This document shows positions 1-64,000 of a DNA stretch of 64,000 nucleotides, piece after piece. Made by a program: the position numbers and the translations under genes. This DNA is from Microbacterium halophytorum (GTDB taxonomy: Bacteria > Actinomycetota > Actinomycetes > Actinomycetales > Microbacteriaceae): contig NZ_PNFA01000005.1 in NCBI RefSeq assembly GCF_002970975.1, forward strand, positions 124,001 to 188,000, written 5' to 3'. The notes beneath the pieces are model-generated. The model saw only the letters and a program-made list of their open reading frames with translations, was not told where the DNA came from and made no database searches. Numbering within the stretch: the stretch's first letter is position 1; each line of letters begins with the position of its first letter.

Positions 1-2
1 AC

Positions 3-554
3 AAGAAGGGGCTCGCTCGCACATTCCAGCACCCGGCGCTCCAGCTGCACCACACGGTGCTCGAGAACGTGATGCTCGGCGGGCACACCCGCCTGCCGGG
101 CGGGCCCGTTGCGTGGTCGCTGCGCGTACCGCCGACGGGGCGGCGCGAGCGCGAGGTCCGCGACGAGGCGATGGCCATGCTCGAGTCGGAGGGCCTGGGC
201 TGGGCTGCGCAGGCGCGCGCGGACGAGCTGTCCCACGGCCTGCACAAAGCCGTCGAGCTGTGCAGGGCCCGGATGTCGCACCCGTCGTTGCTGCTCCTCG
301 ACGAACCGGCGGCGGGGCTCTCGCACGGCGAGGTCGAGCAGCTGATGGCGACGGTCAGGCACCTCACGAGCGAGGGCGAGATGACGGTCGTCATCGTCGA
401 GCACAACATGGGCCTCATCTCGGCCCTCACCGACCGGGTCGTCGTGCTCAACTACGGCTCGAAGCTCATGGAGGGCACGGCTGCCGAGGCACAGGCCGAC
501 CCGCGCGTGATCGAGGCCTACATCGGATCGGAGGAATCGGATGCCGCTGCTTGA
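3..554 (+). CDS. livG: Branched-chain amino acid ABC transporter ATPase LivG (5' truncated by window)
   Basis: This is the C-terminal part of an ABC ATPase; the start codon and Walker A lie before the window. The visible frame opens with a GLARTFQ stretch typical of LivG, followed by a degenerate signature helix (ELSHGLHKAVELCRA), Walker B and catalytic Glu (LLLLDEPAAG) and the switch His (VEHNM). The usual LSGGQ signature is replaced by LSHGLHK, as is common in LivG-type subunits. It overlaps livF by 14 nt, which suggests translational coupling. Together with livF, livH, livM and the binding protein downstream it would form one importer for branched-chain amino acids or a related amide/urea-type ligand. 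Family assignment is strong; substrate is inferred. Confidence 0.9.
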   Translation, partial: KKGLARTFQHPALQLHHTVLENVMLGGHTRLPGGPVAWSLRVPPTGRREREVRDEAMAMLESEGLGWAAQARADELSHGLHKAVELCRARMSHPSLLLLDEPAAGLSHGEVEQLMATVRHLTSEGEMTVVIVEHNMGLISALTDRVVVLNYGSKLMEGTAAEAQADPRVIEAYIGSEESDAAA

Positions 555-1251
555 GCTCACCGACGTGACGGCGTCGTACGGCAGGGTCCAGGTGCTCGAG
601 GGCGTGTCGCTGCGCGTCCCCGACGGGGGCGCCGTCGGGATCCTCGGCGCCAACGGCGCAGGAAAGACCACCACGCTCCGCGCGATCAGCGGAACCGTGA
701 ACGTGGGGGGTCGGATCGTGTTCGACGGAACCGACATCACCCACGCGGGCCCCGAGAAGGTCGCCTCCCTCGGCATCGCCCACGTGCCGGAGGGGCGGGG
801 CACCCTCATGAACCTCTCGGTCCGCGAGAACCTGCAGGTGGGAGCGTACCTCCGCAAGGACCGCCGCGCGATCGCCGGCGACATCGGGTTCTTGCTCGAG
901 ATGTTCCCGAACCTCGGGCGCCGCATCTCCCAGAACGCCTCGACGCTCTCGGGCGGCGAGCAGCAGATGCTCGCGATCGCGCGGGCATTCATGGCGAAGC
1001 CGCGCCTGCTCGTCCTCGACGAACCTTCGCTCGGCCTCGCGCCGTCCACCTCGAAGGAGGTCTACGACGCCATCCAACGGCTGCGCGAGCAGTCGGGCAT
1101 CGCGATGCTCGTCGTCGAGCAGAACGCCAACCTCGCATTCCGCGTCGTCGAGGAGGCGACGGTCCTGGAGACCGGGCGCAGCGTGCTCACCGGCACGGCC
1201 GCCGAGCTCAGGGGCCGGGACGAGATCAGGAAGGCGTACCTCGGGGGCTGA
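541..1251 (+). CDS. livF: Branched-chain amino acid ABC transporter ATPase LivF
   Basis: A 236-residue ABC ATPase of normal LivF length. Walker A is GANGAGKTT (about residue 37), the signature is LSGGEQQML (about 138), Walker B is LLVLDEPSLGL and the switch region is VVEQNA. The start ATG is preceded by a GGAGGAAT ribosome binding site that lies inside the end of livG. It would pair with LivG as the nucleotide-binding heterodimer on the cytoplasmic face. It sits in a five-gene transporter operon, with the permease gene starting two bases after its stop codon. The exact ligand cannot be read from the ATPase. Confidence 0.93.
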   Translation: MPLLELTDVTASYGRVQVLEGVSLRVPDGGAVGILGANGAGKTTTLRAISGTVNVGGRIVFDGTDITHAGPEKVASLGIAHVPEGRGTLMNLSVRENLQVGAYLRKDRRAIAGDIGFLLEMFPNLGRRISQNASTLSGGEQQMLAIARAFMAKPRLLVLDEPSLGLAPSTSKEVYDAIQRLREQSGIAMLVVEQNANLAFRVVEEATVLETGRSVLTGTAAELRGRDEIRKAYLGG

Positions 1252-1252
1252 C

Positions 1253-2134
1253 ATGGGAACCTTCATCCAACTCGTCGTCGACGGACTCGGGACCGGCGCG
1301 ATCTACGCGGCGCTCGGCCTGGCGATCGTCCTCGTCAACCAGTCGACCGGCATGATCAATTTCGCGCAGGGCGGTCTGGCCGTGCTCGCCGCGTACCTGG
1401 TGTACGCGCTCTTCGGAACCGGCCTCCCGCTGATCGTCGCCGTCGTCCTCGCCGTGATCGCCGCGTTCGTCATCGGCGCCCTCATCGAGCTCCTGCTCAT
1501 CCGGCGCTTCGAGAACGGCGACCCCGATACGGCGATCGTCGTCACGGTCGGCCTGCTGATGCTGGTCACCGGCGTGTGCGGCTGGATCTGGTCGTACAAC
1601 AACCTTCGGCTGCCGTGGTTGTTCCCCGAGGCGTCGTTCCCGTTCCTCGGGGCGACCATCAGCTGGCGCTCGCTCGGCACGTTCCTCGTGATCCTGGTCG
1701 TGATGGGCCTCATCCAGCTGCTGTTCCGCGGAACGAGGCTCGGGCTCGCGCTGCGCGCCGTCGCCGACAACCGGTCGACCGCGGCGCTCAGCGGCATCCC
1801 CGTCGGTCGCCACCTGATGATCGGTTGGGGCCTCGCCGCGGCCCTCGGCGCGGTCGCCGGCGCGCTGATCGCGCCGCGCCTGTCGCTCACGCCTGGGATG
1901 TTCGACACGGTGCTGGTGTACGCGCTGGCGGCGGTCATCCTCGGCGGCCTCTCGAGCCCCCTCGGCGTCGTGGTCGCGGCCCTGCTCATCGGCGTGCTCG
2001 AGAACCTGGCGGCCGTGTACCTGCCGTTCATCGGCCACGATCTGAAGATCGCCGTACCGTTCGTGCTCCTGTTCATCGTGCTGCTCGTCAGGCCGCAGGG
2101 CCTGTTCGGCCGCAAGACCGTCGTGAGGGTGTGA
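1253..2134 (+). CDS. livH: Branched-chain amino acid ABC transporter permease LivH
   Basis: A 293-residue integral membrane protein with about eight hydrophobic segments, matching LivH permeases (family COG0559). Recognisable family traits are the N-terminal GLGTGAIYAALGLAIVL segment, the INFAQGG loop and the GTRLGLALRAVADNR cytoplasmic loop that contacts the ATPases. It begins one base after the livF stop codon and is followed 7 nt later by livM, so it is within the same transcript. The protein would form half of the translocation pore with LivM. Confidence 0.93.
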   Translation: MGTFIQLVVDGLGTGAIYAALGLAIVLVNQSTGMINFAQGGLAVLAAYLVYALFGTGLPLIVAVVLAVIAAFVIGALIELLLIRRFENGDPDTAIVVTVGLLMLVTGVCGWIWSYNNLRLPWLFPEASFPFLGATISWRSLGTFLVILVVMGLIQLLFRGTRLGLALRAVADNRSTAALSGIPVGRHLMIGWGLAAALGAVAGALIAPRLSLTPGMFDTVLVYALAAVILGGLSSPLGVVVAALLIGVLENLAAVYLPFIGHDLKIAVPFVLLFIVLLVRPQGLFGRKTVVRV

Positions 2135-2141
2135 GGCAGCC

Positions 2142-3179
2142 ATGTCAGAGAGAACCCAGGTCACCGACCTCACCGCGCCCCTGACCACCCCGGCCCCCGG
2201 CCGCCGCGCGTGGTGGCGCATCGCCGTCGTCGTCGCGATCATCGTCGCCCTGATCGTCGCGCCGCTCGTGCTCCAGGTGGAGGTGAACCAGCAGCTCGCC
2301 CGCGTCGGCGTCTTCGCAACCGCTGTTCTCGGCCTGAACGTGATCATGGGCTACACCGGCCAGGTCTCGCTCGGCCAGATCTTCTTCGTCGGCTTCGGCG
2401 CCTACGTGACCGCGTACGGCGTGAACAACGACTGGCCGATCGTGCTGACCTTCGTCGCCGCGATCGTGCTTCCGGGGCTCGCCGGTCTGATCGTGGCGTT
2501 CGCCGCTGCCAGGCTCGGCGGCCTCGCGATCGCCATGGTCACGCTCGCCCTCCCCGTCATCGGAGTGCCCCTCGCCAAGCGGCTCTCCGACCTCACGGGT
2601 GGCTCCCAGGGCACCTCGGCGCGCTTCTCGAAGGCGCCGGAGTGGACGGGGCTGTACGACGACCAGTGGCAGTACTACACGGTGCTGCTGATCGCCGGAA
2701 TCTGCTTCCTGCTCGTGTGGAACCTCACGCGCGGAAAGTTCGGCCGCGCCCTCGCGATCGTCAAGGAGAACGAGAACGTCGCGAAGTCGATGGGCATCTC
2801 TCCTTACCGATACAAGGTGATGGCGTTCACGATCGCCGCGCTGATCGGCGGCGTCGCCGGGTTCCTCTACATGGTCGTCGTGCAGTACACCAGCCCGGAG
2901 ACGCTCGCGTTCCACCACTCGATCAGCCTGCTCGCATCGATGGTGGTCGGCGGCGCGGCGAGCATTCTGGGGTCCCTGCTCGGCGGCATCTACTACGTGT
3001 TCGTCCCGAGCGTCGCGAACGAGATCGCCCCGACGCTGACCGCACTGATCCAGGGCGCCATCCTGCTCCTCGTCCTCGTCCTCCTCCCCGGCGGCCTCGC
3101 GAGCGTGCCCCACCGCATCCGGCGCCTGTTCCGCGGGAAGAGCAGAGCGAGCGGCCCGGATGATGCGGCCGGCGCGTGA
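2142..3179 (+). CDS. livM: Branched-chain amino acid ABC transporter permease LivM
   Basis: A 345-residue permease with about ten hydrophobic segments. The MGYTGQVSLGQ motif near residue 70 and the RALAIVKENENVAKSMGI coupling loop are characteristic of LivM. A roughly 30-residue polar N-terminal tail precedes the first membrane segment, and a short basic tail follows the last. GAGG upstream of the ATG serves as the ribosome binding site. It partners with LivH; the binding protein gene follows after 37 nt. Confidence 0.93.
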   Translation: MSERTQVTDLTAPLTTPAPGRRAWWRIAVVVAIIVALIVAPLVLQVEVNQQLARVGVFATAVLGLNVIMGYTGQVSLGQIFFVGFGAYVTAYGVNNDWPIVLTFVAAIVLPGLAGLIVAFAAARLGGLAIAMVTLALPVIGVPLAKRLSDLTGGSQGTSARFSKAPEWTGLYDDQWQYYTVLLIAGICFLLVWNLTRGKFGRALAIVKENENVAKSMGISPYRYKVMAFTIAALIGGVAGFLYMVVVQYTSPETLAFHHSISLLASMVVGGAASILGSLLGGIYYVFVPSVANEIAPTLTALIQGAILLLVLVLLPGGLASVPHRIRRLFRGKSRASGPDDAAGA

Positions 3180-3216
3180 CGTCCCTTCCGATCCACACAG
3201 ATAGAGAGGTTCAGCA

Positions 3217-4482
3217 ATGGTTCTGAACAGCAAGAAGTCGAAGGCCCTCGGCATCGTCGCCGTCGGCTCCGCGCTCGCCCTCGCGCTGACCGGCTGCGGC
3301 CGCGACGCCGGCGGCTCTGGCGGAGGCGACGGGTCCGGCGGCGGCACGAGCCCCGGCATCACCGATGACTCGATCACGCTGGGCGTCACGACACCGCTCT
3401 CGGGCGGCACCGCCGGCCCCGGCACCTGCACCGTCGCGGGCCTGGTCGCCTACATGGGCGAGCGCAACGCCGAGGGCGGCATCGAGTTCGGCGACGGCAA
3501 GACCCGCACCGTCGACGTGCAGGCCTGGGACGACGCGTACGACCCGCAGAAGGCCCTGCAGAACTTCCAGCAGAACTCCGGCGACGTCTTCGCGTTCACG
3601 TCGGGGCTCGGCACACCCACGAACCTCGCCTACCGCGAGGCGGCGATCGACGAGGAGGTGCCGCAGGTGCTCGTGCAGACGGGCGACCCGACCTTCTCCG
3701 ACCAGGAGGCCAGCCCCTGGCAGCTCGGCTTCGTGCCGACCTACATGAACGAGGGGGCCGCGTTCGGCGAGCTGCTCGCCGAATCGGGCGGCGATGCCAC
3801 GGTCGCCGTGCTCTCGCAGAACGACGACTACGGCGAGGGCTATGTCGAGGGCTTCAAGGAGGCCATCGAGGGCTCTGGCGTCGAGATCGTGGCCGAGCTC
3901 ACCTACGAGGCGACGGACACCTCGGTCGACGCGCAGCTCACCGAGCTGGCGGCGACCGACGCCGACTACTTCTTCAACGCGATGTCGGTCACGCCCCTGA
4001 TGATCGCGTCGATCGAGAAGGTGCGCGAGCTCGGCTGGACGCCCAGTTGGTTCCTGCCGTCGAACACCTCGAGCCCCGCCGCCATCCTCGGGCCGGCGAA
4101 GGCGAATCCGGATGACGGCGTGTACTCGGTCTCGTTCGCGAAGGCGCCGCAGTCGCCCGCCTACGCCGAGGACGAGGACGTCACGACCTTCCTCGCGTCG
4201 CTCGAGGAGTACTCGGGCGAGTACACGACGACGCCCGACTTCCCCCACTGCATGTGGAGCTACATGGTCGGCGCGACGCTCGACCAGGCGTTCCAGAATA
4301 TGGAGGAGCCGACGCGCGAGTCGTTCATGGAGGCGCTGCGCTCGGTGAGCGACTTCCAGGCGCCGCTGATGCTCGACGGCACCGCGGTCGACACGACGGA
4401 GGACGGCCAGCCGGCCGTCTCGAGCCTGGTCGTGCAGAAGTACAACGGTGCCGGCTACGACACCGTCGATTCCCTCGGCTGA
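3217..4482 (+). CDS. Branched-chain amino acid type ABC transporter substrate-binding lipoprotein
   Basis: A 421-residue LivJ/LivK-like (Peripla_BP_6) binding protein. The N-terminus has a signal peptide with a lipobox (ALTGC near residue 27) followed by a Gly/Ser-rich linker, so the mature protein should be membrane-anchored outside the cell. The body begins with SITLGVTTPLSGGTAG, a typical type I periplasmic-binding fold start. GAGAGG upstream of ATG is a suitable ribosome binding site. It is the last gene of the importer operon. The ligand may be branched-chain amino acids, an amide or another small amine; sequence alone does not decide. A strong hairpin follows the stop codon. Confidence 0.92.
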   Translation: MVLNSKKSKALGIVAVGSALALALTGCGRDAGGSGGGDGSGGGTSPGITDDSITLGVTTPLSGGTAGPGTCTVAGLVAYMGERNAEGGIEFGDGKTRTVDVQAWDDAYDPQKALQNFQQNSGDVFAFTSGLGTPTNLAYREAAIDEEVPQVLVQTGDPTFSDQEASPWQLGFVPTYMNEGAAFGELLAESGGDATVAVLSQNDDYGEGYVEGFKEAIEGSGVEIVAELTYEATDTSVDAQLTELAATDADYFFNAMSVTPLMIASIEKVRELGWTPSWFLPSNTSSPAAILGPAKANPDDGVYSVSFAKAPQSPAYAEDEDVTTFLASLEEYSGEYTTTPDFPHCMWSYMVGATLDQAFQNMEEPTRESFMEALRSVSDFQAPLMLDGTAVDTTEDGQPAVSSLVVQKYNGAGYDTVDSLG

Positions 4483-4560
4483 GCGGGGACCCACCCCGCT
4501 CCCGTGGCATCATCCGCGCCGAAACGGCGGAGTATGGTGCGGATGATGTCACGGGAGCGG
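4481..4560. terminator. Two mutually exclusive hairpins between convergent genes
   Basis: A 25-nt near-perfect inverted repeat has arms 4496-4520 and 4536-4560 (two mismatches) and a 15-nt loop. A second, smaller perfect 8-bp hairpin (4481-4488 with 4494-4501) starts at the livJ-like stop codon and shares its right arm with the left arm of the large stem. There is no long T tract. The position between convergent genes suggests a bidirectional terminator. Confidence 0.7.
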
Positions 4561-4571
4561 ATGGCCCGCGG

Positions 4572-6233
4572 TCAGCGGCGCCGCGCGAACAGCACGTGCA
4601 GCAGCGGCAGCGCCGAGACCGCCATGAGGGTGACCCCGACGCCCTCGACCGCGCCGTACACGACGGCGCCCGACACCATCAGCGCCGCGAAGAGCACGGC
4701 CGAGATCGTGCGGCGCAGCGCCGCCTCGAGGCGCGCCATCCGGCGCTCGACGGCCGGCGACGACACCGCGACGGAGCCGTCGTCGAAGCGATCGAGCAGT
4801 CCGTCGATGCGCTTCGGCAGCCGCCACGCGACGCGCGCGTTCTCGAGCGCACCCTTCGCGAAGTCGCCCGCAAGGCCTGCGCTCTCGTCGGCGACGAGGC
4901 GCGCGGCGTACGGCTCGAGCGAGTCCCAGATGTTGAACTTCGGGTCGAGCGCCGTCGAGACGCCCGAGGTGAGCGAGGCCGCCCGCACGATCAGGAGGAA
5001 GTTCTCCGGGAGTTGGATGGGCAGCGTCCTGACGACGTCGCGGAACTCGTCGCCGAAGTCGCGGAACTCGCGAGGGTCGACGTCGCGGAGCTCCGCGAAG
5101 CCCATGCCGCCGAAGCGGTCGAACAGCGCGGTCAGAGCGCGCTCGAGCTCACGCGTGTCGGCAGACGGAAGCAGCACGCCGACGTCGCGCACCGCGGCGA
5201 CGAGGCCCCCGCCGTCGCGCGCGGCCATCGCGATCACGAGGGCGCGGAGGCCTCGGCGCATGCGCTCGGGGACCTCGCCCATCATGCCGAAGTCGACGAA
5301 GGCGAGGCGCCACGCGCCGCCCTCCCCCGGCTCGACGAAGACGTTCCCCGGGTGCGGGTCCGCGTGGAAGAAGTCGCTCGAGAACACCTGCTCGAGCATC
5401 ACCTCTGCGAACACCGGTGCCACCTCGGCGGGGTCGATGCCGGCGGCTCTCAGTGAATCGATGTCGGTGATCTTGACGGCCGAGACGTCTTCGAGCGTGA
5501 GCACGCGCCGCCCCGATCGCTCCCATGCGATGCCGGGAGTCCGCACGCGGTCGTCGTCGGCGAAGGACGCGGCGAAGCGCTCGCAGTTCGCCGCCTCGTG
5601 GAGGTAGTCGATCTCGTCGCGGCAGATGCCGGCGAACTCGTCGACGAGGGCCGGCGCATCGACGCGGTCGGCGACGATGCGAACGCGGCTCAGCCAGCCC
5701 GCGACCCGGCGCAGCGCACGCAGGTCGACCTCGACGATGCGGTCGATGCCGGGCCGCTGGATCTTCACGACGACATCGGAGAACCCGGCTTCGGCGGCGA
5801 GATGCGGCGGCAGCACCGCGCGGTGCGCCTGGCCGAGCGACGCGGCGGCAACGGGTTCCGGGTCGAATCTCGCGTACGCGCGCTCGAGGGGCATGCCGAG
5901 CTCGGTCTCGGCCATCGCTCGGACGGCGGCCTGTTCCTCGGCCGGCACCTCGTCCTGCAGCCCCTGGAGCCCCTCCGTCAGCTCCTTCGGCATCACGTCG
6001 AGGCGCGACGAGAGGAACTGACCGACCTTGATCATGAGGCCGCCGAGGCCGACCGCCATGTCGCGGAAGCCGCGCGCGAAGCGCGCCATCCGGCGCGCCC
6101 TGGTGCGCTCCGCGACGCGCGCCAGCCCGATCTTCGGCAGCAGCATCTCGTACCACCACTGGATCACGAACTGACGCGCCGCGAAGCGCACGATGCGGCG
6201 ATAGCGCGCGCGCTCGGAGCGTGCGGCCGCCAT
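4572..6233 (-). CDS. AarF/ABC1/UbiB kinase family protein
   Basis: A 553-residue atypical protein-kinase-like protein. It shows the family KxGQ motif (KVGQFLSSR), a catalytic-loop like HADPHPGN and a metal-binding VDFG, and ends with two hydrophobic segments (about residues 500-545), probably membrane-embedded. In proteobacteria UbiB supports quinone biosynthesis; in actinobacteria the role is not settled and might concern isoprenoid lipids or menaquinone. I chose the ATG at 6233 because it overlaps the padR stop as ATGA. The open frame continues upstream but is low-complexity Arg-rich. The gene is thus coupled to and probably controlled by the PadR regulator. Confidence 0.9.
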   Translation of the reverse strand: MAAARSERARYRRIVRFAARQFVIQWWYEMLLPKIGLARVAERTRARRMARFARGFRDMAVGLGGLMIKVGQFLSSRLDVMPKELTEGLQGLQDEVPAEEQAAVRAMAETELGMPLERAYARFDPEPVAAASLGQAHRAVLPPHLAAEAGFSDVVVKIQRPGIDRIVEVDLRALRRVAGWLSRVRIVADRVDAPALVDEFAGICRDEIDYLHEAANCERFAASFADDDRVRTPGIAWERSGRRVLTLEDVSAVKITDIDSLRAAGIDPAEVAPVFAEVMLEQVFSSDFFHADPHPGNVFVEPGEGGAWRLAFVDFGMMGEVPERMRRGLRALVIAMAARDGGGLVAAVRDVGVLLPSADTRELERALTALFDRFGGMGFAELRDVDPREFRDFGDEFRDVVRTLPIQLPENFLLIVRAASLTSGVSTALDPKFNIWDSLEPYAARLVADESAGLAGDFAKGALENARVAWRLPKRIDGLLDRFDDGSVAVSSPAVERRMARLEAALRRTISAVLFAALMVSGAVVYGAVEGVGVTLMAVSALPLLHVLFARRR

Positions 6234-6760
6234 CAGCCGTCGGCGAGGATCGCGTAGATCCGCTTGCGCGCGTCGTCGAGCACGCCGACGGCCCGCTCCG
6301 CCTGCTCGGCCGAGCCGGCGCGCGCGACGTGGCTCACGGCGTCGGCGAGATCGATCCCCGCCTTCGCGAGGGCCGGCGCGCGTCCGACGCGCGGCTGCTC
6401 CGCGCCGCCCCACGGCACTTCGGCCTTCTCCGCGGCCGCGCGGCCCTCGTCCGTGAGGGCGTATGTCTTCCGGCCGCCCTCCTCCTCGACGCGGACGAGC
6501 CCCTCATCCGCGAACATCTGGAGGGTCGGATACACCGAGCCGGCGCTCGGCTTCCACGTGCCCCCGCTGCGCTCTTCGATCTCGCGGATGATCTGGTAGC
6601 CGTGCATCGGCTCCTCTGCCAGCAGGACGAGCGTCGCCGCGCGCACATCGCCGCGCGCCTTCCTCGGGCCGGTCGGGCGCCTGTCGAATGTGCTCCTCAG
6701 CTGCTCAACGACCTGCCAGAGCCCGTCCCCTGGCCGCTGTGTGTTCTGTGATGCGTCCAT
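6233..6760 (-). CDS. PadR family transcriptional regulator
   Basis: A 175-residue regulator with a PadR winged helix: MHGYQIIREIEERSGG, the KPSAGSVYPTLQ recognition region and a YALTDEGR wing. The C-terminal part is a short dimerisation helix region, making it a PadR-s2-like member. The start is ATG 6760, supported by GGGAGGA six bases upstream. It forms a two-gene operon with the AarF-like kinase through a 4-nt overlap. An inverted repeat immediately upstream is a likely autoregulatory operator. The ligand is unknown. Confidence 0.9.
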   Translation of the reverse strand: MDASQNTQRPGDGLWQVVEQLRSTFDRRPTGPRKARGDVRAATLVLLAEEPMHGYQIIREIEERSGGTWKPSAGSVYPTLQMFADEGLVRVEEEGGRKTYALTDEGRAAAEKAEVPWGGAEQPRVGRAPALAKAGIDLADAVSHVARAGSAEQAERAVGVLDDARKRIYAILADG

Positions 6761-6771
6761 GATTCCTCCCG

Positions 6772-6806
6772 AACGACTATCGGTGATACAAGAACGATAT
6801 GTCGTT
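6772..6806. promoter_or_regulatory. Putative PadR operator
   Basis: An inverted repeat with arms 6772-6782 (AACGACTATCG) and 6795-6806 (CGATATGTCGTT) lies 12 nt upstream of the padR start. The arms match at 11 positions with one unpaired base. Its position over the expected padR promoter fits autorepression. No experimental evidence. Confidence 0.55.
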
Positions 6807-6830
6807 GGGAGGGTTTTGGGAAGCCCCCCG

Positions 6831-8018
6831 TCACACGAGAGCGAAGTCCGAGGGAATGCGGAAGCGGAGCGGCGCGTACTCCGTGAGCCCGAGCGCATCG
6901 CCCGCGTGCTCGAGGAACTCGGCGTAGGGGATCGCTCTGCCCGTTCCCGCCACGACGACCTCGTCGACGACGGGAAGCACCGCCTCCGTCCCCGCTGGCC
7001 ACGTGGTGAACGTCGTCAGCGTTCCGTCGTCCGCGATACGGAGCTCGGCGTCCGCCACGTGTGCGGGCTCGTTCCGGATCTCGGCCGCCTGCGCCGCGTA
7101 GGCGTGCACGAGCTGCTTGCGTTCGACGGCCCCGATCCTCTCGACGGCATCCGGATGCGCCGCGCGCCAGTCGTAGGGCCGCCACGAGCCGTCCCGGCGC
7201 ACGAGCGGGTGCGTGCTCAGGAGCGGCGTTCCGGCGCCGAGCAGGGCCTCCGCCCGCTCGAGCGCGAGGTGCACGCCCTCATCCGCCTGACGCTCGGTGA
7301 ACAGGATCGCGCAGTCGCGCCCGAGCACGAAGGCGATCAGGCCGTCATCCGGGTCTTCCGCGCCGCGGGGGCGCGCCGCCAGCAGGAGCGACGCCGCGTA
7401 CGCCTCGTCGGCGATGACGCGCGGGAAGCCGTTCGGGTTCTCGATCGCGTCGGGCCGATACCCGATCACGCGGGCGCGGGTCTCCTCCATGAGCGCGCCG
7501 TACGGGAGGTTCCCTCGCTGCGCGACGACCTCCGTGACGACCTCGTGCTCCCCGTCGCGGTCGACGACGTCGATCCCGATGAAGACCTCCCCGCCGACGT
7601 ATGCCGTGCGAGGCATGTCGGAGGTGTCGGCGTTCATCGACGCGATGCTGATCGCATTCGCGCTGTGGAAGCGCAGGGTCGGGTGCCTGCCCTCGCCGAG
7701 CCACTCCGAGATGATCGGCGCCTTCGGCGTTTCCGGGCGGTCGGCGAGCGGTGCCGCAGCCCCCCGGCGCTCCTCGGCCACGGGCCCGAACAGCAGGTCC
7801 TCATTCCGACGCGCGATGCACGCCGCGACGAAGTCGAGCGCCTGAACCGGGTCGGCGGAGAAGCGATCGTACTGCTCCTGGGTCAGGCGGTACTGCTCGG
7901 TCAACCGAGCGTCATCGGTCGCGACGACGAGATCGAGGAACGGAACCCCCGACTCCTCCTCGACACCGAGCCCGAAGGCATGCTGCGGCGACACGAACGT
8001 CGTGCGGAATCGGGGCAT
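6831..8018 (-). CDS. Hypothetical protein (T7SS toxin-arm, unknown function)
   Basis: A 395-residue soluble, acidic protein with no signal peptide, no membrane segment and no motif I recognise. It starts at ATG 8018 with GAGAGG upstream, and sits 45 nt after the candidate immunity gene in the same minus-strand series as the HNH toxin and WXG100-like protein. Given this place it could be a second immunity protein, a chaperone or an unrelated housekeeping gene. No catalytic pattern supports an enzyme call. Confidence 0.75.
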   Translation of the reverse strand: MPRFRTTFVSPQHAFGLGVEEESGVPFLDLVVATDDARLTEQYRLTQEQYDRFSADPVQALDFVAACIARRNEDLLFGPVAEERRGAAAPLADRPETPKAPIISEWLGEGRHPTLRFHSANAISIASMNADTSDMPRTAYVGGEVFIGIDVVDRDGEHEVVTEVVAQRGNLPYGALMEETRARVIGYRPDAIENPNGFPRVIADEAYAASLLLAARPRGAEDPDDGLIAFVLGRDCAILFTERQADEGVHLALERAEALLGAGTPLLSTHPLVRRDGSWRPYDWRAAHPDAVERIGAVERKQLVHAYAAQAAEIRNEPAHVADAELRIADDGTLTTFTTWPAGTEAVLPVVDEVVVAGTGRAIPYAEFLEHAGDALGLTEYAPLRFRIPSDFALV

Positions 8019-8063
8019 GGTGTCAGGACCTCTCGGCGATGGGGCCCAGCGGCAGTTGCACCG

Positions 8064-8699
8064 CTATAGCTGGCCGGTGAAGAGCGGCTTGCGCGAGGCG
8101 ACGTCGAAGATCGCCGTGATCTGGTCGCCTTTCACGAGTGTCACGGTCGTCGAAGGCAACGAAAGAGCTCGCGCTACAGCCGGGCGAAGTTGCAGCATCC
8201 TCCACACGGGAATCGCCGTCAGATCATCCGCCGCAGGCTCGCCACGAGAGGCGGGCGGAGATGTGTCCACGAGCCAACCCGAGTCTCCGACGCGATGCTC
8301 AGCTTCGCGGGTGAGCTGAATCAGGTCAGCCGTGTCCCAGCCGTCGATACAGATCACGCGGTCGTCCCACGCAACATCTTCGGGCTCGACCCCGGCGGTC
8401 TGAGTGGTGTGCATCAGACTGACCATCATCCAGATCGCCAACGTGAGGTCATCGGTACTCGCGGTGCGCGGGTCGTTTCGGAAATCGCGCGTCAACACCG
8501 TGAACCCGCCGTCCTCCTCACGCAGCCACAACGGTGCCCATCCGATCTGCAACGTGAAGCCGTCGCGCCACTCGTCCGCGAACTCCTCGAACTGACTGAT
8601 CAGTCCCTCCGCCTGCGCCACAACCTCGGCCAGGGCAGTTGCACGAATCTCCTTGCCCGTGCGGTTCGAGCGCGTCGTCGTCAGGTCTGCATCAGTCAT
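8064..8699 (-). CDS. Hypothetical protein, candidate immunity protein
   Basis: A 211-residue soluble acidic protein, ATG at 8699 with AGGAGAT upstream. It lies directly downstream of the HNH nuclease gene on the same strand (55-nt gap), the usual place of an immunity gene for a polymorphic toxin. It is Trp/Asp-rich in the middle (WAPLWLREED, WMMVSLMH, DGWDTADL). I do not recognise the family with certainty. The local base composition is visibly less GC-rich than the flanks, which fits a transferred cassette. Function is inferred from position only. Confidence 0.75.
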   Translation of the reverse strand: MTDADLTTTRSNRTGKEIRATALAEVVAQAEGLISQFEEFADEWRDGFTLQIGWAPLWLREEDGGFTVLTRDFRNDPRTASTDDLTLAIWMMVSLMHTTQTAGVEPEDVAWDDRVICIDGWDTADLIQLTREAEHRVGDSGWLVDTSPPASRGEPAADDLTAIPVWRMLQLRPAVARALSLPSTTVTLVKGDQITAIFDVASRKPLFTGQL

Positions 8700-8754
8700 T
8701 CGATGATCTCCTCGGCCATATATCCAACCCTACGCGTCCTCCGGTTCGGGAGCA

Positions 8755-9417
8755 TCAGGCCCCATAATGACCCATGATCCGGTCGAGGATCTCCCGGAAC
8801 GCGTCGTACTCCGCGTTGCGGACGAAGTCCGCTTCGTCGGGGGAGATCACGTAGTCGGGGTTCTTCCCCCGCCCAAGACCACCGCGGTCAATCCAGTCTG
8901 ATGGCCAGAGGTCGCGCTTCGAGCTGTTCGCACTCCTATGAAGCGGCATGATGTTCTCGGCCATGTTCATGATCTCTTTCTGCACCGAGCCCGGGAGGTC
9001 CGCAAAACCCGGGATGTCGTAGATCTTCTTGGCTGGAATGATGTGATCAGCCGCGGAAGGGAGGCCGAGCACGTCGCTGTATACGGCGCTCGGCTGATCC
9101 CGAGCATCGTCACGACGGGATTGGTTCGGAGTCGAATCGCGCAACTCCGGGAACCTGAGGCTCGGATCGGTATCCGAGTCCCCCGTCGTGCCCCGGCCAT
9201 CGCCGGAATTATCAGGCCGATCCGTGCGCCCCCCGTTGCCGCCCGGGCCGTCGGTGCGGTCGCCGAGGTCACCGTCGAGCTCGTCGAGGCTGCTCTGAGT
9301 GTCACGCATCTTGGTGCTGACTCGCGTCATGCGCGCATCGAAGTCGTCGGCCAGCTTCCTCAACTGGTCGGGCAGGTCGTCGAACACCTCGTGCAGCTTG
9401 CGCGACAGGGATGACAT
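8755..9417 (-). CDS. Putative T7SS-exported toxin with C-terminal HNH nuclease domain
   Basis: A 220-residue protein of three parts: an N-terminal helical region (1-50, SLSRKLHEVFDDL onward) resembling short WXG100-type export domains; a low-complexity Gly/Asp/Arg linker (about 50-105); and a C-terminal HNH nuclease-like domain. The HNH pattern reads ADHIIPAKK, then ENIMPLHRSANSSK, giving the D-H, N and N..K spacing typical of polymorphic-toxin HNH endonucleases. The start ATG lies 11 nt after the stop of the WXG100-like gene, so both are co-transcribed. Inference: a secreted DNase used against competitors, neutralised by a downstream gene. The upstream protein would act as its export partner. 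Confidence 0.8.
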   Translation of the reverse strand: MSSLSRKLHEVFDDLPDQLRKLADDFDARMTRVSTKMRDTQSSLDELDGDLGDRTDGPGGNGGRTDRPDNSGDGRGTTGDSDTDPSLRFPELRDSTPNQSRRDDARDQPSAVYSDVLGLPSAADHIIPAKKIYDIPGFADLPGSVQKEIMNMAENIMPLHRSANSSKRDLWPSDWIDRGGLGRGKNPDYVISPDEADFVRNAEYDAFREILDRIMGHYGA

Positions 9418-9428
9418 ATCTGATGCTC

Positions 9429-10148
9429 CTATTCGGCGAAGATCGGGAGCGCGCTGACGTTGGCGGCGAAGTTCATCCCGATCTCTCGCTGTTCCGCTCC
9501 GGCATCGTCGAGCGCGTCCGCGACATCGAGCATGACAGCGTAGTCGGCGTCGAATACGGGAACGTCGCTTCCTCCCGACGACGTCAGGGGCGCATCGACC
9601 ATTGCCATCGCCAGCGAGGAGACCGTACCGGTCAAGGGTTCGATGACCATGATGGCGACCCTCGCGAAGAGCTCCTCGACGGCGAGATCGGTGATGATGT
9701 CGAGTGCCTTCTTCCGCGCCACGATGATCGCCGCCGTGGCCGCCGCCGAGGCACCGAGCGTGAGCACCGCGCTCGCCGCTGCCGCCGCGATCTGAGCGGC
9801 CGTGATGCCCAGCTCGACGATGACCTTCGTCTTGAGCGCCACGATGGCATCAGAAATGATGTCGATCCCACCCGCAGCTTCCGGGAGCACATCAAGGAGC
9901 TGGTCCATGTTCTGAGTTCGGTTCTCGGTCCACGCTTCGATGTACGCGGTGGCGGCCTTCGACTTGAATGCGGCGGCCAGCTCACCATCGATCCGATCGT
10001 CGAGAGTGTCCAGTGTGCCCTGCAGGTCCTCCCTGAGCCCGCGCACGAGAGTCGCGGCATCGCGAACGGCGTCCTCGTTCACGTTCGGCCATTCGAACCC
10101 CAACAGGTCGAGCACGAAGTCGAGCTCACCCGGAATCATGATCGCCAC
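9429..10148 (-). CDS. WXG100/PPE-like protein resembling CpnT N-terminal domain
   Basis: A 239-residue helical protein. The opening (PGELDFVLDLLGFEWPNVNED) resembles the N-terminal domain shared by CpnT and many actinobacterial T7SS toxins, with the conserved WP..ED motif near residue 20. A long amphipathic helical stretch and a small Ala-rich hydrophobic core (about 112-150) follow. GTG at 10148 is chosen because GGGGG lies five bases upstream; an internal ATG three codons later is the alternative. It is the first gene of the toxin arm and diverges from the Esx gene. In other bacteria this domain is fused to the toxin; here the toxin is a separate gene. Confidence 0.8.
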   Translation of the reverse strand: MAIMIPGELDFVLDLLGFEWPNVNEDAVRDAATLVRGLREDLQGTLDTLDDRIDGELAAAFKSKAATAYIEAWTENRTQNMDQLLDVLPEAAGGIDIISDAIVALKTKVIVELGITAAQIAAAAASAVLTLGASAAATAAIIVARKKALDIITDLAVEELFARVAIMVIEPLTGTVSSLAMAMVDAPLTSSGGSDVPVFDADYAVMLDVADALDDAGAEQREIGMNFAANVSALPIFAE

Positions 10149-10309
10149 GCTGTCCCCCTCTCTGCCGGCCGAGACCTACGCTAAGCGATACTCGCGACGC
10201 ACCTCACGGGGAGTTCTACCCATCGCGTCCCCGCACCCGCGTTGCCTAGCGTTCTTCTCAGGTGGCCCGCTCGGGTCGCTGACTCACAGAACTATCGGGG
10301 TGGCAGGCG

Positions 10310-10588
10310 ATGGCAGATTTCGGCGCAACATTCGACGAGATGGACGCGACGGCGGAGAAGCTCGACAACGGCAAGGAGGCGCTCGACGAACTCTTCGACG
10401 AGCTCCAGGGCTACGTCGACGACCTCGTCGAGGACGGCTTCAAGACGCAGAACGCGTCCGTGAAGTACCGTGACAGCTACGAGGACCTCACGAACGCGAT
10501 GAAGGACGCGTCCACCGCGGTCACCGACATGGCCAACGCGCTGCGCACGATGTCCGACGAGATCCAGGACTGGGACAACTCCCACTGA
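10310..10588 (+). CDS. WXG100-family (Esx-like) T7SS substrate
   Basis: A 92-residue, highly acidic helical-hairpin protein. Length, start (ADFGATFDEMDATAEKLDNG) and the turn region (VEDGFKTQNASVKYRDSY) fit the WXG100/ESAT-6 superfamily. The canonical W-x-G turn is replaced by EDGF, a known variation in actinobacterial members. The protein ends SDEIQDWDNSH; I see no clear C-terminal YxxxD/E secretion signal. It is probably exported as a dimer by the EssC-like ATPase encoded 2.4 kb downstream. A terminator hairpin follows the stop. Confidence 0.85.
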   Translation: MADFGATFDEMDATAEKLDNGKEALDELFDELQGYVDDLVEDGFKTQNASVKYRDSYEDLTNAMKDASTAVTDMANALRTMSDEIQDWDNSH

Positions 10589-10601
10589 CGCTCTTGGCGC
10601 G

Positions 10602-10646
10602 GCGACGGGGTCGGCGCCTCCTTCCCGGAGGCATCGACCCCGTCGC
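10602..10646. terminator. Bidirectional terminator hairpin
   Basis: Arms 10602-10621 and 10627-10646 pair over 20 bp with two mismatches around a 5-nt loop. The hairpin lies between the esx-like gene and the convergent methyltransferase gene. Confidence 0.75.
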
Positions 10647-10652
10647 TGCGCC

Positions 10653-11540
10653 TCACGCAGTGACCCCCTTGACGCGGTTCTTCATCGCCTCGATCGCGTC
10701 GAGCGCCTCGCGAGCGGCGCGCAGGTTCGGCAGCCGTGGCACGGGCGACCACACCTCGTCGGCATCGCGGATGATCGTTGCATCGCCGACGAACTCGTCG
10801 AGATCGGTGACGAGGCGGCCCTTCGACGGCTCGTCGCGGAGGGCCGCGCGGATCCGTTCGGCGTCGATCGGCGCATCCGAGGCGATCAGCATCGCGTTGC
10901 CGAATCGGAGGCCGGCCAGCACGGAAGGCGGCGTGATCACGGCCACATGCCGGAAGACATCGCGCAGCGTCGCGAGCTCGCGACGGGTGAACTCGGGTTC
11001 GGGCCCCGCGACGGAATCGCACACGAAGAGCCCGTGCGCGCGCAGCACGCGATGCGCGGATGCGAAGAACTCCCGCGAGGTGAATGCGGGCGGGATCCGG
11101 CCGCCGGCGAACACGTCGCAGGTCACGACGTCCCACGAATCGGGCGCTGTCATGTCGATCCATTCGCGCGCGTCGCCCTCGATGATCTCGATGCCGTCGG
11201 GCACCGGCAGTTCGGTCCGGCAGAGCTCCACGAACGCCGGCTCCAGCTCGACTGCGAGCTGCGGGGAACCCGGCCTCCGCTCGGCGAGCACTCGGGGCAG
11301 CGTGAGGATCGCACCGCCCAGGTGGGCGCAGCGCAGGGGTTCGCCATCGCCGATCGCGGCGAGGGCCCAGCGCGTCGTCGCGAGCGCGGGCGGCCTGCCG
11401 GGGGCGACGATCTGCGACTGCCGTACGCCGTCGATCTCGAGGCTCCATCCGCCGTCCCTGGGCACGAGCTGCGCCTCCGTGCCGGAGGAGAGCGTGATCG
11501 ATCGCGTTCTACCCGCCTGCCCTTCGTCGATATCGTCCAT
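10653..11540 (-). CDS. Spermidine synthase-like methyltransferase-fold protein
   Basis: A 295-residue protein with a class I methyltransferase/spermidine synthase fold. Visible are a HLGGAILTLPR motif I (about 73), VELEPAFVEL with the acidic residue that binds the ribose, GDAREWI, and DVVTCDVFAG (motif IV). Actinobacterial paralogues of this kind are usually annotated as spermidine synthase-like or fused methyltransferase; activity is not established. ATG 11540 is chosen; the in-frame region upstream is Arg/Pro-rich. It lies in opposite orientation inside the T7SS locus, so it may be unrelated to secretion. Confidence 0.8.
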   Translation of the reverse strand: MDDIDEGQAGRTRSITLSSGTEAQLVPRDGGWSLEIDGVRQSQIVAPGRPPALATTRWALAAIGDGEPLRCAHLGGAILTLPRVLAERRPGSPQLAVELEPAFVELCRTELPVPDGIEIIEGDAREWIDMTAPDSWDVVTCDVFAGGRIPPAFTSREFFASAHRVLRAHGLFVCDSVAGPEPEFTRRELATLRDVFRHVAVITPPSVLAGLRFGNAMLIASDAPIDAERIRAALRDEPSKGRLVTDLDEFVGDATIIRDADEVWSPVPRLPNLRAAREALDAIEAMKNRVKGVTA

Positions 11541-11656
11541 ACCGTCATGCTCCCACCGCGCGCGCCACGGCGGGGAACCCACGCGCACGGATGTCGCATA
11601 CCGCCGTCCGCTGGGTAACGTTGACCCGTTCGCGACATGTATGGGAGGGGGTGCGC

Positions 11657-13009
11657 GTGACAGCGATCTGGGAGGTACCCGGTGACGAGAAGGACGTCGA
11701 GGGCCTCGACGCCGACGGCAGGCCGGACCCTGCATACGCGGCCGCGCTGGGCCTCGTGCCGGCGCCCGCGCTGCGTCGTGCCCTCGCGGCGGTCACCGAC
11801 GTCGCCTTCTACCTGCTCCTGCAGGCGCCGTTCTGGCTGTTCACAGTGCCGCTGCTCGCGATGCTGCTCCTGCAGGAGATCAGCGTGTACGGGCTCGTCT
11901 CCCACCCGAACTTCCTCGTCGCCATGATCGTCGCGGGCGCGACGGTCTTGCTCACCCTCGCCTTCTGCATCACCCAACTCGTGCTGCACGGGCGCAAGGG
12001 CGTGACGATCGGCAAGGCGCTGTTCGGGCTGCGCTCCGTCAACGTCGCCACGCTCGAGCGACCGGGTTTCTGGCGCGTCGTGCTGCGGTTCCTCGTGCTG
12101 ATGGCCGCGAGCATCGTGGCGATCGCGCTGCTCGTATTCCTGCTGTCCCCGCTGTGGGACTCGGAGCGTCGGGGCCGGGGATGGCACGACAGGGCCGGCG
12201 GGCTCTGGATGGTCGATGTGCGCCGCGGCCTGAACCCCTACGACGAGAAGCGGATGCGCATCGCGCGCAAGTCGGCGACCGTCGAGCGTGCGCCGGAGGC
12301 GGCTCCGCTGCCCTCGCTCGCGACGCCCAGGAGCGGGCACACGCCCCAGTCGTACCGGCCGGCGGGTCGCACGAGCGCGGGCGTTCTGGGCGTCGCGGGT
12401 CCGTCACCGGAGCGCGCACGACCTGCCCAGGACCCGTCGCGATCCGCCGAGCACGGCGCCGCACAGATCGTGATGAACGTACCGGACGGCCTCCTCGGCG
12501 CACCGCCCGCGCAACCGGCCCCGCTGCCGCCCGCGGCACCGATGCCGCGCTCCCGCGGCGAGCGCCCAGCGGCGCACGAACCGCTGGCGCCGGCCGCGCG
12601 TCCGGCAGCACCCGCGGCGCCGACCGCTGCGCGCACGTTCTCCCCCGCCGCGCCGGGGCCGCCCGCTCCCCGGCCCGCGTACGCGATCACCCTCGATACG
12701 GGGCAGCGCATCGCGCTCGCGGGGGCGGCGCTCGTCGGGCGCGATCCGCGCGCGCTGGGCGAATACGAGGCCGCGGCGCTCATCGCCGTCGCCGACGAGG
12801 GACGATCCATCTCCAAAACGCACCTCGCGGTGCGCGCGACCCCGCGGGGCGTCGAGGTGATCGATCTGCACTCCACGAACGGCACCTCGATCACCCACGG
12901 GGGTGCCGAGCACCCGCTCCCGCCCAGCCAGAGCGGATTGGCGCAGATCGGAGACACCGTGCGCTTCGGCGACCGGACGCTCACGATCGGCCGCCCCGAG
13001 ACCGACTGA
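11657..13009 (+). CDS. RDD family membrane protein with C-terminal FHA domain
   Basis: A 450-residue protein. The N-terminal third is an RDD-like membrane domain with three hydrophobic segments (about residues 40-70, 78-105 and 135-160) and a GKALFGLRSVN motif. A long Pro/Ala-rich disordered linker (about 200-350) is followed by a forkhead-associated domain near the C-terminus (LVGRDPRAL, SISKTHLAV, DLHSTNGTSI). GTG at 11657 is selected because GGGAGGGGG lies six bases upstream. FHA domains bind phospho-Thr, and FHA proteins occur in type VI and VII secretion machines. It precedes the EssC-like gene by 12 nt and is probably a membrane component or regulator of this secretion system. Confidence 0.85.
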   Translation: MTAIWEVPGDEKDVEGLDADGRPDPAYAAALGLVPAPALRRALAAVTDVAFYLLLQAPFWLFTVPLLAMLLLQEISVYGLVSHPNFLVAMIVAGATVLLTLAFCITQLVLHGRKGVTIGKALFGLRSVNVATLERPGFWRVVLRFLVLMAASIVAIALLVFLLSPLWDSERRGRGWHDRAGGLWMVDVRRGLNPYDEKRMRIARKSATVERAPEAAPLPSLATPRSGHTPQSYRPAGRTSAGVLGVAGPSPERARPAQDPSRSAEHGAAQIVMNVPDGLLGAPPAQPAPLPPAAPMPRSRGERPAAHEPLAPAARPAAPAAPTAARTFSPAAPGPPAPRPAYAITLDTGQRIALAGAALVGRDPRALGEYEAAALIAVADEGRSISKTHLAVRATPRGVEVIDLHSTNGTSITHGGAEHPLPPSQSGLAQIGDTVRFGDRTLTIGRPETD

Positions 13010-13021
13010 TTGGTGTGAACA

Positions 13022-16000
13022 GTGAAGGTCAAACTCACCCTGCATCGCGACGCCGCCGACCCCGTCGACGTCGTCGTCACGGCCGACTCCACGGCGACGG
13101 TCGGTGATGTCGCACGGCACATCGCGGAGTCGGATCCGGCGCGCACGATCAGGGCGGAGGACGGCGACGTCGTGACGCTGGCGGTCGCTCCTCCCACCGC
13201 CGAGCGCATGGAGCCCCTGCAGCCGGACATTCCGATCAGCGAAGCCCCGATCGGGTCGGGTTTCGCGGCCTCGGTCCACAACCTGGGACCCGTCGGCACG
13301 GCGCTGTTCGAGGGGCGCGCGACGGTCGCGATGCTCCGCGCGGTGGACGGCCCCCTCGCCGGGCAGGACTTCGCTGTGCCGCGCGGCCACTCCTTCATCG
13401 GGCGCGCGGCGGACAACGATATCGTGCTGCCGGACGGCATGGTCTCGAAGCGGCATGCGCGGCTGGAGGTGTCAACGTTCGTCGAACTCGTCGACCTGAA
13501 TTCGGCGAACGGGATCTCGGTCGACGGCGAGCAGGTTCAGCGCGTGCGGCTCGAACCCGGCCGCCCCTTCGTCATCGGCGGCTCCACGCTCGTCCTCCAG
13601 TTCTCCGCCGATTTCGACGCCTTCGCTCACGACCCGGTGCTCGAGCGGGGCGGCGGCCTGCTGTTCAACCGCAGCCCTCGCGTCGAGGTGCGGTACCCCG
13701 GCGAGCAGCACCCGCCGCCGCGCATCCCCGGCGAGACGCTGTCGAAACTGTTCCCGTGGGCCCTCCTGGTCGCGCCCATCATCACGGCATTCGCGATCTA
13801 TCTGATGACCGAGCGCCCGCGGGCCCTGCTCCTGATCGTGATGACGCCGCTGATGGCGTTCGCGAACTACATCAACCAGCGCAAACAGCAGAACAACAAG
13901 TACGGCCACGAGCAGATGCTCTTCGAAAGGCAGTTCGAGAAGCTCGAGGAGACCTTCTACCTCGAGAAGCCCCGTGAGGAGCAGGCCCGCCGCGAGGAAG
14001 TGCCTCCCGTCGCGGAGGTCTTCGAGCACGCGATGCGCCTCGGGCCGCTTCTGTGGACGCGGCGACCCGAGCACTGGAACTTCCTCGCCGTCCGGCTCGG
14101 CACCTCGACGGCGCCTTCGCGCAATTCGATCCGCGAGCAGGAGGAGCAGGACGGACTCCCCCAGTACATCGACCGCATCGACCGCCTGCGCGAGCGCTAC
14201 GCCGACGTGCACGACGTCCCCGTCGTGGAGACGTTCGCCGCGGCGGGATCGATCGGCGTGGCGGGCCCGATGAGCACGGCGGCGGACGCGATGCGCGGGA
14301 TCGCCGTGCAGGCGTTCGGCCTGCACGCGCCGAACGAGGTCGTGACGGTCGCCTTCTCCGATTCCGCGTGGGTGCCCGAGCTCGAGTGGATGAAGTGGCT
14401 CCCGCACACGTCGAGCGAGATGAGCCCGTTCAAGGATCTGGCGCTCGCGGACTCCGCACCGACGGCGAACGCGCTCCTCAGCTCGCTCGAGGAGTACGTG
14501 ATGCGCCTCGTGAAGGATCCGTCCAATCGCGGTCCCTTCGACGAGCTGTGGAACCCGATGCTGTACGGCACCGACGTGGAGCGCGCTGCCGGGGAGCACG
14601 ACGCGCGCAAGCGGCTGTCGGTCGTTGTGGTCGTCACGAACGATGCGCCCGTCGACCGGGCCCGCCTCACCCAGGTGCTCGAGCTCGGCGCCGAGGTCGG
14701 CGTGCACGCCGTCTTCGTCTCCCCCACCGTCGAGTCGCTCCCCGCGACGTGCCGCAGCTTCGTCGACGTCACCGCGGGCCTCGAGCGCGCGACCGTCGGC
14801 ATCGTCCGCACCGGCCAGACGTACGAGGCCCAGGTCGAGGGCGTGTCGAACGCGTACATGCACATGTTCGCCAAGCGCCTCGCGCCCGTCGTCGACGCGT
14901 CGACCGTCGTCCACGACGAGTCGGACATCCCCGGCTCCGTCAGCCTGCTCGCGCTCGTCGGCGCGGAGGTCGCCGAGGAGCCGGCGTCGATCATCGAGCG
15001 CTGGCACCGGAACAACTCGGTGATCGACCGCTCCGGCGAGCCGCGCCCTCGTCTGAAGAAAGCGGGAAACCTCCGCGCCGTCGTCGGCCAGGGCGCGAGC
15101 GATGCCATGACGCTGGACCTGAGGTCGCAGGGCCCGCACGCCCTCGTCGGCGGCACGACGGGCGCGGGCAAGTCGGAGTTCCTACAGGCGTGGGTGCTGG
15201 GCATGGCGAGCGCGCACAGCCCCGATCGCGTGACATTCCTGTTCGTCGATTACAAGGGCGGCTCCGCGTTCGCGGACTGCGTCGACCTGCCCCACTGCGT
15301 GGGCCTCGTCACCGACCTCAGCCCGCACCTCGTCCGCCGTGCCCTCACGAGCCTCCGCGCCGAGCTGCACTACCGCGAGCACCTCTTCAACCGGAAGAAG
15401 GCCAAGGACCTCCTCGAGCTCGAGAAGCGGCAGGACCCGGAGACGCCGCCGGCGCTCGTGCTGGTGATCGACGAGTTCGCGGCGCTCGCGGGCGAGGTTC
15501 CGGAGTTCGTCGACGGCGTCGTCGACATCGCGCAGCGCGGCCGCTCGCTCGGCATCCACCTGATCATGGCGACGCAGCGCCCCGCCGGCGTCATCAAGGA
15601 CAACCTGCGCGCCAACACCAACCTGCGCGTGGCGCTCCGGATGGCGGACGAATCGGATTCGAAGGATGTCGTCGACGACGAGATCGCCGCGTCGTTCCCG
15701 CCCTCGCTGCCGGGGCGCGCCATCGCCAAGACCGGACCCGGCCGGCTCACGCCGTTCCAGTCGGCGTTCGCTGGCGGGTGGACGCGCACCGACGAGGTCA
15801 CGACGGCCGACGTCACGGCGGCCGAGCTGCGCTTCGGGTCGATCACCCCGTGGCAGCCGGAGCGCCCCGCCGAGAGCGAGGCGCACGACGAGGACCTCGG
15901 GCCCAACGACCAGAAGCGGATCGTCGGCACGATCATCGCCGCGGCAGAGCGGGCGCACCTCCCCGCGCCGCGGCGCCCGTGGCTCGACGACCTGGCGCCC

Positions 16001-17830
16001 GTCATCGATCTCGAGGAGATCACCGCGGGCGGCGACAGCCGCATCGCGCTCGGTCTCGCCGACCTGCCCGAGCGGCAGGAGCAGACCCCCACGTTCTTCG
16101 AGCCCGACCGAGACGGGTCCCTGCTCGTCTTCGGCACGTCCGGGTCGGGGAAGTCGACGATCCTCAAGTCGATCGCCACCGCGGCGGGGATGGAGCCCGA
16201 GAGCGGCCCCGCGCGCGTCTATGCGCTCGACTTCGCGTCGGGGGCGCTGGGCGTCCTCGAATCGCTGCCGCACGTCGGGTCGGTCATCGACAGCGACGAC
16301 ACCGAGCGCATCCAGCGCCTGCTGCTGACGCTGAGCCGCGAGCTCGACCGCCGCTCCGAGGCCTTCGCGGCGGCCCACGCGTCGACCCTCTCGGAGTACC
16401 GCCAACGCGTCGATCCTTCGATGCCGCGCGTGTTCCTGCTGATCGACAACTTCGCGGAGTTCAAGAAGGACTGGGAGACGCTCACGGCCCGAGCGGGCTT
16501 CTACCGGGCGTTCCTGCGGATCCTCGGCGAGGGCCGGCCCCTCGGCGTGCACGCCGTCATCACGGCCGACCGCAGCGGCGCCGTTCCGACAGCCGTCGCG
16601 TCGAACATCTCGCGCCGCATCATCCTGCGGCTGTCCGACGCGAACCAGTACCTGATGCTCGGTGCGCCGAAGGACAGCCTCGGCGATCAGTCCCCTCCGG
16701 GGCGGGCGGTCATCGACAAGACGGACGTGCAGCTCGGCGTGCTCGGCGGCACGACCAACACCGCCGAGCAGTCGAAGCGCGCGAAGGAGCTCGGCGACGA
16801 GCTGCGCGCACGCGGCGCCGTCGAGGCGCCGGCCATCGGCGCACTCCCCACGAAGGTCGACTGCCGCGAGATGCCTGCGACCGTCGACGGCCGCCCGGTC
16901 TTCGGCGTCGCCGACGACACTCTCGAACCCCGCGGATTCGACCCGGTGGGGCCGTTCATCGTCACCGGGCCGCCGGCCTCCGGCAAGACCAACGCGATGA
17001 AGAGCCTCATCATCGCGATGGAGCGCTTCGACCCCGAGGTGAAGCTCTTCCACTTCGGCACGCGCCGCAGCGAGCTCGCCGACTTCCGCCCGTGGGTCCG
17101 CAGTGCGACCAAGGCCGAAGACGAGAAGGCCCTCGCCGTGGAGCTGACCGAGCTCGTGACCGATGAATCGATCCCGTTCCGGATCCTCATCGTGTGCGAG
17201 GACGTCCCCCACCTGGCCGACGGCGACACGGACCGCCCGATGCGGGCCCTCATCAAGGCCGTCGCCGACAGCGACCACATGCTCATCGGCGATGCCGACG
17301 TCGCGCGCGCCGGCGGCGGCTCCGGCGTCATGGGCCTGTGGAAGTCCGCCCGCCAGGGCATCGCCCTCAAGCCCGACGGCTACGACGGGGACAGCCTGTT
17401 CAAGGTGCCGTTCGGGCGCATCAAGCGCGCCGACTTCCCCGTCGGGCGCGGGATGTTCGTGCAGGCCGGTCGTGCGGTGCTGATGCAGATGCCGGTCGCC
17501 CACAACGACAGGCCGGAGCCCACCGGCGAACCCTTCACGCTTCCGGAGCGCGCGCCGGACCCGCAGCCGGACGCGCCGACGAACGCGACGGAGGCGGACG
17601 AACGCGCAGCCCGCCGCGCGCGCCGGGAAGCGCGAGCGCGCGCCCGCGCCGCGGCGGAGCAGGCGGCACCGGATGCCGAAGCGGTCGCGGGCGTGACGAT
17701 CGCCGAACCGGCCGAGCGGGTCGCCCTCGAGCCGACGCCCGAGATGAGCCCCGAAGAGGCCAGGGCCGCACGTCGCGCCCGTCGGCAGGCGCGACTGGAC
17801 GCCGCTCGCCGCGCCGAGGAGGTCGAGTGA
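13022..17830 (+). CDS. EssC/EccC-type T7SS FtsK/SpoIIIE ATPase with N-terminal ubiquitin-like and FHA domains
   Basis: A 1602-residue secretion motor. In order: a ubiquitin-like region (1-90, KVKLTLHRDAADPVDVVV start), an FHA domain (about 115-195, FIGRAADNDIV and MVSKRHARLEV), two membrane segments (about 243-285), and three FtsK-like ATPase domains with Walker A at about 710 (GGTTGAGKS), 1037 (FGTSGSGKS) and 1315 (TGPPASGKT). The first domain has a canonical Walker B (LVIDEFAAL); the second (LLIDNFAEF) and third (LIVCEDVP) are altered, as in other EccC/EssC proteins. The tail after about residue 1500 is Ala/Arg-rich with repeated AARRARR. GTG start; the stop overlaps the next gene. It should drive export of the Esx and toxin proteins. 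Confidence 0.92.
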   Translation: MKVKLTLHRDAADPVDVVVTADSTATVGDVARHIAESDPARTIRAEDGDVVTLAVAPPTAERMEPLQPDIPISEAPIGSGFAASVHNLGPVGTALFEGRATVAMLRAVDGPLAGQDFAVPRGHSFIGRAADNDIVLPDGMVSKRHARLEVSTFVELVDLNSANGISVDGEQVQRVRLEPGRPFVIGGSTLVLQFSADFDAFAHDPVLERGGGLLFNRSPRVEVRYPGEQHPPPRIPGETLSKLFPWALLVAPIITAFAIYLMTERPRALLLIVMTPLMAFANYINQRKQQNNKYGHEQMLFERQFEKLEETFYLEKPREEQARREEVPPVAEVFEHAMRLGPLLWTRRPEHWNFLAVRLGTSTAPSRNSIREQEEQDGLPQYIDRIDRLRERYADVHDVPVVETFAAAGSIGVAGPMSTAADAMRGIAVQAFGLHAPNEVVTVAFSDSAWVPELEWMKWLPHTSSEMSPFKDLALADSAPTANALLSSLEEYVMRLVKDPSNRGPFDELWNPMLYGTDVERAAGEHDARKRLSVVVVVTNDAPVDRARLTQVLELGAEVGVHAVFVSPTVESLPATCRSFVDVTAGLERATVGIVRTGQTYEAQVEGVSNAYMHMFAKRLAPVVDASTVVHDESDIPGSVSLLALVGAEVAEEPASIIERWHRNNSVIDRSGEPRPRLKKAGNLRAVVGQGASDAMTLDLRSQGPHALVGGTTGAGKSEFLQAWVLGMASAHSPDRVTFLFVDYKGGSAFADCVDLPHCVGLVTDLSPHLVRRALTSLRAELHYREHLFNRKKAKDLLELEKRQDPETPPALVLVIDEFAALAGEVPEFVDGVVDIAQRGRSLGIHLIMATQRPAGVIKDNLRANTNLRVALRMADESDSKDVVDDEIAASFPPSLPGRAIAKTGPGRLTPFQSAFAGGWTRTDEVTTADVTAAELRFGSITPWQPERPAESEAHDEDLGPNDQKRIVGTIIAAAERAHLPAPRRPWLDDLAPVIDLEEITAGGDSRIALGLADLPERQEQTPTFFEPDRDGSLLVFGTSGSGKSTILKSIATAAGMEPESGPARVYALDFASGALGVLESLPHVGSVIDSDDTERIQRLLLTLSRELDRRSEAFAAAHASTLSEYRQRVDPSMPRVFLLIDNFAEFKKDWETLTARAGFYRAFLRILGEGRPLGVHAVITADRSGAVPTAVASNISRRIILRLSDANQYLMLGAPKDSLGDQSPPGRAVIDKTDVQLGVLGGTTNTAEQSKRAKELGDELRARGAVEAPAIGALPTKVDCREMPATVDGRPVFGVADDTLEPRGFDPVGPFIVTGPPASGKTNAMKSLIIAMERFDPEVKLFHFGTRRSELADFRPWVRSATKAEDEKALAVELTELVTDESIPFRILIVCEDVPHLADGDTDRPMRALIKAVADSDHMLIGDADVARAGGGSGVMGLWKSARQGIALKPDGYDGDSLFKVPFGRIKRADFPVGRGMFVQAGRAVLMQMPVAHNDRPEPTGEPFTLPERAPDPQPDAPTNATEADERAARRARREARARARAAAEQAAPDAEAVAGVTIAEPAERVALEPTPEMSPEEARAARRARRQARLDAARRAEEVE

Positions 17831-19584
17831 AGCGGCGCGCCTGGTCGATCGCCGCCGCGGTGCTCGCGCTGACCCTCACGGCGTGCGGCGGAGCGCCGCT
17901 CCCCGCCTCCGTCGTGCCCGATTCGTCGGCGACGGTCGCCTGGTCGCACGGGGGCCTCACGACGCTGAACGCGGCCCTGTCGACGGGCGTCACGGGAGGA
18001 GATCTCGACGTCGCCCAGCTCACCCGCGCGCAGTTCGCCCGCGAGCGCCAGGGCGAGGTGACGACCGACCCCGCGTTCGGCGAGGCGACGATCTCCGATG
18101 ATTCCGGGGACGGGCTGACGGTGCGCTACGACCTCGCGGAACCCGTCTGGTCGGACGGGATCGCCCTCGACGCCGCCGACCTGCTGCTCGCGTGGGCCGC
18201 CGGATCCGGTGCTCTCGCGGGCGAGGGCGGCCCCGGCTTCGCCTCCGCGGCGAACGGCCTGCGCCAGAGCACGACCACGCCGACGTTCGACGAGTTCGGG
18301 CGCTGGGTCGAGGTCGAGTTCGACGCTCCCGTCGTCGACTGGCAGACGGCGATCGACGTCGCCGTGCCCGCACACGTCGTGGGCCGCATCGCGCTCGGCC
18401 TCGACGACCCGATGGTCGCGAAGAAGGCCGTGATCGACGCGATCACACAGCGCGATGCCGACGCGCTCACCCGCATCGCCCTGGCGTGGAACGAGGGCTT
18501 CGCCGTCGGAGACGGCTCCTCGCCGGCGGCGGAGCTGTCGCTGTCGAGCGGGCCCTTCCGGATCGAGGAGGTCACGGGCGCCGCCGGAGCCGGCGACCAG
18601 CGCGTTCAGCTCGTCGCCAACGGGGAGTATGCGGGGGAGCCGTTCCCCGCCTACGAGCGCATCGTGCTGCAGCAGGCGTCCGATCTCGACCCGACGACGC
18701 AGCTCGGGACGGAGTTCGACGTCATGCAGGTGCGGCCGGATGCCGCCGATTTCGACGCCGTGCAGGAGCTCGAGCGCGACGACTACGGCAGGGCCGTGTC
18801 GAACCGCGGCCAGATGTGGGCGCTCGTCGCCCGCGTCGACGGCTCCCCCTCGCGGAGCATGCTCGCAGACCCGGATGCGCGGCGCGCCTTCCTCGCGGCC
18901 GTTCCTGCGGGCGAGGTCGTCGCGGAGGCGGCGGGGCCGTGGAGCACCGACTACGCGCCGACGTCGTCGATGGTGTTCCCGCCCGGTACCGACGGGTACG
19001 ACATCGCCGTGGAGGACGCGGGGCGCGCCGAGGCGCTCAGCGTCGACGGCAACGCGGACGACGCGCGCCGGGCGGCGGAGGTCCCGAGGGGAGCGCGCGT
19101 CTGCGTGCTCTACGACACCGGCGTGCCGTTCGCCGGGCGCGCCTTCGAGGCGCTGCGCGACCTCGTCGGTGAGTCCGGATGGAGCGCGACGGACTGCGGC
19201 AGCGACGATCCGCTGGGCGTCGTCGAGAACGGCGGAGCGTTCGACGCGGCCCTCGTGCGGCTCCCCGTTCCGATCGAGCCCCGCGACCTCCGCGCGCAGT
19301 GGGGAAGCGACTCGCCCCTGAACATCAGCGGCGCGACGAGCGGAAAGCGTGATGCGCTGATCGACGAGCTCGAGCGAACGACGGACGCTTACGACGCCCG
19401 CGACACCCGCGTCGAGATCGAGAAGACGATCGTCGACCAGCTCGTCTCGGTGCCGCTCGCCATGGACCCCGTGATCACGCTCTCCGATCGCGACGTCGAG
19501 GGCGTGCAGCCGTCGTCCGGCACCCCCGATGGACTCGTCGCGGGCGCGACCGGGTGGGCACCCGTGGTGCCCACCGCCCCATAG
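17827..19584 (+). CDS. Extracellular solute-binding lipoprotein (SBP_bac_5-like) coupled to the T7SS ATPase
   Basis: A 585-residue lipoprotein with a short signal peptide and lipobox (LTLTAC ending about residue 18). The body resembles family 5 (oligopeptide/nickel) solute-binding proteins: TVRYDL.EPVWSDG early on and a large two-lobe length. The GTG start overlaps the ATPase stop as GTGA, so synthesis is tied to the secretion motor. No permease or ABC ATPase gene lies nearby, which argues against an ordinary importer role. It may be a cell-surface component of this secretion system or a ligand sensor. The fold call is good; function is open. Confidence 0.85.
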   Translation: MKRRAWSIAAAVLALTLTACGGAPLPASVVPDSSATVAWSHGGLTTLNAALSTGVTGGDLDVAQLTRAQFARERQGEVTTDPAFGEATISDDSGDGLTVRYDLAEPVWSDGIALDAADLLLAWAAGSGALAGEGGPGFASAANGLRQSTTTPTFDEFGRWVEVEFDAPVVDWQTAIDVAVPAHVVGRIALGLDDPMVAKKAVIDAITQRDADALTRIALAWNEGFAVGDGSSPAAELSLSSGPFRIEEVTGAAGAGDQRVQLVANGEYAGEPFPAYERIVLQQASDLDPTTQLGTEFDVMQVRPDAADFDAVQELERDDYGRAVSNRGQMWALVARVDGSPSRSMLADPDARRAFLAAVPAGEVVAEAAGPWSTDYAPTSSMVFPPGTDGYDIAVEDAGRAEALSVDGNADDARRAAEVPRGARVCVLYDTGVPFAGRAFEALRDLVGESGWSATDCGSDDPLGVVENGGAFDAALVRLPVPIEPRDLRAQWGSDSPLNISGATSGKRDALIDELERTTDAYDARDTRVEIEKTIVDQLVSVPLAMDPVITLSDRDVEGVQPSSGTPDGLVAGATGWAPVVPTAP

Positions 19585-19734
19585 CAGCCGAGTACTCTGC
19601 CGGGGTCTCAGAATCCGCACCGAACAGCGCTCTGAAAGTGCATAGTCTGCGACCTCGGCGATGATTTCGTGCCCGGATGGCGGCGCGCGTCGGCGGAGGG
19701 GGTCACGGGCCCGGAGGCGCCGCGGCTCGGAGCG

Positions 19735-20292
19735 TCAGGGGCGACGGGTCGCCTCGAGGAGGTCGCGCTCGAGCGCCTCGGCGTCGGCCTCCGCCAAGAC
19801 GGCGCCCCACAACGGGGCTGCCGAGACGCCGTCGGTGGCCGCGACGACGAGGCGCACCGTGGCGGGCGCGAGGCCGTCGCCCATCAGATCGTCCCGCCAG
19901 CGGCGCCCGTCGGCCTCGCTGAGCTCCCGCACCGCCGCGACGTTCATCAGCTGAGCCGCCACGGCGATCATCTCGCGCGTGTCGTCCCCGACCGCATCGG
20001 CGAAGCTGACCCGGATGTACGCGCGAGCCAGGCGACCGGGCTCGCCCGCGGGCTCTCGCGATGCCTCGGCGAACACCGAGGCCCGGAACCGCTCGAACAG
20101 GCGGGTCGCACCGGCCGCGAAGAGGTCGTCCTTCGTCGGGAAGTGGTAGAGCAGGCCGCCTTTGGAGACCCCGGCGGCCTCGGCGACGTCCGCGAGCGGC
20201 ACCTCGTGGCCGCGGCGCGCGACGAGCGACGTCGCCGCGTCGAGGATGACGCGGCGCGTCTCGTCCGCCCCGCGGCCCGCCGTTCTGCCCAT
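19735..20292 (-). CDS. TetR family transcriptional regulator
   Basis: A 185-residue repressor with an N-terminal TetR helix-turn-helix (about 10-56: ILDAATSLVARRG, VAEAAGVSKGGLLYHFPTK). The C-terminal ligand domain is of the TetR_C type seen with MFS pumps. ATG at 20292 lies one base past the stop of the upstream MFS gene, so it is the second gene of that operon. It presumably represses the pump gene through the operator upstream of it; the inducer is unknown. Confidence 0.9.
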   Translation of the reverse strand: MGRTAGRGADETRRVILDAATSLVARRGHEVPLADVAEAAGVSKGGLLYHFPTKDDLFAAGATRLFERFRASVFAEASREPAGEPGRLARAYIRVSFADAVGDDTREMIAVAAQLMNVAAVRELSEADGRRWRDDLMGDGLAPATVRLVVAATDGVSAAPLWGAVLAEADAEALERDLLEATRRP

Positions 20293-20293
20293 G

Positions 20294-21949
20294 TCAGCCC
20301 ACGCTACCCGTACGGGCACCCGGCGCTTCCCCGACCGGCGCGTCCGCAGCGGCCGAGGGGGCGCCCCCCTCGGCACCTGCAGCCGCCGTCGCCCCGTGCG
20401 ACGCGTGCGCCGATGTGGGGCCGCCGATCGGCGCCCCGGCCCCGGGCACGCTCGCCTCAGCACCGCCCGAGGCGCCGGCATCCGTCACCGCGCCTTCCGA
20501 ACCTTTCCCGGACGGGATCAGGCGCAACGCCACGAAGGCGCCCACGAGCATCACGGCGGCGCCGATGAGGGTCGTCGCCTGGATCGCCGTCACGAAGGCC
20601 TCGCGCGCGGCCTCGAGCGCGGGCCCGTCCCCCAGCGAGGCGGACGCGGTCGCCAGCGACTCGCGGACCGCGTCCGGGGCATCGACGGGGAGCCCGATCC
20701 GGTAGATCACCGTCGTGACGGAGCCCAGCACGGCGATCCCCATGGCCGTGCCGAACTCGTACGCCGTCTCGGAGATCGACGAGGCCGCCCCCGCCTTCTC
20801 CTTCGGAACGGCGGAGACGACGGCATCGACGCTCAACGTCTCGGAGACGCCGATGCCCAGCCCGAGCGGCACGAGCGCCAGCAGCACCCACACCAGCTGC
20901 TCCGCCCCCTCGACGAGCGCGACCGTGACGAGGCCGGCCGCCCCCACCGCGAGCGCGAGCGCGATGGCGCGCCCGCGGCCGAGGCGGGCGAGGAGCACGC
21001 CGACGAACGCCACCGCCACGAGCGAGGCGAGTGCGGCCGGCAGCTGCGCGAGCCCCGCTTCGAGCGTGCCGAGCCCGCGCGCCAACTGCAGGTACTGCGA
21101 GAAGAAGAACAGCACGCCGCTCATCGCGAATACCGAGATGAAGTTCACGGCGACCGCGCCGCTGAACGCCCCGTTGGCGAACAGCGATACGTCGATCATC
21201 GGTTCGTCGGCGCGGCGCTGACGCCGGATGAACAGCCAGGCGCCCACGACCGCCAGCAGGGCGGACGCGACCAGGGCCAGGTCGAAGCCGCCGGATGCGG
21301 CGTGCTTGATCGCGTACACGAAGGGCACGATCGCGAGCATCGACAGCGCGCTCGAGAGGAGGTCGATCGGGTGCCTCTCGGGGTTGCGCGACTCCGGCAG
21401 CACGGGCCAGCCGACCGCCAGGATCAGCACGATCACGGGCACGTTGATCAGGAAGACGCTCCCCCACCAGAAGTGCTCGAGCAGCGCGCCGCCGACGACG
21501 GGTCCGAGCGCGATGCCGCTCGCGGCGGCCGCCGACCAGATCGCGATCGCGCGCGTGCGCTCGGCGGGGTCGGTGAAGATGTTCCGGATGAGCGACAGCG
21601 TCGACGGCATCAGCGTCGCGCCGGCGGCGCCCAGGGCGAGCCGCGCGGCGATCAGGGCCTCCGGGGTGGGCGCGAGCGCCGCGGCGACGGAGGCGATGCC
21701 GAACGCCGCGGAACCGATCAGGAGCAGCCGCTTCCGCCCGATCCTGTCGGCGACGTTCCCCATGGTGATCAGCAGGCCCGCGATCGCGAACGAGTAGACG
21801 TCGCCGATCCACAGCACTTCCGTCGCCGTGGCGCCGAGGTCGCGGGTGAGCGACGGCACGGCGAGGTGCATCACGGTGGCGTCGACGGCGATCAGCAGCA
21901 CCGCTCCCGTCAGCACCGCGAGGCTCACGTACTTGCGCAGCTTCGTCAT
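20294..21949 (-). CDS. MFS drug:H+ antiporter, DHA2 (14-TMS) family
   Basis: A 551-residue efflux transporter with 14 hydrophobic segments. Motif A is GNVADRIGRKRLLLIG, the DHA2 signature WIGDVYSFAIAGLL is near residue 47, and motif C is SGIALGPVVGGALLE. The closest general match is QacA/SmvA-type multidrug exporters. The last about 65 residues form an Ala/Gly/Pro-rich cytoplasmic tail with no membrane character. It is followed at once by the TetR gene. Substrates (cationic drugs, dyes or antiseptics) are inferred only from the family. Confidence 0.9.
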   Translation of the reverse strand: MTKLRKYVSLAVLTGAVLLIAVDATVMHLAVPSLTRDLGATATEVLWIGDVYSFAIAGLLITMGNVADRIGRKRLLLIGSAAFGIASVAAALAPTPEALIAARLALGAAGATLMPSTLSLIRNIFTDPAERTRAIAIWSAAAASGIALGPVVGGALLEHFWWGSVFLINVPVIVLILAVGWPVLPESRNPERHPIDLLSSALSMLAIVPFVYAIKHAASGGFDLALVASALLAVVGAWLFIRRQRRADEPMIDVSLFANGAFSGAVAVNFISVFAMSGVLFFFSQYLQLARGLGTLEAGLAQLPAALASLVAVAFVGVLLARLGRGRAIALALAVGAAGLVTVALVEGAEQLVWVLLALVPLGLGIGVSETLSVDAVVSAVPKEKAGAASSISETAYEFGTAMGIAVLGSVTTVIYRIGLPVDAPDAVRESLATASASLGDGPALEAAREAFVTAIQATTLIGAAVMLVGAFVALRLIPSGKGSEGAVTDAGASGGAEASVPGAGAPIGGPTSAHASHGATAAAGAEGGAPSAAADAPVGEAPGARTGSVG

Positions 21950-21966
21950 CCGGAATCCCTCTCAAA

Positions 21967-21986
21967 TAGACCGTCCAGCCGGTACA
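21967..21986. promoter_or_regulatory. Putative TetR operator upstream of the MFS gene
   Basis: The segment TAGACCGTCCAGCCGGTACA is an imperfect palindrome with an ACCG...CGGT core, located 18 nt upstream of the MFS start. TAGACCG-type half-sites are common for TetR repressors of MFS pumps. Six of ten arm positions match, so the call is tentative. Confidence 0.4.
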
Positions 21987-22020
21987 GTTTCGCGGACCGA
22001 GCTGGGCACCCGCTGTGCAC

Positions 22021-22047
22021 GAACGGGTAGTCGGCGCCTACCCGTTC
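22021..22047. promoter_or_regulatory. Perfect 10-bp inverted repeat between MFS and fdhA
   Basis: GAACGGGTAG at 22021-22030 and CTACCCGTTC at 22038-22047 are exact reverse complements around a 7-nt spacer. The element lies 140 nt upstream of the formaldehyde dehydrogenase start and 72 nt upstream of the divergent MFS gene. It looks like a dimeric-regulator operator or a leader hairpin. Confidence 0.55.
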
Positions 22048-22186
22048 GGGTCTTGTCCGCCGTATGCCGAAGGAGAAGACTGCAACCGTGCCGGAACGCC
22101 CGGAGCATCACGCCCGGCGGGGCATCCGGGCTCTGCGGCACGCACGTCGACGCGGCGAGGACGCCGCAGATCGGAAGGCGCACCCC

Positions 22187-23404
22187 ATGGCTGGAAACAA
22201 GGCTGTCGCATACAAGGGGCCGGGCGAGGTCGAGGTCATCGACACCGACTACCCCGAGTTCGAGCTGAAGGACGGGCCGGGCGTCAACCCGGCCAACGTC
22301 GGGCGGAAGGTGCCCCACGGGGCGATCCTGCGCACCGTCGCGACCAACATCTGCGGATCGGACCAGCACATGGTCCGCGGCCGCACCACGGCGCCGGCCG
22401 GGCTCGTGCTCGGCCACGAGATCACGGGCGAGGTGGTCGAAGTGGGCCCGGACGTCGAGTTCATCGAACCGGGCGACATCGTCTCGGTGCCCTTCAACAT
22501 CGCGTGCGGCCGATGCCGCAACTGCAAGGAAGGGAAGACCGGCATCTGCCTCAACGTCAACCCCGACCGCCCCGGCTCGGCGTACGGATACGTCGACATG
22601 GGCGGCTGGGTCGGCGGCCAGGCGGAGTACGTGCTGGTTCCGTACGCCGACTGGAACCTCCTGAAGTTCCCCGACCGCGACCAGGCCCTCGAGAAGATCC
22701 TCGACCTGACGATGCTGTCGGACATCTTCCCCACGGGCTTCCACGGTGCGTACACGGCGGGTGTGCGCCCGGGCTCGACGGTGTACATCGCGGGCGCGGG
22801 CCCCGTCGGCATCGCCGCGGCCGTCGGCGCGCAGTTGCTGGGCGCGGCGGCCGTGCTCGTCGGCGACCTGAACCCGGATCGCCTGGCGCGCGTGCGCGAG
22901 CTCGGCTGCGAGCCCGTCGACGTGTCCAAGGGCGACCCGCGCGACCAGATCGAGCACATCCTCGGCGTGCCCGAGGTCGAGTGCGGCGTCGATGCCGTCG
23001 GCTTCGAAGCCCGCGGGCACGGCGCCGACGCGTCGCACGAGGCGCCGGCGACCGTCCTGAACTCGCTCATGGACGTGACGGCCGCCGGCGGCGCCCTCGG
23101 CATCCCCGGCCTGTACGTCACGGGCGACCCCGGCGGCGTCGACGAGGCCGCCAAGACCGGTTCCCTGTCGATCCGCCTCGGCCTGGGCTGGGCGAAGTCG
23201 CTGTCGTTCGCCACCGGCCAGTGCCCCGTGATGCAGTACAACGTGCGGCTGATGCAGGCGATCCTGCACGACAAGGTGCAGATCGCCAAGGCGGTGAATG
23301 CGACCCCGATCCCGCTCGAGGACGCACCCCGCGGTTACGCCGAGTTCGACCAGGGCGCGGCCAACAAGTACGTGCTCGACCCCAATGGATACATCAAGGC
23401 GTGA
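22187..23404 (+). CDS. fdhA: Glutathione-independent formaldehyde dehydrogenase (zinc, NAD-dependent)
   Basis: A 405-residue zinc-dependent medium-chain dehydrogenase, close in length to Pseudomonas putida FdhA. Catalytic-zinc residues are in NICGSDQH and GHEITGEVV; the structural-zinc loop has CGRCRNCKEGKTGIC; the nucleotide fold has GAGPVGIAAA. The family oxidises formaldehyde to formate with tightly bound NAD and no thiol cofactor, and can dismutate aldehydes. ATG at 22187 is chosen for GGAAGG nine bases upstream and the family's MAGNKAVAY start. It is followed 13 nt later by a GlcG/HbpS gene. Confidence 0.93.
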   Translation: MAGNKAVAYKGPGEVEVIDTDYPEFELKDGPGVNPANVGRKVPHGAILRTVATNICGSDQHMVRGRTTAPAGLVLGHEITGEVVEVGPDVEFIEPGDIVSVPFNIACGRCRNCKEGKTGICLNVNPDRPGSAYGYVDMGGWVGGQAEYVLVPYADWNLLKFPDRDQALEKILDLTMLSDIFPTGFHGAYTAGVRPGSTVYIAGAGPVGIAAAVGAQLLGAAAVLVGDLNPDRLARVRELGCEPVDVSKGDPRDQIEHILGVPEVECGVDAVGFEARGHGADASHEAPATVLNSLMDVTAAGGALGIPGLYVTGDPGGVDEAAKTGSLSIRLGLGWAKSLSFATGQCPVMQYNVRLMQAILHDKVQIAKAVNATPIPLEDAPRGYAEFDQGAANKYVLDPNGYIKA

Positions 23405-23417
23405 AGGAGAAGACATC

Positions 23418-23822
23418 ATGAGCGTGAACCTCGAAGATGCCCGTCGCGTGATCGCGGCGGGCGAGGCCAGAGCAGACGAGATCGGCCAGCCGATGAACAT
23501 CGCCGTCGTCGACGCGGGCGGCAACCTCGTCGCCCACGTGCGCCAGGACGGCGCGTGGATCGGCAGCGTCGAGATCTCGATCTCGAAGGCGTGGACGTCG
23601 CGCGCCTTCGACATCCAGACGAAGGACCTCGGCGACAACGCGCAGCCGACGCAGCAGTTCTTCGGCATCCACACCACGAACGCGCACGGTCGCGGCGTCG
23701 CCATCTTCGCGGGCGGCGTGCCGCTGACGAGGAACGGCGAGGTCGTCGGCGCCGTCGGCGTGTCCGGCGGAGGCGGAGACCAGGACCAGACGGTCGCGGA
23801 GGCGGCGGCCGCCGCACTCTAG
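23418..23822 (+). CDS. GlcG/HbpS family heme-binding-like protein
   Basis: A 134-residue small alpha/beta protein of the GlcG/HbpS (DUF336) family: AMNIAVVDAGGNLVAH-like core, a central SKAWTSRAF helix and the VVGAVGVSGG signature near the end. It lacks the secretion signal found in HbpS. GGAGAAGA precedes the ATG. It is in operon with fdhA, and such proteins often accompany aldehyde or glycolate dehydrogenases with an unclear role, possibly cofactor or heme binding. A strong terminator follows. Confidence 0.88.
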   Translation: MSVNLEDARRVIAAGEARADEIGQPMNIAVVDAGGNLVAHVRQDGAWIGSVEISISKAWTSRAFDIQTKDLGDNAQPTQQFFGIHTTNAHGRGVAIFAGGVPLTRNGEVVGAVGVSGGGGDQDQTVAEAAAAAL

Positions 23823-23867
23823 CGACCGCTTCGGAACAGAACCCCGGCGGCCCTCCCGAACGATGAA

Positions 23868-23915
23868 GCGGCCCGTTCCCCCGGAAGATCGGAAAACCAA
23901 GGGGGAACGGGCCGC
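23868..23915. terminator. Bidirectional terminator between fdhA operon and pckG
   Basis: A perfect 15-bp inverted repeat (23868-23882 with 23901-23915) with an 18-nt loop containing an A-rich stretch. It separates the convergent GlcG-like and pckG genes. Confidence 0.8.
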
Positions 23916-23970
23916 TGGGTGCCCACGCCGGCGTGCGGTCCGGGTGGAGCTGGCGGGATCCTGCGTGCGG

Positions 23971-25809
23971 TCAGGACCCCGCGGTCTCGAGACGGCGCCG
24001 CAGCGCCGCGAGCTGCTCGCGCAGCGCGGCCGGCACGCGGTCGCCGAAGGTGTCGAAGAACTCCTCGGTCAGCTCGGCCTCCGCCAACCAACCGGCGGGG
24101 TCGATGTCGAAGAGCTCCCGGATGTCGTCATCCGGGATCTCGATGCCGGTCAGGTCGAGCGCGCCCGGCTCGGGCAGCCCGCCGATGGGCGAGTCGACCA
24201 CACCGGCATCGCCGCGCAGGCGGTCGGCGATCCACGCGATGACGCGCGAGTTCTCGCCGAACCCCGGCCACAGGAAGCGGCCGTCGTCGCCCTTGCGGAA
24301 CCAGTTCACCTGGAAGATGCGGGGCAGCCTGTCGGCCTTCGCCCCCATCTCGACCCAGTGACCGAAGTAGTCGGCCATGTTGTAGCCGCAGAACGGCATC
24401 ATGGCGAACGGGTCGCGGCGCAGCTCGCCGACGGTGCCTTCGGCCGCCGCCGTGCGCTCCGACGAGATCGTGGCGCCCAGGAACACGCCGTGCTCCCAGT
24501 CGCGCGCCTCGACGACGAGCGGGACGTTCGTGGCGCGTCGGCCGCCGAAGAGGATCGCATCGAGCGGCACCGCCTCCTCCCAATCGGGCGAGATCGACGG
24601 CGCCTGCGAGGCTGCCACAGTGAAGCGCGAGTTCGGGTGCGCGGCCGGGCGGCCGGCATCCGGGGTCCAGTCGTCGCCCCGCCAGTCGATGAGATGCTCG
24701 GGCGCCTCGTCGGTCAGGCCCTCCCACCACACGTCGCCGTCGTCGGTGAGGGCGACGTTCGTGAAGATCACGTTGCCCCAGAGCGTCTCGACGGCCGTGA
24801 CGTTCGTCGACTCGCCCGTGCCTGGCGCGACGCCGAAGAAGCCGGCCTCGGGGTTGATGGCATAGAGCCGCCCGTCGTCGCCGGGCCGGATCCACACGAT
24901 GTCGTCCCCGAGCGTCTCGACCTTCCAGCCGGGAAGCGTCGGGCGCAGCATCGCGAGGTTCGTCTTGCCGCAGGCCGAGGGGAACGCAGCGGCGACGTGG
25001 AACGCATGGCCGGCGGGGTCGATGACACGGATGAGCAGCATGTGCTCGGCCATCCAGCCCTGGTCGCGACCGAGGACGGAGGCGATGCGCAGCGCGAAGC
25101 ACTTCTTGGCGAGGATCGCATTGCCGCCGTAGCCAGAGCCGAACGACCAGACCTCGAGGGTGTCGGGGAAGTGCGAGATGTACTTCTCATCGTTCGAGGG
25201 CCAGGCGACGTCATCCTCGCCGTCGGCGAGGGGGCGGCCGACCGAGTGCACCGTCCTGACCCACTGCGCACCCTCGGCGATGAGCTCGACGACCTCGTCG
25301 CCGACGCGCGTCATGAGCTCGATCGACGCGACGGCGTACGGGCTGTCGGTGACCTGCACGCCGATCTGCGAGATCGGGCCGCCGACCTTGCCCATCGAGA
25401 AGGGCACGACGTACATCGTGCGGCCGCGCATCGAACCGGCGAACAGCGGCTCCAGCGCGGCCCGCATCTCGGCGGGCGCCTTCCAGTTGTTGGTCGGGCC
25501 GGCGTCTTCGCGGCGCTCGGAGCAGATGAAGGTGCGGCTCTCGAGGCGGGCGACGTCGCCCGCGTCCGACCGCGCCAGGAACGAGTTGGGGCGCTTGGCG
25601 TCGTCGAGCCGGATGAGCGTGCCCTGCTCGACCATGCCCGCCAGGAGCGCATCATGCTCGGCCTTCGAGCCCGAGACCCAATGGATCCGGTCGGGTCGCG
25701 TCAGCTCGGCGATCTCGTTCACCCATGCGACGAGCTCGTCCATACCGGATCCGCCATAGGCCGGCGCGTGATCGGTGAGGTGCGCTGGCCTGGTTTCGGT
25801 CATCGTCAT
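23971..25809 (-). CDS. pckG: Phosphoenolpyruvate carboxykinase (GTP)
   Basis: A 612-residue GTP-type PEP carboxykinase. The P-loop is [12 protein letters not shown] with the hyper-reactive Cys; other family sites are [11 protein letters not shown] (metal-binding Lys), [11 protein letters not shown] (guanine site) and FGENSRVI. It converts oxaloacetate and GTP to PEP in gluconeogenesis. Two candidate ATG codons lie at 25809 and 25803; the first has GGAG four bases upstream. It is divergent from a RamB-like regulator, which in corynebacteria controls acetate and gluconeogenic metabolism. Confidence 0.95.
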
Positions 25810-25920
25810 GGTGCTCCAATCGGTACGAACGGGTTGATATCTCCACTCTCGCCCCCAACGGCCGGTACTTATGACCGATTCCAGTGGCAAGAATCACCGA
25901 TCTTTAGATAGGGTCAAGGA

Positions 25921-27378
25921 ATGACTCCCACGACCGATTCGCGTTCCGGCCTCGAGCTCAAGACGCTCGGCCACCGCATCCGGCACCACCGCCTCGCGGG
26001 CGGATTCACCCTCGACGACCTCGGCGCGCGCGTCGGCGTCGCGGGGAGCCAGCTGAGCCTGATCGAGAACGGGAAGCGCGAACCGAAGCTCTCGCTGCTG
26101 CAGTCGATCGCCGAGGCGACGGGCACGACCGTGAACGACCTCATCTCCGGCGAACCGCCGAACCGCAGGGCGGCGCTCGAGATCGAGCTCGAGCGGGCGC
26201 AGTCGAGCCCCGTGTTCCGGCGGCTGGGCGTGCCGACCGTGAAGGTCACGAAGTCGATGAGCGACGAGACGATCGAGTCGATGCTCGGCCTGCACCGCGA
26301 GCTGCAGCGGCGCGAGGCGGAGGCGATCGCAACCCCCGAAGAGGCGCGCCGCGCCAACACCGAGCTGCGCCTCAAGATGCGCGCGAAGAACAACTACCTG
26401 CCCGAGATCGAGAAGCTCGCCGAGAAGCAGTTGGCGGCGGCCGGTCACTCAACGGGCGCGCTGACGCACCGCACCGTCAGCATCATGGCGCAGCAGCTCG
26501 GCTTCCAGCTGTTCTACGTGAACGACCTGCCGGAGGCGACACGGTCGATCACCGACCTCGAGAACGGCAGGATCTACCTCCCACCCGCTTCGATCCCCGG
26601 GGGCCACGGCCTGCGCTCCATGGCGCTGCAGGCGATGGCGCACCGCCTGCTCGGCCACACCCCGCCGACCGACTACGCCGACTTCCTGCAGCAGCGTCTC
26701 GAGATCAACTACTACGCCGCGTGCTGCCTCATCCCCGAGACCAAGGCCGTCGCCTTCCTGAGCGAGGCGAAGAAGGAGCGCAACCTCGCGGTCGAGGACT
26801 TCCGCGATGCGTTCGGCGTGACCCACGAGTCGGCCGCCATGCGGATGACGAACCTGATGACCGAGCACCTCGGCATGCGCCTGCACTTCCTGCGCGTCGG
26901 CGCGGCGGGGCAGATCGAGCGCGTGTACGAGAACGACGACCTGCCGCTGTCGGAAGACGTCACGGGCAGCGTCGAGGGCCAGGTCGTGTGCAAGAACTTC
27001 TCGGCGCGCGACGCGTTCGACCGGCAGAACCGCACGACCGAGCACTACCAGTACACCGACACGCCCGCCGGCACGTACTGGTGCTCGACCCAGACGGGGA
27101 CGCGCGACGACGGCGCGTTCTCGATCACGGCGGGCGTGCCGTTCGACGATGCGCGCTTCTGGCGCGGGCGCGAGACGCAGAACCGGCGCGTGTCGACGTG
27201 CCCCGACGAATCCTGCTGCCGCAGGGCTCCCAGCGAGCTGTCCGACCGGTGGCGCGGCAGGGCCTGGCCGAGCGCCAGGGTGCACACGCACATCTTCACC
27301 CCGCTCCCCCGCGGGACCTTCCCCGGCGTCGACGACTCGACGGTGTTCGAGTTCCTCGACCGCCACGCCCGCACGTAG
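25921..27378 (+). CDS. RamB/ScfR-type XRE regulator of short-chain fatty acid metabolism
   Basis: A 485-residue regulator. An XRE helix-turn-helix occupies about 12-68 (LDDLGARVGVAGSQLSLIENG), an ImmA/IrrE-like domain about 175-300, and a C-terminal DUF2083-type domain with a Cys-rich patch (STCPDESCCRRAP). The peptidase-like HExxH is replaced by MAHRLLGH near residue 238, so protease activity is unlikely; family members bind acyl-CoA or respond to short fatty acids. AAGGA lies just before the ATG. It is divergent from pckG across 111 nt, consistent with direct control of that promoter. Confidence 0.88.
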   Translation: MTPTTDSRSGLELKTLGHRIRHHRLAGGFTLDDLGARVGVAGSQLSLIENGKREPKLSLLQSIAEATGTTVNDLISGEPPNRRAALEIELERAQSSPVFRRLGVPTVKVTKSMSDETIESMLGLHRELQRREAEAIATPEEARRANTELRLKMRAKNNYLPEIEKLAEKQLAAAGHSTGALTHRTVSIMAQQLGFQLFYVNDLPEATRSITDLENGRIYLPPASIPGGHGLRSMALQAMAHRLLGHTPPTDYADFLQQRLEINYYAACCLIPETKAVAFLSEAKKERNLAVEDFRDAFGVTHESAAMRMTNLMTEHLGMRLHFLRVGAAGQIERVYENDDLPLSEDVTGSVEGQVVCKNFSARDAFDRQNRTTEHYQYTDTPAGTYWCSTQTGTRDDGAFSITAGVPFDDARFWRGRETQNRRVSTCPDESCCRRAPSELSDRWRGRAWPSARVHTHIFTPLPRGTFPGVDDSTVFEFLDRHART

Positions 27379-27660
27379 GGCCGGAGTCCGCCACGACGGG
27401 GCGGAGGGGCGCGCCCTTCCGTTCACAGGCGCGTTCCGATTGTGGCGTTGTCGATGAAAAGGACGTCATACCTCGACGACGACGCAAATGAACGGCGATC
27501 GCGCGTCGCACCCTGTGGAGAGAACCAGCGGCGGCGATAGGAACGCGGCAACATCGGGGGATGCGAAACCCGCGTCCCTTGCCATCGTCGTTGGCCGAGC
27601 ACTTCTCCGTGAGCGCGGCGGCGCGCGGGCGTGGGGCGCGACCGACTCGGACGGGGTGAT
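27379..27660. other. Intergenic region without recognised gene
   Basis: This 282-nt stretch follows the ramB-like gene. It contains a 20-nt near palindrome at 27402-27421 (CGGAGGGGCG paired with CGCCCTTCCG, one mismatch), which may terminate ramB. The middle (about 27440-27560) is less GC-rich than the flanks and probably holds the promoter of the next gene. Nothing else is recognisable. Confidence 0.4.
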
Positions 27661-28521
27661 GTGACGGTGCCGTTCCGCGGCGCGAGGTCACGCAGTTCCC
27701 CCGCTTCTGTTGGTTCGCCGTCCCCGAGCGTGAGCGAGCGCGCCGACGCGATGGCCCGTGTGCGCGCATACGCGCAGATCATGCCGGAGCACGCGTTCTT
27801 CATCGGACCGACGGCCGCGCTCATCGGCGCTGCTCCGCTGCCCTTCGGTCTGCATCGGGAACTCCACGTCGGCGTGCTCGCACCCCGTTCAGCGCCGCGC
27901 AGGCCCGGCATCAGAGGGCGTCAGCTCCGGGTCGGCAGTATGCACAGGTACCACGGCCTGCGCGTCGCCGACGTGCCGACGACCTGGGCGACGCTTGCGA
28001 CCCATCTCGACGAGTACAATCTCGTCACCGCGACCGACCACATCATCCGGATCCCTCGCTCACCCGGCGGCTTCCACGATCTCCCGCGCCTGGACCCGCT
28101 GACCGACCAGGCTGCCCTGGCCGCGATCCTGTCGGCCAACCGGTGGCACGGCGCGGAACGGCTGCGACGGGCACTGGATCGAGCACGGACCGGATCCTCG
28201 TCCCGACCGGAGACGTGGTTGCGCCTGACGATCATCGACGCCGGCCTGCCGGAACCCGAGCTCGACGTCGACATCTTCGACGGCGACGGACGTTTCGTCG
28301 CCTGCGCCGACCTCGCCTATCCGCAGCTGCGGATCTCGCTCGACTATGAGGGAGAGGGCCACCAGGAGCAACGCCGGTTCGAACACGACATCAATCGCTT
28401 CGCGCGCCTTGCCGAGATCCGGTGGGACGCCCTGCGGTTCACCTCGCAGCACGTCTTCCGCGACTCCGGCCTGGGCGTCGCGCGCATCCGCCGCGCGTTG
28501 GAACGCCACCACGCGACGTAG
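27661..28521 (+). CDS. AbiEi/DUF559-like hypothetical protein
   Basis: A 286-residue protein of a type frequent in Microbacteriaceae. The N-terminal half resembles an AbiEi-type antitoxin/DNA-binding module, and the C-terminal half resembles a DUF559/Vsr-like PD-(D/E)xK fold (DVDIFDGDGRFVACADLAY, ISLDYEGEGH). No AbiEii toxin gene is adjacent, so this is an orphan. The start is uncertain: GTG 27661 has a GGGGTGAT site close upstream, with GTG 27631 as an alternative. Whether the nuclease-like domain is active is unknown. Confidence 0.7.
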   Translation: MTVPFRGARSRSSPASVGSPSPSVSERADAMARVRAYAQIMPEHAFFIGPTAALIGAAPLPFGLHRELHVGVLAPRSAPRRPGIRGRQLRVGSMHRYHGLRVADVPTTWATLATHLDEYNLVTATDHIIRIPRSPGGFHDLPRLDPLTDQAALAAILSANRWHGAERLRRALDRARTGSSSRPETWLRLTIIDAGLPEPELDVDIFDGDGRFVACADLAYPQLRISLDYEGEGHQEQRRFEHDINRFARLAEIRWDALRFTSQHVFRDSGLGVARIRRALERHHAT

Positions 28522-28532
28522 GCGCACTTCGA

Positions 28533-28580
28533 TTGCGCCTATGTCGATGTTTCGCGCCGCGAACAGCGACAACGGCGCAA
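28533..28580. terminator. Hairpin between convergent genes
   Basis: Arms 28533-28546 and 28567-28580 match at 12 of 14 positions, and the loop holds a second 5-bp stem (TTCGC/GCGAA). It probably terminates transcription from both sides. Confidence 0.6.
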
Positions 28581-28620
28581 CCGAATCACGGATGGCGTCC
28601 GAGCATCGCCGCGCGGTGCG

Positions 28621-29388
28621 CTACCCGCGGGCCAGCGGCAGGAAGGCGAGGTATTCGTCGAGGGCGTCCGTCGGGGTGATGGCGCGGAGCACGAGTTCGT
28701 CGACCGCCATCGTGTACTCGGCCAGGCGCGGCGCGATGTCGTCCGCGCCGGGTGCGGGCAGCACGGTGTCGCGCGCGCCGAAGCCGAGGCGCGCGAAGTG
28801 GCGCTCGTACGCGGGGAACGTCGCGTACCGATCGGCTTCCTGCTCGAGCCGGGCTCGGGCATCCGGATGCGCGTTCGCGCGCGCGTAGAGAACCGAGGTC
28901 GCGCCGGGGTTCGCGTCGTGCAGTTCGCGCGCCTGCCCCGCCGCGGCGCCTGGCGTCAGCCAGCTCAGCACGGCGGCGTCGGCGCGCTCGGCCGCGAGCG
29001 CCCGCATCTTCGGGCCGAGGGCGCCGAGCGCGAGCGTCGCCGTCGTGCTGGCGCGGAGCTCGGCGAGCGCGCCGCCTACCAGCGCGAGGGCGCCGCGGCG
29101 AGTCTGGCCCGAGCCGATGCCCACGGTCAGGCGCTCCTCCGGCAGGCCGAGCCGCGCGATGTCGTCGAGGATCTCGGAGGCGGGGCGCCGGTCGACCGCG
29201 ATCACGCCGGTCGCGACCCGCAGCGTGTCGGACTCGCGCGCCGCCGCGGCCGCGACCTCGAGCGCGTTCGTGCCCGGCGTCTCGTTGATCCAGAGCGAGC
29301 GGAAGCCCGCCTCCTCGAGCCGCGGCGCGAGCGCGGCCGCGGTGTCGGCGCCGAGCGCCCCTGCGATGCCCAGTGAGACGGAACCCAT
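28621..29388 (-). CDS. LLM class (luciferase-like) F420-dependent oxidoreductase
   Basis: A 255-residue luciferase-like monooxygenase-family TIM barrel. Family traits are the start GIAGALGADTAAALAPRLEEAG, LWINETPGTNALEVAAAA, VATGVIAVDRRP and RLTVGIGSGQ. It is shorter than typical 300-350-residue LLM proteins and seems to lack the insertion region, like some actinobacterial F420-binding members. It stands alone with its own promoter: the folD terminator is upstream. Substrate and cofactor (F420 or flavin) cannot be set from sequence. Confidence 0.82.
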   Translation of the reverse strand: MGSVSLGIAGALGADTAAALAPRLEEAGFRSLWINETPGTNALEVAAAAARESDTLRVATGVIAVDRRPASEILDDIARLGLPEERLTVGIGSGQTRRGALALVGGALAELRASTTATLALGALGPKMRALAAERADAAVLSWLTPGAAAGQARELHDANPGATSVLYARANAHPDARARLEQEADRYATFPAYERHFARLGFGARDTVLPAPGADDIAPRLAEYTMAVDELVLRAITPTDALDEYLAFLPLARG

Positions 29389-29557
29389 ACGACCACGCTA
29401 CGCCCGTGACGCGGGCACGCGGGGCGCGGCACCCGGATGCGCGGCCCCCGAAGCCGACGGTGCCGACTCCGCGCCGACCCCACCGCCCGCGAGATCGCTC
29501 CGGCGTCAGCCTGCGAACGACCACCCGGCGACGATTGCCGCGCCTGGAGCACCCGGA

Positions 29558-29600
29558 GCGCCCGCGCCACGGCGCGGCGCCCGCACCGTGGCGCGGGCGC
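29558..29600 (-). terminator. folD terminator
   Basis: A perfect 15-bp inverted repeat (29558-29572 with 29586-29600) with a 13-nt loop begins 10 nt past the folD stop codon. Confidence 0.8.
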
Positions 29601-29609
29601 CGTCGCGCG

Positions 29610-30491
29610 CTACGCCGCAGCGCGTTCCGCCGCCTCGACCACGTTCGTCATCAGCAGCGCCACCGTCATGGGGCCGACGCCGCCGGGGTTCGGCGAGACG
29701 AAGCCGGCGACCTCTGCGGCATCCGGATGCACGTCGCCGTAGACCCTGTTCTTGCCGGTCTCGGGGTCGGTCTCGCGCGTGACGCCCACGTCGAGGATCG
29801 CGGCACCCGGCTTGACGTCCTCGGCCCTGATCAGGTGCTTCACGCCCGCCGAGGCGACGATCACGTCGGCCTGGCGCAGGTACTGCCCCATGTCGACCGT
29901 GCCCGTGTGCACCTGCGTGACGGTCGCGTTGATCTCGCGGCGCGTCAGCAGCAGCCCGATCGAGCGGCCGATCGTGACGCCGCGGCCGACGACGACGACG
30001 TGCTTGCCCCTGAGGTCGTAGTCGTTGCGCAGCAGCAGCTCGATCACGCCGCGCGGCGTGCAGGGCAGCGGGGTGTCGATCGGTGAGTTCACGTTCAGCA
30101 CGAGGCGGCCGAGGTTCGTCGGGTGCAGGCCGTCGGCGTCCTTGGCGGGGTCGATGCGCTCGAGGACCGCGTCGGTGTCGAGGTGCTTCGGCAGCGGCAG
30201 CTGCACGATGTAGCCGTGGCACGTCGGGTCGGCGTTGAGCTCGTCGATCAGCGCCTCGACCTGCTCCTGCGTCGCGTCGGCCGGCAGCTCCCGCTGGATC
30301 GAGTTCATGCCGATGGCCTCGGACTGGCGGTGCTTCATGCCCACGTACAGCTGCGAGGCCGGGTCGGCACCGACCAGGACGGTCGCGATGCCCGGCGTGA
30401 TGCCCTGCTCCTTCAGCGCCGCAATGCGCTCGGCCAGCTCGGCCTTGATCTCGGCCGAAGCGGCCTTCCCGTCGAGGATCTGTGCGGTCAT
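29610..30491 (-). CDS. folD: Bifunctional methylenetetrahydrofolate dehydrogenase/cyclohydrolase
   Basis: A 293-residue FolD of standard length. Signatures include [13 protein letters not shown] with the catalytic Lys of the active-site motif, QLPLPKHLD, the NADP-binding [15 protein letters not shown] and [11 protein letters not shown]. It interconverts methylene-, methenyl- and 10-formyl-tetrahydrofolate in the cytosol. AAGGAGC precedes the ATG. It follows glyA by 153 nt on the same strand, so both C1-folate genes probably share the riboswitch-controlled transcript. Confidence 0.95.
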
Positions 30492-30644
30492 CGTTGCTCC
30501 TTGGGTTCAGCGGGCCGCTCGCGCGGCCGAGTCGAATGGGTACGGCGGCGCCCGATGCGCGAGTGCGGCGGGGCGGCCGCCCGCGGCCCCGGAGATGACC
30601 GAGGCTGCGAGCGACCGCCGCTCTCCCGCACGGGCGGAAGGTGC

Positions 30645-31943
30645 TCAGACGCCTGCGTAGCCGGTTCCGGCGGCCTCGAGCCCCGGGTACAGCGGGAACG
30701 CGTCGGCGAGTGTCGCGACGCGGGCGCGCAGCGCCTCGATGTCGGGGTTCGGCAGCAGCGCGAGCGCGATGATGTCGGCGACCTCGGTGAACTCCGCGTC
30801 GCCGAAGCCGCGCGTGGCGAGCGCCGGGGTGCCGATGCGCAGGCCCGAGGTCACCATCGGCGGGCGCGGGTCGTTCGGCACCGAGTTGCGGTTCACCGTG
30901 ATCCGGATCTCGTGCAGCAGGTCCTCGGCGGCCTTGCCGTCGATCGCGGCGTCGCGCAGGTCGACGAGCACGAGGTGCACGTCGGTGCCGCCCGAGCGCA
31001 GCGTGATGCCGGCGTCGACGACGTCCTGTTGGTTGAGCCGCTCCGCGAGGATCGCGGCGCCGCGGACGGTGCGCTCCTGGCGCTCCTTGAACTCGGGCGT
31101 CGCTGCGAGCTTGAAGGCGGTCGCCTTGGCGGCGATGACGTGCATCAGCGGGCCGCCCTGCTGGCCGGGGAAGACGGCGGAGTTGATCTTCTTCGCGACG
31201 TCGGCGTCGTTCGACAGGATGAAGCCCGAACGGGGGCCGCCGATCGTCTTGTGCACCGTCGAGGAGACGACGTGCGCGTGCGGCACGGGGCTCGCGTGCA
31301 GCCCGGCGGCGACGAGGCCCGCGAAGTGCGCCATGTCGACCCAGAGGTACGCACCGACCTCGTCGGCGATCTCGCGGAACCTCGCGAAGTCGAGCTCGCG
31401 AGGGTAGGCCGACCAGCCGGCGATGATGACCTTCGGCTTGTGCTCGAGCGCCAGCCGGCGGACCTCGTCCATGTCGACGCGTGACGAGTCGGGGTCGACC
31501 TCGTACGGGACGATGTCGTAGAGACGGCCGGAGAAGTTGATCTTCATGCCGTGCGTGAGGTGCCCGCCGTGGTCGAGCGACAGGCCCAGGATGGTGTCGC
31601 CGGGGTGGGCGATCGCGTGCAGCACGGCCGCGTTGGCGGAGGCGCCCGAGTGCGGTTGGACGTTGGCGTACTCAGCGCCGAACAGCGCCTTGGCGCGCTC
31701 GATCGCGAGCTCCTCGGCGACGTCGACTTCCTCGCAGCCGCCGTAGTAGCGGCGACCGGGGTAGCCCTCGGCGTACTTGTTGGTGAGCACGGAGCCCTGC
31801 GACTGCAGGACGGAGAGCGGCACGAAGTTCTCGGATGCGATCATCTCGAGGAATCCGCGCTGCCGGTCGAGCTCGCGCTGCAGGACCTGCGCGATCTCGG
31901 GGTCGACTTCGGTGAGGGGGGCGTTGAAAAGTGGATCGGTCAT
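30645..31943 (-). CDS. glyA: Serine hydroxymethyltransferase
   Basis: A 432-residue PLP enzyme with the SHMT signature around the PLP-lysine ([13 protein letters not shown]), the [10 protein letters not shown] start region and [15 protein letters not shown]. It transfers the serine hydroxymethyl group to tetrahydrofolate, producing glycine and methylene-THF, which FolD downstream then processes. GGGAGC is upstream of ATG. A ZTP riboswitch lies 37 nt upstream of the start codon, linking expression to folate/purine status. Confidence 0.96.
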
Positions 31944-31979
31944 GCGAGCTCCCAGGAAGGTGTAAGAGGTGTTCGCATC

Positions 31980-32056
31980 GGCCCAGGCGCGCGGCCGACT
32001 GCCGTCTCAGTCGCTCCCCGGTGGTGACCCACCTCCGGCGCCAGTCGCGACACGAG
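31980..32056 (-). ncRNA. ZTP (pfl) riboswitch upstream of glyA
   Basis: Read on the minus strand, the leader carries the conserved pfl/ZTP elements: GACTGGC (32046-32040), CCACCGGGGAGCG (32024-32012) following a GTGG stem, and the terminal pseudoknot element CCGCGCGCCTGGGC (31994-31981). This is the known architecture of ZMP/ZTP-sensing riboswitches, which activate folate and purine C1 genes. No terminator appears between the aptamer and the glyA ribosome binding site, so control may be at translation initiation. Confidence 0.88.
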
Positions 32057-32582
32057 AAGTCTAGCGGAGCGCGCCTGCGAACCGCCCCGCCCGCCAGCAC
32101 GGCCGGTGATGAGCGCCGACGCACATCTGGGCCCCGGCGCTCGGCGCGGTCGAGCGCAAGGCGGAAGGAGGAGCGGGCCCGACGGCCAGCGACGACGGAC
32201 AACGCGGCGATCGGCCGTGCTGAGCGTTGGAGGTGCCAGGGGTTGAGGCCCCTCCCCCGGTGTGCCTCAACCCCTGACTGCTCCTGCGTTCGGTCTCCGT
32301 TGCGGAAACGCGGCCCCCCAGCCTTCGGCGACCGAACGCATGTCCCCTCACACATGAGACGGCGGTGTCGTCGTTCCATTACGCGAGTTCGAGATTTTTT
32401 CTCGGCCCGGCTGTGCGACCGCCTCGGAGCCGCCCGGGCGGTGTCTCGCGACGGCATTCCGGACGCGCCCGTCCGCACGCGTCGCGCGGAAGAACGAGCC
32501 GATCGCGGCGCAGAACCCATATATCTGTAGGATTCCTCAGTCCGCCTGGCGCGCGGCACCCGTTCCATCGCAGAATGGGTGG
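32057..32582. other. Divergent intergenic region between glyA and the sigma-factor gene
   Basis: A 526-nt region with promoters for both flanking genes expected. On the minus strand a TAGACT -10-like hexamer lies just upstream of the riboswitch. A perfect 13-bp inverted repeat sits at 32237-32286 (separate entry). A short AT-rich patch near 32385-32400 (ATTTTTT) is distinct from the surroundings. I see no convincing coding sequence. Confidence 0.45.
32237..32286. repeat. Perfect 13-bp inverted repeat in a divergent intergenic region
   Basis: CAGGGGTTGAGGC (32237-32249) and GCCTCAACCCCTG (32274-32286) are exact reverse complements with a 24-nt loop. It looks like an RNA hairpin, but neither adjacent gene ends here. 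Confidence 0.6.
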
Positions 32583-35114
32583 ATGCGTGCGTATGAATCG
32601 ACGAGCGAGGCGGCGGCGGACGCCGATCTCGTCCTGCGTTCGCGCTCCGGCGATTCCGACGCATTCGGCGAGCTCTGGCAGCGGCACTACCGCTCGGGCA
32701 TCGTCGCCGCGAGCTGCATCTCGGGCAGCTTCGACCCGGATGACCTGGTCCAGGAGGCGTACACCAAGGTCTTCCAGGCGATCCGCCGGGGCGGGGGCCC
32801 GACCGGTTCGTTCCGCGCCTATCTCTTCACCGCCATCCGGAACATCGCGGCCAACTGGGGCCGTGCCGCCGCGGCCGTCGGCACGGACGAGATCGAAGAC
32901 CTCGAGGATCCGGAGTCGAACGAAGAGGCGGTGGACGCCGCCCTCGATCGCAGTCTGACGGTCACGGCGTTCCGCTCGCTGCCGAACCGGTGGCAGGAGG
33001 TGCTCTGGTACACCGAGGTCGAGTCGATGAAGCCGGCCGAGGTCGCGCCCCTGCTGGGCATGAAGGCGGCCGCCGTCTCGCAGCTCGCGTTCCGCGCGCG
33101 CGAGGGCCTGCGCGAATCGTGGATCCAGGCCCACATCGCGTCGGTCCCCGACGACTCCGACTGCCAGTGGACGATCGAGCGCCTCGGATCGCACACACGC
33201 GGCAACCTCGGGCCGCGCGACGCAGCGAAGGCGGATGCCCACATCGGCACGTGCCCCCGCTGCGCGATCGTGGCGTCGGAGGCCGATCAGGTCGGCAGCC
33301 GCCTCGTCATGGTGCTGCTGCCCCTCGCGGTGGGCGTCACGGGCGCCGGCGGCTACCTGGCCTCCCTTCAGCAGAGCGCCGAGCCCGTCGCGCTGATGGC
33401 GATGCCGCAGACCGTGCTGGACGGCGCCAGCGTGGTGCCGGGCGAGACCGTCGGCCCCGACCTCGTCGGTCACGGCGCCGAGGTCTTCGGGCAGCTCGTC
33501 GAGAGCGGCGCCGCGATCATCGGCGCGGGCGCCGCCGGCGTCGCCGGGATCGCCGGCGCTTCGGCGAAGGGCGCCGCCGACGTCTCGGGGCAGGCCGCGG
33601 CCGCGGCCGCCGCGGGCCACGGCGCATCAGGAGGCGCGGGTTCCGGCACCTCCGGCGGCGCGGGTTCGGCCGCGTCCTCGTCGGGCGGCATCACGAGCGT
33701 CGCGGGCATGATCACGGCGGGCATCGCCTCGCTCGGGCTCGCGGCCGCCGTCGCGGCCGCCGCGGTGCTCCCCGGCAACCTGACCGCCCCCGGCGGCGGC
33801 GCACAGTCCGCCCTGCAGGAGCAATCGGCCTCCGGAACCGAGATCGCGCCCGACGACGCGCTCGCCGAGGCATCCGAGGAGCGCGACGGCGAGGCGGAGC
33901 CGCCGGCGCCGCTGCCCCTCCCCGTGAAGCCGACGCCGCCGGATGACGAGCCGGTCAAGGGCGCGACGAAGGCGCCGGATGACGAAGAGCCCGACGACGA
34001 GCCGACACCGGACGAGCCGGCCCCCGAAGCCGCGTCCGCCCCGGAGCCGCCCGCGACGGACGGCTCCGACCCCGCGACCGATGGCGACACCGAGCCGGGC
34101 ACGGACGGCACGGACGCGACGTCGACGGACGGCACCGGTGACGGCACGAGCGACGGCACGGCGGACGACAGCACCACGGACGCCGAGAACGACCCTCCGA
34201 CCGACGACGGCGGCACGGACCCGGGGGCGGACGACGGGAACACCGACGCTACCGACGAGCCCCCGACGGACGACGACGGCTCCGACCCCGCGACCGACAC
34301 CGAGGACGACGCCTCGGATCCCTCGACGGACCCGACGGCCGATTCCGACACGGACCCCGGCGCGGATCCCACCGATACCGGTGACGACACCGCGACGGAC
34401 ACGTCCGACGACACCTCGACGGACTCGGATTCCGATGCCGAGACCGACTACACGCAGCTGACCGCCGAGGCCGTCGCGGATGCCGAGGCGGTCACGCTCG
34501 CCGTCTCCGGCGGAACCCCGAACGAGGCCGTCGTGATCACGGCGAACGGCAGGGTGCTCAGCGACGCGGACATCGCCGGCGGTGCCGCCGCTGGCGCATC
34601 GCGCGCGGCAACGGGCACGGAGCCGGCCTTCGCGCTCGACGACCGCGGCGCGCTCGAGCGCCGTTTCGCGGCCGGGCCCGAGTGGCACGGCTCGACGGTC
34701 GAATTCGCGGTCGACTACGCAGACGAGGCGGCGGGCGACGGGCTCAGGGGGGAGTCATCGGTCGCGGTTCCGTCCCCAGACGACGAGGTTGACGAACCCG
34801 ACGCACCCGATGTTCCGCTCTCCGTGAATGCCGATGGCTCTCAATGGAACCCGCTGAGTTCAGAGTTCACCATTGCGGTGAATGCGACGCCGGGAACATC
34901 AGTGGATGTCACGGTCACGAACCACCGCTTTGGCCAGCCGCACACAGCCTCGGGGCAGATGGCCGCTGGCAGCGACGGAGTCGCACGCGTCGCTATCCCG
35001 AAGAAGCTCTGGACGAGCGCCGACGACTTCGTCGATATCAGGACGACGGATGATTCCGAACGACTTGATCGCATGACTCTCGGCGAGATTTTCCTCGGCG
35101 TCGAGCTTCCGTAG
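32583..35114 (+). CDS. ECF-type sigma factor with fused zinc-binding anti-sigma-like domain, transmembrane segments and acidic extracellular tail
   Basis: An 843-residue multi-domain protein. Sigma region 2 (about 25-95, DPDDLVQEAYTKVF, SFRAYLFTAIRN) and region 4 (about 125-180, PAEVAPLLGMKAAAVSQLAFRAREGL) are clear. Next comes a zinc-binding anti-sigma-like motif (HIGTCPRC, about 219-226), a membrane segment (about 240-262), a Gly/Ala-rich stretch, a second membrane segment (about 372-395), an Asp/Thr/Pro low-complexity region (about 450-622), and two C-terminal beta-rich parts. Members of ECF groups with fused C-terminal extensions are known; this would be a membrane-tethered sigma factor. 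The ATG at 32583 has a weak GGGTGG site. Confidence 0.85.
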   Translation: MRAYESTSEAAADADLVLRSRSGDSDAFGELWQRHYRSGIVAASCISGSFDPDDLVQEAYTKVFQAIRRGGGPTGSFRAYLFTAIRNIAANWGRAAAAVGTDEIEDLEDPESNEEAVDAALDRSLTVTAFRSLPNRWQEVLWYTEVESMKPAEVAPLLGMKAAAVSQLAFRAREGLRESWIQAHIASVPDDSDCQWTIERLGSHTRGNLGPRDAAKADAHIGTCPRCAIVASEADQVGSRLVMVLLPLAVGVTGAGGYLASLQQSAEPVALMAMPQTVLDGASVVPGETVGPDLVGHGAEVFGQLVESGAAIIGAGAAGVAGIAGASAKGAADVSGQAAAAAAAGHGASGGAGSGTSGGAGSAASSSGGITSVAGMITAGIASLGLAAAVAAAAVLPGNLTAPGGGAQSALQEQSASGTEIAPDDALAEASEERDGEAEPPAPLPLPVKPTPPDDEPVKGATKAPDDEEPDDEPTPDEPAPEAASAPEPPATDGSDPATDGDTEPGTDGTDATSTDGTGDGTSDGTADDSTTDAENDPPTDDGGTDPGADDGNTDATDEPPTDDDGSDPATDTEDDASDPSTDPTADSDTDPGADPTDTGDDTATDTSDDTSTDSDSDAETDYTQLTAEAVADAEAVTLAVSGGTPNEAVVITANGRVLSDADIAGGAAAGASRAATGTEPAFALDDRGALERRFAAGPEWHGSTVEFAVDYADEAAGDGLRGESSVAVPSPDDEVDEPDAPDVPLSVNADGSQWNPLSSEFTIAVNATPGTSVDVTVTNHRFGQPHTASGQMAAGSDGVARVAIPKKLWTSADDFVDIRTTDDSERLDRMTLGEIFLGVELP

Positions 35115-35376
35115 AGAAACGCTGGTGGATGCAGTTGCAGCGCACGTCGTTGCTCGGTTCGTGCGCTCATCCTCTCGCGTTCGAAGTACACGCCTGGCTC
35201 CGCGGATGCGGCCGTTGCGCCCGCGCCTTCCACTATTGACGATGAGTGCGCTCGAACACATAATGCACGCCGGGCCAGCCGGCCGTGGGCGCCGCTGAGT
35301 CGTTGCGTCCGTGCGACACGGTACCTTTCGACTGTGCCGGCTATGGTCTGCCCGCCCTCACGATTTCCTCGCACGC
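35115..35376. other. Intergenic region, no gene recognised
   Basis: The stretch between the sigma-factor gene and the rplL terminator has no supported coding frame. Its base composition is lower in GC than the flanking genes, continuing the trend of the last 300 nt of the sigma-factor gene. Confidence 0.4.
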
Positions 35377-35408
35377 AGAAGCGCCCCGGGGCGAACCCCG
35401 GGGCGCTT
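35377..35408 (-). terminator. rplJL terminator hairpin
   Basis: A perfect 14-bp stem (35377-35390 with 35395-35408) with a 4-nt loop lies 25 nt beyond the rplL stop codon. The strand is assigned from rplL; a hairpin this close may also stop transcripts of the sigma gene. Confidence 0.8.
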
Positions 35409-35433
35409 CGAAAAGGTGTCGCTGGGACGAGCC

Positions 35434-35817
35434 TTACTTGAGGCCCACCGTCGCGCCGGCCTCCTCGAGCTTCGCCTTGGCGGCCTCAGCGGCCTCCTTG
35501 GCGGCGCCCTCGAGAACAGCCTTCGGCGCGCCGTCGACGAGCGCCTTCGCGTCGCCCAGGCCGAGCGAGGTCAGCTCACGCACGACCTTGATGACCTGGA
35601 TCTTCTTGTCGCCGGCACCCTCGAGGATGACGTCGAACTCCGACTGCTCCTCGGCGGCCTCGGCGGCCGCGGCGGGCGCGCCGGCAACGGCAACAGCGGC
35701 CGGAGCCGCAGCGGTGACGTCGAACTTCTCCTCGAACGCCTTCACGAACTCGCTGAGCTCGATGAGCGTGAGCTCCTCGAACGCGCTGAGCAGCTCTTCG
35801 GTGCTGAGCTTCGCCAT
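35434..35817 (-). CDS. rplL: 50S ribosomal protein L7/L12
   Basis: A 127-residue L7/L12: N-terminal dimerisation helices ([21 protein letters not shown]), an Ala-rich hinge (about 35-60) and the C-terminal factor-binding domain ([27 protein letters not shown]-like [11 protein letters not shown]). It forms the ribosomal stalk with L10, encoded directly upstream (48-nt gap). Followed by a strong terminator. Confidence 0.97.
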
Positions 35818-35865
35818 GATGTATCTCCTGTATATCCGGGGTTTGTGGGTTTGTTACCGGCCGCT

Positions 35866-36381
35866 TTACGCGGCGGTGTCCTGCTTCTCGCGCAGTGCCT
35901 CGACCGTGCGAACGGTCTTCGAGGGCAGCGCCTGGAAGACGGCGGCAGCCTTCGACATCGAGGCCTTCATCATGCCGGCGACCTTCGACAGCAGAACCTC
36001 ACGGCTCTCCAGGTCGGCAAGCTTGTTGACTTCCTCAGCGGAGAGAGCGGCACCGTCGAAGTAGCCGCCCTTGATGACGAGAAGAGGGTGTGCCTTGGCG
36101 AATGCACGCAGGCCCTTCGCGACGGCGACCGGGTCGCCGTGCACGAACGCGATCGCCGACGGACCGTTGAGGTCGGCGTCGAGATCCGAGATCCCCGCGT
36201 TGTTCGCGGCGATCTTGGTCAGCGTGTTCTTCACCACGGCGTATTCCGCGTCCTGACGGATGCTGTCGCGGAGCTCCTTGAGCTCGGCAACCGTCAGCCC
36301 GCGGTACTCGGTAAGCACGACGGCGGTCGAGTCTTCGAAGTTCTTCTGAAGCTCGGCAACCGTTGCGTCCTTGTGCGCCAT
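35866..36381 (-). CDS. rplJ: 50S ribosomal protein L10
   Basis: A 171-residue L10. ATG at 36381 is chosen because the family begins M(A)xKxxxVAEL and a TAGGAGTGGCC site lies upstream; the frame extends further up through leader RNA. Conserved parts are VVLTEYRGLTVAEL and KNTLTKIAA near the N-terminus. It anchors the L7/L12 stalk and represses its own operon by binding the leader RNA in many bacteria. Confidence 0.97.
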   Translation of the reverse strand: MAHKDATVAELQKNFEDSTAVVLTEYRGLTVAELKELRDSIRQDAEYAVVKNTLTKIAANNAGISDLDADLNGPSAIAFVHGDPVAVAKGLRAFAKAHPLLVIKGGYFDGAALSAEEVNKLADLESREVLLSKVAGMMKASMSKAAAVFQALPSKTVRTVEALREKQDTAA

Positions 36382-36382
36382 G

Positions 36383-36590
36383 GCCACTCCTAGATCTGTA
36401 CGAGACGCCCTGCGGGAGCCGGGCGCCGACCGTGACCGCGGCAACAAAAAAGCTCCGGCGCAAGCGCACGGAGCTGGATCCCGGAGGAAACTCATCTGTA
36501 CACCTGCGCGGGCCCCTGCTGAGCAGAGCTTCGATCGTCTCGCGATTGCTCGCGCGGCGACGACCAGCGGTCTTCGGCTCCGTCAAGGCT
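36383..36590 (-). ncRNA. Ribosomal protein L10 leader
   Basis: On the minus strand the region upstream of rplJ contains the characteristic L10-leader core (GAAGACCGCTGGTCG near 36570, then GATCGAAGCTCTGC and CAGGTGTACAGATG), followed by an intrinsic terminator at 36475-36445. This matches the known autoregulatory leader bound by the L10(L12)4 complex. Boundaries are approximate. Confidence 0.75.
36445..36475 (-). terminator. Attenuator in the L10 leader
   Basis: Minus strand reads AGCTCCGTGCGC TT GCGCCGGAGCT followed by six T residues: a textbook intrinsic terminator about 64 nt upstream of the rplJ start. Confidence 0.88.
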
Positions 36591-36735
36591 ACGACATGCC
36601 CGACCTCGCCGCCAAATCCATCCGGCGGGCCCGCCCTGGGAATCGCCCCAGAGCGCCCGGATGCCGAGGAGCGGCACCACCGCCGATCGGAGCGTCAGCC
36701 GGGCTGGCGGGACCGCTCGGCGTAGAGTGGACGCC

Positions 36736-37419
36736 GTGTCACCCGAACTCGAAGCCCGGATCGTCGCGGACTCCCGCGACCGGGCCGGGTGGCTGAGGGC
36801 GCGGGCCGCGGGCATCACCGCAACCGACGTCGCGCAGCTGTCGACCGAGGCGTCCATCCGACGCGCCGCGATCTCGAAGCTGGGCGGCGGATCGAGCTTC
36901 ACCGGCAACGCCTACACCGATCACGGCAGGCGGCGCGAGCCGGTGATCGCCGGGTGGATCGAGCGCAACCACACGATCGCGCCGTCGAGCGCCCTGTTCC
37001 ACGCCGAGGTCGAGAAGCGCCACCTGGCGACCCCGGACGGCGTCGGCGAGGACGCGAGCGGCCGCGTGCTGCTCGCCGAGATCAAGACGACGAACAAGCC
37101 GTTCAAGACGGTGCCGCGCACCTACCTGCGCCAGGTGTGGTGGCAGCAGCACGTGCTCGGAGCGGAGCGCACCCTGTTCTGCTGGGAGGAGCACCGGAAC
37201 TTCCAGCCGCTGCACGAGGAACCGAAGTTCGTGTGGATCGACCGCGACGACGACGAGATCGCCCGACTCGTGCAGCTCGCGACCACCCTGATCGACGAGC
37301 TCTACCGGCGCACCACCGGCAACGACCTGCCGACCTCCCGCGCCATGACGCCGCGCGAAGAGGCCCTGCATCGCGCCGCCTCCCGCGACGCCTATCGCGC
37401 GCTCGCCCTGAGCGACTGA
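36736..37419 (+). CDS. YqaJ-like viral recombinase/exonuclease family protein
   Basis: A 227-residue protein resembling the YqaJ (lambda exonuclease superfamily) nucleases. Seen in order: GWLRARAAGITATDVAQL, GRRREPVIAGWI, HLATPDGVG with the active-site Asp, AEIKTTN giving the E-x-K catalytic pair, and VWWQQHVLGA. All residues expected of an active 5'-3' exonuclease fold are present. The GTG start is inferred. No recT, single-strand binding or phage gene flanks it; it sits divergently beside the L10 leader, so it is a chromosomal stand-alone copy of an ordinarily phage-linked gene. Confidence 0.8.
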   Translation: MSPELEARIVADSRDRAGWLRARAAGITATDVAQLSTEASIRRAAISKLGGGSSFTGNAYTDHGRRREPVIAGWIERNHTIAPSSALFHAEVEKRHLATPDGVGEDASGRVLLAEIKTTNKPFKTVPRTYLRQVWWQQHVLGAERTLFCWEEHRNFQPLHEEPKFVWIDRDDDEIARLVQLATTLIDELYRRTTGNDLPTSRAMTPREEALHRAASRDAYRALALSD

Positions 37420-37627
37420 AGCGCGGCGCCGCCGGGTCAGCCGTCGCGGGCAGCGCAGGCGACTCCCTGCGCGCACGGTCCGCCTCGGCACGGTCCGCAT
37501 CGATGGGCCACCCACCCGCCGCGCGGCGGAACGCACGCCTGCCCCGCGGCACGCGCCGAGTCGGGACGGCCGCGGCAGCCCTGCCCGCCCCCCGCGTGCG
37601 GATCGCCGCGGGCGGACCTCCGCAGAT

Positions 37628-37673
37628 AGTTGCGCCCGATCAACTTCTCGCATATAGTTGACTGCTTGCAACC
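37628..37673 (+). promoter_or_regulatory. Promoter with two MarR-type operator dyads
   Basis: A -35 (TTGCGC, 37630-37635) and a -10 (TATAGT, 37653-37658) are spaced by 17 nt. Two identical-architecture dyads AGTTG-N8-CAAC overlap them: 37628-37645 covers the -35 and 37656-37673 overlaps the end of the -10. They are 28 nt apart start to start. They are the likely binding sites of the MarR protein encoded at the end of this operon. Confidence 0.7.
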
Positions 37674-37735
37674 ACTTATGGGCGTCAGCGCCGCCGCCCC
37701 ATCCATCCGCTCATCTGCCGAAAAGGGGAACGTGC

Positions 37736-39490
37736 TTGTCCACGATTGAAGAGAAGAAGGCGACCCGACGGAAGCTCGAGGCGCTGTCCGGCCTGCTGCT
37801 GGCCATGTTCTGCTCCATGCTGTCGATGACCGTCGTCGGCTCGTCGATGCCCGTGATCGTCGACGACCTCGGCGGCACGCAGACGCAGTACACGTGGGTC
37901 ATCACGATGACCCTGCTCACCACGGCGATCTCGACCCCGATCTGGGGCAAGCTCGCGGACCTCGTCAACCGCAAGGTCCTGATGCTGACGGCGCTCGTGA
38001 TCTTTGTGCTCGCGTCGGCGGGCGCCGGCGCCTCGCAGACCGCCGAGATGCTCATCCTGTTCCGCGCCCTGCAGGGCATCGGCGGCGGCGGGCTGCAGTC
38101 CCTCAGCCAGATCCTGATGGCCGACATCCTGAGCCCCCGCGAGCGCGGCAAGTACATGGGCCTCTTCGCGGGCGTGATGGCGATCGGCACCGTCGGTGGC
38201 CCGATCCTCGGAGGCTTCCTCACCGATTCGATCAGCTGGCACTGGAACTTCTACGTGGGCGTTCCCCTCGGCATCGCCGCGTTCATCGTGCTCGTCAAGA
38301 CGCTGAAGATCAACCAGGCGAAGCCCGACAAGGTCCGGATCGATTACGTCGGCATCGTGCTGCTCTCGGTCGCCGCTGGCTTCCTGCTGGTGTGGATCTC
38401 GAACGTGCAGACGTACGGCTGGGCCAGCTGGGAGACGCTGTACATGGTCGGGATCGCGGTCGTCGCGACGATCGCCTTCGTCCTCGTCGAGCGGAAGGTC
38501 GCCGAGCCGCTCATCCCGATGCACCTGTTCCGCAGCCGCACCTTCACTCTCGCGGTCATCGCCTCGATCTCGATCGGCGTCTCGATGTTCGGAACATCGG
38601 TCTACCTCGCGCAGTACATGCAGGTCTCGCGCGGCTTCGGCCCGACCGAGGCCGGCCTCATGACGATCCCGATGGCCGCCGGCATGCTCGGCGCGTCGGT
38701 GATCATCGGTCAGGTCGTCTCGCGCACCGGCATCTGGAAGCGGTACGTGATCACGGGCGCCGTGCTCATGGTCGCCGGCACGGCCCTGCTCTCGACGCTG
38801 CACTACGACACCCCGCTGGCGCTGGCCGGCGTCTACATGTTCCTGCTCGGCTGCGGCACGGGCATGACGATGCAGAACCTCGTCCTGGTCGTGCAGAACT
38901 CGGCGAACCCGCGCGAGATCGGTGCTTCGACTTCCGGCGTGAACTTCTTCCGCTCGGTCGGAGGCACGGTCGGCGTCTCGGTGATGGGCTCCGTGCTCGC
39001 CGCGAGCATGACCCAGCAGTTCGAGGATCGTGCGGCCGACATCAAGGGCGCCATCGCCCAGTTCGCCGCCGAGAAGGGGCCGGAAGCGGCCACCGAGCTC
39101 GGAGAGAAGCTCACGGGCGGCGGCCTGCCTCCCACGCGCGACCTGCCGGAGGCGATCGCATCGATCATCGAGCAGGTCTCGGCGACGGCGATCTCGCACG
39201 CCTTCATGGTCGGAATCCCGCTCGCGATCGTCAGCCTCATCGCGATCTGCTTCCTGCCGAACGCCCAGTTGAACCGCAAGAACACGCAGGAGCAGCTGAA
39301 GGCCGCCGCCGAGAAGGAGTCGGCCCAGGGCGCCGATCCGCACGACGCGGCAGAGGACGCGGAGGACGCGTGGAGCGAGGCCGAGCGCGAGCATCTCGCC
39401 TACAGCGAGGCGCGCGACACCGCGCTCGCGTCGACGGGCGCTGTGCGCCTGCCCGTCCGTCCGGACCAGAAGAATGACCGCGACAGCTGA
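37736..39490 (+). CDS. MFS multidrug transporter, DHA2 (14-TMS) family
   Basis: A 584-residue efflux protein with 14 hydrophobic segments. Motif A-like GKLADLVNRKVLML, ALQGIGGGGLQSLSQ, and motif C around GTVGGPILGGFL are typical of EmrB/QacA members. TTG at 37736 is the best start (GGGG seven bases upstream); the nearby GTG is out of frame. The C-terminal about 80 residues are acidic and cytoplasmic. The marR gene overlaps its end by 17 nt. Expression is probably induced by a MarR ligand; substrate unknown. Confidence 0.88.
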   Translation: MSTIEEKKATRRKLEALSGLLLAMFCSMLSMTVVGSSMPVIVDDLGGTQTQYTWVITMTLLTTAISTPIWGKLADLVNRKVLMLTALVIFVLASAGAGASQTAEMLILFRALQGIGGGGLQSLSQILMADILSPRERGKYMGLFAGVMAIGTVGGPILGGFLTDSISWHWNFYVGVPLGIAAFIVLVKTLKINQAKPDKVRIDYVGIVLLSVAAGFLLVWISNVQTYGWASWETLYMVGIAVVATIAFVLVERKVAEPLIPMHLFRSRTFTLAVIASISIGVSMFGTSVYLAQYMQVSRGFGPTEAGLMTIPMAAGMLGASVIIGQVVSRTGIWKRYVITGAVLMVAGTALLSTLHYDTPLALAGVYMFLLGCGTGMTMQNLVLVVQNSANPREIGASTSGVNFFRSVGGTVGVSVMGSVLAASMTQQFEDRAADIKGAIAQFAAEKGPEAATELGEKLTGGGLPPTRDLPEAIASIIEQVSATAISHAFMVGIPLAIVSLIAICFLPNAQLNRKNTQEQLKAAAEKESAQGADPHDAAEDAEDAWSEAEREHLAYSEARDTALASTGAVRLPVRPDQKNDRDS

Positions 39491-39965
39491 CTCACCGTCG
39501 GCACCGGATGGCGTCGACGCGCGCGACGACGCCATCCGGGCCGTCGAGGCCGAGTTCATGCACATGGCGAGCGGCTTCCGCCGGCTCATGTCCCGGCGGG
39601 CCGAACGCGTCTCCCCGGGCCTCCTGCCCGCGGGCTACAAGGTGCTCACGACGATCGCGCACCAGGGACCCCTCACGGCCAGCGCAGTCGTGGAGCAGCT
39701 GATGCTCGACAAGAGCCAGTTGAGCCGGATCGTCTCGGATCTCGAGCAGCGGGGGCTCATCGCCCGCACGCCCGACCCCGACGATCGGCGCGCCCAATTG
39801 CTCGAAGCCACGGTCGAAGCGAGAGCGAAGCTCGACGCGATCCGGGACGACCCGTCCGAGCGCGGCATGCGCCACAGCCTCGAAGTATGGGACGTCGCCG
39901 ACATCGTGCGGCTCCGCGATCTGCTGCACGCCCTGAACGAAGACACGCACGGCGGGGCGTTCTGA
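39474..39965 (+). CDS. MarR family transcriptional regulator
   Basis: A 163-residue winged-helix regulator. The MarR core spans about 50-115 (LTASAVVEQLMLDKSQLSRIVSDLEQRGLI, then the DPDDRRAQLL wing). It overlaps the MFS gene by 17 nt, so both are made from one message; the two dyads at that operon's promoter suggest autorepression. Its stop lies 13 nt from the convergent stop of the next gene, with a small 6-bp hairpin spanning both. Confidence 0.9.
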   Translation: MTATADSPSAPDGVDARDDAIRAVEAEFMHMASGFRRLMSRRAERVSPGLLPAGYKVLTTIAHQGPLTASAVVEQLMLDKSQLSRIVSDLEQRGLIARTPDPDDRRAQLLEATVEARAKLDAIRDDPSERGMRHSLEVWDVADIVRLRDLLHALNEDTHGGAF

Positions 39966-39977
39966 GCGCACCTCCGC

Positions 39978-40520
39978 TCACGCGTCGGGATTCGGGCAGG
40001 AGATGCCCGTCAGCAGGGGAAGGTTCACCCCGATCGACTTCGCCTGGGCCGACCGCCACTCGGACGCTCCCGGCGTCCATACGGTGCGCCCCGCCACGGC
40101 GAAGCTGCTGCCGAACAGGTCGGTGATCGAGCCGAGGAGCGCCTGCAGGAGGGTACCTGTGAACGTCGTGGTGTAGACACCGCTCGCGTCGGGCCCCACT
40201 GTGGTCGCCTGTGCCTGCCTGCCGTCGATGGACCACCGGGTGTTCGCCCCGGTGAACCCTGTGTAGGGCATCCCTGACTCCGACCAGCGCCACTGCACCG
40301 TGAGGAACGGCCGGGTGAGGGTCAGCAGCGTCGGTCGCGTGCAGCTCGTCGACACGATCACGGGTGGCTGCAGCACGACGGTTCCGAGCTGCCCGCCGGC
40401 CGCCGCATGCTCGGGGTCGGTGAACGCCGCATCCGTCGCCCGCCCCTCAACGGAGCCCAGCCCGACGACGAGCACCATGATCCCGAGCGCCGCGGCCCAC
40501 AGCCCCCGCCGCCGCGTCAC
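39978..40520 (-). CDS. Secreted hypothetical protein, SipW-type signal candidate
   Basis: A 180-residue exported protein. After an N-terminal hydrophobic segment it carries AAFTDPEHAAAG, which resembles the alternate (SipW-dependent) processing region of the two other substrates in this operon (AAWTDQEHVT, AAWNDSEFAT). The mature part is beta-rich with two Cys residues. It starts with a 4-nt ATGA overlap on the gene before it and is last in the operon. Function is unknown; likely a surface or matrix protein. Confidence 0.75.
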   Translation of the reverse strand: MTRRRGLWAAALGIMVLVVGLGSVEGRATDAAFTDPEHAAAGGQLGTVVLQPPVIVSTSCTRPTLLTLTRPFLTVQWRWSESGMPYTGFTGANTRWSIDGRQAQATTVGPDASGVYTTTFTGTLLQALLGSITDLFGSSFAVAGRTVWTPGASEWRSAQAKSIGVNLPLLTGISCPNPDA

Positions 40521-41143
40521 CGTTCGGCCCTCCGCGTGCGCCGCGCGACGACGAGCACGGCCCCGACCGCGAGCGCACCGAACGCGCCGAACACGATCGG
40601 CCAGGGCCCTGTGCCGCCTGTGGCGGCAAGTTCACCCGTCGGGCCGCCGACGTCGACCTCCTCGCCGAAGCCCCCCGCGACGACCCGCACCTCCGTCTTC
40701 TCGCCCTGCCGCAGGGCGTCGGGGGCAGCGACCACCAGGCGGAGGTGCACCGTGTCTCCCGTGACCGAGCGGGCCAGTTCGTGGCGCGAGCCATCCCGCG
40801 CGACGGGCGACAGCGGGCGGAGGCGGTCCTCCCCGGTCGCACACGCGCCACCCCGCCACGCGACGTCGCACCGATGCACAGCCACATCGACGGCGAGCTC
40901 GCCGACGCCCTCCAACGAGGCGGTGATCTCGCCGCGTTCGCCTCTCGTCGTGCCGATGTCGACGAGCCAGTCGATGCTCTCCCCGGGCGCGAGATCGGCA
41001 GCGGCATCACGATCGAGGGTCGAGACCAGCCGAAGGTGCTCACCTTCCACGACGCGCGTCTCGCTCGCACCCCACGCCGACGACGGCGCGAAGACGGCGA
41101 TGAGCGTCGCCGCCCCGACTGCCGCGATGCGCGAGGCCCTCAT
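40517..41143 (-). CDS. Sortase-anchored surface protein candidate (LAATG)
   Basis: A 208-residue secreted protein with a standard signal peptide (cleavage near AWGAS, residue 25), two Cys, and a C-terminal LAATG motif (172-176) followed by a hydrophobic segment and a basic tail (ARRTRRAER). LAxTG is the form recognised by actinobacterial class E sortases. No sortase gene is in the window. ATGA overlaps join it to the signal peptidase gene upstream and the last gene downstream. It may anchor the SipW-exported proteins to the wall. Confidence 0.8.
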   Translation of the reverse strand: MRASRIAAVGAATLIAVFAPSSAWGASETRVVEGEHLRLVSTLDRDAAADLAPGESIDWLVDIGTTRGERGEITASLEGVGELAVDVAVHRCDVAWRGGACATGEDRLRPLSPVARDGSRHELARSVTGDTVHLRLVVAAPDALRQGEKTEVRVVAGGFGEEVDVGGPTGELAATGGTGPWPIVFGAFGALAVGAVLVVARRTRRAER

Positions 41144-41763
41144 CGCGACCGCTCCACCGGGTTGGCCCGCGGCAGGGCCGTCGACGCAGGCACGTGGACC
41201 GGCGTGTCGGATGCGGGCTCGGCCTCGCGCTGGGCGCGCGGCCAGAACGACCAGACCACGAGCACGCCCGCCGCGAGCGTCAGCCCGCCCAGGACCAGCG
41301 GGTGGCCTAACCAGACCATGACGGGCGCGACCCCCGGGACCGAGAACAACACCTCGCGCACCGTCGTGACGGTGTAGGGGAAGGGATCATCGGCATCGTT
41401 CGCGTCTCCGCGCATCGTGATCACGCGCTCGTCCGGCGACGCTCCGTCCGCGACGCTCGTGACCCGGTGCGTGACCGGCAGCTCGTCCTCGCCGCGGTCC
41501 ACCGTCACGACGTCTCCGACCGTCACCTCGCCCGCGGGCGTCTCTTGCACGACGGCGACGGAGCCGGCCGGGATGGTGGGCGACATCGAGCCGGTGCGGA
41601 ACATCATCAGGGTGATGTCCATGGTGACCGCCAGAACCGCGAGAGCCGCGAACAGAACGCCCGCGGCCGCGGCCAGCCACAGCAATGCCTCGCCCAGCAC
41701 GCGCGCAGGGCCCAGCCGTCGCGTGGAGCTGGCATCGATCACCGCACCCTTCCTCTCGCTCAC
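41140..41763 (-). CDS. sipW: Signal peptidase I, SipW/ER-type
   Basis: A 207-residue S26B signal peptidase. An N-terminal membrane helix (about 25-50) leads into the active-site GSMSPT (Ser59). The catalytic base is His99 in LPVTHRV, where prokaryotic-type enzymes have Lys, so this is the Ser-His ER/SipW type. MRGDANDADD is the conserved box D-like region, and a second membrane segment lies near the C-terminus. The GTG start overlaps the previous stop as GTGA. It should process the TasA-like proteins encoded in the same operon. Confidence 0.88.
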   Translation of the reverse strand: MSERKGAVIDASSTRRLGPARVLGEALLWLAAAAGVLFAALAVLAVTMDITLMMFRTGSMSPTIPAGSVAVVQETPAGEVTVGDVVTVDRGEDELPVTHRVTSVADGASPDERVITMRGDANDADDPFPYTVTTVREVLFSVPGVAPVMVWLGHPLVLGGLTLAAGVLVVWSFWPRAQREAEPASDTPVHVPASTALPRANPVERSR

Positions 41764-42377
41764 GAGGCCTGCGCCGCGACGACCCAGCGCGGCGTCGACG
41801 TCAGACCCTGCGCTTCGTTGCCGGCCGACGCCGGCAGCGTCACAGCGAAGCAGTACCGGACGGTCGACCCCGCCGACGCCGCCAGCTGTTGCGACGTCGT
41901 GGAGCTCACCGTCATCGCGGAACCCGTCGGCACCACCTCGGTGCCCGCGGCGAATGTCGTCGCGTTGCACACCGCGCCGGTGATAGTTCGGGCGCCGTAG
42001 CGGAGGTGCGTCCCGAGGCCTGCTCCGTTGCCGCTGTCGGCCGAGAGGCCCGCGACACCCGCCACCGAGGTCGACAGCGTACGCACCGAGAATCCCGCGT
42101 ACACCGTCTGCCCCGGTACGAGCCTGGACGCGGCGACCGAGAAATCGAGCGCCGCGGCGGTGCTGGACGAGGCGTGCTCGGTGAAGCTGGTGCCGTCAGC
42201 CGATCCCACGATCCCGAAAGTGCCGGCGCCGATCGTCGCCGTCACGTGCTCTTGGTCGGTCCAGGCCGCCAGCGTCGATGCCGCCCCGACCCCGAGGACG
42301 ATGCCGCCCGCCAGGATCGCACGCACGCGCCGGAGCACGACGCCCCGCGGGCGCGCCCGGCGCTCCCGCCGCGCCAT
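41760..42377 (-). CDS. SipW-dependent signal-peptide protein (TasA/camelysin-like), copy 2
   Basis: A 205-residue exported protein with the alternate signal: basic N-terminus, AILAGGIVLGVGAASTLAAW, then TDQEHVTATIGAGTFG. The mature domain is Thr/Ser/Ala-rich and beta-structured with two Cys residues. It is a paralogue of the gene one base upstream and overlaps the signal peptidase gene. Such proteins form fibres or surface layers in Bacillus; here the role is unknown. Confidence 0.82.
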   Translation of the reverse strand: MARRERRARPRGVVLRRVRAILAGGIVLGVGAASTLAAWTDQEHVTATIGAGTFGIVGSADGTSFTEHASSSTAAALDFSVAASRLVPGQTVYAGFSVRTLSTSVAGVAGLSADSGNGAGLGTHLRYGARTITGAVCNATTFAAGTEVVPTGSAMTVSSTTSQQLAASAGSTVRYCFAVTLPASAGNEAQGLTSTPRWVVAAQAS

Positions 42378-42378
42378 G

Positions 42379-42993
42379 TCAGGTCGCGTCGTCCGACGTG
42401 GCCTCGAACTCCCACGTCGTGGTCGCCGTCGCCCCCTGCTCCAGGTCGGCACCGGCGGTCACGGCGAAGCACAATTGCACGCTCGCACCGGGGGCGCCGT
42501 CACCGTGCGCGAGCGTGACGGTGCCCGACGCCGTGTTCGCGTCGAGCGAGGCACCCTCGCCGAGCACTGTTCCCGCAGCGATCGTCGTGGCGTCGCACAC
42601 CGCGGCCGGGTCGATCGCGGCGACGACGTATCCGTACTGCGCGGCGTCTCCCGTCGCCGTGGTGCCCGCGAGGGCGAGCGAGCCGTCGATGCTGGTGGCG
42701 TCGTCGAGGCGTACGAAGAACGAGTCGTAGGCGACCTCGTCCGGCACCATGTTCGACGTGTCGGCGACGAACTGGACGCTGTCGAGCTGCTGAGCCGACG
42801 CCGCGTCGGAGTGCTCCGCATAGGTCGTGTCGTCGAGAGAGCCCTCGAGGTTGAACGTTCCTGCGGCGAACGTGCCCGTCGCGAACTCGGAGTCGTTCCA
42901 TGCGGCCAACGTGACGGCCGTCCCCACCCCGACGACCAGGCCTCCCGCAAGGATCGCGAGCACCTTGCGCCGCTTCGTGCCTGCTTCGGCCAT
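42379..42993 (-). CDS. SipW-dependent signal-peptide protein (TasA/camelysin-like), copy 1
   Basis: A 204-residue exported protein, first gene of the operon. The alternate signal reads VLAILAGGLVVGVGTAVTLAAW followed by NDSEFATGTFAAGTFN, the hallmark of SipW-dependent substrates. The mature part is acidic and beta-rich with two Cys. GGGGG precedes the ATG. Together with its paralogue and the dedicated peptidase it forms an export and surface-display module. Confidence 0.83.
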   Translation of the reverse strand: MAEAGTKRRKVLAILAGGLVVGVGTAVTLAAWNDSEFATGTFAAGTFNLEGSLDDTTYAEHSDAASAQQLDSVQFVADTSNMVPDEVAYDSFFVRLDDATSIDGSLALAGTTATGDAAQYGYVVAAIDPAAVCDATTIAAGTVLGEGASLDANTASGTVTLAHGDGAPGASVQLCFAVTAGADLEQGATATTTWEFEATSDDAT

Positions 42994-43125
42994 GTTGTTC
43001 CCCCAAGATCCGCGTCGACCGGCGAGAACGCCCCGGTCGGACGGCCCCGATAGGTCCCAGCGTACCGATCTTCCGGCACAGGGCAAGCAGAGATTCTCCC
43101 CTGCGCGTCGGCAGCGCAGACGACG

Positions 43126-43163
43126 AAGAACGCCCCCGCTCCGACCGGAGCGAGGGCGTTCTT
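43126..43163 (-). terminator. rplKA terminator
   Basis: Arms 43126-43142 and 43147-43163 form a 17-bp stem with one mismatch and a 4-nt loop, 15 nt past the rplA stop codon. Confidence 0.85.
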
Positions 43164-43177
43164 CTGGGCGATGTGCG

Positions 43178-43870
43178 TTACGCGACGAGGCCGTTGACGT
43201 CCATCGGGATGCCGGGGCCGAACGTGGTCGACACCGTGCCCTTCTGGATGTAGCGGCCCTTCGAGCTCGACGGCTTCAGGCGCACGATCTCGTCGAGCGC
43301 GGCCTGGATGTTCTCGTCGAGCTGCTCGGCGCCGAACGACGCCTTGCCCACGATGAAGTGCACGTTGGCGTGCTTGTCGACGCGGAAGTCGATCTTGCCG
43401 CCCTTGATCTCCTCGACGGCCTTGGCCGGGTTCGGGGTGACGGTGCCGGTCTTCGGGTTCGGCATCAGGCCGCGGGGGCCCAGCACCTTGCCGAGACGGC
43501 CGACCTGGCCCATGAGCTCCGGCACGGCGACGGCCGCGTCGAAGTCGGTCCAGCCGTCGGCGACCTTCGCGATGAGCTCGGCGCCGCCGACCTCGTCAGC
43601 GCCGGCGGCGGCGGCGGCCTCGGCCGCATCGCCGTTCGCGAAGACGATGACCTTGGCGGTCTTGCCGGTGCCGTGCGGCAACATGACGGTGCCGCGCACC
43701 ATCTGGTCGGCCTTGCGCGGGTCGACCGAGAGCTTCAGCGCGACCTCGATGGTCGAGTCGAACTTCGCCGAACCGGTCTCCTTCGCGAGGGCGACGGCCT
43801 CGGTCGGAGTGTAGAACTTGCCGTCCGCGATCTTCGCGGCGGCAGCGGTGTAAGCCTTGGACTTTGCCAT
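43178..43870 (-). CDS. rplA: 50S ribosomal protein L1
   Basis: A 230-residue L1 of normal length, with [25 protein letters not shown] and the signature [14 protein letters not shown]. It binds 23S rRNA at the L1 stalk and can repress its own mRNA. It follows rplK by 14 nt and ends at a strong terminator. Confidence 0.97.
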
Positions 43871-43884
43871 GATCGTTATCCCCC

Positions 43885-44316
43885 TCAGTCCTCGACCGTG
43901 ATGCCCATGGAGCGGGCGGTGCCGGCAACGATCTTCGAGGCGGCCTCGATGTCGTTCGCGTTCAGGTCGGGCTGCTTGGTCTTCGCGATCTCCTCGACCT
44001 GAGCCTTGGTGATCTTGCCGACCTTGACGGTGTGCGGAGTGGCCGAGCCGCTCTTCACGCCAGCAGCCTTCTTGATGAGCTCCGCCGCGGGCGGGGTCTT
44101 CAGGACGAAGGTGAAGCTGCGGTCCTCGTAGACGGTGATCTCGACGGGGACGACGTTGCCGCGCTGCTGCTCAGTCGCGGCGTTGTACGCCTTGCAGAAC
44201 TCCATGATGTTGACGCCGTGCTGACCCAGGGCGGGTCCGATCGGCGGCGCCGGGTTGGCCTGGCCGGCCTGGATCTGGAGCTTGATGAGCCCCGAGACCT
44301 TCTTCTTGGGTGCCAT
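43885..44316 (-). CDS. rplK: 50S ribosomal protein L11
   Basis: A 143-residue L11: [20 protein letters not shown] near the N-terminus and a C-terminal RNA-binding domain with AGTARSMGI. It binds the GTPase-associated region of 23S rRNA with the L10 complex. AGAGGTAAT-type site (GAAAGGAAGAGG) precedes ATG. First gene of rplKA; a -10-like TAGACT lies at 44423-44418 on the minus strand. Confidence 0.97.
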
Positions 44317-44333
44317 TACCTCTTCCTTTCACC

Positions 44334-44358
44334 GAGCGCGTGCCGTGTGCACGCGCTC
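44334..44358 (-). promoter_or_regulatory. Leader hairpin before rplK
   Basis: A perfect 9-bp inverted repeat (44334-44342 with 44350-44358, loop 7 nt) sits in the rplK 5' leader, 18 nt upstream of the start codon and just above the ribosome binding site. It may be part of an L1 regulatory site. Confidence 0.5.
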
Positions 44359-44462
44359 TCCCACATCCGGATGGACGTGGTGATCGCAGGCGCGCGGAAA
44401 CGCACGCCAACTGAACGAGTCTACCGGACAGCGACCGTCGACGTTCCCAGCTTCCGCACGCC

Positions 44463-45437
44463 TTACGCATCGCGGTACTGCTCCACGAGGCGCTCGCCGA
44501 TCTGCCGCAGGTGGGAGCGCACCTCGGCGGGCTCGACGACTTCGACGACGCTCGCCCACGCCGCCAATTGTTCGGCGAGTGCGTCCGCGCGATGAGCGCG
44601 CACCTCGACGACCGGATCGTCCGGCTCGATCACGGAGTCGATCATCCGGGCTTGGACACCGAATCTGTCGAGCATCGCGCGCACCGCCCATGGCTTGACC
44701 CGCAGGATCGCACGCACGCGACCCCGCATGCCTTCGACGCGCTCCACCATGCGCGCCCATTCCCCGGATCCGTCGAATCCATCGGGAGCGATGCCTCGCT
44801 GCGGCAACAGCTCCACTTCCCGAATTCGGTCGACGCGGTATGTGCGCACGCAATCCGGGTCGGCCGATTCACCGCCGGGAACGACCGGCGCGCCGAGCAG
44901 ATACCATCGCGCGCCCCGACTGCCCACAACGAGCGGGACCAGTTCGAGCACACGCTCACCGCCCGAGCCGTCGTAGGTTGCGCGCACCTGGAGCTCATCG
45001 GCGATGGCAGCCTGCAGCGCCGCCACCGTCGACGATGTCGACTCCCGCTCGGCCTCACCCCACGGCACGTCGCGCACTGTCGCCGCGGCCACGCGCTGAG
45101 CGCCTTCCCGGAACGGTGCCGGCATGGCCCTGACGAGCTTGCGCACGGCCGCCACCCGCTCGGGTTCAGCGCCCAGGCTCTGGGTCAGGCCGATGAGCAG
45201 CGATGTGACCTCGCCCTGGGTGAGGCCCGTCAAGTCGGTGCGCGCCCCGCCGATCAGCCGCCACCCACCGCCGCGACCCCGCGCCGGGTAGATCGGCACA
45301 CCGGACATCGCCAGCGCCTCCAGATCGCGCCGTGCGGTCGGCACCGACACCTCCAGCTCAGCTGCGAGCTCAGACGCGGTGATCTGCGGACGCCCCTGGA
45401 GGAGCAGGAGCGCCTGAATCAGTCGATCGGCACGAAT
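44463..45437 (-). CDS. WYL-domain (YafY-type) HTH transcriptional regulator, probable ATT start
   Basis: A 324-residue regulator: N-terminal HTH_11-type winged helix (about 1-55: LLLQGRPQITASELAAELEVSV, then TARRDLEAL), a WYL domain (about 140-210, with RWYLLG and YRVDRI) and a WCX-like C-terminal part. The full helix-turn-helix requires a frame starting upstream of GTG 45350. No ATG, GTG or TTG exists between there and the in-frame stop; the only candidate is ATT 45437, preceded by AGAGGTGAG at ideal spacing. It is divergent from a VOC gene and shares a palindromic operator with it. Confidence 0.85.
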   Translation of the reverse strand: MRADRLIQALLLLQGRPQITASELAAELEVSVPTARRDLEALAMSGVPIYPARGRGGGWRLIGGARTDLTGLTQGEVTSLLIGLTQSLGAEPERVAAVRKLVRAMPAPFREGAQRVAAATVRDVPWGEAERESTSSTVAALQAAIADELQVRATYDGSGGERVLELVPLVVGSRGARWYLLGAPVVPGGESADPDCVRTYRVDRIREVELLPQRGIAPDGFDGSGEWARMVERVEGMRGRVRAILRVKPWAVRAMLDRFGVQARMIDSVIEPDDPVVEVRAHRADALAEQLAAWASVVEVVEPAEVRSHLRQIGERLVEQYRDA

Positions 45438-45455
45438 GTTCTCACCTCTTCGGAA

Positions 45456-45478
45456 AAGTGATCAGAAGGTGATCACTT
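45456..45478. promoter_or_regulatory. Palindromic operator shared by WYL regulator and VOC gene
   Basis: AAGTGATCA (45456-45464) and TGATCACTT (45470-45478) are exact reverse complements with a 5-nt spacer. The site lies 18 nt upstream of the regulator start and 44 nt upstream of the VOC start, the expected place for control of both genes. Confidence 0.75.
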
Positions 45479-45522
45479 CAAGGACGAGCATAGAGAACAA
45501 CCACACAGAAGAGGAGGACATC

Positions 45523-45918
45523 ATGTTCCGTGGTCTTGCCAACCTGAACTTCGTCGCCGAGGACATGGCCGCTGCCGTCACCTGGTACTCGACCGTCTTC
45601 GACTCGCCTCCGTACTTCGCCCGTCCCGAGACCGGCACGCCGCGGTACGCGGAGTGGCGCTTCGGCGACGACGAGGACGAGTTCGCACTCATGGACGCAC
45701 GCTTCCGCCCCGCGCTCGCCCAACCGGGCGGCGCCCTCGTTCACCTGCACGTCGACGACATCCGGAGTGCGTTCGATCGGCTCGTCGGACTCGGCGCCCG
45801 CGAATTCGACCCGGTGACGCAGCGCGGTGATGGTTGGTGGTCTGCCTCCGTCAGCGACCCGTTCGGCAACCTGCTCGGGCTGATCCAGAGCCCGCACTGG
45901 GCGGCCCAGCACGAGTGA
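45523..45918 (+). CDS. VOC family (glyoxalase/bleomycin resistance-like) protein
   Basis: A 131-residue vicinal-oxygen-chelate protein with two beta-alpha-beta-beta-beta modules (NLNFVAEDMAAAVTWYSTVF; LVHLHVDDIRSAFDRLV; SVSDPFGNLLGLIQ). It resembles small glyoxalase-like, resistance or lyase proteins; substrate unknown. A strong GAGGAGGA site precedes the ATG. It is divergent from a WYL regulator and probably its target. Confidence 0.87.
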   Translation: MFRGLANLNFVAEDMAAAVTWYSTVFDSPPYFARPETGTPRYAEWRFGDDEDEFALMDARFRPALAQPGGALVHLHVDDIRSAFDRLVGLGAREFDPVTQRGDGWWSASVSDPFGNLLGLIQSPHWAAQHE

Positions 45919-45933
45919 GCGCCCACACACGAA

Positions 45934-45962
45934 AGCGGCCTCCCCGGTTCGGGGAGGCCGCT
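45934..45962. terminator. Bidirectional terminator between VOC gene and nusG
   Basis: A perfect 12-bp stem (45934-45945 with 45951-45962) and 5-nt loop between convergent genes; CTCTCGTCGTCT follows on the plus strand. Confidence 0.85.
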
Positions 45963-45980
45963 CTCGTCGTCTGGAAGATG

Positions 45981-46946
45981 TCAGATCATCTTGGTGACCT
46001 GGTCGAAGCCGAGCTCGACCGGCGTCTCGCGCTCGAAGAGCGAGACGAGGACGGTGAGCTTGCCGCTCGCCGTGTTGATCTCGCTGATCGAACCGGGAAG
46101 GCCCGCGAACGAACCCTCCTTGATGGTGATCGTCTCGCCGATCTCGAAGTCCACCTCGGCCGGGATGACCCGCGGTGCCGCCTTCTGCTCGCCGGCGCCC
46201 GACTTCTCGCCGGAGGCGGCCTTCTCGGCCTCCTTCAGCTCGGCCAGCGGCTTGAGCATGTTGAACGCCTCTTCGAAGCGCAGCGGCGTCGGGTTGTGAG
46301 CGTTGCCCACGAAGCCGGTAACGCCTGGCGTGTGGCGGACGACCGACCAGGTGTCTTCGTTCAGCTCCATGCGCACGAGCACGTAGCTCGGCACCCGAAC
46401 GCGGGTGACCATCTTGCGCTGGCCGTTCTTGATCTCGACGACGTCCTCCATCGGGACCTCGACCTGGTAGATGTCGTCCTCGACCTCGAGCGTCGCCTTG
46501 CGCTGCTCGATGTTGGCCTTCACCTTGCGCTCGAAGCCGGCGTAGGAGTGGATCACGTACCACTTGCCCTCGAGGGCGCGCAGCTCCGCCTTGAACTCGG
46601 CGTACGGGTCCTCGTCGGGCTCGGGCGCTCCGCCCTCCGCCTCGTTCTCCGCCGCGGCGCCGTTCTCGGCCTCGTCGTCGCTCAGGACGTCGGCAGCGGC
46701 CTCGACTTCGGCGGTCTCGTCGATGTTCAGGGCGTCGTTCACGATCGCGTCTGCCTCCGGGTCGGTGATGTCGATGTCTTCGTCAGCGGGCTCGCCGCCC
46801 TCGATGTGGATCGCACCGGTCTCGGGGGGCTGCGCCGCCAGCTCCTGCTCGGCCAGGACGTTGCCGTCCTGCGCCTCGTCGTCCTCGCTGGACTGCTCCG
46901 CGGCCGTCGACAGGTCGACGTCGTCGCGGTGGTTATGGGTCGTCAC
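45981..46946 (-). CDS. nusG: Transcription termination/antitermination factor NusG
   Basis: A 321-residue NusG. The first about 120 residues are a highly acidic, low-complexity extension found in many actinobacteria; the NGN domain follows (about 130-240, KWYVIHSYAGFERKVKANIE) and a C-terminal KOW domain (GETITIKEGSFAGLPGSI). It binds RNA polymerase and links it with Rho or the ribosome. GTG start at 46946. It follows secE by 35 nt. Confidence 0.95.
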   Translation of the reverse strand: MTTHNHRDDVDLSTAAEQSSEDDEAQDGNVLAEQELAAQPPETGAIHIEGGEPADEDIDITDPEADAIVNDALNIDETAEVEAAADVLSDDEAENGAAAENEAEGGAPEPDEDPYAEFKAELRALEGKWYVIHSYAGFERKVKANIEQRKATLEVEDDIYQVEVPMEDVVEIKNGQRKMVTRVRVPSYVLVRMELNEDTWSVVRHTPGVTGFVGNAHNPTPLRFEEAFNMLKPLAELKEAEKAASGEKSGAGEQKAAPRVIPAEVDFEIGETITIKEGSFAGLPGSISEINTASGKLTVLVSLFERETPVELGFDQVTKMI

Positions 46947-46981
46947 GTCAGCTCACTTTCGCTCTCGGGGCGTCAGGCAGA

Positions 46982-47242
46982 TCAGCCCGGGATGCCGAAC
47001 ACCCACGTGGTGACCCAGGTGAACAGGCTGTCCAGTCCGAAGACGATCGCCATCATCACGACCACGAAGCCCAGCACGACGGCGGTGAACTTGAAGAGCT
47101 CGGAACGGGTCGGGGTGACGACCTTGCGGAGCTCGTCGATGACCTGACGGAAGAAGAGGATCATCCTCTGGAAGAAGTTGGGCTTCTTCTCCGCCTTGCC
47201 GTTCGCCGCGACGACATCGCCGCCGGAAGCGTCCCTGACCAT
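46982..47242 (-). CDS. secE: Preprotein translocase subunit SecE
   Basis: An 86-residue SecE with the conserved amphipathic segment and a single C-terminal membrane helix: FFRQVIDELRKVVTPTRSEL, then a hydrophobic helix about 55-80. ATG 47242 is chosen since AAAGG lies just upstream; the frame above it overlaps the tRNA. It stabilises the SecY channel. Co-transcribed with nusG. Confidence 0.95.
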   Translation of the reverse strand: MVRDASGGDVVAANGKAEKKPNFFQRMILFFRQVIDELRKVVTPTRSELFKFTAVVLGFVVVMMAIVFGLDSLFTWVTTWVFGIPG

Positions 47243-47277
47243 TCGTAACCTTTCGTGAGTCAGCTGGCGCTGACGCG

Positions 47278-47350
<73 letters not shown>

Positions 47351-47544
47351 AGAGGGCCTAGCGACCCTCGGGGTGCCCCACCATTCTCACACACACCCTC
47401 TGACGGGTGCCCCGGAGCGCAGTGGCGCACTGCTCAGCAAGTGTACGTCATGCCCGACGGGCGGCGCGAACCGGGCGCGCCCCGCGCGCGGCGGAACGGC
47501 CGCGGCCGATGGCCCGCGAACGGCGCGCGCAGTAGTGTGTGAGC

Positions 47545-48744
47545 ATGACAGAACGCGCCCCGCTCTCCCGCAAGCTGTCCGCGATCGCCGAGTCTGCGAC
47601 CCTCAAGGTCGACTCCAAGGCGAAGGCACTGAAGGCGGAGGGTCGCCCCGTGATCTCGTACGCCGCGGGCGAGCCCGACTTCGCGACGCCGCAGTTCGTC
47701 GTCGACGCCGCCGCTGAGGCCCTGCGCGACCCCGCCAACTTCCGCTACTCCCCCGCGGCGGGCCTGCCCGCGCTGCGCGAGGCGATCGCCGAGAAGACGC
47801 GGCGCGACTCGGGGCTCGAGGTCGCACCGAGCCAGGTCATCGTCACGAACGGCGGCAAGCAGGCCGTCTACCAGGCGTTCCAGGCCGTCGTGAACCCGGG
47901 CGACGAGGTGCTCCTGCCCGCGCCGTACTGGACGACGTACCCCGAGGCGATCGCCCTCGCCGACGGCACGCCCGTCGAGGTGTTCGCCGGCTCCGACCAG
48001 GGCTACAAGGTCACGGTCGAGCAGCTCGAGGCCGCCCGCACCGAGAAGACGGCCGTACTGGTCTTCGTGTCGCCGTCGAACCCGACGGGCGCCGTCTACT
48101 CGGAGGAGGAGACCCGCGCGATCGGCGAGTGGGCCCTCGAGCACGGCATCTGGGTCATCACCGACGAGATCTACCAGAACCTCACCTACGAGGGCGTCCG
48201 CGCCGTCTCGATCGTCGAGGCCGTTCCGGATGTCGCCGGCCAGACCATCCTCGTCAACGGCGTCGCGAAGACCTACGCGATGACCGGATGGCGCGTGGGC
48301 TGGCTGGTCGCTCCCGCCGACGCCGCGAAGGTCGTCGCCAACCTCCAGTCGCACCTGACGAGCAACGTGAACAACATCGCCCAACGCGCGGCGATCGCGG
48401 CGATCAGCGGGCCTCAGGACGAAGCGGAGCAGATGCGCCTCGCCTTCGACCGCCGCCGCCGGCTGATGGTCGCCGAGCTGTCGAAGATCGACGGCGTCAG
48501 CGTTCCGACGCCGCACGGCGCCTTCTACGTGTATCCCGACGTCACGGGCCTGCTGGGCCGCGAGTGGGGCGGCCGCCGCATCGACACGACGCTCCAGCTG
48601 GCCGACTACATCCTCGACGAGGCCGAGGTCGCGGTCGTCCCCGGCGAGGCGTTCGGCCCGAGCGGCTACCTGCGCCTGAGTTACGCGCTCGGCGACGACC
48701 AGCTGCTCGAGGGCATCCAGCGCCTCCAGAAGCTCTTCGGCTGA
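47545..48744 (+). CDS. PLP-dependent aminotransferase (aspartate aminotransferase type)
   Basis: A 399-residue class I aminotransferase. The substrate-binding start is [13 protein letters not shown], the cofactor ring contact is [12 protein letters not shown], and the PLP lysine lies in [15 protein letters not shown]. This matches class Ib aspartate aminotransferases that may also use prephenate or aromatic acids. ATG 47545 is preferred over the in-frame GTG two codons earlier. There is no clear ribosome binding site, and TAGTGT lies a few bases upstream, so a leaderless message is possible. Confidence 0.92.
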
Positions 48745-48823
48745 CGGCGGGCGGCCCCGCACCCGCACAAGGGCACACCTGAGCGGGCTGCGCGCACGGA
48801 TGTGGGGGCAGGCTCCGTGCGCC

Positions 48824-49954
48824 CTACAGGTCGACGCCGACGAAGACTGGTTCTGGCTGCAGTTCGATGCCGAATTCGGCGTGCACGCGGGTCCGCACGA
48901 AGCGGGCGAGCTGGGCGACCTCCCACGCGTCCGCTCCCCCGCGGTTCGTGAGGGCGAGCGTGTGCTTGGTCGACAGCGACGCGCGCGAGCGGCCGAGCCG
49001 GAAGCCCTTGTGGAGCCCCGCGTTCTCGATTAACCAGGCCGCGCTCACCTTGACGCGGGCATCCGTCACGGGCGCCGGCGGCACGTAGCCGTCGAAGGCC
49101 TCGAGCGGGATCACGCGCACGGGTTCGATCTCCGGCTCCATCGGCCAGCGCGGGCAGCCGGCGGGCAGCGCGCGCGCCGCGCTCTCCGACAGGATCGGGT
49201 TGTTGAAGAACGAACCTGCGCTGCGGGTGTCGTCGTCGGCCGGGTCCAGCACCATGCCCTTCGAGGCCCGGATGGCGAGCACCGACTCGCGCACACCGGC
49301 GAGCGTGACCTCCGCCCCGGCCTGGACGCCGATCGCCTTGGCGATGCGGGCGTCGGTGAGCGGGAAGCCGCCGACGCCGACGCGAGCGAGCTCGAGCGTG
49401 ATCGAGAGGATCACGGCGCTGCGACGCGGCTCGGAGCCGTAGTGGCGCTTCAGGTCGCTCGTGCGGGGCCCGAGGCCCAGCTCGCCCGCCGAGACGGTGG
49501 CGACCTCGCCGGTCGCCTCGTCGATCAGCTCGACCTCGACGAGCGTCTGGTCGATCTCCTGGCCGTATGCGCCGACGTTCTGGATCGGGGCGGCACCCGC
49601 CGTGCCGGGGATCCCGCTCATGGCCTCCACCCCGGCGAGACCGTCGCGCACGGCCCACGCGACGAACTCGTCCCAGTTCTGGCCGGCCTCGATCCGCACG
49701 CGCTGGTGCCCCTGGGCCGCGCCGTCGACGAGTTCGAAGCCGGTCATGAGCATCCGGATGACGGTGCCGTCGAACGGCTCGTCCCCCGCGAGCAGGTTCG
49801 AACCGCCGCCGAGCACGAACCACTCGTCGCCCGTGGCCCAGACGTCCAGGAGCGCCGCGACGGCCTCGTCTCGCGTGCGCGCGCCCACCATACGGGCGGG
49901 CGCCGCGCCGACCTGCAGGGTCGTCAGCCGCGCGAGCGGGATCGGCTCGGTCAC
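48824..49954 (-). CDS. murB: UDP-N-acetylmuramate dehydrogenase
   Basis: A 376-residue MurB, FAD-dependent, reducing UDP-GlcNAc-enolpyruvate to UDP-MurNAc in peptidoglycan synthesis. FAD-binding VLGGGSNLLAGDEPFDG, SGIPGTAGAAPIQNVGAYG and the catalytic-Ser SAGSFFNNPILS are seen. Its start overlaps the MaoC gene by 4 nt (ATGA). It is the last of a three-gene operon with two dehydratase-like genes, a synteny known in many actinobacteria. Confidence 0.95.
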   Translation of the reverse strand: MTEPIPLARLTTLQVGAAPARMVGARTRDEAVAALLDVWATGDEWFVLGGGSNLLAGDEPFDGTVIRMLMTGFELVDGAAQGHQRVRIEAGQNWDEFVAWAVRDGLAGVEAMSGIPGTAGAAPIQNVGAYGQEIDQTLVEVELIDEATGEVATVSAGELGLGPRTSDLKRHYGSEPRRSAVILSITLELARVGVGGFPLTDARIAKAIGVQAGAEVTLAGVRESVLAIRASKGMVLDPADDDTRSAGSFFNNPILSESAARALPAGCPRWPMEPEIEPVRVIPLEAFDGYVPPAPVTDARVKVSAAWLIENAGLHKGFRLGRSRASLSTKHTLALTNRGGADAWEVAQLARFVRTRVHAEFGIELQPEPVFVGVDL

Positions 49955-50361
49955 GCCTGTGCGACCTCCGCGACGGTCGCCTGCGCCTTGGCGAGCACCT
50001 TCACGTCGTTGAAGATCACCGTGAGGTCGATGCGCGCGACGCCGTCTTCGACCTTGCCGACCTTCGCCTCGTAGCGCACCTCGGCACCGGCATCCGGGTC
50101 GACGACGACGGGCTTCGTGAAGCGCACGCCGTAGTCGAGGATGCGGGCGGGGTCGCCGACGGCGTCCGCGATCACCGACGCGCCGATGCCCATCGTGAGC
50201 ATGCCGTGGGCGAGGACCCCCGGGAGCCCCACGCGCTCGGCGACGTCGTCGCGGTAGTGGATGGGATTGAAGTCCCCGGATGCCCCCGCGTACCGCACGA
50301 GCGACTCGCGCGTGAGGCGCACGGTGCGCTCGGCGACGACCTGACCGACCTCGAAGCTCAT
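49951..50361 (-). CDS. MaoC/HadB-like (R)-specific enoyl dehydratase
   Basis: A 136-residue single hot-dog protein with the hydratase motif YAGASGDFNPIHYRDD (catalytic Asp and His) and VLAHGML. It resembles HadB of the mycobacterial beta-hydroxyacyl-ACP dehydratase. It overlaps its partner upstream and murB downstream by 4 nt each. In an organism without mycolic acids it could act in fatty-acid synthesis or degradation; this is inferred. Confidence 0.88.
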   Translation of the reverse strand: MSFEVGQVVAERTVRLTRESLVRYAGASGDFNPIHYRDDVAERVGLPGVLAHGMLTMGIGASVIADAVGDPARILDYGVRFTKPVVVDPDAGAEVRYEAKVGKVEDGVARIDLTVIFNDVKVLAKAQATVAEVAQA

Positions 50362-50804
50362 CCTGCTGCCCCCACGAGAAGAACGGATGTGGCGGTGACG
50401 ACGTGCTCCCCCGCGGCGTCGACGATCTCGGCGTCGCTCGTCACCATCGCGTTGCCGCCGACCGAGCGGACGCCGGTGACGCTGAGGGTTGCGGTGAGCT
50501 CGTCGCCGGCGACGATGGGGCGCGAGCTGCGGAACTTCTGCTCGGCGTGCACCGTCCGTTCGAGCACGATCCCGGCGCTCTCGTCGCCCAGCAGCTGCTG
50601 GAGCGTGAGGTCCTGGATCACCATGGCGAAGGTCGGCGGGGCGACGACATCGGCGTAGCCGGCGGCGCGCGCGGCCTCGACGTCGTGGTGCACAGCGGCC
50701 TCCGCGTGCACGGCGCGAGCGAACTCGCGCACCTTCTCCCGCCCCACCAGGTAGGGCGCCGTCGGCGCGAAGACGCGCTCCGTCAGATCGGGGTTCACAG
50801 CCAC
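50358..50804 (-). CDS. MaoC/HadA-like dehydratase N-terminal domain protein
   Basis: A 148-residue hot-dog protein without the catalytic Asp/His motif, like HadA/FAS1-DH N-terminal subunits (YLVGREKVREFARAVH, VVAPPTFAMV, AEQKFRSSRPIVAGDEL). It would be the structural or substrate-binding partner of the HadB-like protein. GTG start at 50804; ATGA overlap with the next gene. Confidence 0.87.
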   Translation of the reverse strand: MAVNPDLTERVFAPTAPYLVGREKVREFARAVHAEAAVHHDVEAARAAGYADVVAPPTFAMVIQDLTLQQLLGDESAGIVLERTVHAEQKFRSSRPIVAGDELTATLSVTGVRSVGGNAMVTSDAEIVDAAGEHVVTATSVLLVGAAG

Positions 50805-50901
50805 GACCCGAGTCTATCGGCCCGCCCTGATCGCTCTCACATCGCGCGGACGAGGGCTCCGCTCCGCGGGAACGGCGGTGCGGGTGAGCCGGGCCGGCGC
50901 C

Positions 50902-51687
50902 TCAGCGCCGCCCCCGGACGGCGATGACGACCATCTGCACCGTGATGACGGCGAGGAACGCGATGAAGAACCAGTTCGCGACGGCGGGATCGAGCGCCGC
51001 GGCGACCAGGGCTCCGAGGGGCGTCGTCACGACCGTCGCCAGCGCGAGGCACATCGCGGCGAGGAGGTCGACGTTCCCGTTGCGGAGGTTGCGGGCTGCG
51101 GCCACGATCGTGGTCGGGATCATCATCATGAGCGACGTGCCCTTGGCCACGAGGTCGCTCGTCCCGTAGACGACGATGAGCACAGGGACCACGATCACGC
51201 CGCCTCCGACGCCGATCAGGCCGGCGAGCACGCCCGTGACGAGGCCGAGGCCGACGAGCGACGCGCCGACCCAGAAGCCCATGTCGATGCCAACGCCGCG
51301 CTCGGGCACGACGAAGACCAGGCTGACCATCACGGCGACGAGGAAGCCGATGAAGATCCAGCGAACGATCCGTTCGCGCAGGACGCGCAGGAAGTGCGCA
51401 CCGAACGGTGCTCCGACGATGCCGCCGGCGGCGAGCAGGAGGGCGGCGAGCCAGTCGACGTCGCCCTCGATCGCGTACGCGATGACACCGACGGAGGCGG
51501 TCACGATGATCGACGCGCCGGACGTCCCGCTCGCCAGCTTCTGGCCGAACGCCGCCAGCATCACCAGCAGCGGAACGATCATGATGCCGCCGCCCACGCC
51601 GAACAGCCCGGACATGAAGCCCGAGACGAGCCCGATGCCGATGAACGCGGCGAACATTCCGGGGGAACGTCTCACAGTCTCTGGCAC
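50902..51687 (-). CDS. TSUP family (TauE/SafE) membrane transporter
   Basis: A 261-residue protein with about eight hydrophobic segments and the repeated family motif GLFGVGGGIMIVPLL / GLIGVGGGVIVVPVL, one in each half. TSUP proteins export sulfite, sulfoacetate or related anions; the substrate here is unknown. GTG at 51687 is taken as start, with ATG at 51657 a shorter alternative. It lies alone between hadA and the ebo-like operon. Confidence 0.88.
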   Translation of the reverse strand: MPETVRRSPGMFAAFIGIGLVSGFMSGLFGVGGGIMIVPLLVMLAAFGQKLASGTSGASIIVTASVGVIAYAIEGDVDWLAALLLAAGGIVGAPFGAHFLRVLRERIVRWIFIGFLVAVMVSLVFVVPERGVGIDMGFWVGASLVGLGLVTGVLAGLIGVGGGVIVVPVLIVVYGTSDLVAKGTSLMMMIPTTIVAAARNLRNGNVDLLAAMCLALATVVTTPLGALVAAALDPAVANWFFIAFLAVITVQMVVIAVRGRR

Positions 51688-51714
51688 CGGACAACCCTAC
51701 CCGCACCGCGCGGC

Positions 51715-51751
51715 GCCGCCCTCCCGAGCACCCGGTGCTCGGGAGGGCGGC
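51715..51751 (-). terminator. Terminator of the ebo-like operon
   Basis: A perfect 17-bp stem (51715-51731 with 51735-51751) with a 3-nt loop, 8 nt past the sugar isomerase stop. It marks the 3' end of the eight-gene operon and can also stop readthrough into the TSUP gene. Confidence 0.88.
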
Positions 51752-51759
51752 GGGGCGGG

Positions 51760-52761
51760 TCAGCGGTTGCTGAAGGCGGAGTCGAACGCCGCCTGGGGCG
51801 GCGTGATCGCGTTCAGCTTCCGGACGAAGCCGATCGCCTCGGCCGCGCCCTGGAGGCGGTCCATGCCCGCATCCTCCCATTCGACGCTCGTGGGGCCGTC
51901 GTAGCCGATCGCGTTCAGCGCGCGGAACAGCGGCTCCCACGGAACCTCGCCGTGGCCCGTCGACACGAACGTCCATCCGCGGCGCGGGTCCGCCCACGGC
52001 AGGTGCGACCCGAGCACGCCGTTGCGCCCGTCGAGGGCCGTCACCGACTCCTTCACGTGCACGTGGTAGATCTTCTCGGCGAAGTCGAGCACGAAGGGAA
52101 CCGGGTTCAGCTGCTGCCACATGAAGTGCGACGGGTCGAAGTTGAGCCCGAATCCGGGGCGGTCGCCGATCGCCTCCAGGGTGCGCTTCGCGGTCCAGTA
52201 GTCGTACGCGATCTCCGACGGATGCACCTCGAGCGCGAAGCGGACGCCGTTCTCCTCGAACACGTCGATGATCGGGCTCCACCGGTCGGCGAAGTCCTGA
52301 TACCCCGCCTCGATGACGTCCTCGCCGACGGGCGGGAACATCGCGACGTACTTCCAGATCGACGACCCCGTGAACCCGGTGACGGTCTTCACGCCGAGCT
52401 TCGCCGCGAGGCGGGCCGTGTTCTTCAGCTCCTCTGCCGCGCGGCCCCGCACGCCTTCGGGGTCGCCGTCGCCCCACACCTCGGCGGTGAGGATGTCGCG
52501 GTGCCGGAAGTCGATGGGGTCGTCGCAGACGGCCTGGCCGGTGAGGTGGTTCGAGATCGCCCAGACCTTCAGGCCGTTCTCCTCGAGGATCGCCTTCCGG
52601 TCGGCGATGTACGCGTCGTCGTCCCAGCGGGAGGGGTCGAGGTGGTCGCCGCCGCAGGCGATCTCGAGGCCGTCGTAGCCCCACTCGCCCGCGCGGCGAC
52701 AGACCTCCTCGAAGGGCATGTCGCCCCACTGGCCGGTGAACAGAGTGACAGGTCGTGCCAT
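51760..52761 (-). CDS. Sugar phosphate isomerase/epimerase (AP endonuclease 2-type TIM barrel)
   Basis: A 333-residue xylose-isomerase-like TIM barrel (IolE/IolI family). Metal-binding acids and histidines are seen in [29 protein letters not shown] and [16 protein letters not shown] precedes the ATG. It is the last gene of the operon, 20 nt after the Gfo/Idh gene, a common pairing for keto-inositol or keto-sugar metabolism. Substrate unknown. Confidence 0.88.
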
Positions 52762-52781
52762 GATGTGCTCCTTTGCGATGG

Positions 52782-53936
52782 TCAGACGGCGACCCAGCGC
52801 GAGTCGTCCGCGGAACTGGTCTCGACGGCGTCGAGCACGCGCTGCACCTGCGCGCCCTCGTCGAAGGTCGGGGTGGGCTGGTCGCCGGAGGCGATCGCCT
52901 CGACGAGGTCCTTCACCTGGTGACTGAAGCCGTGCTCGTAGCCGAGCATGTGCCCGGCCGGCCACCATCCCGACAGATAGGGGTGGCCGGGCTCCGTCAC
53001 GACGACCCGGGTGAAGCCCTGGTCGAGGTCGTCGGCGGTGCGGTCGTAGACGTGCAGCTCGTTGAGCGACTCGAGGTCGAAGGCGATCGCGCCCTCCGAG
53101 CCCGACACCTCGACCGACAGCTGGTTCTTGCGGCCGGTCGCGAAGCGCGTCGCCTCGAACGAGGCCAGAGCGCCGCCGGAGAGGCGCCCCGTGAAGATCG
53201 CCAGGTCGTCGACCGTCACGTCGCCGTACTCGTCGCCGCCGCGGCCCGCGATGCCGACGCGCTCCGTCTCGATGGGCCGACGCTTCGTGATCGTCTCGAT
53301 CGTTCCCGCGACCTTCTCGACCGTCTGCCCCGTGAGGAACTGGACGAGGTCGACGGCGTGGCCGCCGATGTCGCCGAGCGCCCCCGCACCCGCTTCGTCC
53401 TTCTTCAAGCGCCACGACAAGGGCGCGGCCGGGTCGACCAGCCAGTCCTGCCGGTACGCGGCACGCACCTGCCGCACCTCACCGATGCGGCCGGCGGCGA
53501 TGAGGTCGCGGGCGCGGGTCAGCGCAGGAACGCGCCGGTAGGTGAACCCCAGCATGGCGATGGCGCTCGAGGCCCTGGCCGCCTCCGCCATCCGGTCGGC
53601 ATCGGCGACCGAGTTCGCCAGCGGCTTCTCGCAGAGCACGTGCTTCCCCGCGGCGAGCGCGGCGATCGCGATCTCGTCGTGCGAATGGCCGGGCGTCACG
53701 ATGTCGACGACGTCGATGTCGTCCCTGGCGACGACGTCGCGCCAGTCGGTCGCCGCCTCCTGCCAGCCCCACTTCTCGGCGGCGGCAGCGACTGCCTCCT
53801 CATTGCGGCCGACGATCACGGCCATCTCGATGTCCTTCGGCAGGTCGAACACGCGCGGCGCCGTGCGCCACGCCTGCGAATGCGCCGCCCCCATGAATCC
53901 GTATCCGATGAGTGCGACGCGGAGCTTGTCCGTCAT
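52782..53936 (-). CDS. Gfo/Idh/MocA family oxidoreductase
   Basis: A 384-residue NAD(P)-dependent oxidoreductase: Rossmann motif [22 protein letters not shown] with the catalytic-region Lys, and [13 protein letters not shown] with the active-site Asp/His pair. Relatives act on inositols, sugars and amino-sugars. It is coupled to the idi gene by a 4-nt ATGA overlap and to the sugar isomerase after it. It likely oxidises or reduces the polyol or sugar handled by this operon (inference). Confidence 0.9.
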
Positions 53937-54481
53937 TTTCCTATCCTTTCGCGTGCGCTGAAGATCTGGGGGGACGCGGCCGCCTGCGCGACGAGCCACG
54001 GGCTGACGAGCCGCGGTGCGGCCCTGACCGCCGCCGCGAGGTCGGCCGGGTCCATCCACGCGAACTCCGACACCTCCGCGGGGTTCGGGGCGATCGCCGA
54101 TGCGGCGACGGCGCGGTACACGGGGCAGACCTCGTTCTCGACGATTCCGGATGCATCCGTCGCGCGGTAGCGGAAGTCGGGGTCGACGACCTCGACGTCG
54201 CGCACCTCGAAGCCCAGCTCGGCCTGCGCACGCCGCGCGATGGCCTCGGCGTCCGCCTCGCCCGGCGCCGGATGCCCGCAGAACGCGTTGGTCCACACGC
54301 CCGGCCACGCGCGCTTCGACAGCGACCGCCGCGTCACGAGGACGCGGCCGACGTCGTCGAACACGTGGCAGGAGAACGCCCGGTGCAGGGGCGTCGTGCC
54401 GGTGTGGACGCTCGCCTTCTCCGCCGTGCCGATCTCGCGGCCCGCTTCGTCGAGCAGGACGACGAGCTCCTCCGCGGTCAT
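53933..54481 (-). CDS. idi: Isopentenyl-diphosphate delta-isomerase (type I)
   Basis: A 182-residue Nudix-fold type I IDI. The catalytic Cys region is TNAFCGHP, the Nudix-like helix has RRAQAELGFE, and the catalytic Glu region is VENEVCPVY. It interconverts isopentenyl and dimethylallyl diphosphate. It is embedded in the operon with 4-nt overlaps on both sides, so it is probably devoted to providing the prenyl donor for the UbiA-type enzyme encoded first in the operon. Confidence 0.92.
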   Translation of the reverse strand: MTAEELVVLLDEAGREIGTAEKASVHTGTTPLHRAFSCHVFDDVGRVLVTRRSLSKRAWPGVWTNAFCGHPAPGEADAEAIARRAQAELGFEVRDVEVVDPDFRYRATDASGIVENEVCPVYRAVAASAIAPNPAEVSEFAWMDPADLAAAVRAAPRLVSPWLVAQAAASPQIFSARERIGK

Positions 54482-55887
54482 CGTGCGCCCGCCCGTCCCA
54501 CGACCGCGCCGTGTGCCTGCCGGAGGAGGTCGTGCACCGCCGTCGCGTCGATGCTGTCGGCCCCGTCGGCGATCAGCGAGGGATCGGAGCAGATGATCAG
54601 CGGCGACTCCGCCGCACTGTCGGGCAGGCGGCCGTGAGTCCCCCGCACGTACGACCCGTCGAGCGGGACGGTGCTCATCGCGTAGCGCAGGCCCAGCTTC
54701 TTCTTCACCAGGTTCATCCCCGCCTTGGCCTTCGCCCACGGGTCGGCGGGGTTCATGAACAGTTCGGCCGGGTCGTAGCCGGGCTTCTTGTGGATGTCGA
54801 CCGCCCGCGCGTACTCGGGCGCCCTGGCGTCGTCGAGCCAGAAGTAATAGGTGAACCAGGCGCCGGGCTCGGCCACGGCGACGAGCTCGCCTGCGCGTTC
54901 GTGATCGATGCCGTACGCGGCCTGCTGCTCCCTGTCGAGCACCATGTCGACGCCGGGGAGCGACCGGATGACGTCGGCCGTGCGTGCGATGTCGGACGGA
55001 TCCGAGACGTACACGTGCGCGACCTGGTGGTCGGAGACGGCGAAGGCCCTGGACGCCCACGGGTCGAGCTGCTCCCTGCCCTGCTGCACGTACACCTCGA
55101 GCAGGCCCTCCCGCCGCAGCGCGCGATTGATCTGGACCGGGCGATCGGCGCCGGTGATGCCGTACTCGGAGAGCGCGACGACGGTCATGCCCATCCCCTC
55201 GGCGTCATCGAGGAGCGGCGCGAGCGCCGCGTCGAGCTCGGCGGCCGCCGCGGCCGACTCCGGCGCGTCCGGCCCGAACTTCTGGTGCGCGTAGTCCAGG
55301 TGCGGGAGATAGACCATCGTGAGGTCGTTCTCGTCGTCGCTCCAGCGGTGCGAGAGGAGCCCGCGAGCGCTGGCGATGAGCCATTCGCTCGAGGCGATCG
55401 ATGCCGTCGGCCCCCAATACTGGAACAGGGGGAACTCGCCGAACGCGCCGACGAGCTGGTCGTGCAGCCACGCGGGCCGCACGTACGCATCCGGGCTCTT
55501 GCGGCCGTCGGCGTGGTAGATCGGCCGAGGGGTGACGACGACGTCGGTCGCGGCCCCCATCGCGTACCACCAGCCGACGTTCGCGACGCGGTAATCGCCG
55601 TCGCGGCGCATCGTGTCCCAGATCTTGTCCGCCGTCACCAGAGCGTTGTGCTGGCGCCAGAGCAGCGCGTCGCCGAGGCCGCGGAAGTACCACCCGTTGC
55701 CCACGATCCCGTGGTCGCGCGGCATGCGCCCCGTCAGGATCGTCGACTGCACGCTGCACGTCACGGCGGGCAGGATCGTGTTCATCCGCGCCTGCCGCCC
55801 CCGCTCCGCGACCGCGCGCAGCCGCGGCATCTGCGCGAGCGCGCCCTGCGTGAGCCCGACGACGTCGAGCAGGAGCACCTTCTTCAT
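54478..55887 (-). CDS. EboF-type nucleotide pyrophosphatase/phosphodiesterase (alkaline phosphatase superfamily)
   Basis: A 469-residue metal-dependent phosphodiesterase-family protein. The nucleophile region is LPAVTCSVQSTILTG, typical of type I phosphodiesterase/NPP enzymes, with a metal-binding DVVGLT at the N-terminus and MVYLPHLDYAHQKFG and VALSEYGI further on. There is no signal peptide, so it is cytosolic. Position after eboE and the family match EboF of ebo clusters. Role: probable hydrolysis of a phosphodiester or pyrophosphate intermediate. Confidence 0.85.
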   Translation of the reverse strand: MKKVLLLDVVGLTQGALAQMPRLRAVAERGRQARMNTILPAVTCSVQSTILTGRMPRDHGIVGNGWYFRGLGDALLWRQHNALVTADKIWDTMRRDGDYRVANVGWWYAMGAATDVVVTPRPIYHADGRKSPDAYVRPAWLHDQLVGAFGEFPLFQYWGPTASIASSEWLIASARGLLSHRWSDDENDLTMVYLPHLDYAHQKFGPDAPESAAAAAELDAALAPLLDDAEGMGMTVVALSEYGITGADRPVQINRALRREGLLEVYVQQGREQLDPWASRAFAVSDHQVAHVYVSDPSDIARTADVIRSLPGVDMVLDREQQAAYGIDHERAGELVAVAEPGAWFTYYFWLDDARAPEYARAVDIHKKPGYDPAELFMNPADPWAKAKAGMNLVKKKLGLRYAMSTVPLDGSYVRGTHGRLPDSAAESPLIICSDPSLIADGADSIDATAVHDLLRQAHGAVVGRAGAR

Positions 55888-57032
55888 CGCGCCCCCTCTC
55901 CGCTGGCGACGGGCATGTCGACGGGGAGCTCGCGCGCCGCCCAGCGCACCTCGCCCGCGATGCCGTCTGCGAGCGTCGCCGGCTGCATCTCGGCGGGCAG
56001 CACCGTCCACGTGTACGTCTCGATGTCGAGGTGCGCTTCCGCGCCGTGCTCGGTCTCGAGCACCGCGGCGACGGCCTCGCGCAGGACATGCTGCGTCGAG
56101 GCGAGCGGCGCCGCCGGCGTGAGGTGCAGCGGGATGTGCACGTGCACGCGCCACGGCCGATCGTGCGGCCACTCGTGGTCGGCGAGGACGTCGACGAGGT
56201 CGTCGGCGCGCAGCGCCTCCCCCGCGGCCGGATCGGTGCGGACCTGGTGCAGGTAGCGCGCTTCGGCGAACGGGGCGAGCGCCTCGGCCGCGGCGCTAGG
56301 GTCGGGGACCTCGAGCGCGGCGGAGGCCTGCACCTTCACGACCCGCACCCCGGCTTCCTCGATCCGCCGCACGGCGGCGGCGGGGTCGGCGTACGACACG
56401 GCGAGGTGGCAGGTGTCGAGGCACACGCCGATGCGGCCGTCGGCCGTGAGCTCCGGATGCGCCGCGAGCCAGTCGACGACGTCGTCCACGTCGTCGAGGA
56501 TGCACCCCGGCTCGGGCTCGACGGCGATCCGCACGCTCCGGCCCGTCTCGCGCTCGATCGCGGCCAGGTGGTCGTGAAGGGACCGCAGGCGGGACGCGGC
56601 CGCCGCGTCCCGCTCGGGCGTCCAGCCGTCCCGCCAGCCCAGCGGCAGCGTGGAGATGCTCCCCGACTCCCCTTCGGGCAGGAGGAGGGCGAGCGCGGTC
56701 GCGCAGTCCTTCGTGAACTCCAGGCGCTCGTCGCTCGTCCAGTCCGGCGAGTAGACGCCGAGCTTGACGACGTCGTCGTGGAAGCCGCGGTACGGGAAGG
56801 CGTTCACGGTGAACAGCTCGAGACCCTCCGCATCGAGCGCCGCCGCGAGCCTCGCCCGCGCGTCGGCGTCCTCGGCGAGCTGAGCGGCCGCGTCGACCGG
56901 CAGCCACAGCCCGACGCCGAGGCGCCCCAGGCCGGATGCGCGGCGGGCGGGCCCGGCGTGCTCGTGGAGCTGGGCGATGATCCCGTCGACGTCCTCCGCA
57001 GGGTGCGCATTCGTGCAGTACGACAGCCGCAT
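55884..57032 (-). CDS. eboE: Metabolite traffic protein EboE
   Basis: A 382-residue TIM-barrel protein beginning MRLSYCTNAHPAEDVDGI, characteristic of EboE. Other conserved parts are ELFTVNAFPYRGFH, VAVEPEPGCIL, GVCLDTCHLAV and HIPLHLTP. It is related to xylose-isomerase-type barrels but much diverged. EboE belongs to the ebo operon described in cyanobacteria, eustigmatophyte plastids and other bacteria and linked to movement or making of small metabolites such as scytonemin precursors. ATGA overlap with the next gene. Confidence 0.88.
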   Translation of the reverse strand: MRLSYCTNAHPAEDVDGIIAQLHEHAGPARRASGLGRLGVGLWLPVDAAAQLAEDADARARLAAALDAEGLELFTVNAFPYRGFHDDVVKLGVYSPDWTSDERLEFTKDCATALALLLPEGESGSISTLPLGWRDGWTPERDAAAASRLRSLHDHLAAIERETGRSVRIAVEPEPGCILDDVDDVVDWLAAHPELTADGRIGVCLDTCHLAVSYADPAAAVRRIEEAGVRVVKVQASAALEVPDPSAAAEALAPFAEARYLHQVRTDPAAGEALRADDLVDVLADHEWPHDRPWRVHVHIPLHLTPAAPLASTQHVLREAVAAVLETEHGAEAHLDIETYTWTVLPAEMQPATLADGIAGEVRWAARELPVDMPVASGEGAR

Positions 57033-57033
57033 C

Positions 57034-57927
57034 TCACGCCCCCTTCGCCGCGGGAGCGCCCCGCAGGATCGAGTTCCCGGAGAAGGTCTCGCTCGGCGGC
57101 GCCGCCGCGTCGAAACCGGGCACCGGTTCGAGGTTCAGGCGCCCGCTCTGCCCGTAGAAGGCCACGGGGTTGCGCCAGAGCACGCGATCGACGTCGTCCT
57201 CCGAGAACCCGGCCGCGAGCATCGCCCTGCCGGTCTTCAGCGTCTTGAGCGGGTCCGAGCGGCCCCAGTCGGCCGCCGAGTTGACGAGCACCCTGTCGAG
57301 GCCGATGCGGCCGATGATGTCGACCATGCGCCGTTCGTCCATCTTCGTGTCCGGGTAGATCGAGAAGCCCATCCATGCGCCCGTCTCGCGGACCATGTCG
57401 ACGGTCATCTCGTTCAGGTGGTCGACGAGCACCGCCTCGGCCGGTACGCCGGACTCGCGCACGACGTCGAGGGTTCGCCGCGTCCCGCTCTCCTTGTCGC
57501 GGTGCGGCGTGTGCACCATCACGGGCAGTTGGAACTCGAGCGAGAGCGCGAGGTGCTGCGCGAGGACCTCGTCCTCATCCGGCGTCATCGAGTCGTATCC
57601 CGTCTCGCCGATCGCGACCACGCCATCCTTGCGGAGGTAGCGCGGCAGCTCCGTCATCACCTCGCGGCAGCGCGGGTCGTTCGCCTCCTTCGGATTCAGA
57701 GCGATGGTGCAGTGGTGCCGGATGCCGAACTGGCTGGCGCGGAACCTCTCCCACCCGATGAGGGCGTCGAAGTAGTCGACGAAGCTCGCCACCGATGTCC
57801 GCGGCTGGCCGAGCCAGAACGCGGGCTCGACGAGGGCGCGCACGCCCGCGTCGTACATGGCCTCGTAGTCGTCGGTCGTGCGGGACTGCATGTGGATGTG
57901 GGGGTCGAAGATGCGCATGCCGGTCAC
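57034..57927 (-). CDS. EboB-type TatD family metal-dependent hydrolase
   Basis: A 297-residue amidohydrolase-like TatD protein. Metal sites are DPHIHM, the GETGYD Glu, MVHTPH and DHLNEMT; NSAADWG gives the last Asp. GTG 57927 overlaps the previous stop as GTGA and has GGGGGC close upstream; ATG 57918 is an alternative. It starts one base before eboE's region and belongs to the same operon. In ebo clusters this TatD protein is EboB; its substrate is unknown and need not be DNA. Confidence 0.86.
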   Translation of the reverse strand: MTGMRIFDPHIHMQSRTTDDYEAMYDAGVRALVEPAFWLGQPRTSVASFVDYFDALIGWERFRASQFGIRHHCTIALNPKEANDPRCREVMTELPRYLRKDGVVAIGETGYDSMTPDEDEVLAQHLALSLEFQLPVMVHTPHRDKESGTRRTLDVVRESGVPAEAVLVDHLNEMTVDMVRETGAWMGFSIYPDTKMDERRMVDIIGRIGLDRVLVNSAADWGRSDPLKTLKTGRAMLAAGFSEDDVDRVLWRNPVAFYGQSGRLNLEPVPGFDAAAPPSETFSGNSILRGAPAAKGA

Positions 57928-59333
57928 TTCGCCCCCTCGGCCGCGCCGATCAGGGCGAGGTCGTCGGGGATCGCTCGGCCCGCCGCCCGGCGCTCGGCGG
58001 CGAAGCGCTCCGCCATCGCGGCGAGCTCGGCGTCGCGGCGCTCGGCGAGCCCGGCGACCTGCGCGAGCGGTGCCTCCATGAACACGAGCTTCAGCACGCC
58101 CTGGCGCCACGCGGCGTCCCCCAGGTGCCGGAGCGCGAACGCGCCCATCGCCGCGCCGACGAGGCGCGGGTCGTTCGTCCGCAGCGCATCGGTGACGATC
58201 TCCAACCCCGCGCCGCGCCACGCAACTCCGCCGGCGTCGGCCGCGTCGGACAGCCCCTGCAGCACCGCCAGCCGCTCGTCGGCGTCGCCATGGCGATAGA
58301 GCTCGAGGGCCGCCGCGGGGCCGCCCGGATGCTCGGCGAGCTCCCGCACGAGCGCCGCGCGTGCGCGCCGCGCCGGCTCGCCGCGCCCGACGGCGCGGAC
58401 CGCGTCGGCGAACCGGTCGGCGGCGACAGACGGGTCCGCGGCCACCTCGATGCGCGCCGCCGCCGTCCACGGCTCCTGGTCGGTTTCGCCGAGCCGGCGC
58501 ATGGCCGCGAGGCTCTCGCGGGCGCGCTGGGGGGCCTCGCCCGTGTGCCGCGGCAGCTCGACGGCGGCGATGCCGGAGAACCCCGTCTCGTCGATCGCGG
58601 CGAACGTCGCCGCGAGGTCGAGGTCGCCCTCCCCCAGCGGGAGGTGCTCGTGCCGCCCCTGGGGCATGTCGTCGACGTGCACGTTGAAGAGCAGCTCGCC
58701 GGCCGCCCGGATGGCGCCGACGGCGCCTCCCGGTTCGTCGACGGCGATCGCGTGCCCGATGTCGATCGTGACGCCCAGGTTCGCCGGGTCGCCGACCAGC
58801 TCGCGCCAGCGCAGCACCTGCGCGACGGTCTCGACGATCATCCCCGGTTCGGGCTCGATCGCGATGCGGACGCCGGCTTCGCGGGCCTTCTCCACGAGCG
58901 GGCGCATCCGCTCGGCGAGGCGGCGCCAGCCCTCCTCCTCGCTGACGCCGTCGGGCAGCGCACCGCTCCACGTCGACACGCAGTCGGCGCCGACGATCTC
59001 GGCGATCTCGATCGCGCGCTCGACGAGCGCCGTGCGCGGCGTCGCGTCGTCCGACGCGAACGACGGCGAGAAGGGCACGAACGGGTCGAGCAGATACGGC
59101 GCGCCCGTCTCGATGGCGATGCGGAAGCCCCGCCGGGAGAGGTCGTCGGCGAGCGCCAGCGCGTCTTCGCGCCAGCTCTCGGCGAAGGGATCGAAGTGCG
59201 CGGGGCCGAGCGTGAGGCCGACGGCGCCGTAGCCGGCGGCCTGCATCACGTCGAGCGCGTCCGACAGCGTGTGCTCCGTGAAACCGTTCGTTCCGTATGC
59301 GGGCACCCACGCCGATGCGGGGTTGGGGCTCAT
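57924..59333 (-). CDS. Sugar isomerase-like TIM barrel fused to an EboA domain
   Basis: A 469-residue fusion. Residues 1-290 form a xylose-isomerase-type barrel (GAVGLTLGPAHFDPF, IAIEPEPGMIV, TIDIGHAIAV, HVDDMPQGRHEH, VELPRH). Residues about 300-469 match EboA: RHLGDAAWRQGVLKLVF, GLAERRDAELAAMAERFAAE and RRAAGRAIPDDLALIG. EboA is normally a separate protein of unknown function. AAGGAGAT upstream of ATG; the start overlaps eboC by 4 nt. The fusion links EboA physically with sugar or cyclitol isomerisation. Confidence 0.85.
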   Translation of the reverse strand: MSPNPASAWVPAYGTNGFTEHTLSDALDVMQAAGYGAVGLTLGPAHFDPFAESWREDALALADDLSRRGFRIAIETGAPYLLDPFVPFSPSFASDDATPRTALVERAIEIAEIVGADCVSTWSGALPDGVSEEEGWRRLAERMRPLVEKAREAGVRIAIEPEPGMIVETVAQVLRWRELVGDPANLGVTIDIGHAIAVDEPGGAVGAIRAAGELLFNVHVDDMPQGRHEHLPLGEGDLDLAATFAAIDETGFSGIAAVELPRHTGEAPQRARESLAAMRRLGETDQEPWTAAARIEVAADPSVAADRFADAVRAVGRGEPARRARAALVRELAEHPGGPAAALELYRHGDADERLAVLQGLSDAADAGGVAWRGAGLEIVTDALRTNDPRLVGAAMGAFALRHLGDAAWRQGVLKLVFMEAPLAQVAGLAERRDAELAAMAERFAAERRAAGRAIPDDLALIGAAEGAK

Positions 59334-60202
59334 GTCACATCTCCTTGCTTCTTCCGGGCCGCGACGATGCGGCCGAGAGCGGCGAGCCCTGCGAGCAGCA
59401 GGGCACCGCGGGTCGAACCGTGGCCCGCCGCGAACGCCGCCTGCAGCGGGACCATTCCGCGGATGCCGCGCCGCGTCGCGTCGCGGGCGTTGCCCGCCGT
59501 CGGCTCCCTCGCCGCGCGCAGGAAGCCGGGGAGCACCGAGCACACGAACGCGCCGGCGCCGATCACCGCACCGGCCGCACCGCGCGGGCGGCCCAGCCGT
59601 ACGGCGCGGACGACGGCCGTTGCGGCCGCGGCCGTGCTCACGACCGCCGCGAGCACGGCCACGGGGCGCGAGGTGCCGTGCACCTCCCCGCGCGACACCT
59701 GCGTCACGGCGAAGGTGTGGCCCGCGATCGCGGCCGCCGGTGCCGCGGCGCCGCGCCAACCGTCGGCCGCCGCTCCCATCGCGACGTCGAGGCCGCGGCA
59801 GGCGGCCATCGCGGCCGGCCCCAGCGCCGTCTTCTTCGCGACGAGGTCGTAGAACCACACGCAGGCGACGAGCGGCCGCGCGACGCGCAGGGCGCCCGGC
59901 CCGGCCGCGGCGGCCGAGGCGAGCCCGCCCGCGCTGAGCCCAGCCGCCGTCGTGAGCGCCGCCCCCGGCGACACGCGACCGGACGGGATCGGCCGCTCCG
60001 GGCGCTCGATCGCGTCGAGCTCCGCGTCGGCGAAGTCGTTCAGCGCCATGCCCGCCGCGTAGAACCCGGCCGACGCGGCGGATGCGGCAGCTCCCTCCGC
60101 CCCGATGCGGCCGTCGGCGGCCGTCGCCCCGACGACGCCGTCGCCGAAGACCGTGAGCACGGCGGGCGCCCTGACGAGCTCGAGCAGGTCTCTGACGCGC
60201 AT
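59330..60202 (-). CDS. eboC: EboC-type UbiA family prenyltransferase
   Basis: A 290-residue membrane prenyltransferase with about eight hydrophobic segments. The first Asp-rich motif is NDFADAELDAIERPERPIPSG (first about ten residues are the metal site), and the second region is reduced to RGLDVAMGAA. Such actinobacterial proteins are grouped with EboC. GGAAGGA precedes the ATG. It is the first gene of the operon and would transfer a prenyl group to an unknown acceptor, using diphosphate supplied through the idi product encoded downstream. Confidence 0.87.
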   Translation of the reverse strand: MRVRDLLELVRAPAVLTVFGDGVVGATAADGRIGAEGAAASAASAGFYAAGMALNDFADAELDAIERPERPIPSGRVSPGAALTTAAGLSAGGLASAAAAGPGALRVARPLVACVWFYDLVAKKTALGPAAMAACRGLDVAMGAAADGWRGAAAPAAAIAGHTFAVTQVSRGEVHGTSRPVAVLAAVVSTAAAATAVVRAVRLGRPRGAAGAVIGAGAFVCSVLPGFLRAAREPTAGNARDATRRGIRGMVPLQAAFAAGHGSTRGALLLAGLAALGRIVAARKKQGDVT

Positions 60203-60311
60203 CTGAAGTCCTTCCTCCGCGCCGGTGCGGATGCGACGGAGCACCGGCCCCGGCGCGCGGCGCGGCGGGATCGGCTCCGGTCGCGCCCCTGCCACGGGCG
60301 CTCGGTAGTGC

Positions 60312-60341
60312 GGTGGCCCCGCCGATGCCGACGGGGCCACC
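60312..60341 (-). terminator. Hairpin between the ABC binding protein and the ebo-like operon
   Basis: A perfect 10-bp stem (60312-60321 with 60332-60341) with a 10-nt loop, 8 nt past the binding-protein stop. It could terminate or partly attenuate transcription into eboC. Confidence 0.65.
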
Positions 60342-60349
60342 TGGAGCGA

Positions 60350-61402
60350 TCAGGACTGGAAGGCCTGGTCGTAGTACTCGTCGACGTTGTCGGCGGTCAC
60401 GACCGGTGCGTCCAGCACGATCCGCCTGGGCACGCCCGCCGAGCTGAGGTCGCTCATCGACTTGCCCTGCGCCAGCAGGCGCGCGAGCTCGATGCCGTCG
60501 GCAGCCTGCGTGTACGGGTAGATGATCGTCGCCTCGACGACGCTCTCCGGGTCCCGGATCTCGTCCATCATGTTCTGGCTGCCTGCGCCGCCGACCAGGA
60601 TGAACTCGTCGCGGCCCGCGTTGTCGATGGCCGCCAGGACGCCGATGCCCTGGTCGTCGTCGTGGTTCCAGATGGCGTCGAAGTGGTCGTTCGCCGCGAG
60701 CAGCTTCGTCGTCTCCTCCTCGCCGCCGGCGACGGTGAAGTCCGTCGCGACGCGCGCGTCGACGTCGAGGTCGCATTCGGCGAGCGCTTCCTCGAAGCCC
60801 TGCGAGCGGTCCTGCGTCAGCGGCAGCGAGTCGATACCGGCGATCTCACCGATCACGGCGTCCTCGACGCCCTCCATCTGCTCGCAGATGTGCTGGCCGG
60901 CCGCCACGCCCATCCCGTAGTTGTCGCCGAGGATCGTGACGCGCGAGGCATCGGGGTCCGAGAACTCGCGGTCGACGTTGACGACGGGGATGCCCGCCGC
61001 CATGGCCTCGAGCGCAACGGGCGTGAGCGCCGCGCCGTCGGTCGGCAGCATGACGATGACGTCGACGCCCTCGTTGATGAACTGCTCGACGGCCGCGATC
61101 TGCTGGTTGGCGTCGTTCGTCCCCTCCGCCTGGCGGAGTTCGACGTCGTCGAAGCCCTCGGCCGTTTCGATGGCCGCCGAGCTGATGGAACCGAGCCAGC
61201 CGTGGTTGACCTCGGGGCCCGACCAGCCGATGACGACCGTGTCGCCCGCTTCCTGGTTCTCCTCGCTGGTGGATCCCTGGCCTGCGGTCGGCTCTTCGCC
61301 CTCCGAACCGTCGCTCGTACATCCGGCGAGAAGCCCGATCGCTGCGAGCGACGCGATGCCCGCAAAGACCGCGCTGCGCCTGACCCTGCGTCGTGCCTGC
61401 AT
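60350..61402 (-). CDS. Sugar/cyclitol-type ABC transporter substrate-binding lipoprotein
   Basis: A 350-residue Peripla_BP_4 (RbsB/IbpA-like) binding protein with a signal peptide and lipobox (IGLLAGC, Cys about 27). The ligand fold has GTNDANQQIAAVEQFI, DVIVMLPTDGAAL, IPVVNVDREF and DAIWNHDDDQGIG, typical for ribose, inositol or rhizopine binding proteins. A strong AAGGAGGAAT site lies before the ATG. It is divergent from its ATPase/permease genes and points toward the ebo-like operon. Ligand identity is inferred only at the level of sugar or polyol. Confidence 0.9.
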   Translation of the reverse strand: MQARRRVRRSAVFAGIASLAAIGLLAGCTSDGSEGEEPTAGQGSTSEENQEAGDTVVIGWSGPEVNHGWLGSISSAAIETAEGFDDVELRQAEGTNDANQQIAAVEQFINEGVDVIVMLPTDGAALTPVALEAMAAGIPVVNVDREFSDPDASRVTILGDNYGMGVAAGQHICEQMEGVEDAVIGEIAGIDSLPLTQDRSQGFEEALAECDLDVDARVATDFTVAGGEEETTKLLAANDHFDAIWNHDDDQGIGVLAAIDNAGRDEFILVGGAGSQNMMDEIRDPESVVEATIIYPYTQAADGIELARLLAQGKSMSDLSSAGVPRRIVLDAPVVTADNVDEYYDQAFQS

Positions 61403-61656
61403 GATTCCTCCTTGAATGGGTGCAGATAGGCGTCGGGCGTCCTCGCATACAGCGCGTCGCGCCGACAGGGCCGAGGCTAACAGAAGTAACAGCACCGTGT
61501 ACACCTTTTGCATGACCTATGTAAGAAGTTCGCCGCTCCCCCGATCGCGCGCGGGATTCTGCGGCCGCTTGACCACCGCCGTCCGGGCAGCGCCGAGACC
61601 GGACCGTGATCGAGAACCCCCTGGCGCGAAGTTCGGCACCGTGTTATGTTCACTCC
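61403..61656. promoter_or_regulatory. Divergent promoter region of the sugar ABC transporter
   Basis: Contains a repeated 9-mer GCACCGTGT at 61492-61500 and 61636-61644, one near each divergent promoter. The second copy is followed directly by TTATGTT (TATGTT, 61645-61650), a possible -10, seven nt before the GTG at 61657. The short palindrome GTGTACAC at 61498-61505 overlaps the first copy. A shared repressor, for example LacI or ROK type, may bind here (inference). Confidence 0.45.
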
Positions 61657-63177
61657 GTGATCAAAGCTGACCACCAATCGACATTACTTTCCGTCCGCGG
61701 CGTCAAGAAGCGCTTCGGCCCGGTCAAAGCGCTGCGCGGGGTCGACCTCGACGTCGCACCGGGCGAGGTGCACTGCCTTCTGGGCCAGAACGGCGCGGGC
61801 AAGTCGACGCTCATCAAGGTGCTCGCGGGCGTTCATGAGCCGGATGCCGGCGAGCTGCTCTGGCACGGCACGCGCGCCGCGGTCGACGGGCCGCAGTCCG
61901 CCATCGATCTCGGCATCGCGACGATGTACCAGGAGCTCGACGTCGTGGACGGCCTGACCATCGCGGAGAACATCTTCCTCGGGCACGAGCTCGAGCGCGG
62001 CGGCGTGACGAAGCGCAAGGAGCAGACGCAGAAGACGCGCGAGATCCTCGCGCGCCTCGGGCACTCGTCGCTCTCGCCCCATGCGGAGGTCGGCTCCCTG
62101 AGCTCGGCCGAGAAGCAGATCGTGAGCATGGCGCGCGCCCTCTCGCACGACATCGAGCTGATCGTGATGGACGAACCATCGGCCGTTCTCGACAAGGAGG
62201 AGGTCGACAACCTCTTCCGCGTGGTGCACGAACTCACCTCTCAGGGCATCGCCGTCATCTACATCACGCACCGGCTCGAGGAGATCCGCCGCATCGGCGA
62301 CCGCATCACGGTCCTGAAGGACGGCGCGTCGATGGCGAGCAACCTGCCCGTCGCCGACACCCCGACGCCCGAGCTCATCAAGCACATGACGGGCCGCGAG
62401 GTGAAGAACGTGTTCCCCGACCGGCCCGGCGTTCCCGAGGACGCGCCCGTGCTGCTCGAGGTCGACTCGCTCAGCGCGCCCGGCGACTTCGACGATGTGT
62501 CCTTCCGCGTCCGCGCCGGCGAGATCGTCGGCCTCGCCGGCCTCGTCGGGTCAGGGCGCTCCGAGATCGTCGAAGCCGTCTACGGCGCGCGCAAGCCGTC
62601 GTCCGGCAGCGTTTCGGTGCGCGGGAAGAGGCTCGCGGCGGGCTCGGTCCCCGCCGCCGTCGCGGCCGGCCTCGGCCTCAGCCCCGAGGAGCGGAAGTCG
62701 CAGGGCCTGATCCTCGACCAGCCGATCTACCGGAACGTGACCCTCTCGTCGTTCGCATCGATCGCGAGCTCCGGCCTGCTGAACGAGCGCGAGGAGCGCC
62801 GCCTGGCGGACGAGCAGATCGGCGCGCTCGAGCTGCGCCCCGCCGACTCGACGCGCGCCGCCGGCACGCTCTCGGGCGGCAACCAGCAGAAGATCCTGCT
62901 GGCGCGCTGGCTCGTCCACGGCAGCAGCATCCTGCTGCTCGACGAGCCGACGCGCGGCGTCGACGTCGGCGCCAGGGCCGAGATCTACGCGCTCATCCGC
63001 CGCCTCGCCGACGCGGGCAATGCCATCGTCGTGATCTCCAGCGAGATCGAAGAGGTGCTCGGCCTCGCCGACACCGTGCTCGTCATCGGAGACGGGCGCC
63101 TTCTGACCACAGTCGACTCTTCCGAGATCGATGAGCACGGCGTGCTCGATCTCGTCATGAAAGGAACCGCAGCGTGA
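61657..63177 (+). CDS. Sugar ABC transporter ATPase (RbsA/MglA type, two ATPase domains)
   Basis: A 506-residue double ATPase. Domain 1 has Walker A GQNGAGKSTL and a signature changed to SLSSAEKQIV; Walker B is LIVMDEPSAVL. Domain 2 has GLVGSGRSE in place of Walker A, the TLSGGNQQKI signature and LLLLDEPTRGVD. This asymmetry is normal for RbsA-type proteins. GTG at 61657 is the likely start; a -10-like element just upstream suggests a leaderless message. The permease gene overlaps its stop as GTGA. Confidence 0.9.
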   Translation: MIKADHQSTLLSVRGVKKRFGPVKALRGVDLDVAPGEVHCLLGQNGAGKSTLIKVLAGVHEPDAGELLWHGTRAAVDGPQSAIDLGIATMYQELDVVDGLTIAENIFLGHELERGGVTKRKEQTQKTREILARLGHSSLSPHAEVGSLSSAEKQIVSMARALSHDIELIVMDEPSAVLDKEEVDNLFRVVHELTSQGIAVIYITHRLEEIRRIGDRITVLKDGASMASNLPVADTPTPELIKHMTGREVKNVFPDRPGVPEDAPVLLEVDSLSAPGDFDDVSFRVRAGEIVGLAGLVGSGRSEIVEAVYGARKPSSGSVSVRGKRLAAGSVPAAVAAGLGLSPEERKSQGLILDQPIYRNVTLSSFASIASSGLLNEREERRLADEQIGALELRPADSTRAAGTLSGGNQQKILLARWLVHGSSILLLDEPTRGVDVGARAEIYALIRRLADAGNAIVVISSEIEEVLGLADTVLVIGDGRLLTTVDSSEIDEHGVLDLVMKGTAA

Positions 63178-64000
63178 GCTCGCAGACCCCGGAAACCACG
63201 ACGACCGTGCAGGCACCGCCGTCTGCGCTGCGCCGGCTGATGTCCGGCGCATTCGGCCGCAACCTCGGCCTGATCGTCGCGCTGCTCCTGATCGTCGTCG
63301 TCGGCATCGTCACCGCGCCCGACACGTTCGCGAACGTGAACAATGCGCTGACGATCCTGCGCCAGGCGTCGATCATCGGCGTGATCAGCATCGGTATGAC
63401 GTTCGTCATCCTCTCGGCGGGGATCGACCTCTCGGTCGGCGCGATCATGGGCCTCGCCTCCGTGACGGCGACGATCGCATCGGTGCAGGATCTCGCCGAA
63501 TCGACGCACTGGATCGTGATGCTGCTGATCGCCCTCGCCACGGGCGTCGCCGCCGGCCTCATCAACGGGATCGTGATCGCGTACGGCAAGGTGGCGGCTT
63601 TCATGGCGACGCTCGCCATGATGGTCGGCGCCCGCGGCCTCGCCGAGATCGTGTCGGACAACCAGACGCTGGTGATCTCGAACCGAGGCTTCACGCAGAC
63701 GCTGAACGTCGACATCCTGGGCGTCGACATCCTGATCTGGATCTTCGCCCTCGTCGCGTTCGCCGGCTGGTTCATCCTGAACCGCACGACTTTCGGCCGG
63801 CGCACCGTCGCGATCGGCGGCAACCCGGAGGCCTCCCGCCTCAGCGGCATCAAGGTGAAGCGGCACACCATGTGGCTGTACGGCATCTCGGGCCTGTGCG
63901 CCGGCATCGCCGCCGTCATGATGCTCGCCCGCACGACGGCCGGCACGTCGACGCACGGCACGCTCTACGAGCTCGATGCGATCGCGGCCGTCGTCGTCGG
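63174..64000 (+). CDS. Sugar ABC transporter permease (RbsC type), cut by window end
   Basis: The first 275 residues of an RbsC-like permease, open to the window end. A short polar N-terminus leads into membrane segments, with GIDLSVGAIMGLASV and the RRTVAIGGNPEASRLSGI loop typical of ribose/xylose/inositol permeases. GTG start overlapping the ATPase stop. The remaining part and any further genes of the operon are outside the window. Confidence 0.9.
   Translation, partial: MSSQTPETTTTVQAPPSALRRLMSGAFGRNLGLIVALLLIVVVGIVTAPDTFANVNNALTILRQASIIGVISIGMTFVILSAGIDLSVGAIMGLASVTATIASVQDLAESTHWIVMLLIALATGVAAGLINGIVIAYGKVAAFMATLAMMVGARGLAEIVSDNQTLVISNRGFTQTLNVDILGVDILIWIFALVAFAGWFILNRTTFGRRTVAIGGNPEASRLSGIKVKRHTMWLYGISGLCAGIAAVMMLARTTAGTSTHGTLYELDAIAAVVV

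Follow-up and report, generated by a model that had tools for sequence, protein, structure and literature searches.

The ebo genes are spread over many phyla, which gives weight to the question of what they make. A locus of the actinobacterium Microbacterium halophytorum (contig NZ_PNFA01000005.1), in which an EboA domain and a sugar-isomerase-like TIM barrel share one reading frame, raises the further question of which step EboA accompanies. We analysed a stretch of 64,000 nucleotides around it, hereafter the window (Table 1). The frame runs from an ATG at 59333 to a TGA ending at 57924 with no internal stop; the first-pass annotation had these limits exactly right and left the minus strand unstated. 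The division that it had proposed, a barrel in residues 1-290 and EboA motifs thereafter, is borne out by two significant profile matches: PF01261 (AP_endonuc_2) covers residues 28-280 (E 1e-42, 147 bits; gathering cut-off 31.1), and NCBIfam NF035938, which models EboA as a domain, covers residues 322-460 (E 2.2e-38, 131.6 bits; cut-off 50). An AlphaFold2 model of the chain is confident (mean pLDDT 94.6, pTM 0.79), and has barrel elements from residue 10 to 282 followed by helices only from 288 to 467. Against the model of the stand-alone EboA family, NF035937, the fusion scores 43.5 bits, under the 320-bit cut-off, and the EboA of Azospirillum likewise reaches just 107.6 bits; the N-terminal barrel scores 17.1 bits against the EboE model NF035939, under its cut-off of 250 bits. 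These results confirm a real two-domain protein, and since 39 of the 176 distinct TIM sequences drawn from 202 loci have the joined form it is no assembly error.

Table 1. Features of the ebo locus in the window (coordinates are window positions; MIPS, myo-inositol-phosphate synthase)
Feature	Coordinates	Strand	Evidence
TIM barrel-EboA fusion, 469 aa	57924..59333	-	ORF, NF035938, PF01261, AlphaFold2 model
TIM barrel part, residues 1-285	58479..59333	-	PF01261 1e-42; conservation
Loop after barrel strand 3, residues 76-97	59043..59108	-	P79, P87, F88; in TIMs beside MIPS R, K, H
EboA part, residues 286-469, all-helical	57927..58478	-	NF035938 2.2e-38; model pLDDT 94.1
Sugar-type ABC ATPase, divergent from SBP	61606..63177	+	PF00005 4.9e-47; AraG/XylG-like, under cut-offs
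SBP, sugar-type periplasmic binding protein	60350..61402	-	PF13407 3.4e-39
EboC-type UbiA prenyltransferase	59330..60202	-	NF045897 (SCO3242 family) 290.9 bits (cut-off 260)
EboB-type TatD hydrolase	57034..57918	-	PF01026 3.2e-14
EboE	55884..57032	-	NF035939 420.1 bits (cut-off 250)
EboF-type phosphodiesterase/pyrophosphatase	54478..55887	-	PF01663 2.9e-59
Isopentenyl-diphosphate isomerase (Idi)	53933..54481	-	NF002995 254.7 bits (cut-off 127)
OXR, Gfo/Idh/MocA oxidoreductase, levoglucosan-dehydrogenase-like	52782..53936	-	Pfam; NF052479 356.8 bits, under cut-off 650
TIM2, second PF01261 TIM barrel	51760..52761	-	PF01261 3.8e-44

The apparent metal ligands of the barrel reported at first pass are indeed present. 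E160/E162, D191, H219 and E259 are conserved in the alignment and satisfy the four-ligand pattern (Glu, Asp, His or Gln, Glu) of PF01261 isomerases and epimerases; on the strength of this family pattern we take E160 or E162, together with the other three, to be the metal ligands. The third ligand is Gln in nearly all relatives of this TIM, as in the hydroxypyruvate isomerase Hyi, and His in the window and in L030. The fold and the metal site are shared with the ketose 3-epimerases (the D-tagatose 3-epimerase family, UlaE, MJ1311), among which MJ1311 (3wqo_A: Z 31.6, rmsd 2.0, 259 aligned) and UlaE (3cqi_A: Z 28.9, rmsd 2.3, 265 aligned) match the model. However, sequence identity to these enzymes is about 20% and the barrel reaches no equivalog cut-off; its best NCBIfam match, hydroxypyruvate isomerase TIGR03234 (9.4e-12), stands at 44.8 bits against a cut-off of 353.45.

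The fusion itself is already known. A 2016 paper (PMC5133447, section 3.4.4) mentions, in one sentence marked "data not shown", hybrid EboA proteins of Actinobacteria with a C-terminal EboA and an N-terminal xylose-isomerase-like domain; the domain architecture is the same as ours, and the passages on these hybrids give no neighbours, MIPS or residues. We detected EboA domains in 14 of 296, 85 of 394, 48 of 396 and 8 of 249 genomes of overlapping phylum, class, order and family samples, respectively. An EboB search of named genomes gave at least 587 relatives, of which the best 80, all actinobacterial by record title, were taken, and in total 202 actinobacterial ebo loci, the window included, were assembled. 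EboA is encoded in 201 of them and a TIM of the window's type in 187, so that this TIM goes with EboA at 187 of 202 loci. Removal of sequences under 230 aa and of identical TIMs left 176 distinct TIMs, 39 fused to EboA and 137 encoded separately, and in the 14 split loci first examined the two genes adjoin in one constant order; L052, which is the same strain as L036, was left out of the trees and counts. The fusion state changes four times on a quick EboB tree, five times on a careful one and six times on a FastTree tree of the TIM, with the direction of change not fixed. Given the published mention and the recurrence across genome samples and loci, we dropped the idea of a rarity, and with it the first-pass view of an isolated oddity. 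The accompanying statement that EboA is normally a stand-alone protein fits the five of six non-actinobacterial loci that have an EboA (see below). The suggestion that EboA acts with a sugar or cyclitol step has fared better: the TIM accompanies EboA when unfused too, the fusion state flips repeatedly, and the TIM co-varies with MIPS, a family of cyclitol-forming enzymes, as detailed below.

In the window a tight same-strand run encodes, in order, SBP, EboC, the fusion, EboB, EboE, EboF, Idi, OXR and TIM2, with the ABC ATPase gene divergent. The start of EboC was picked by eye within the ORF 59330-60340, and the protein scores 146.8 bits against the EboC equivalog NF035940, under the cut-off of 250. 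The published set eboA, B, C, E and F is thus all present; no profile match to EboD was found in the window, and none to MIPS (PF01658) in the whole genome. Two genus mates have a MIPS 1.7 kb from a fused TIM-EboA. The order MIPS-EboC-fusion-EboB-EboE-EboF is found at three of four named Microbacterium loci (L043-L045), and at the same three the ebo operon adjoins a separate TIM2-OXR-SBP run with a divergent ABC gene. In the window (51760-61402) the genes from EboC to Idi sit between SBP and OXR-TIM2 in one merged, MIPS-less run, which looks as though the ebo set, minus its MIPS, had moved into the sugar-import and oxidoreductase run. OXR occurs at 43, TIM2 at 71 and both at 36 of the 202 loci, so that this levoglucosan-dehydrogenase-like module is associated with ebo loci in different families.

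The absence of EboD is general in Actinobacteria: an EboD profile finds eboD at none of the 202 loci. The profile was built from six non-actinobacterial ebo loci, taken from a set of 51 matching plasmid records in which Streptomyces predominates; all six contain a gene annotated as 3-dehydroquinate synthase and none an ebo-type MIPS. The ebo operon eboA-F of Bacteroidota, Cyanobacteria and Pseudomonadota has EboA, EboB, EboC, EboE and EboF in common with the actinobacterial form, but carries EboD where the latter has a MIPS and the extra TIM. A distinct MIPS subfamily is encoded within 4 kb of 156 of the 176 distinct TIMs; 13 of the first 14 genomes checked had MIPS matches, and in 12 of these one lies no more than about 4 kb from EboA. 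Of the 249 genomes in the family sample, 56 encode a MIPS and six hold the lower-scoring ebo type, in every case at an ebo locus and in five of the six genomes as the sole MIPS. The nearest structure to this type is the Archaeoglobus fulgidus MIPS 1u1i (6.6e-96). Its K274, K278, K306 and K367, which we take to be the catalytic lysines, align with columns that are invariant in 9 of 9 ebo-type sequences, so that the archaeal enzyme and the cyclase neighbouring the TIM in the window's relatives have all four lysine columns in common. The ebo type is far from the actinobacterial mycothiol-type model TIGR03450, which it matches with 29 and 21 bits (cut-off 638). The MIPS family also includes a synthase of a five-membered cyclitol phosphate (6k96). 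A literature search, mostly of open-access papers, found no mention of a MIPS linked with ebo, and both the exchange of EboD for MIPS and the coupling of TIM and MIPS appear to be new.

This coupling is visible in individual residues of the TIM. Every one of the 156 distinct TIMs that have a MIPS within 4 kb keeps R79, K87, H88 and R262, whereas the window has P79, P87 and F88. Of the 12 complete loci whose TIM has no MIPS next to it, 10 also have P79: nine loci of one Streptomyces clade combine it with G262, two of them also having G87, and L257 (genome G950) combines it with F88. The other two are Lentzea loci, in which R79 and the other residues are unchanged; each of their contigs also carries an ebo-type MIPS, 21-23 kb upstream. 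An SBP and ABC genes beside EboC in Lentzea had suggested import in place of synthesis, an idea that we dropped in view of this MIPS. Three MIPS-less lineages (the window, G950 and the Streptomyces clade) have thus lost R79 and at least one other basic residue; R79P arose in all three and F88 in two. Absence of MIPS here refers to the neighbourhood of the TIM: the genome of G950 encodes a canonical MIPS at another site, and all four of the nine clade genomes that were searched have an ebo-type MIPS elsewhere. The window, with 4,679 bases upstream, was counted as an incomplete locus and owes its MIPS-less status to the whole-genome search; seven other incomplete loci, all with R79, were counted on neither side.

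On a FastTree tree of the TIM built without the scored stretches, the three changes of MIPS and the three changes of R79 fall in the same three lineages, all three pairs being concordant. Random placement of three changes by branch length gives 4.6e-6 for this outcome or, multiplied by the 44 conserved columns because R79 was chosen after looking, about 2e-4; a sign test on the three pairs, that is on three independent lineages, gives p 0.25. Of the 44 near-invariant columns of the TIM, 10 differ in one or more of the MIPS-less lineages, compared with 9 of 326 across EboA, EboB, EboC, EboE and EboF (Fisher test 8.7e-6, with columns treated as independent). In leave-one-out analysis TIMs beside a MIPS show 0, 1 or 2 changes in 145, 18 and 2 of 165 rows, respectively, while among those without one the window has 6, G950 4, the Streptomyces clade 4-5 and Lentzea 1. 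The conserved-column and leave-one-out analyses, from which L121 was left out, were run on sequences that were not deduplicated (165-172 rows beside MIPS). EboA, EboB, EboC, EboE and EboF of the MIPS-less loci have changes inside the range of the MIPS-bearing rows. EboF, with 2-3 changes, lies towards the upper part of that range, 149 of 167 MIPS-bearing rows having 0-1, so the TIM does not account for the whole signal. The metal or catalytic candidates E75, E160, E162, D191, H194, H228, H230 and E259 are unchanged in the MIPS-less lineages. The model places R79, K87 and H88 in the loop that follows barrel strand 3, which in a TIM barrel is on the active-site side; their charge and their loss where MIPS is absent suggest that these three residues may bind phosphate. 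Such a TIM is missing from 15 of the 202 loci, seven of which have a MIPS (L092, L094, L199, L201, L229, L233 and L202, the last with a TIM fragment); the TIM is thus not strictly needed where MIPS is present.

EboA itself offers fewer clues. Folded alone, it gives a confident helical model (pLDDT 94.1) with no fold match in Foldseek at E 0.001; its best VIA match is a HEAT stretch of SF3b (Z 11.3, rmsd 4.2, 177 aligned), where the noise limit for helical proteins is about 13. The EboA alignment (A4) has no match among PDB sequences up to E 1, this part of the fusion has no significant match in Pfam, and a fold search with the whole-fusion model returned barrel matches only. Since the domain shows no excess change in leave-one-out analysis where MIPS has been lost, we infer that it is an accessory helical module, a scaffold or regulator of the TIM, rather than a catalyst. 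A TPR-like role in a complex has been proposed for EboA (PMC6282210).

Taken together, these observations lead us to an account to which we would give about an even chance: the fusion is the ring-processing unit of the actinobacterial form of ebo, acting between MIPS and EboC, and in the window it handles an unphosphorylated ring. The MIPS-family cyclase, which occupies the place of EboD, is predicted to form an inositol phosphate. The metal-dependent TIM would isomerise or epimerise this compound, as ring or keto form, with two glutamates passing a proton between them and R79, K87, H88 and R262 gripping the phosphate. The helical EboA module might keep the TIM with the other Ebo proteins, and EboC could then add a prenyl chain to the cyclitol. 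Prenyl-supply genes are found near by: Idi, which in the window may serve this supply, and at L257 a polyprenyl synthetase. The latter gene (L257:11156-12445) is divergent from EboC in the MIPS-less cluster of G950. The window TIM would take its unphosphorylated ring, or a keto-sugar, from the sugar-import and oxidation run; such a substrate is probable because MIPS is gone, the ebo genes lie inside that run, and R79, K87 and H88 are lost. A wider reading, which we offer more tentatively and think less probable than this account, is that the ebo product is a prenylated cyclitol throughout, its ring coming from one of two unrelated cyclases, EboD in most phyla and one of MIPS type in Actinobacteria, with the TIM adapting the inositol route and being repeatedly retuned to an unphosphorylated, imported ring where MIPS was lost (three times by a change of R79 to Pro). 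An isoprenoid-cyclitol product was proposed in PMC5133447 from EboD alone; if MIPS replaces EboD and only the TIM follows MIPS, there would be independent evidence for the cyclitol. It would also give EboA a partner and name a substrate, on the route from glucose 6-phosphate to inositol phosphate, that is commercially available and open to test.

Several other explanations need to be weighed against this one. The TIM may be a lyase or hydratase of 3-keto-sugars like LgdB1 and LgdB2, OXR oxidising a carbon of the ring and the TIM eliminating or adding water, so that the ring is opened or cleaved. The resemblance of OXR to levoglucosan dehydrogenase (356.8 bits, cut-off 650), its presence together with TIM2 at 36 of 202 loci, and the appearance of the 2-hydroxy-3-keto-glucal hydratase 8ro4 at rank 39 of the fold matches would fit this, as would the report, in PMC7676230, that LgdB1, annotated as a sugar phosphate isomerase/epimerase, carries out a beta-elimination. 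But OXR is present at 43 of 202 loci only and absent from most loci with a fused or neighbouring TIM, TIM2 is its likelier partner, and the tracking of MIPS by R79 would be left unexplained; we consider this unlikely. Somewhat less probable still is that the window cluster is decaying, its TIM drifting without function after MIPS was lost. While the window TIM has changed at 6 of 44 near-invariant columns in a genome without MIPS, its candidate metal and catalytic residues are all kept, neither the ORF nor the genes next to it show damage, the remaining five Ebo proteins look normal, and R79P arose in three lineages and F88 in two.

To about the same low degree as decay we credit the view that two genes with coupled translation became fused when the stop codon separating them was lost, and that the fusion has no functional meaning of its own. 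The constant order of adjacent TIM and EboA genes at the 14 split loci that we looked at first, and the minority status of the fused state (39 of 176), would fit such a view; the 4 to 6 changes of state, whose direction is not fixed, fit partners that tolerate or gain from joining. Least probable of all appears to us the possibility that ebo moves metabolites to the periplasm, with TIM-EboA helping to assemble a membrane complex that includes EboC and EboB rather than acting as a biosynthetic enzyme. PMC6282210 reports that Nostoc ebo mutants lack scytonemin and proposes a complex of EboC, EboA and EboB; NCBI names EboE a metabolite traffic protein, and EboA is all-helical. Yet the metal site of the barrel is complete, its substrate-side residues track a cyclase gene, and the best score of EboC is to a prenyltransferase family.

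The ring-processing account has also to be set beside published work on ebo. In vitro, a homologue of EboC transfers a farnesyl group to 8-hydroxyquinoline-2-carboxylic acid (PMC9235831), according to a review E. coli forms indoles by way of the EDB cluster (PMC9655573), and ebo has been tied to the export of scytonemin precursors (PMC6282210). The biochemistry of EboC and EDB points to aromatic substrates, and none of the EboC, EDB and scytonemin results requires a cyclitol.

A few loci are unusual in other ways. L121 (Streptomyces) contains two interleaved ebo clusters with EboA, EboB, EboE and EboF doubled. In Ketogulonicigenium an extra sugar isomerase gene follows EboB, and its product does not match the profile of this TIM. 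At L039 (G485) the cluster is shrunk to EboC, EboA, EboB and EboF, the genome lacking MIPS and the locus both a TIM of the fused type and EboE. Genes for FAD aromatic-ring hydroxylases occur close to EboC at L039 and some 3 kb upstream of it at L116, while at L116 and L035 EboF is followed by a P450; these genes had suggested an aromatic acceptor, an idea that we set aside, and we record them as an oddity of loci without MIPS beside EboC.
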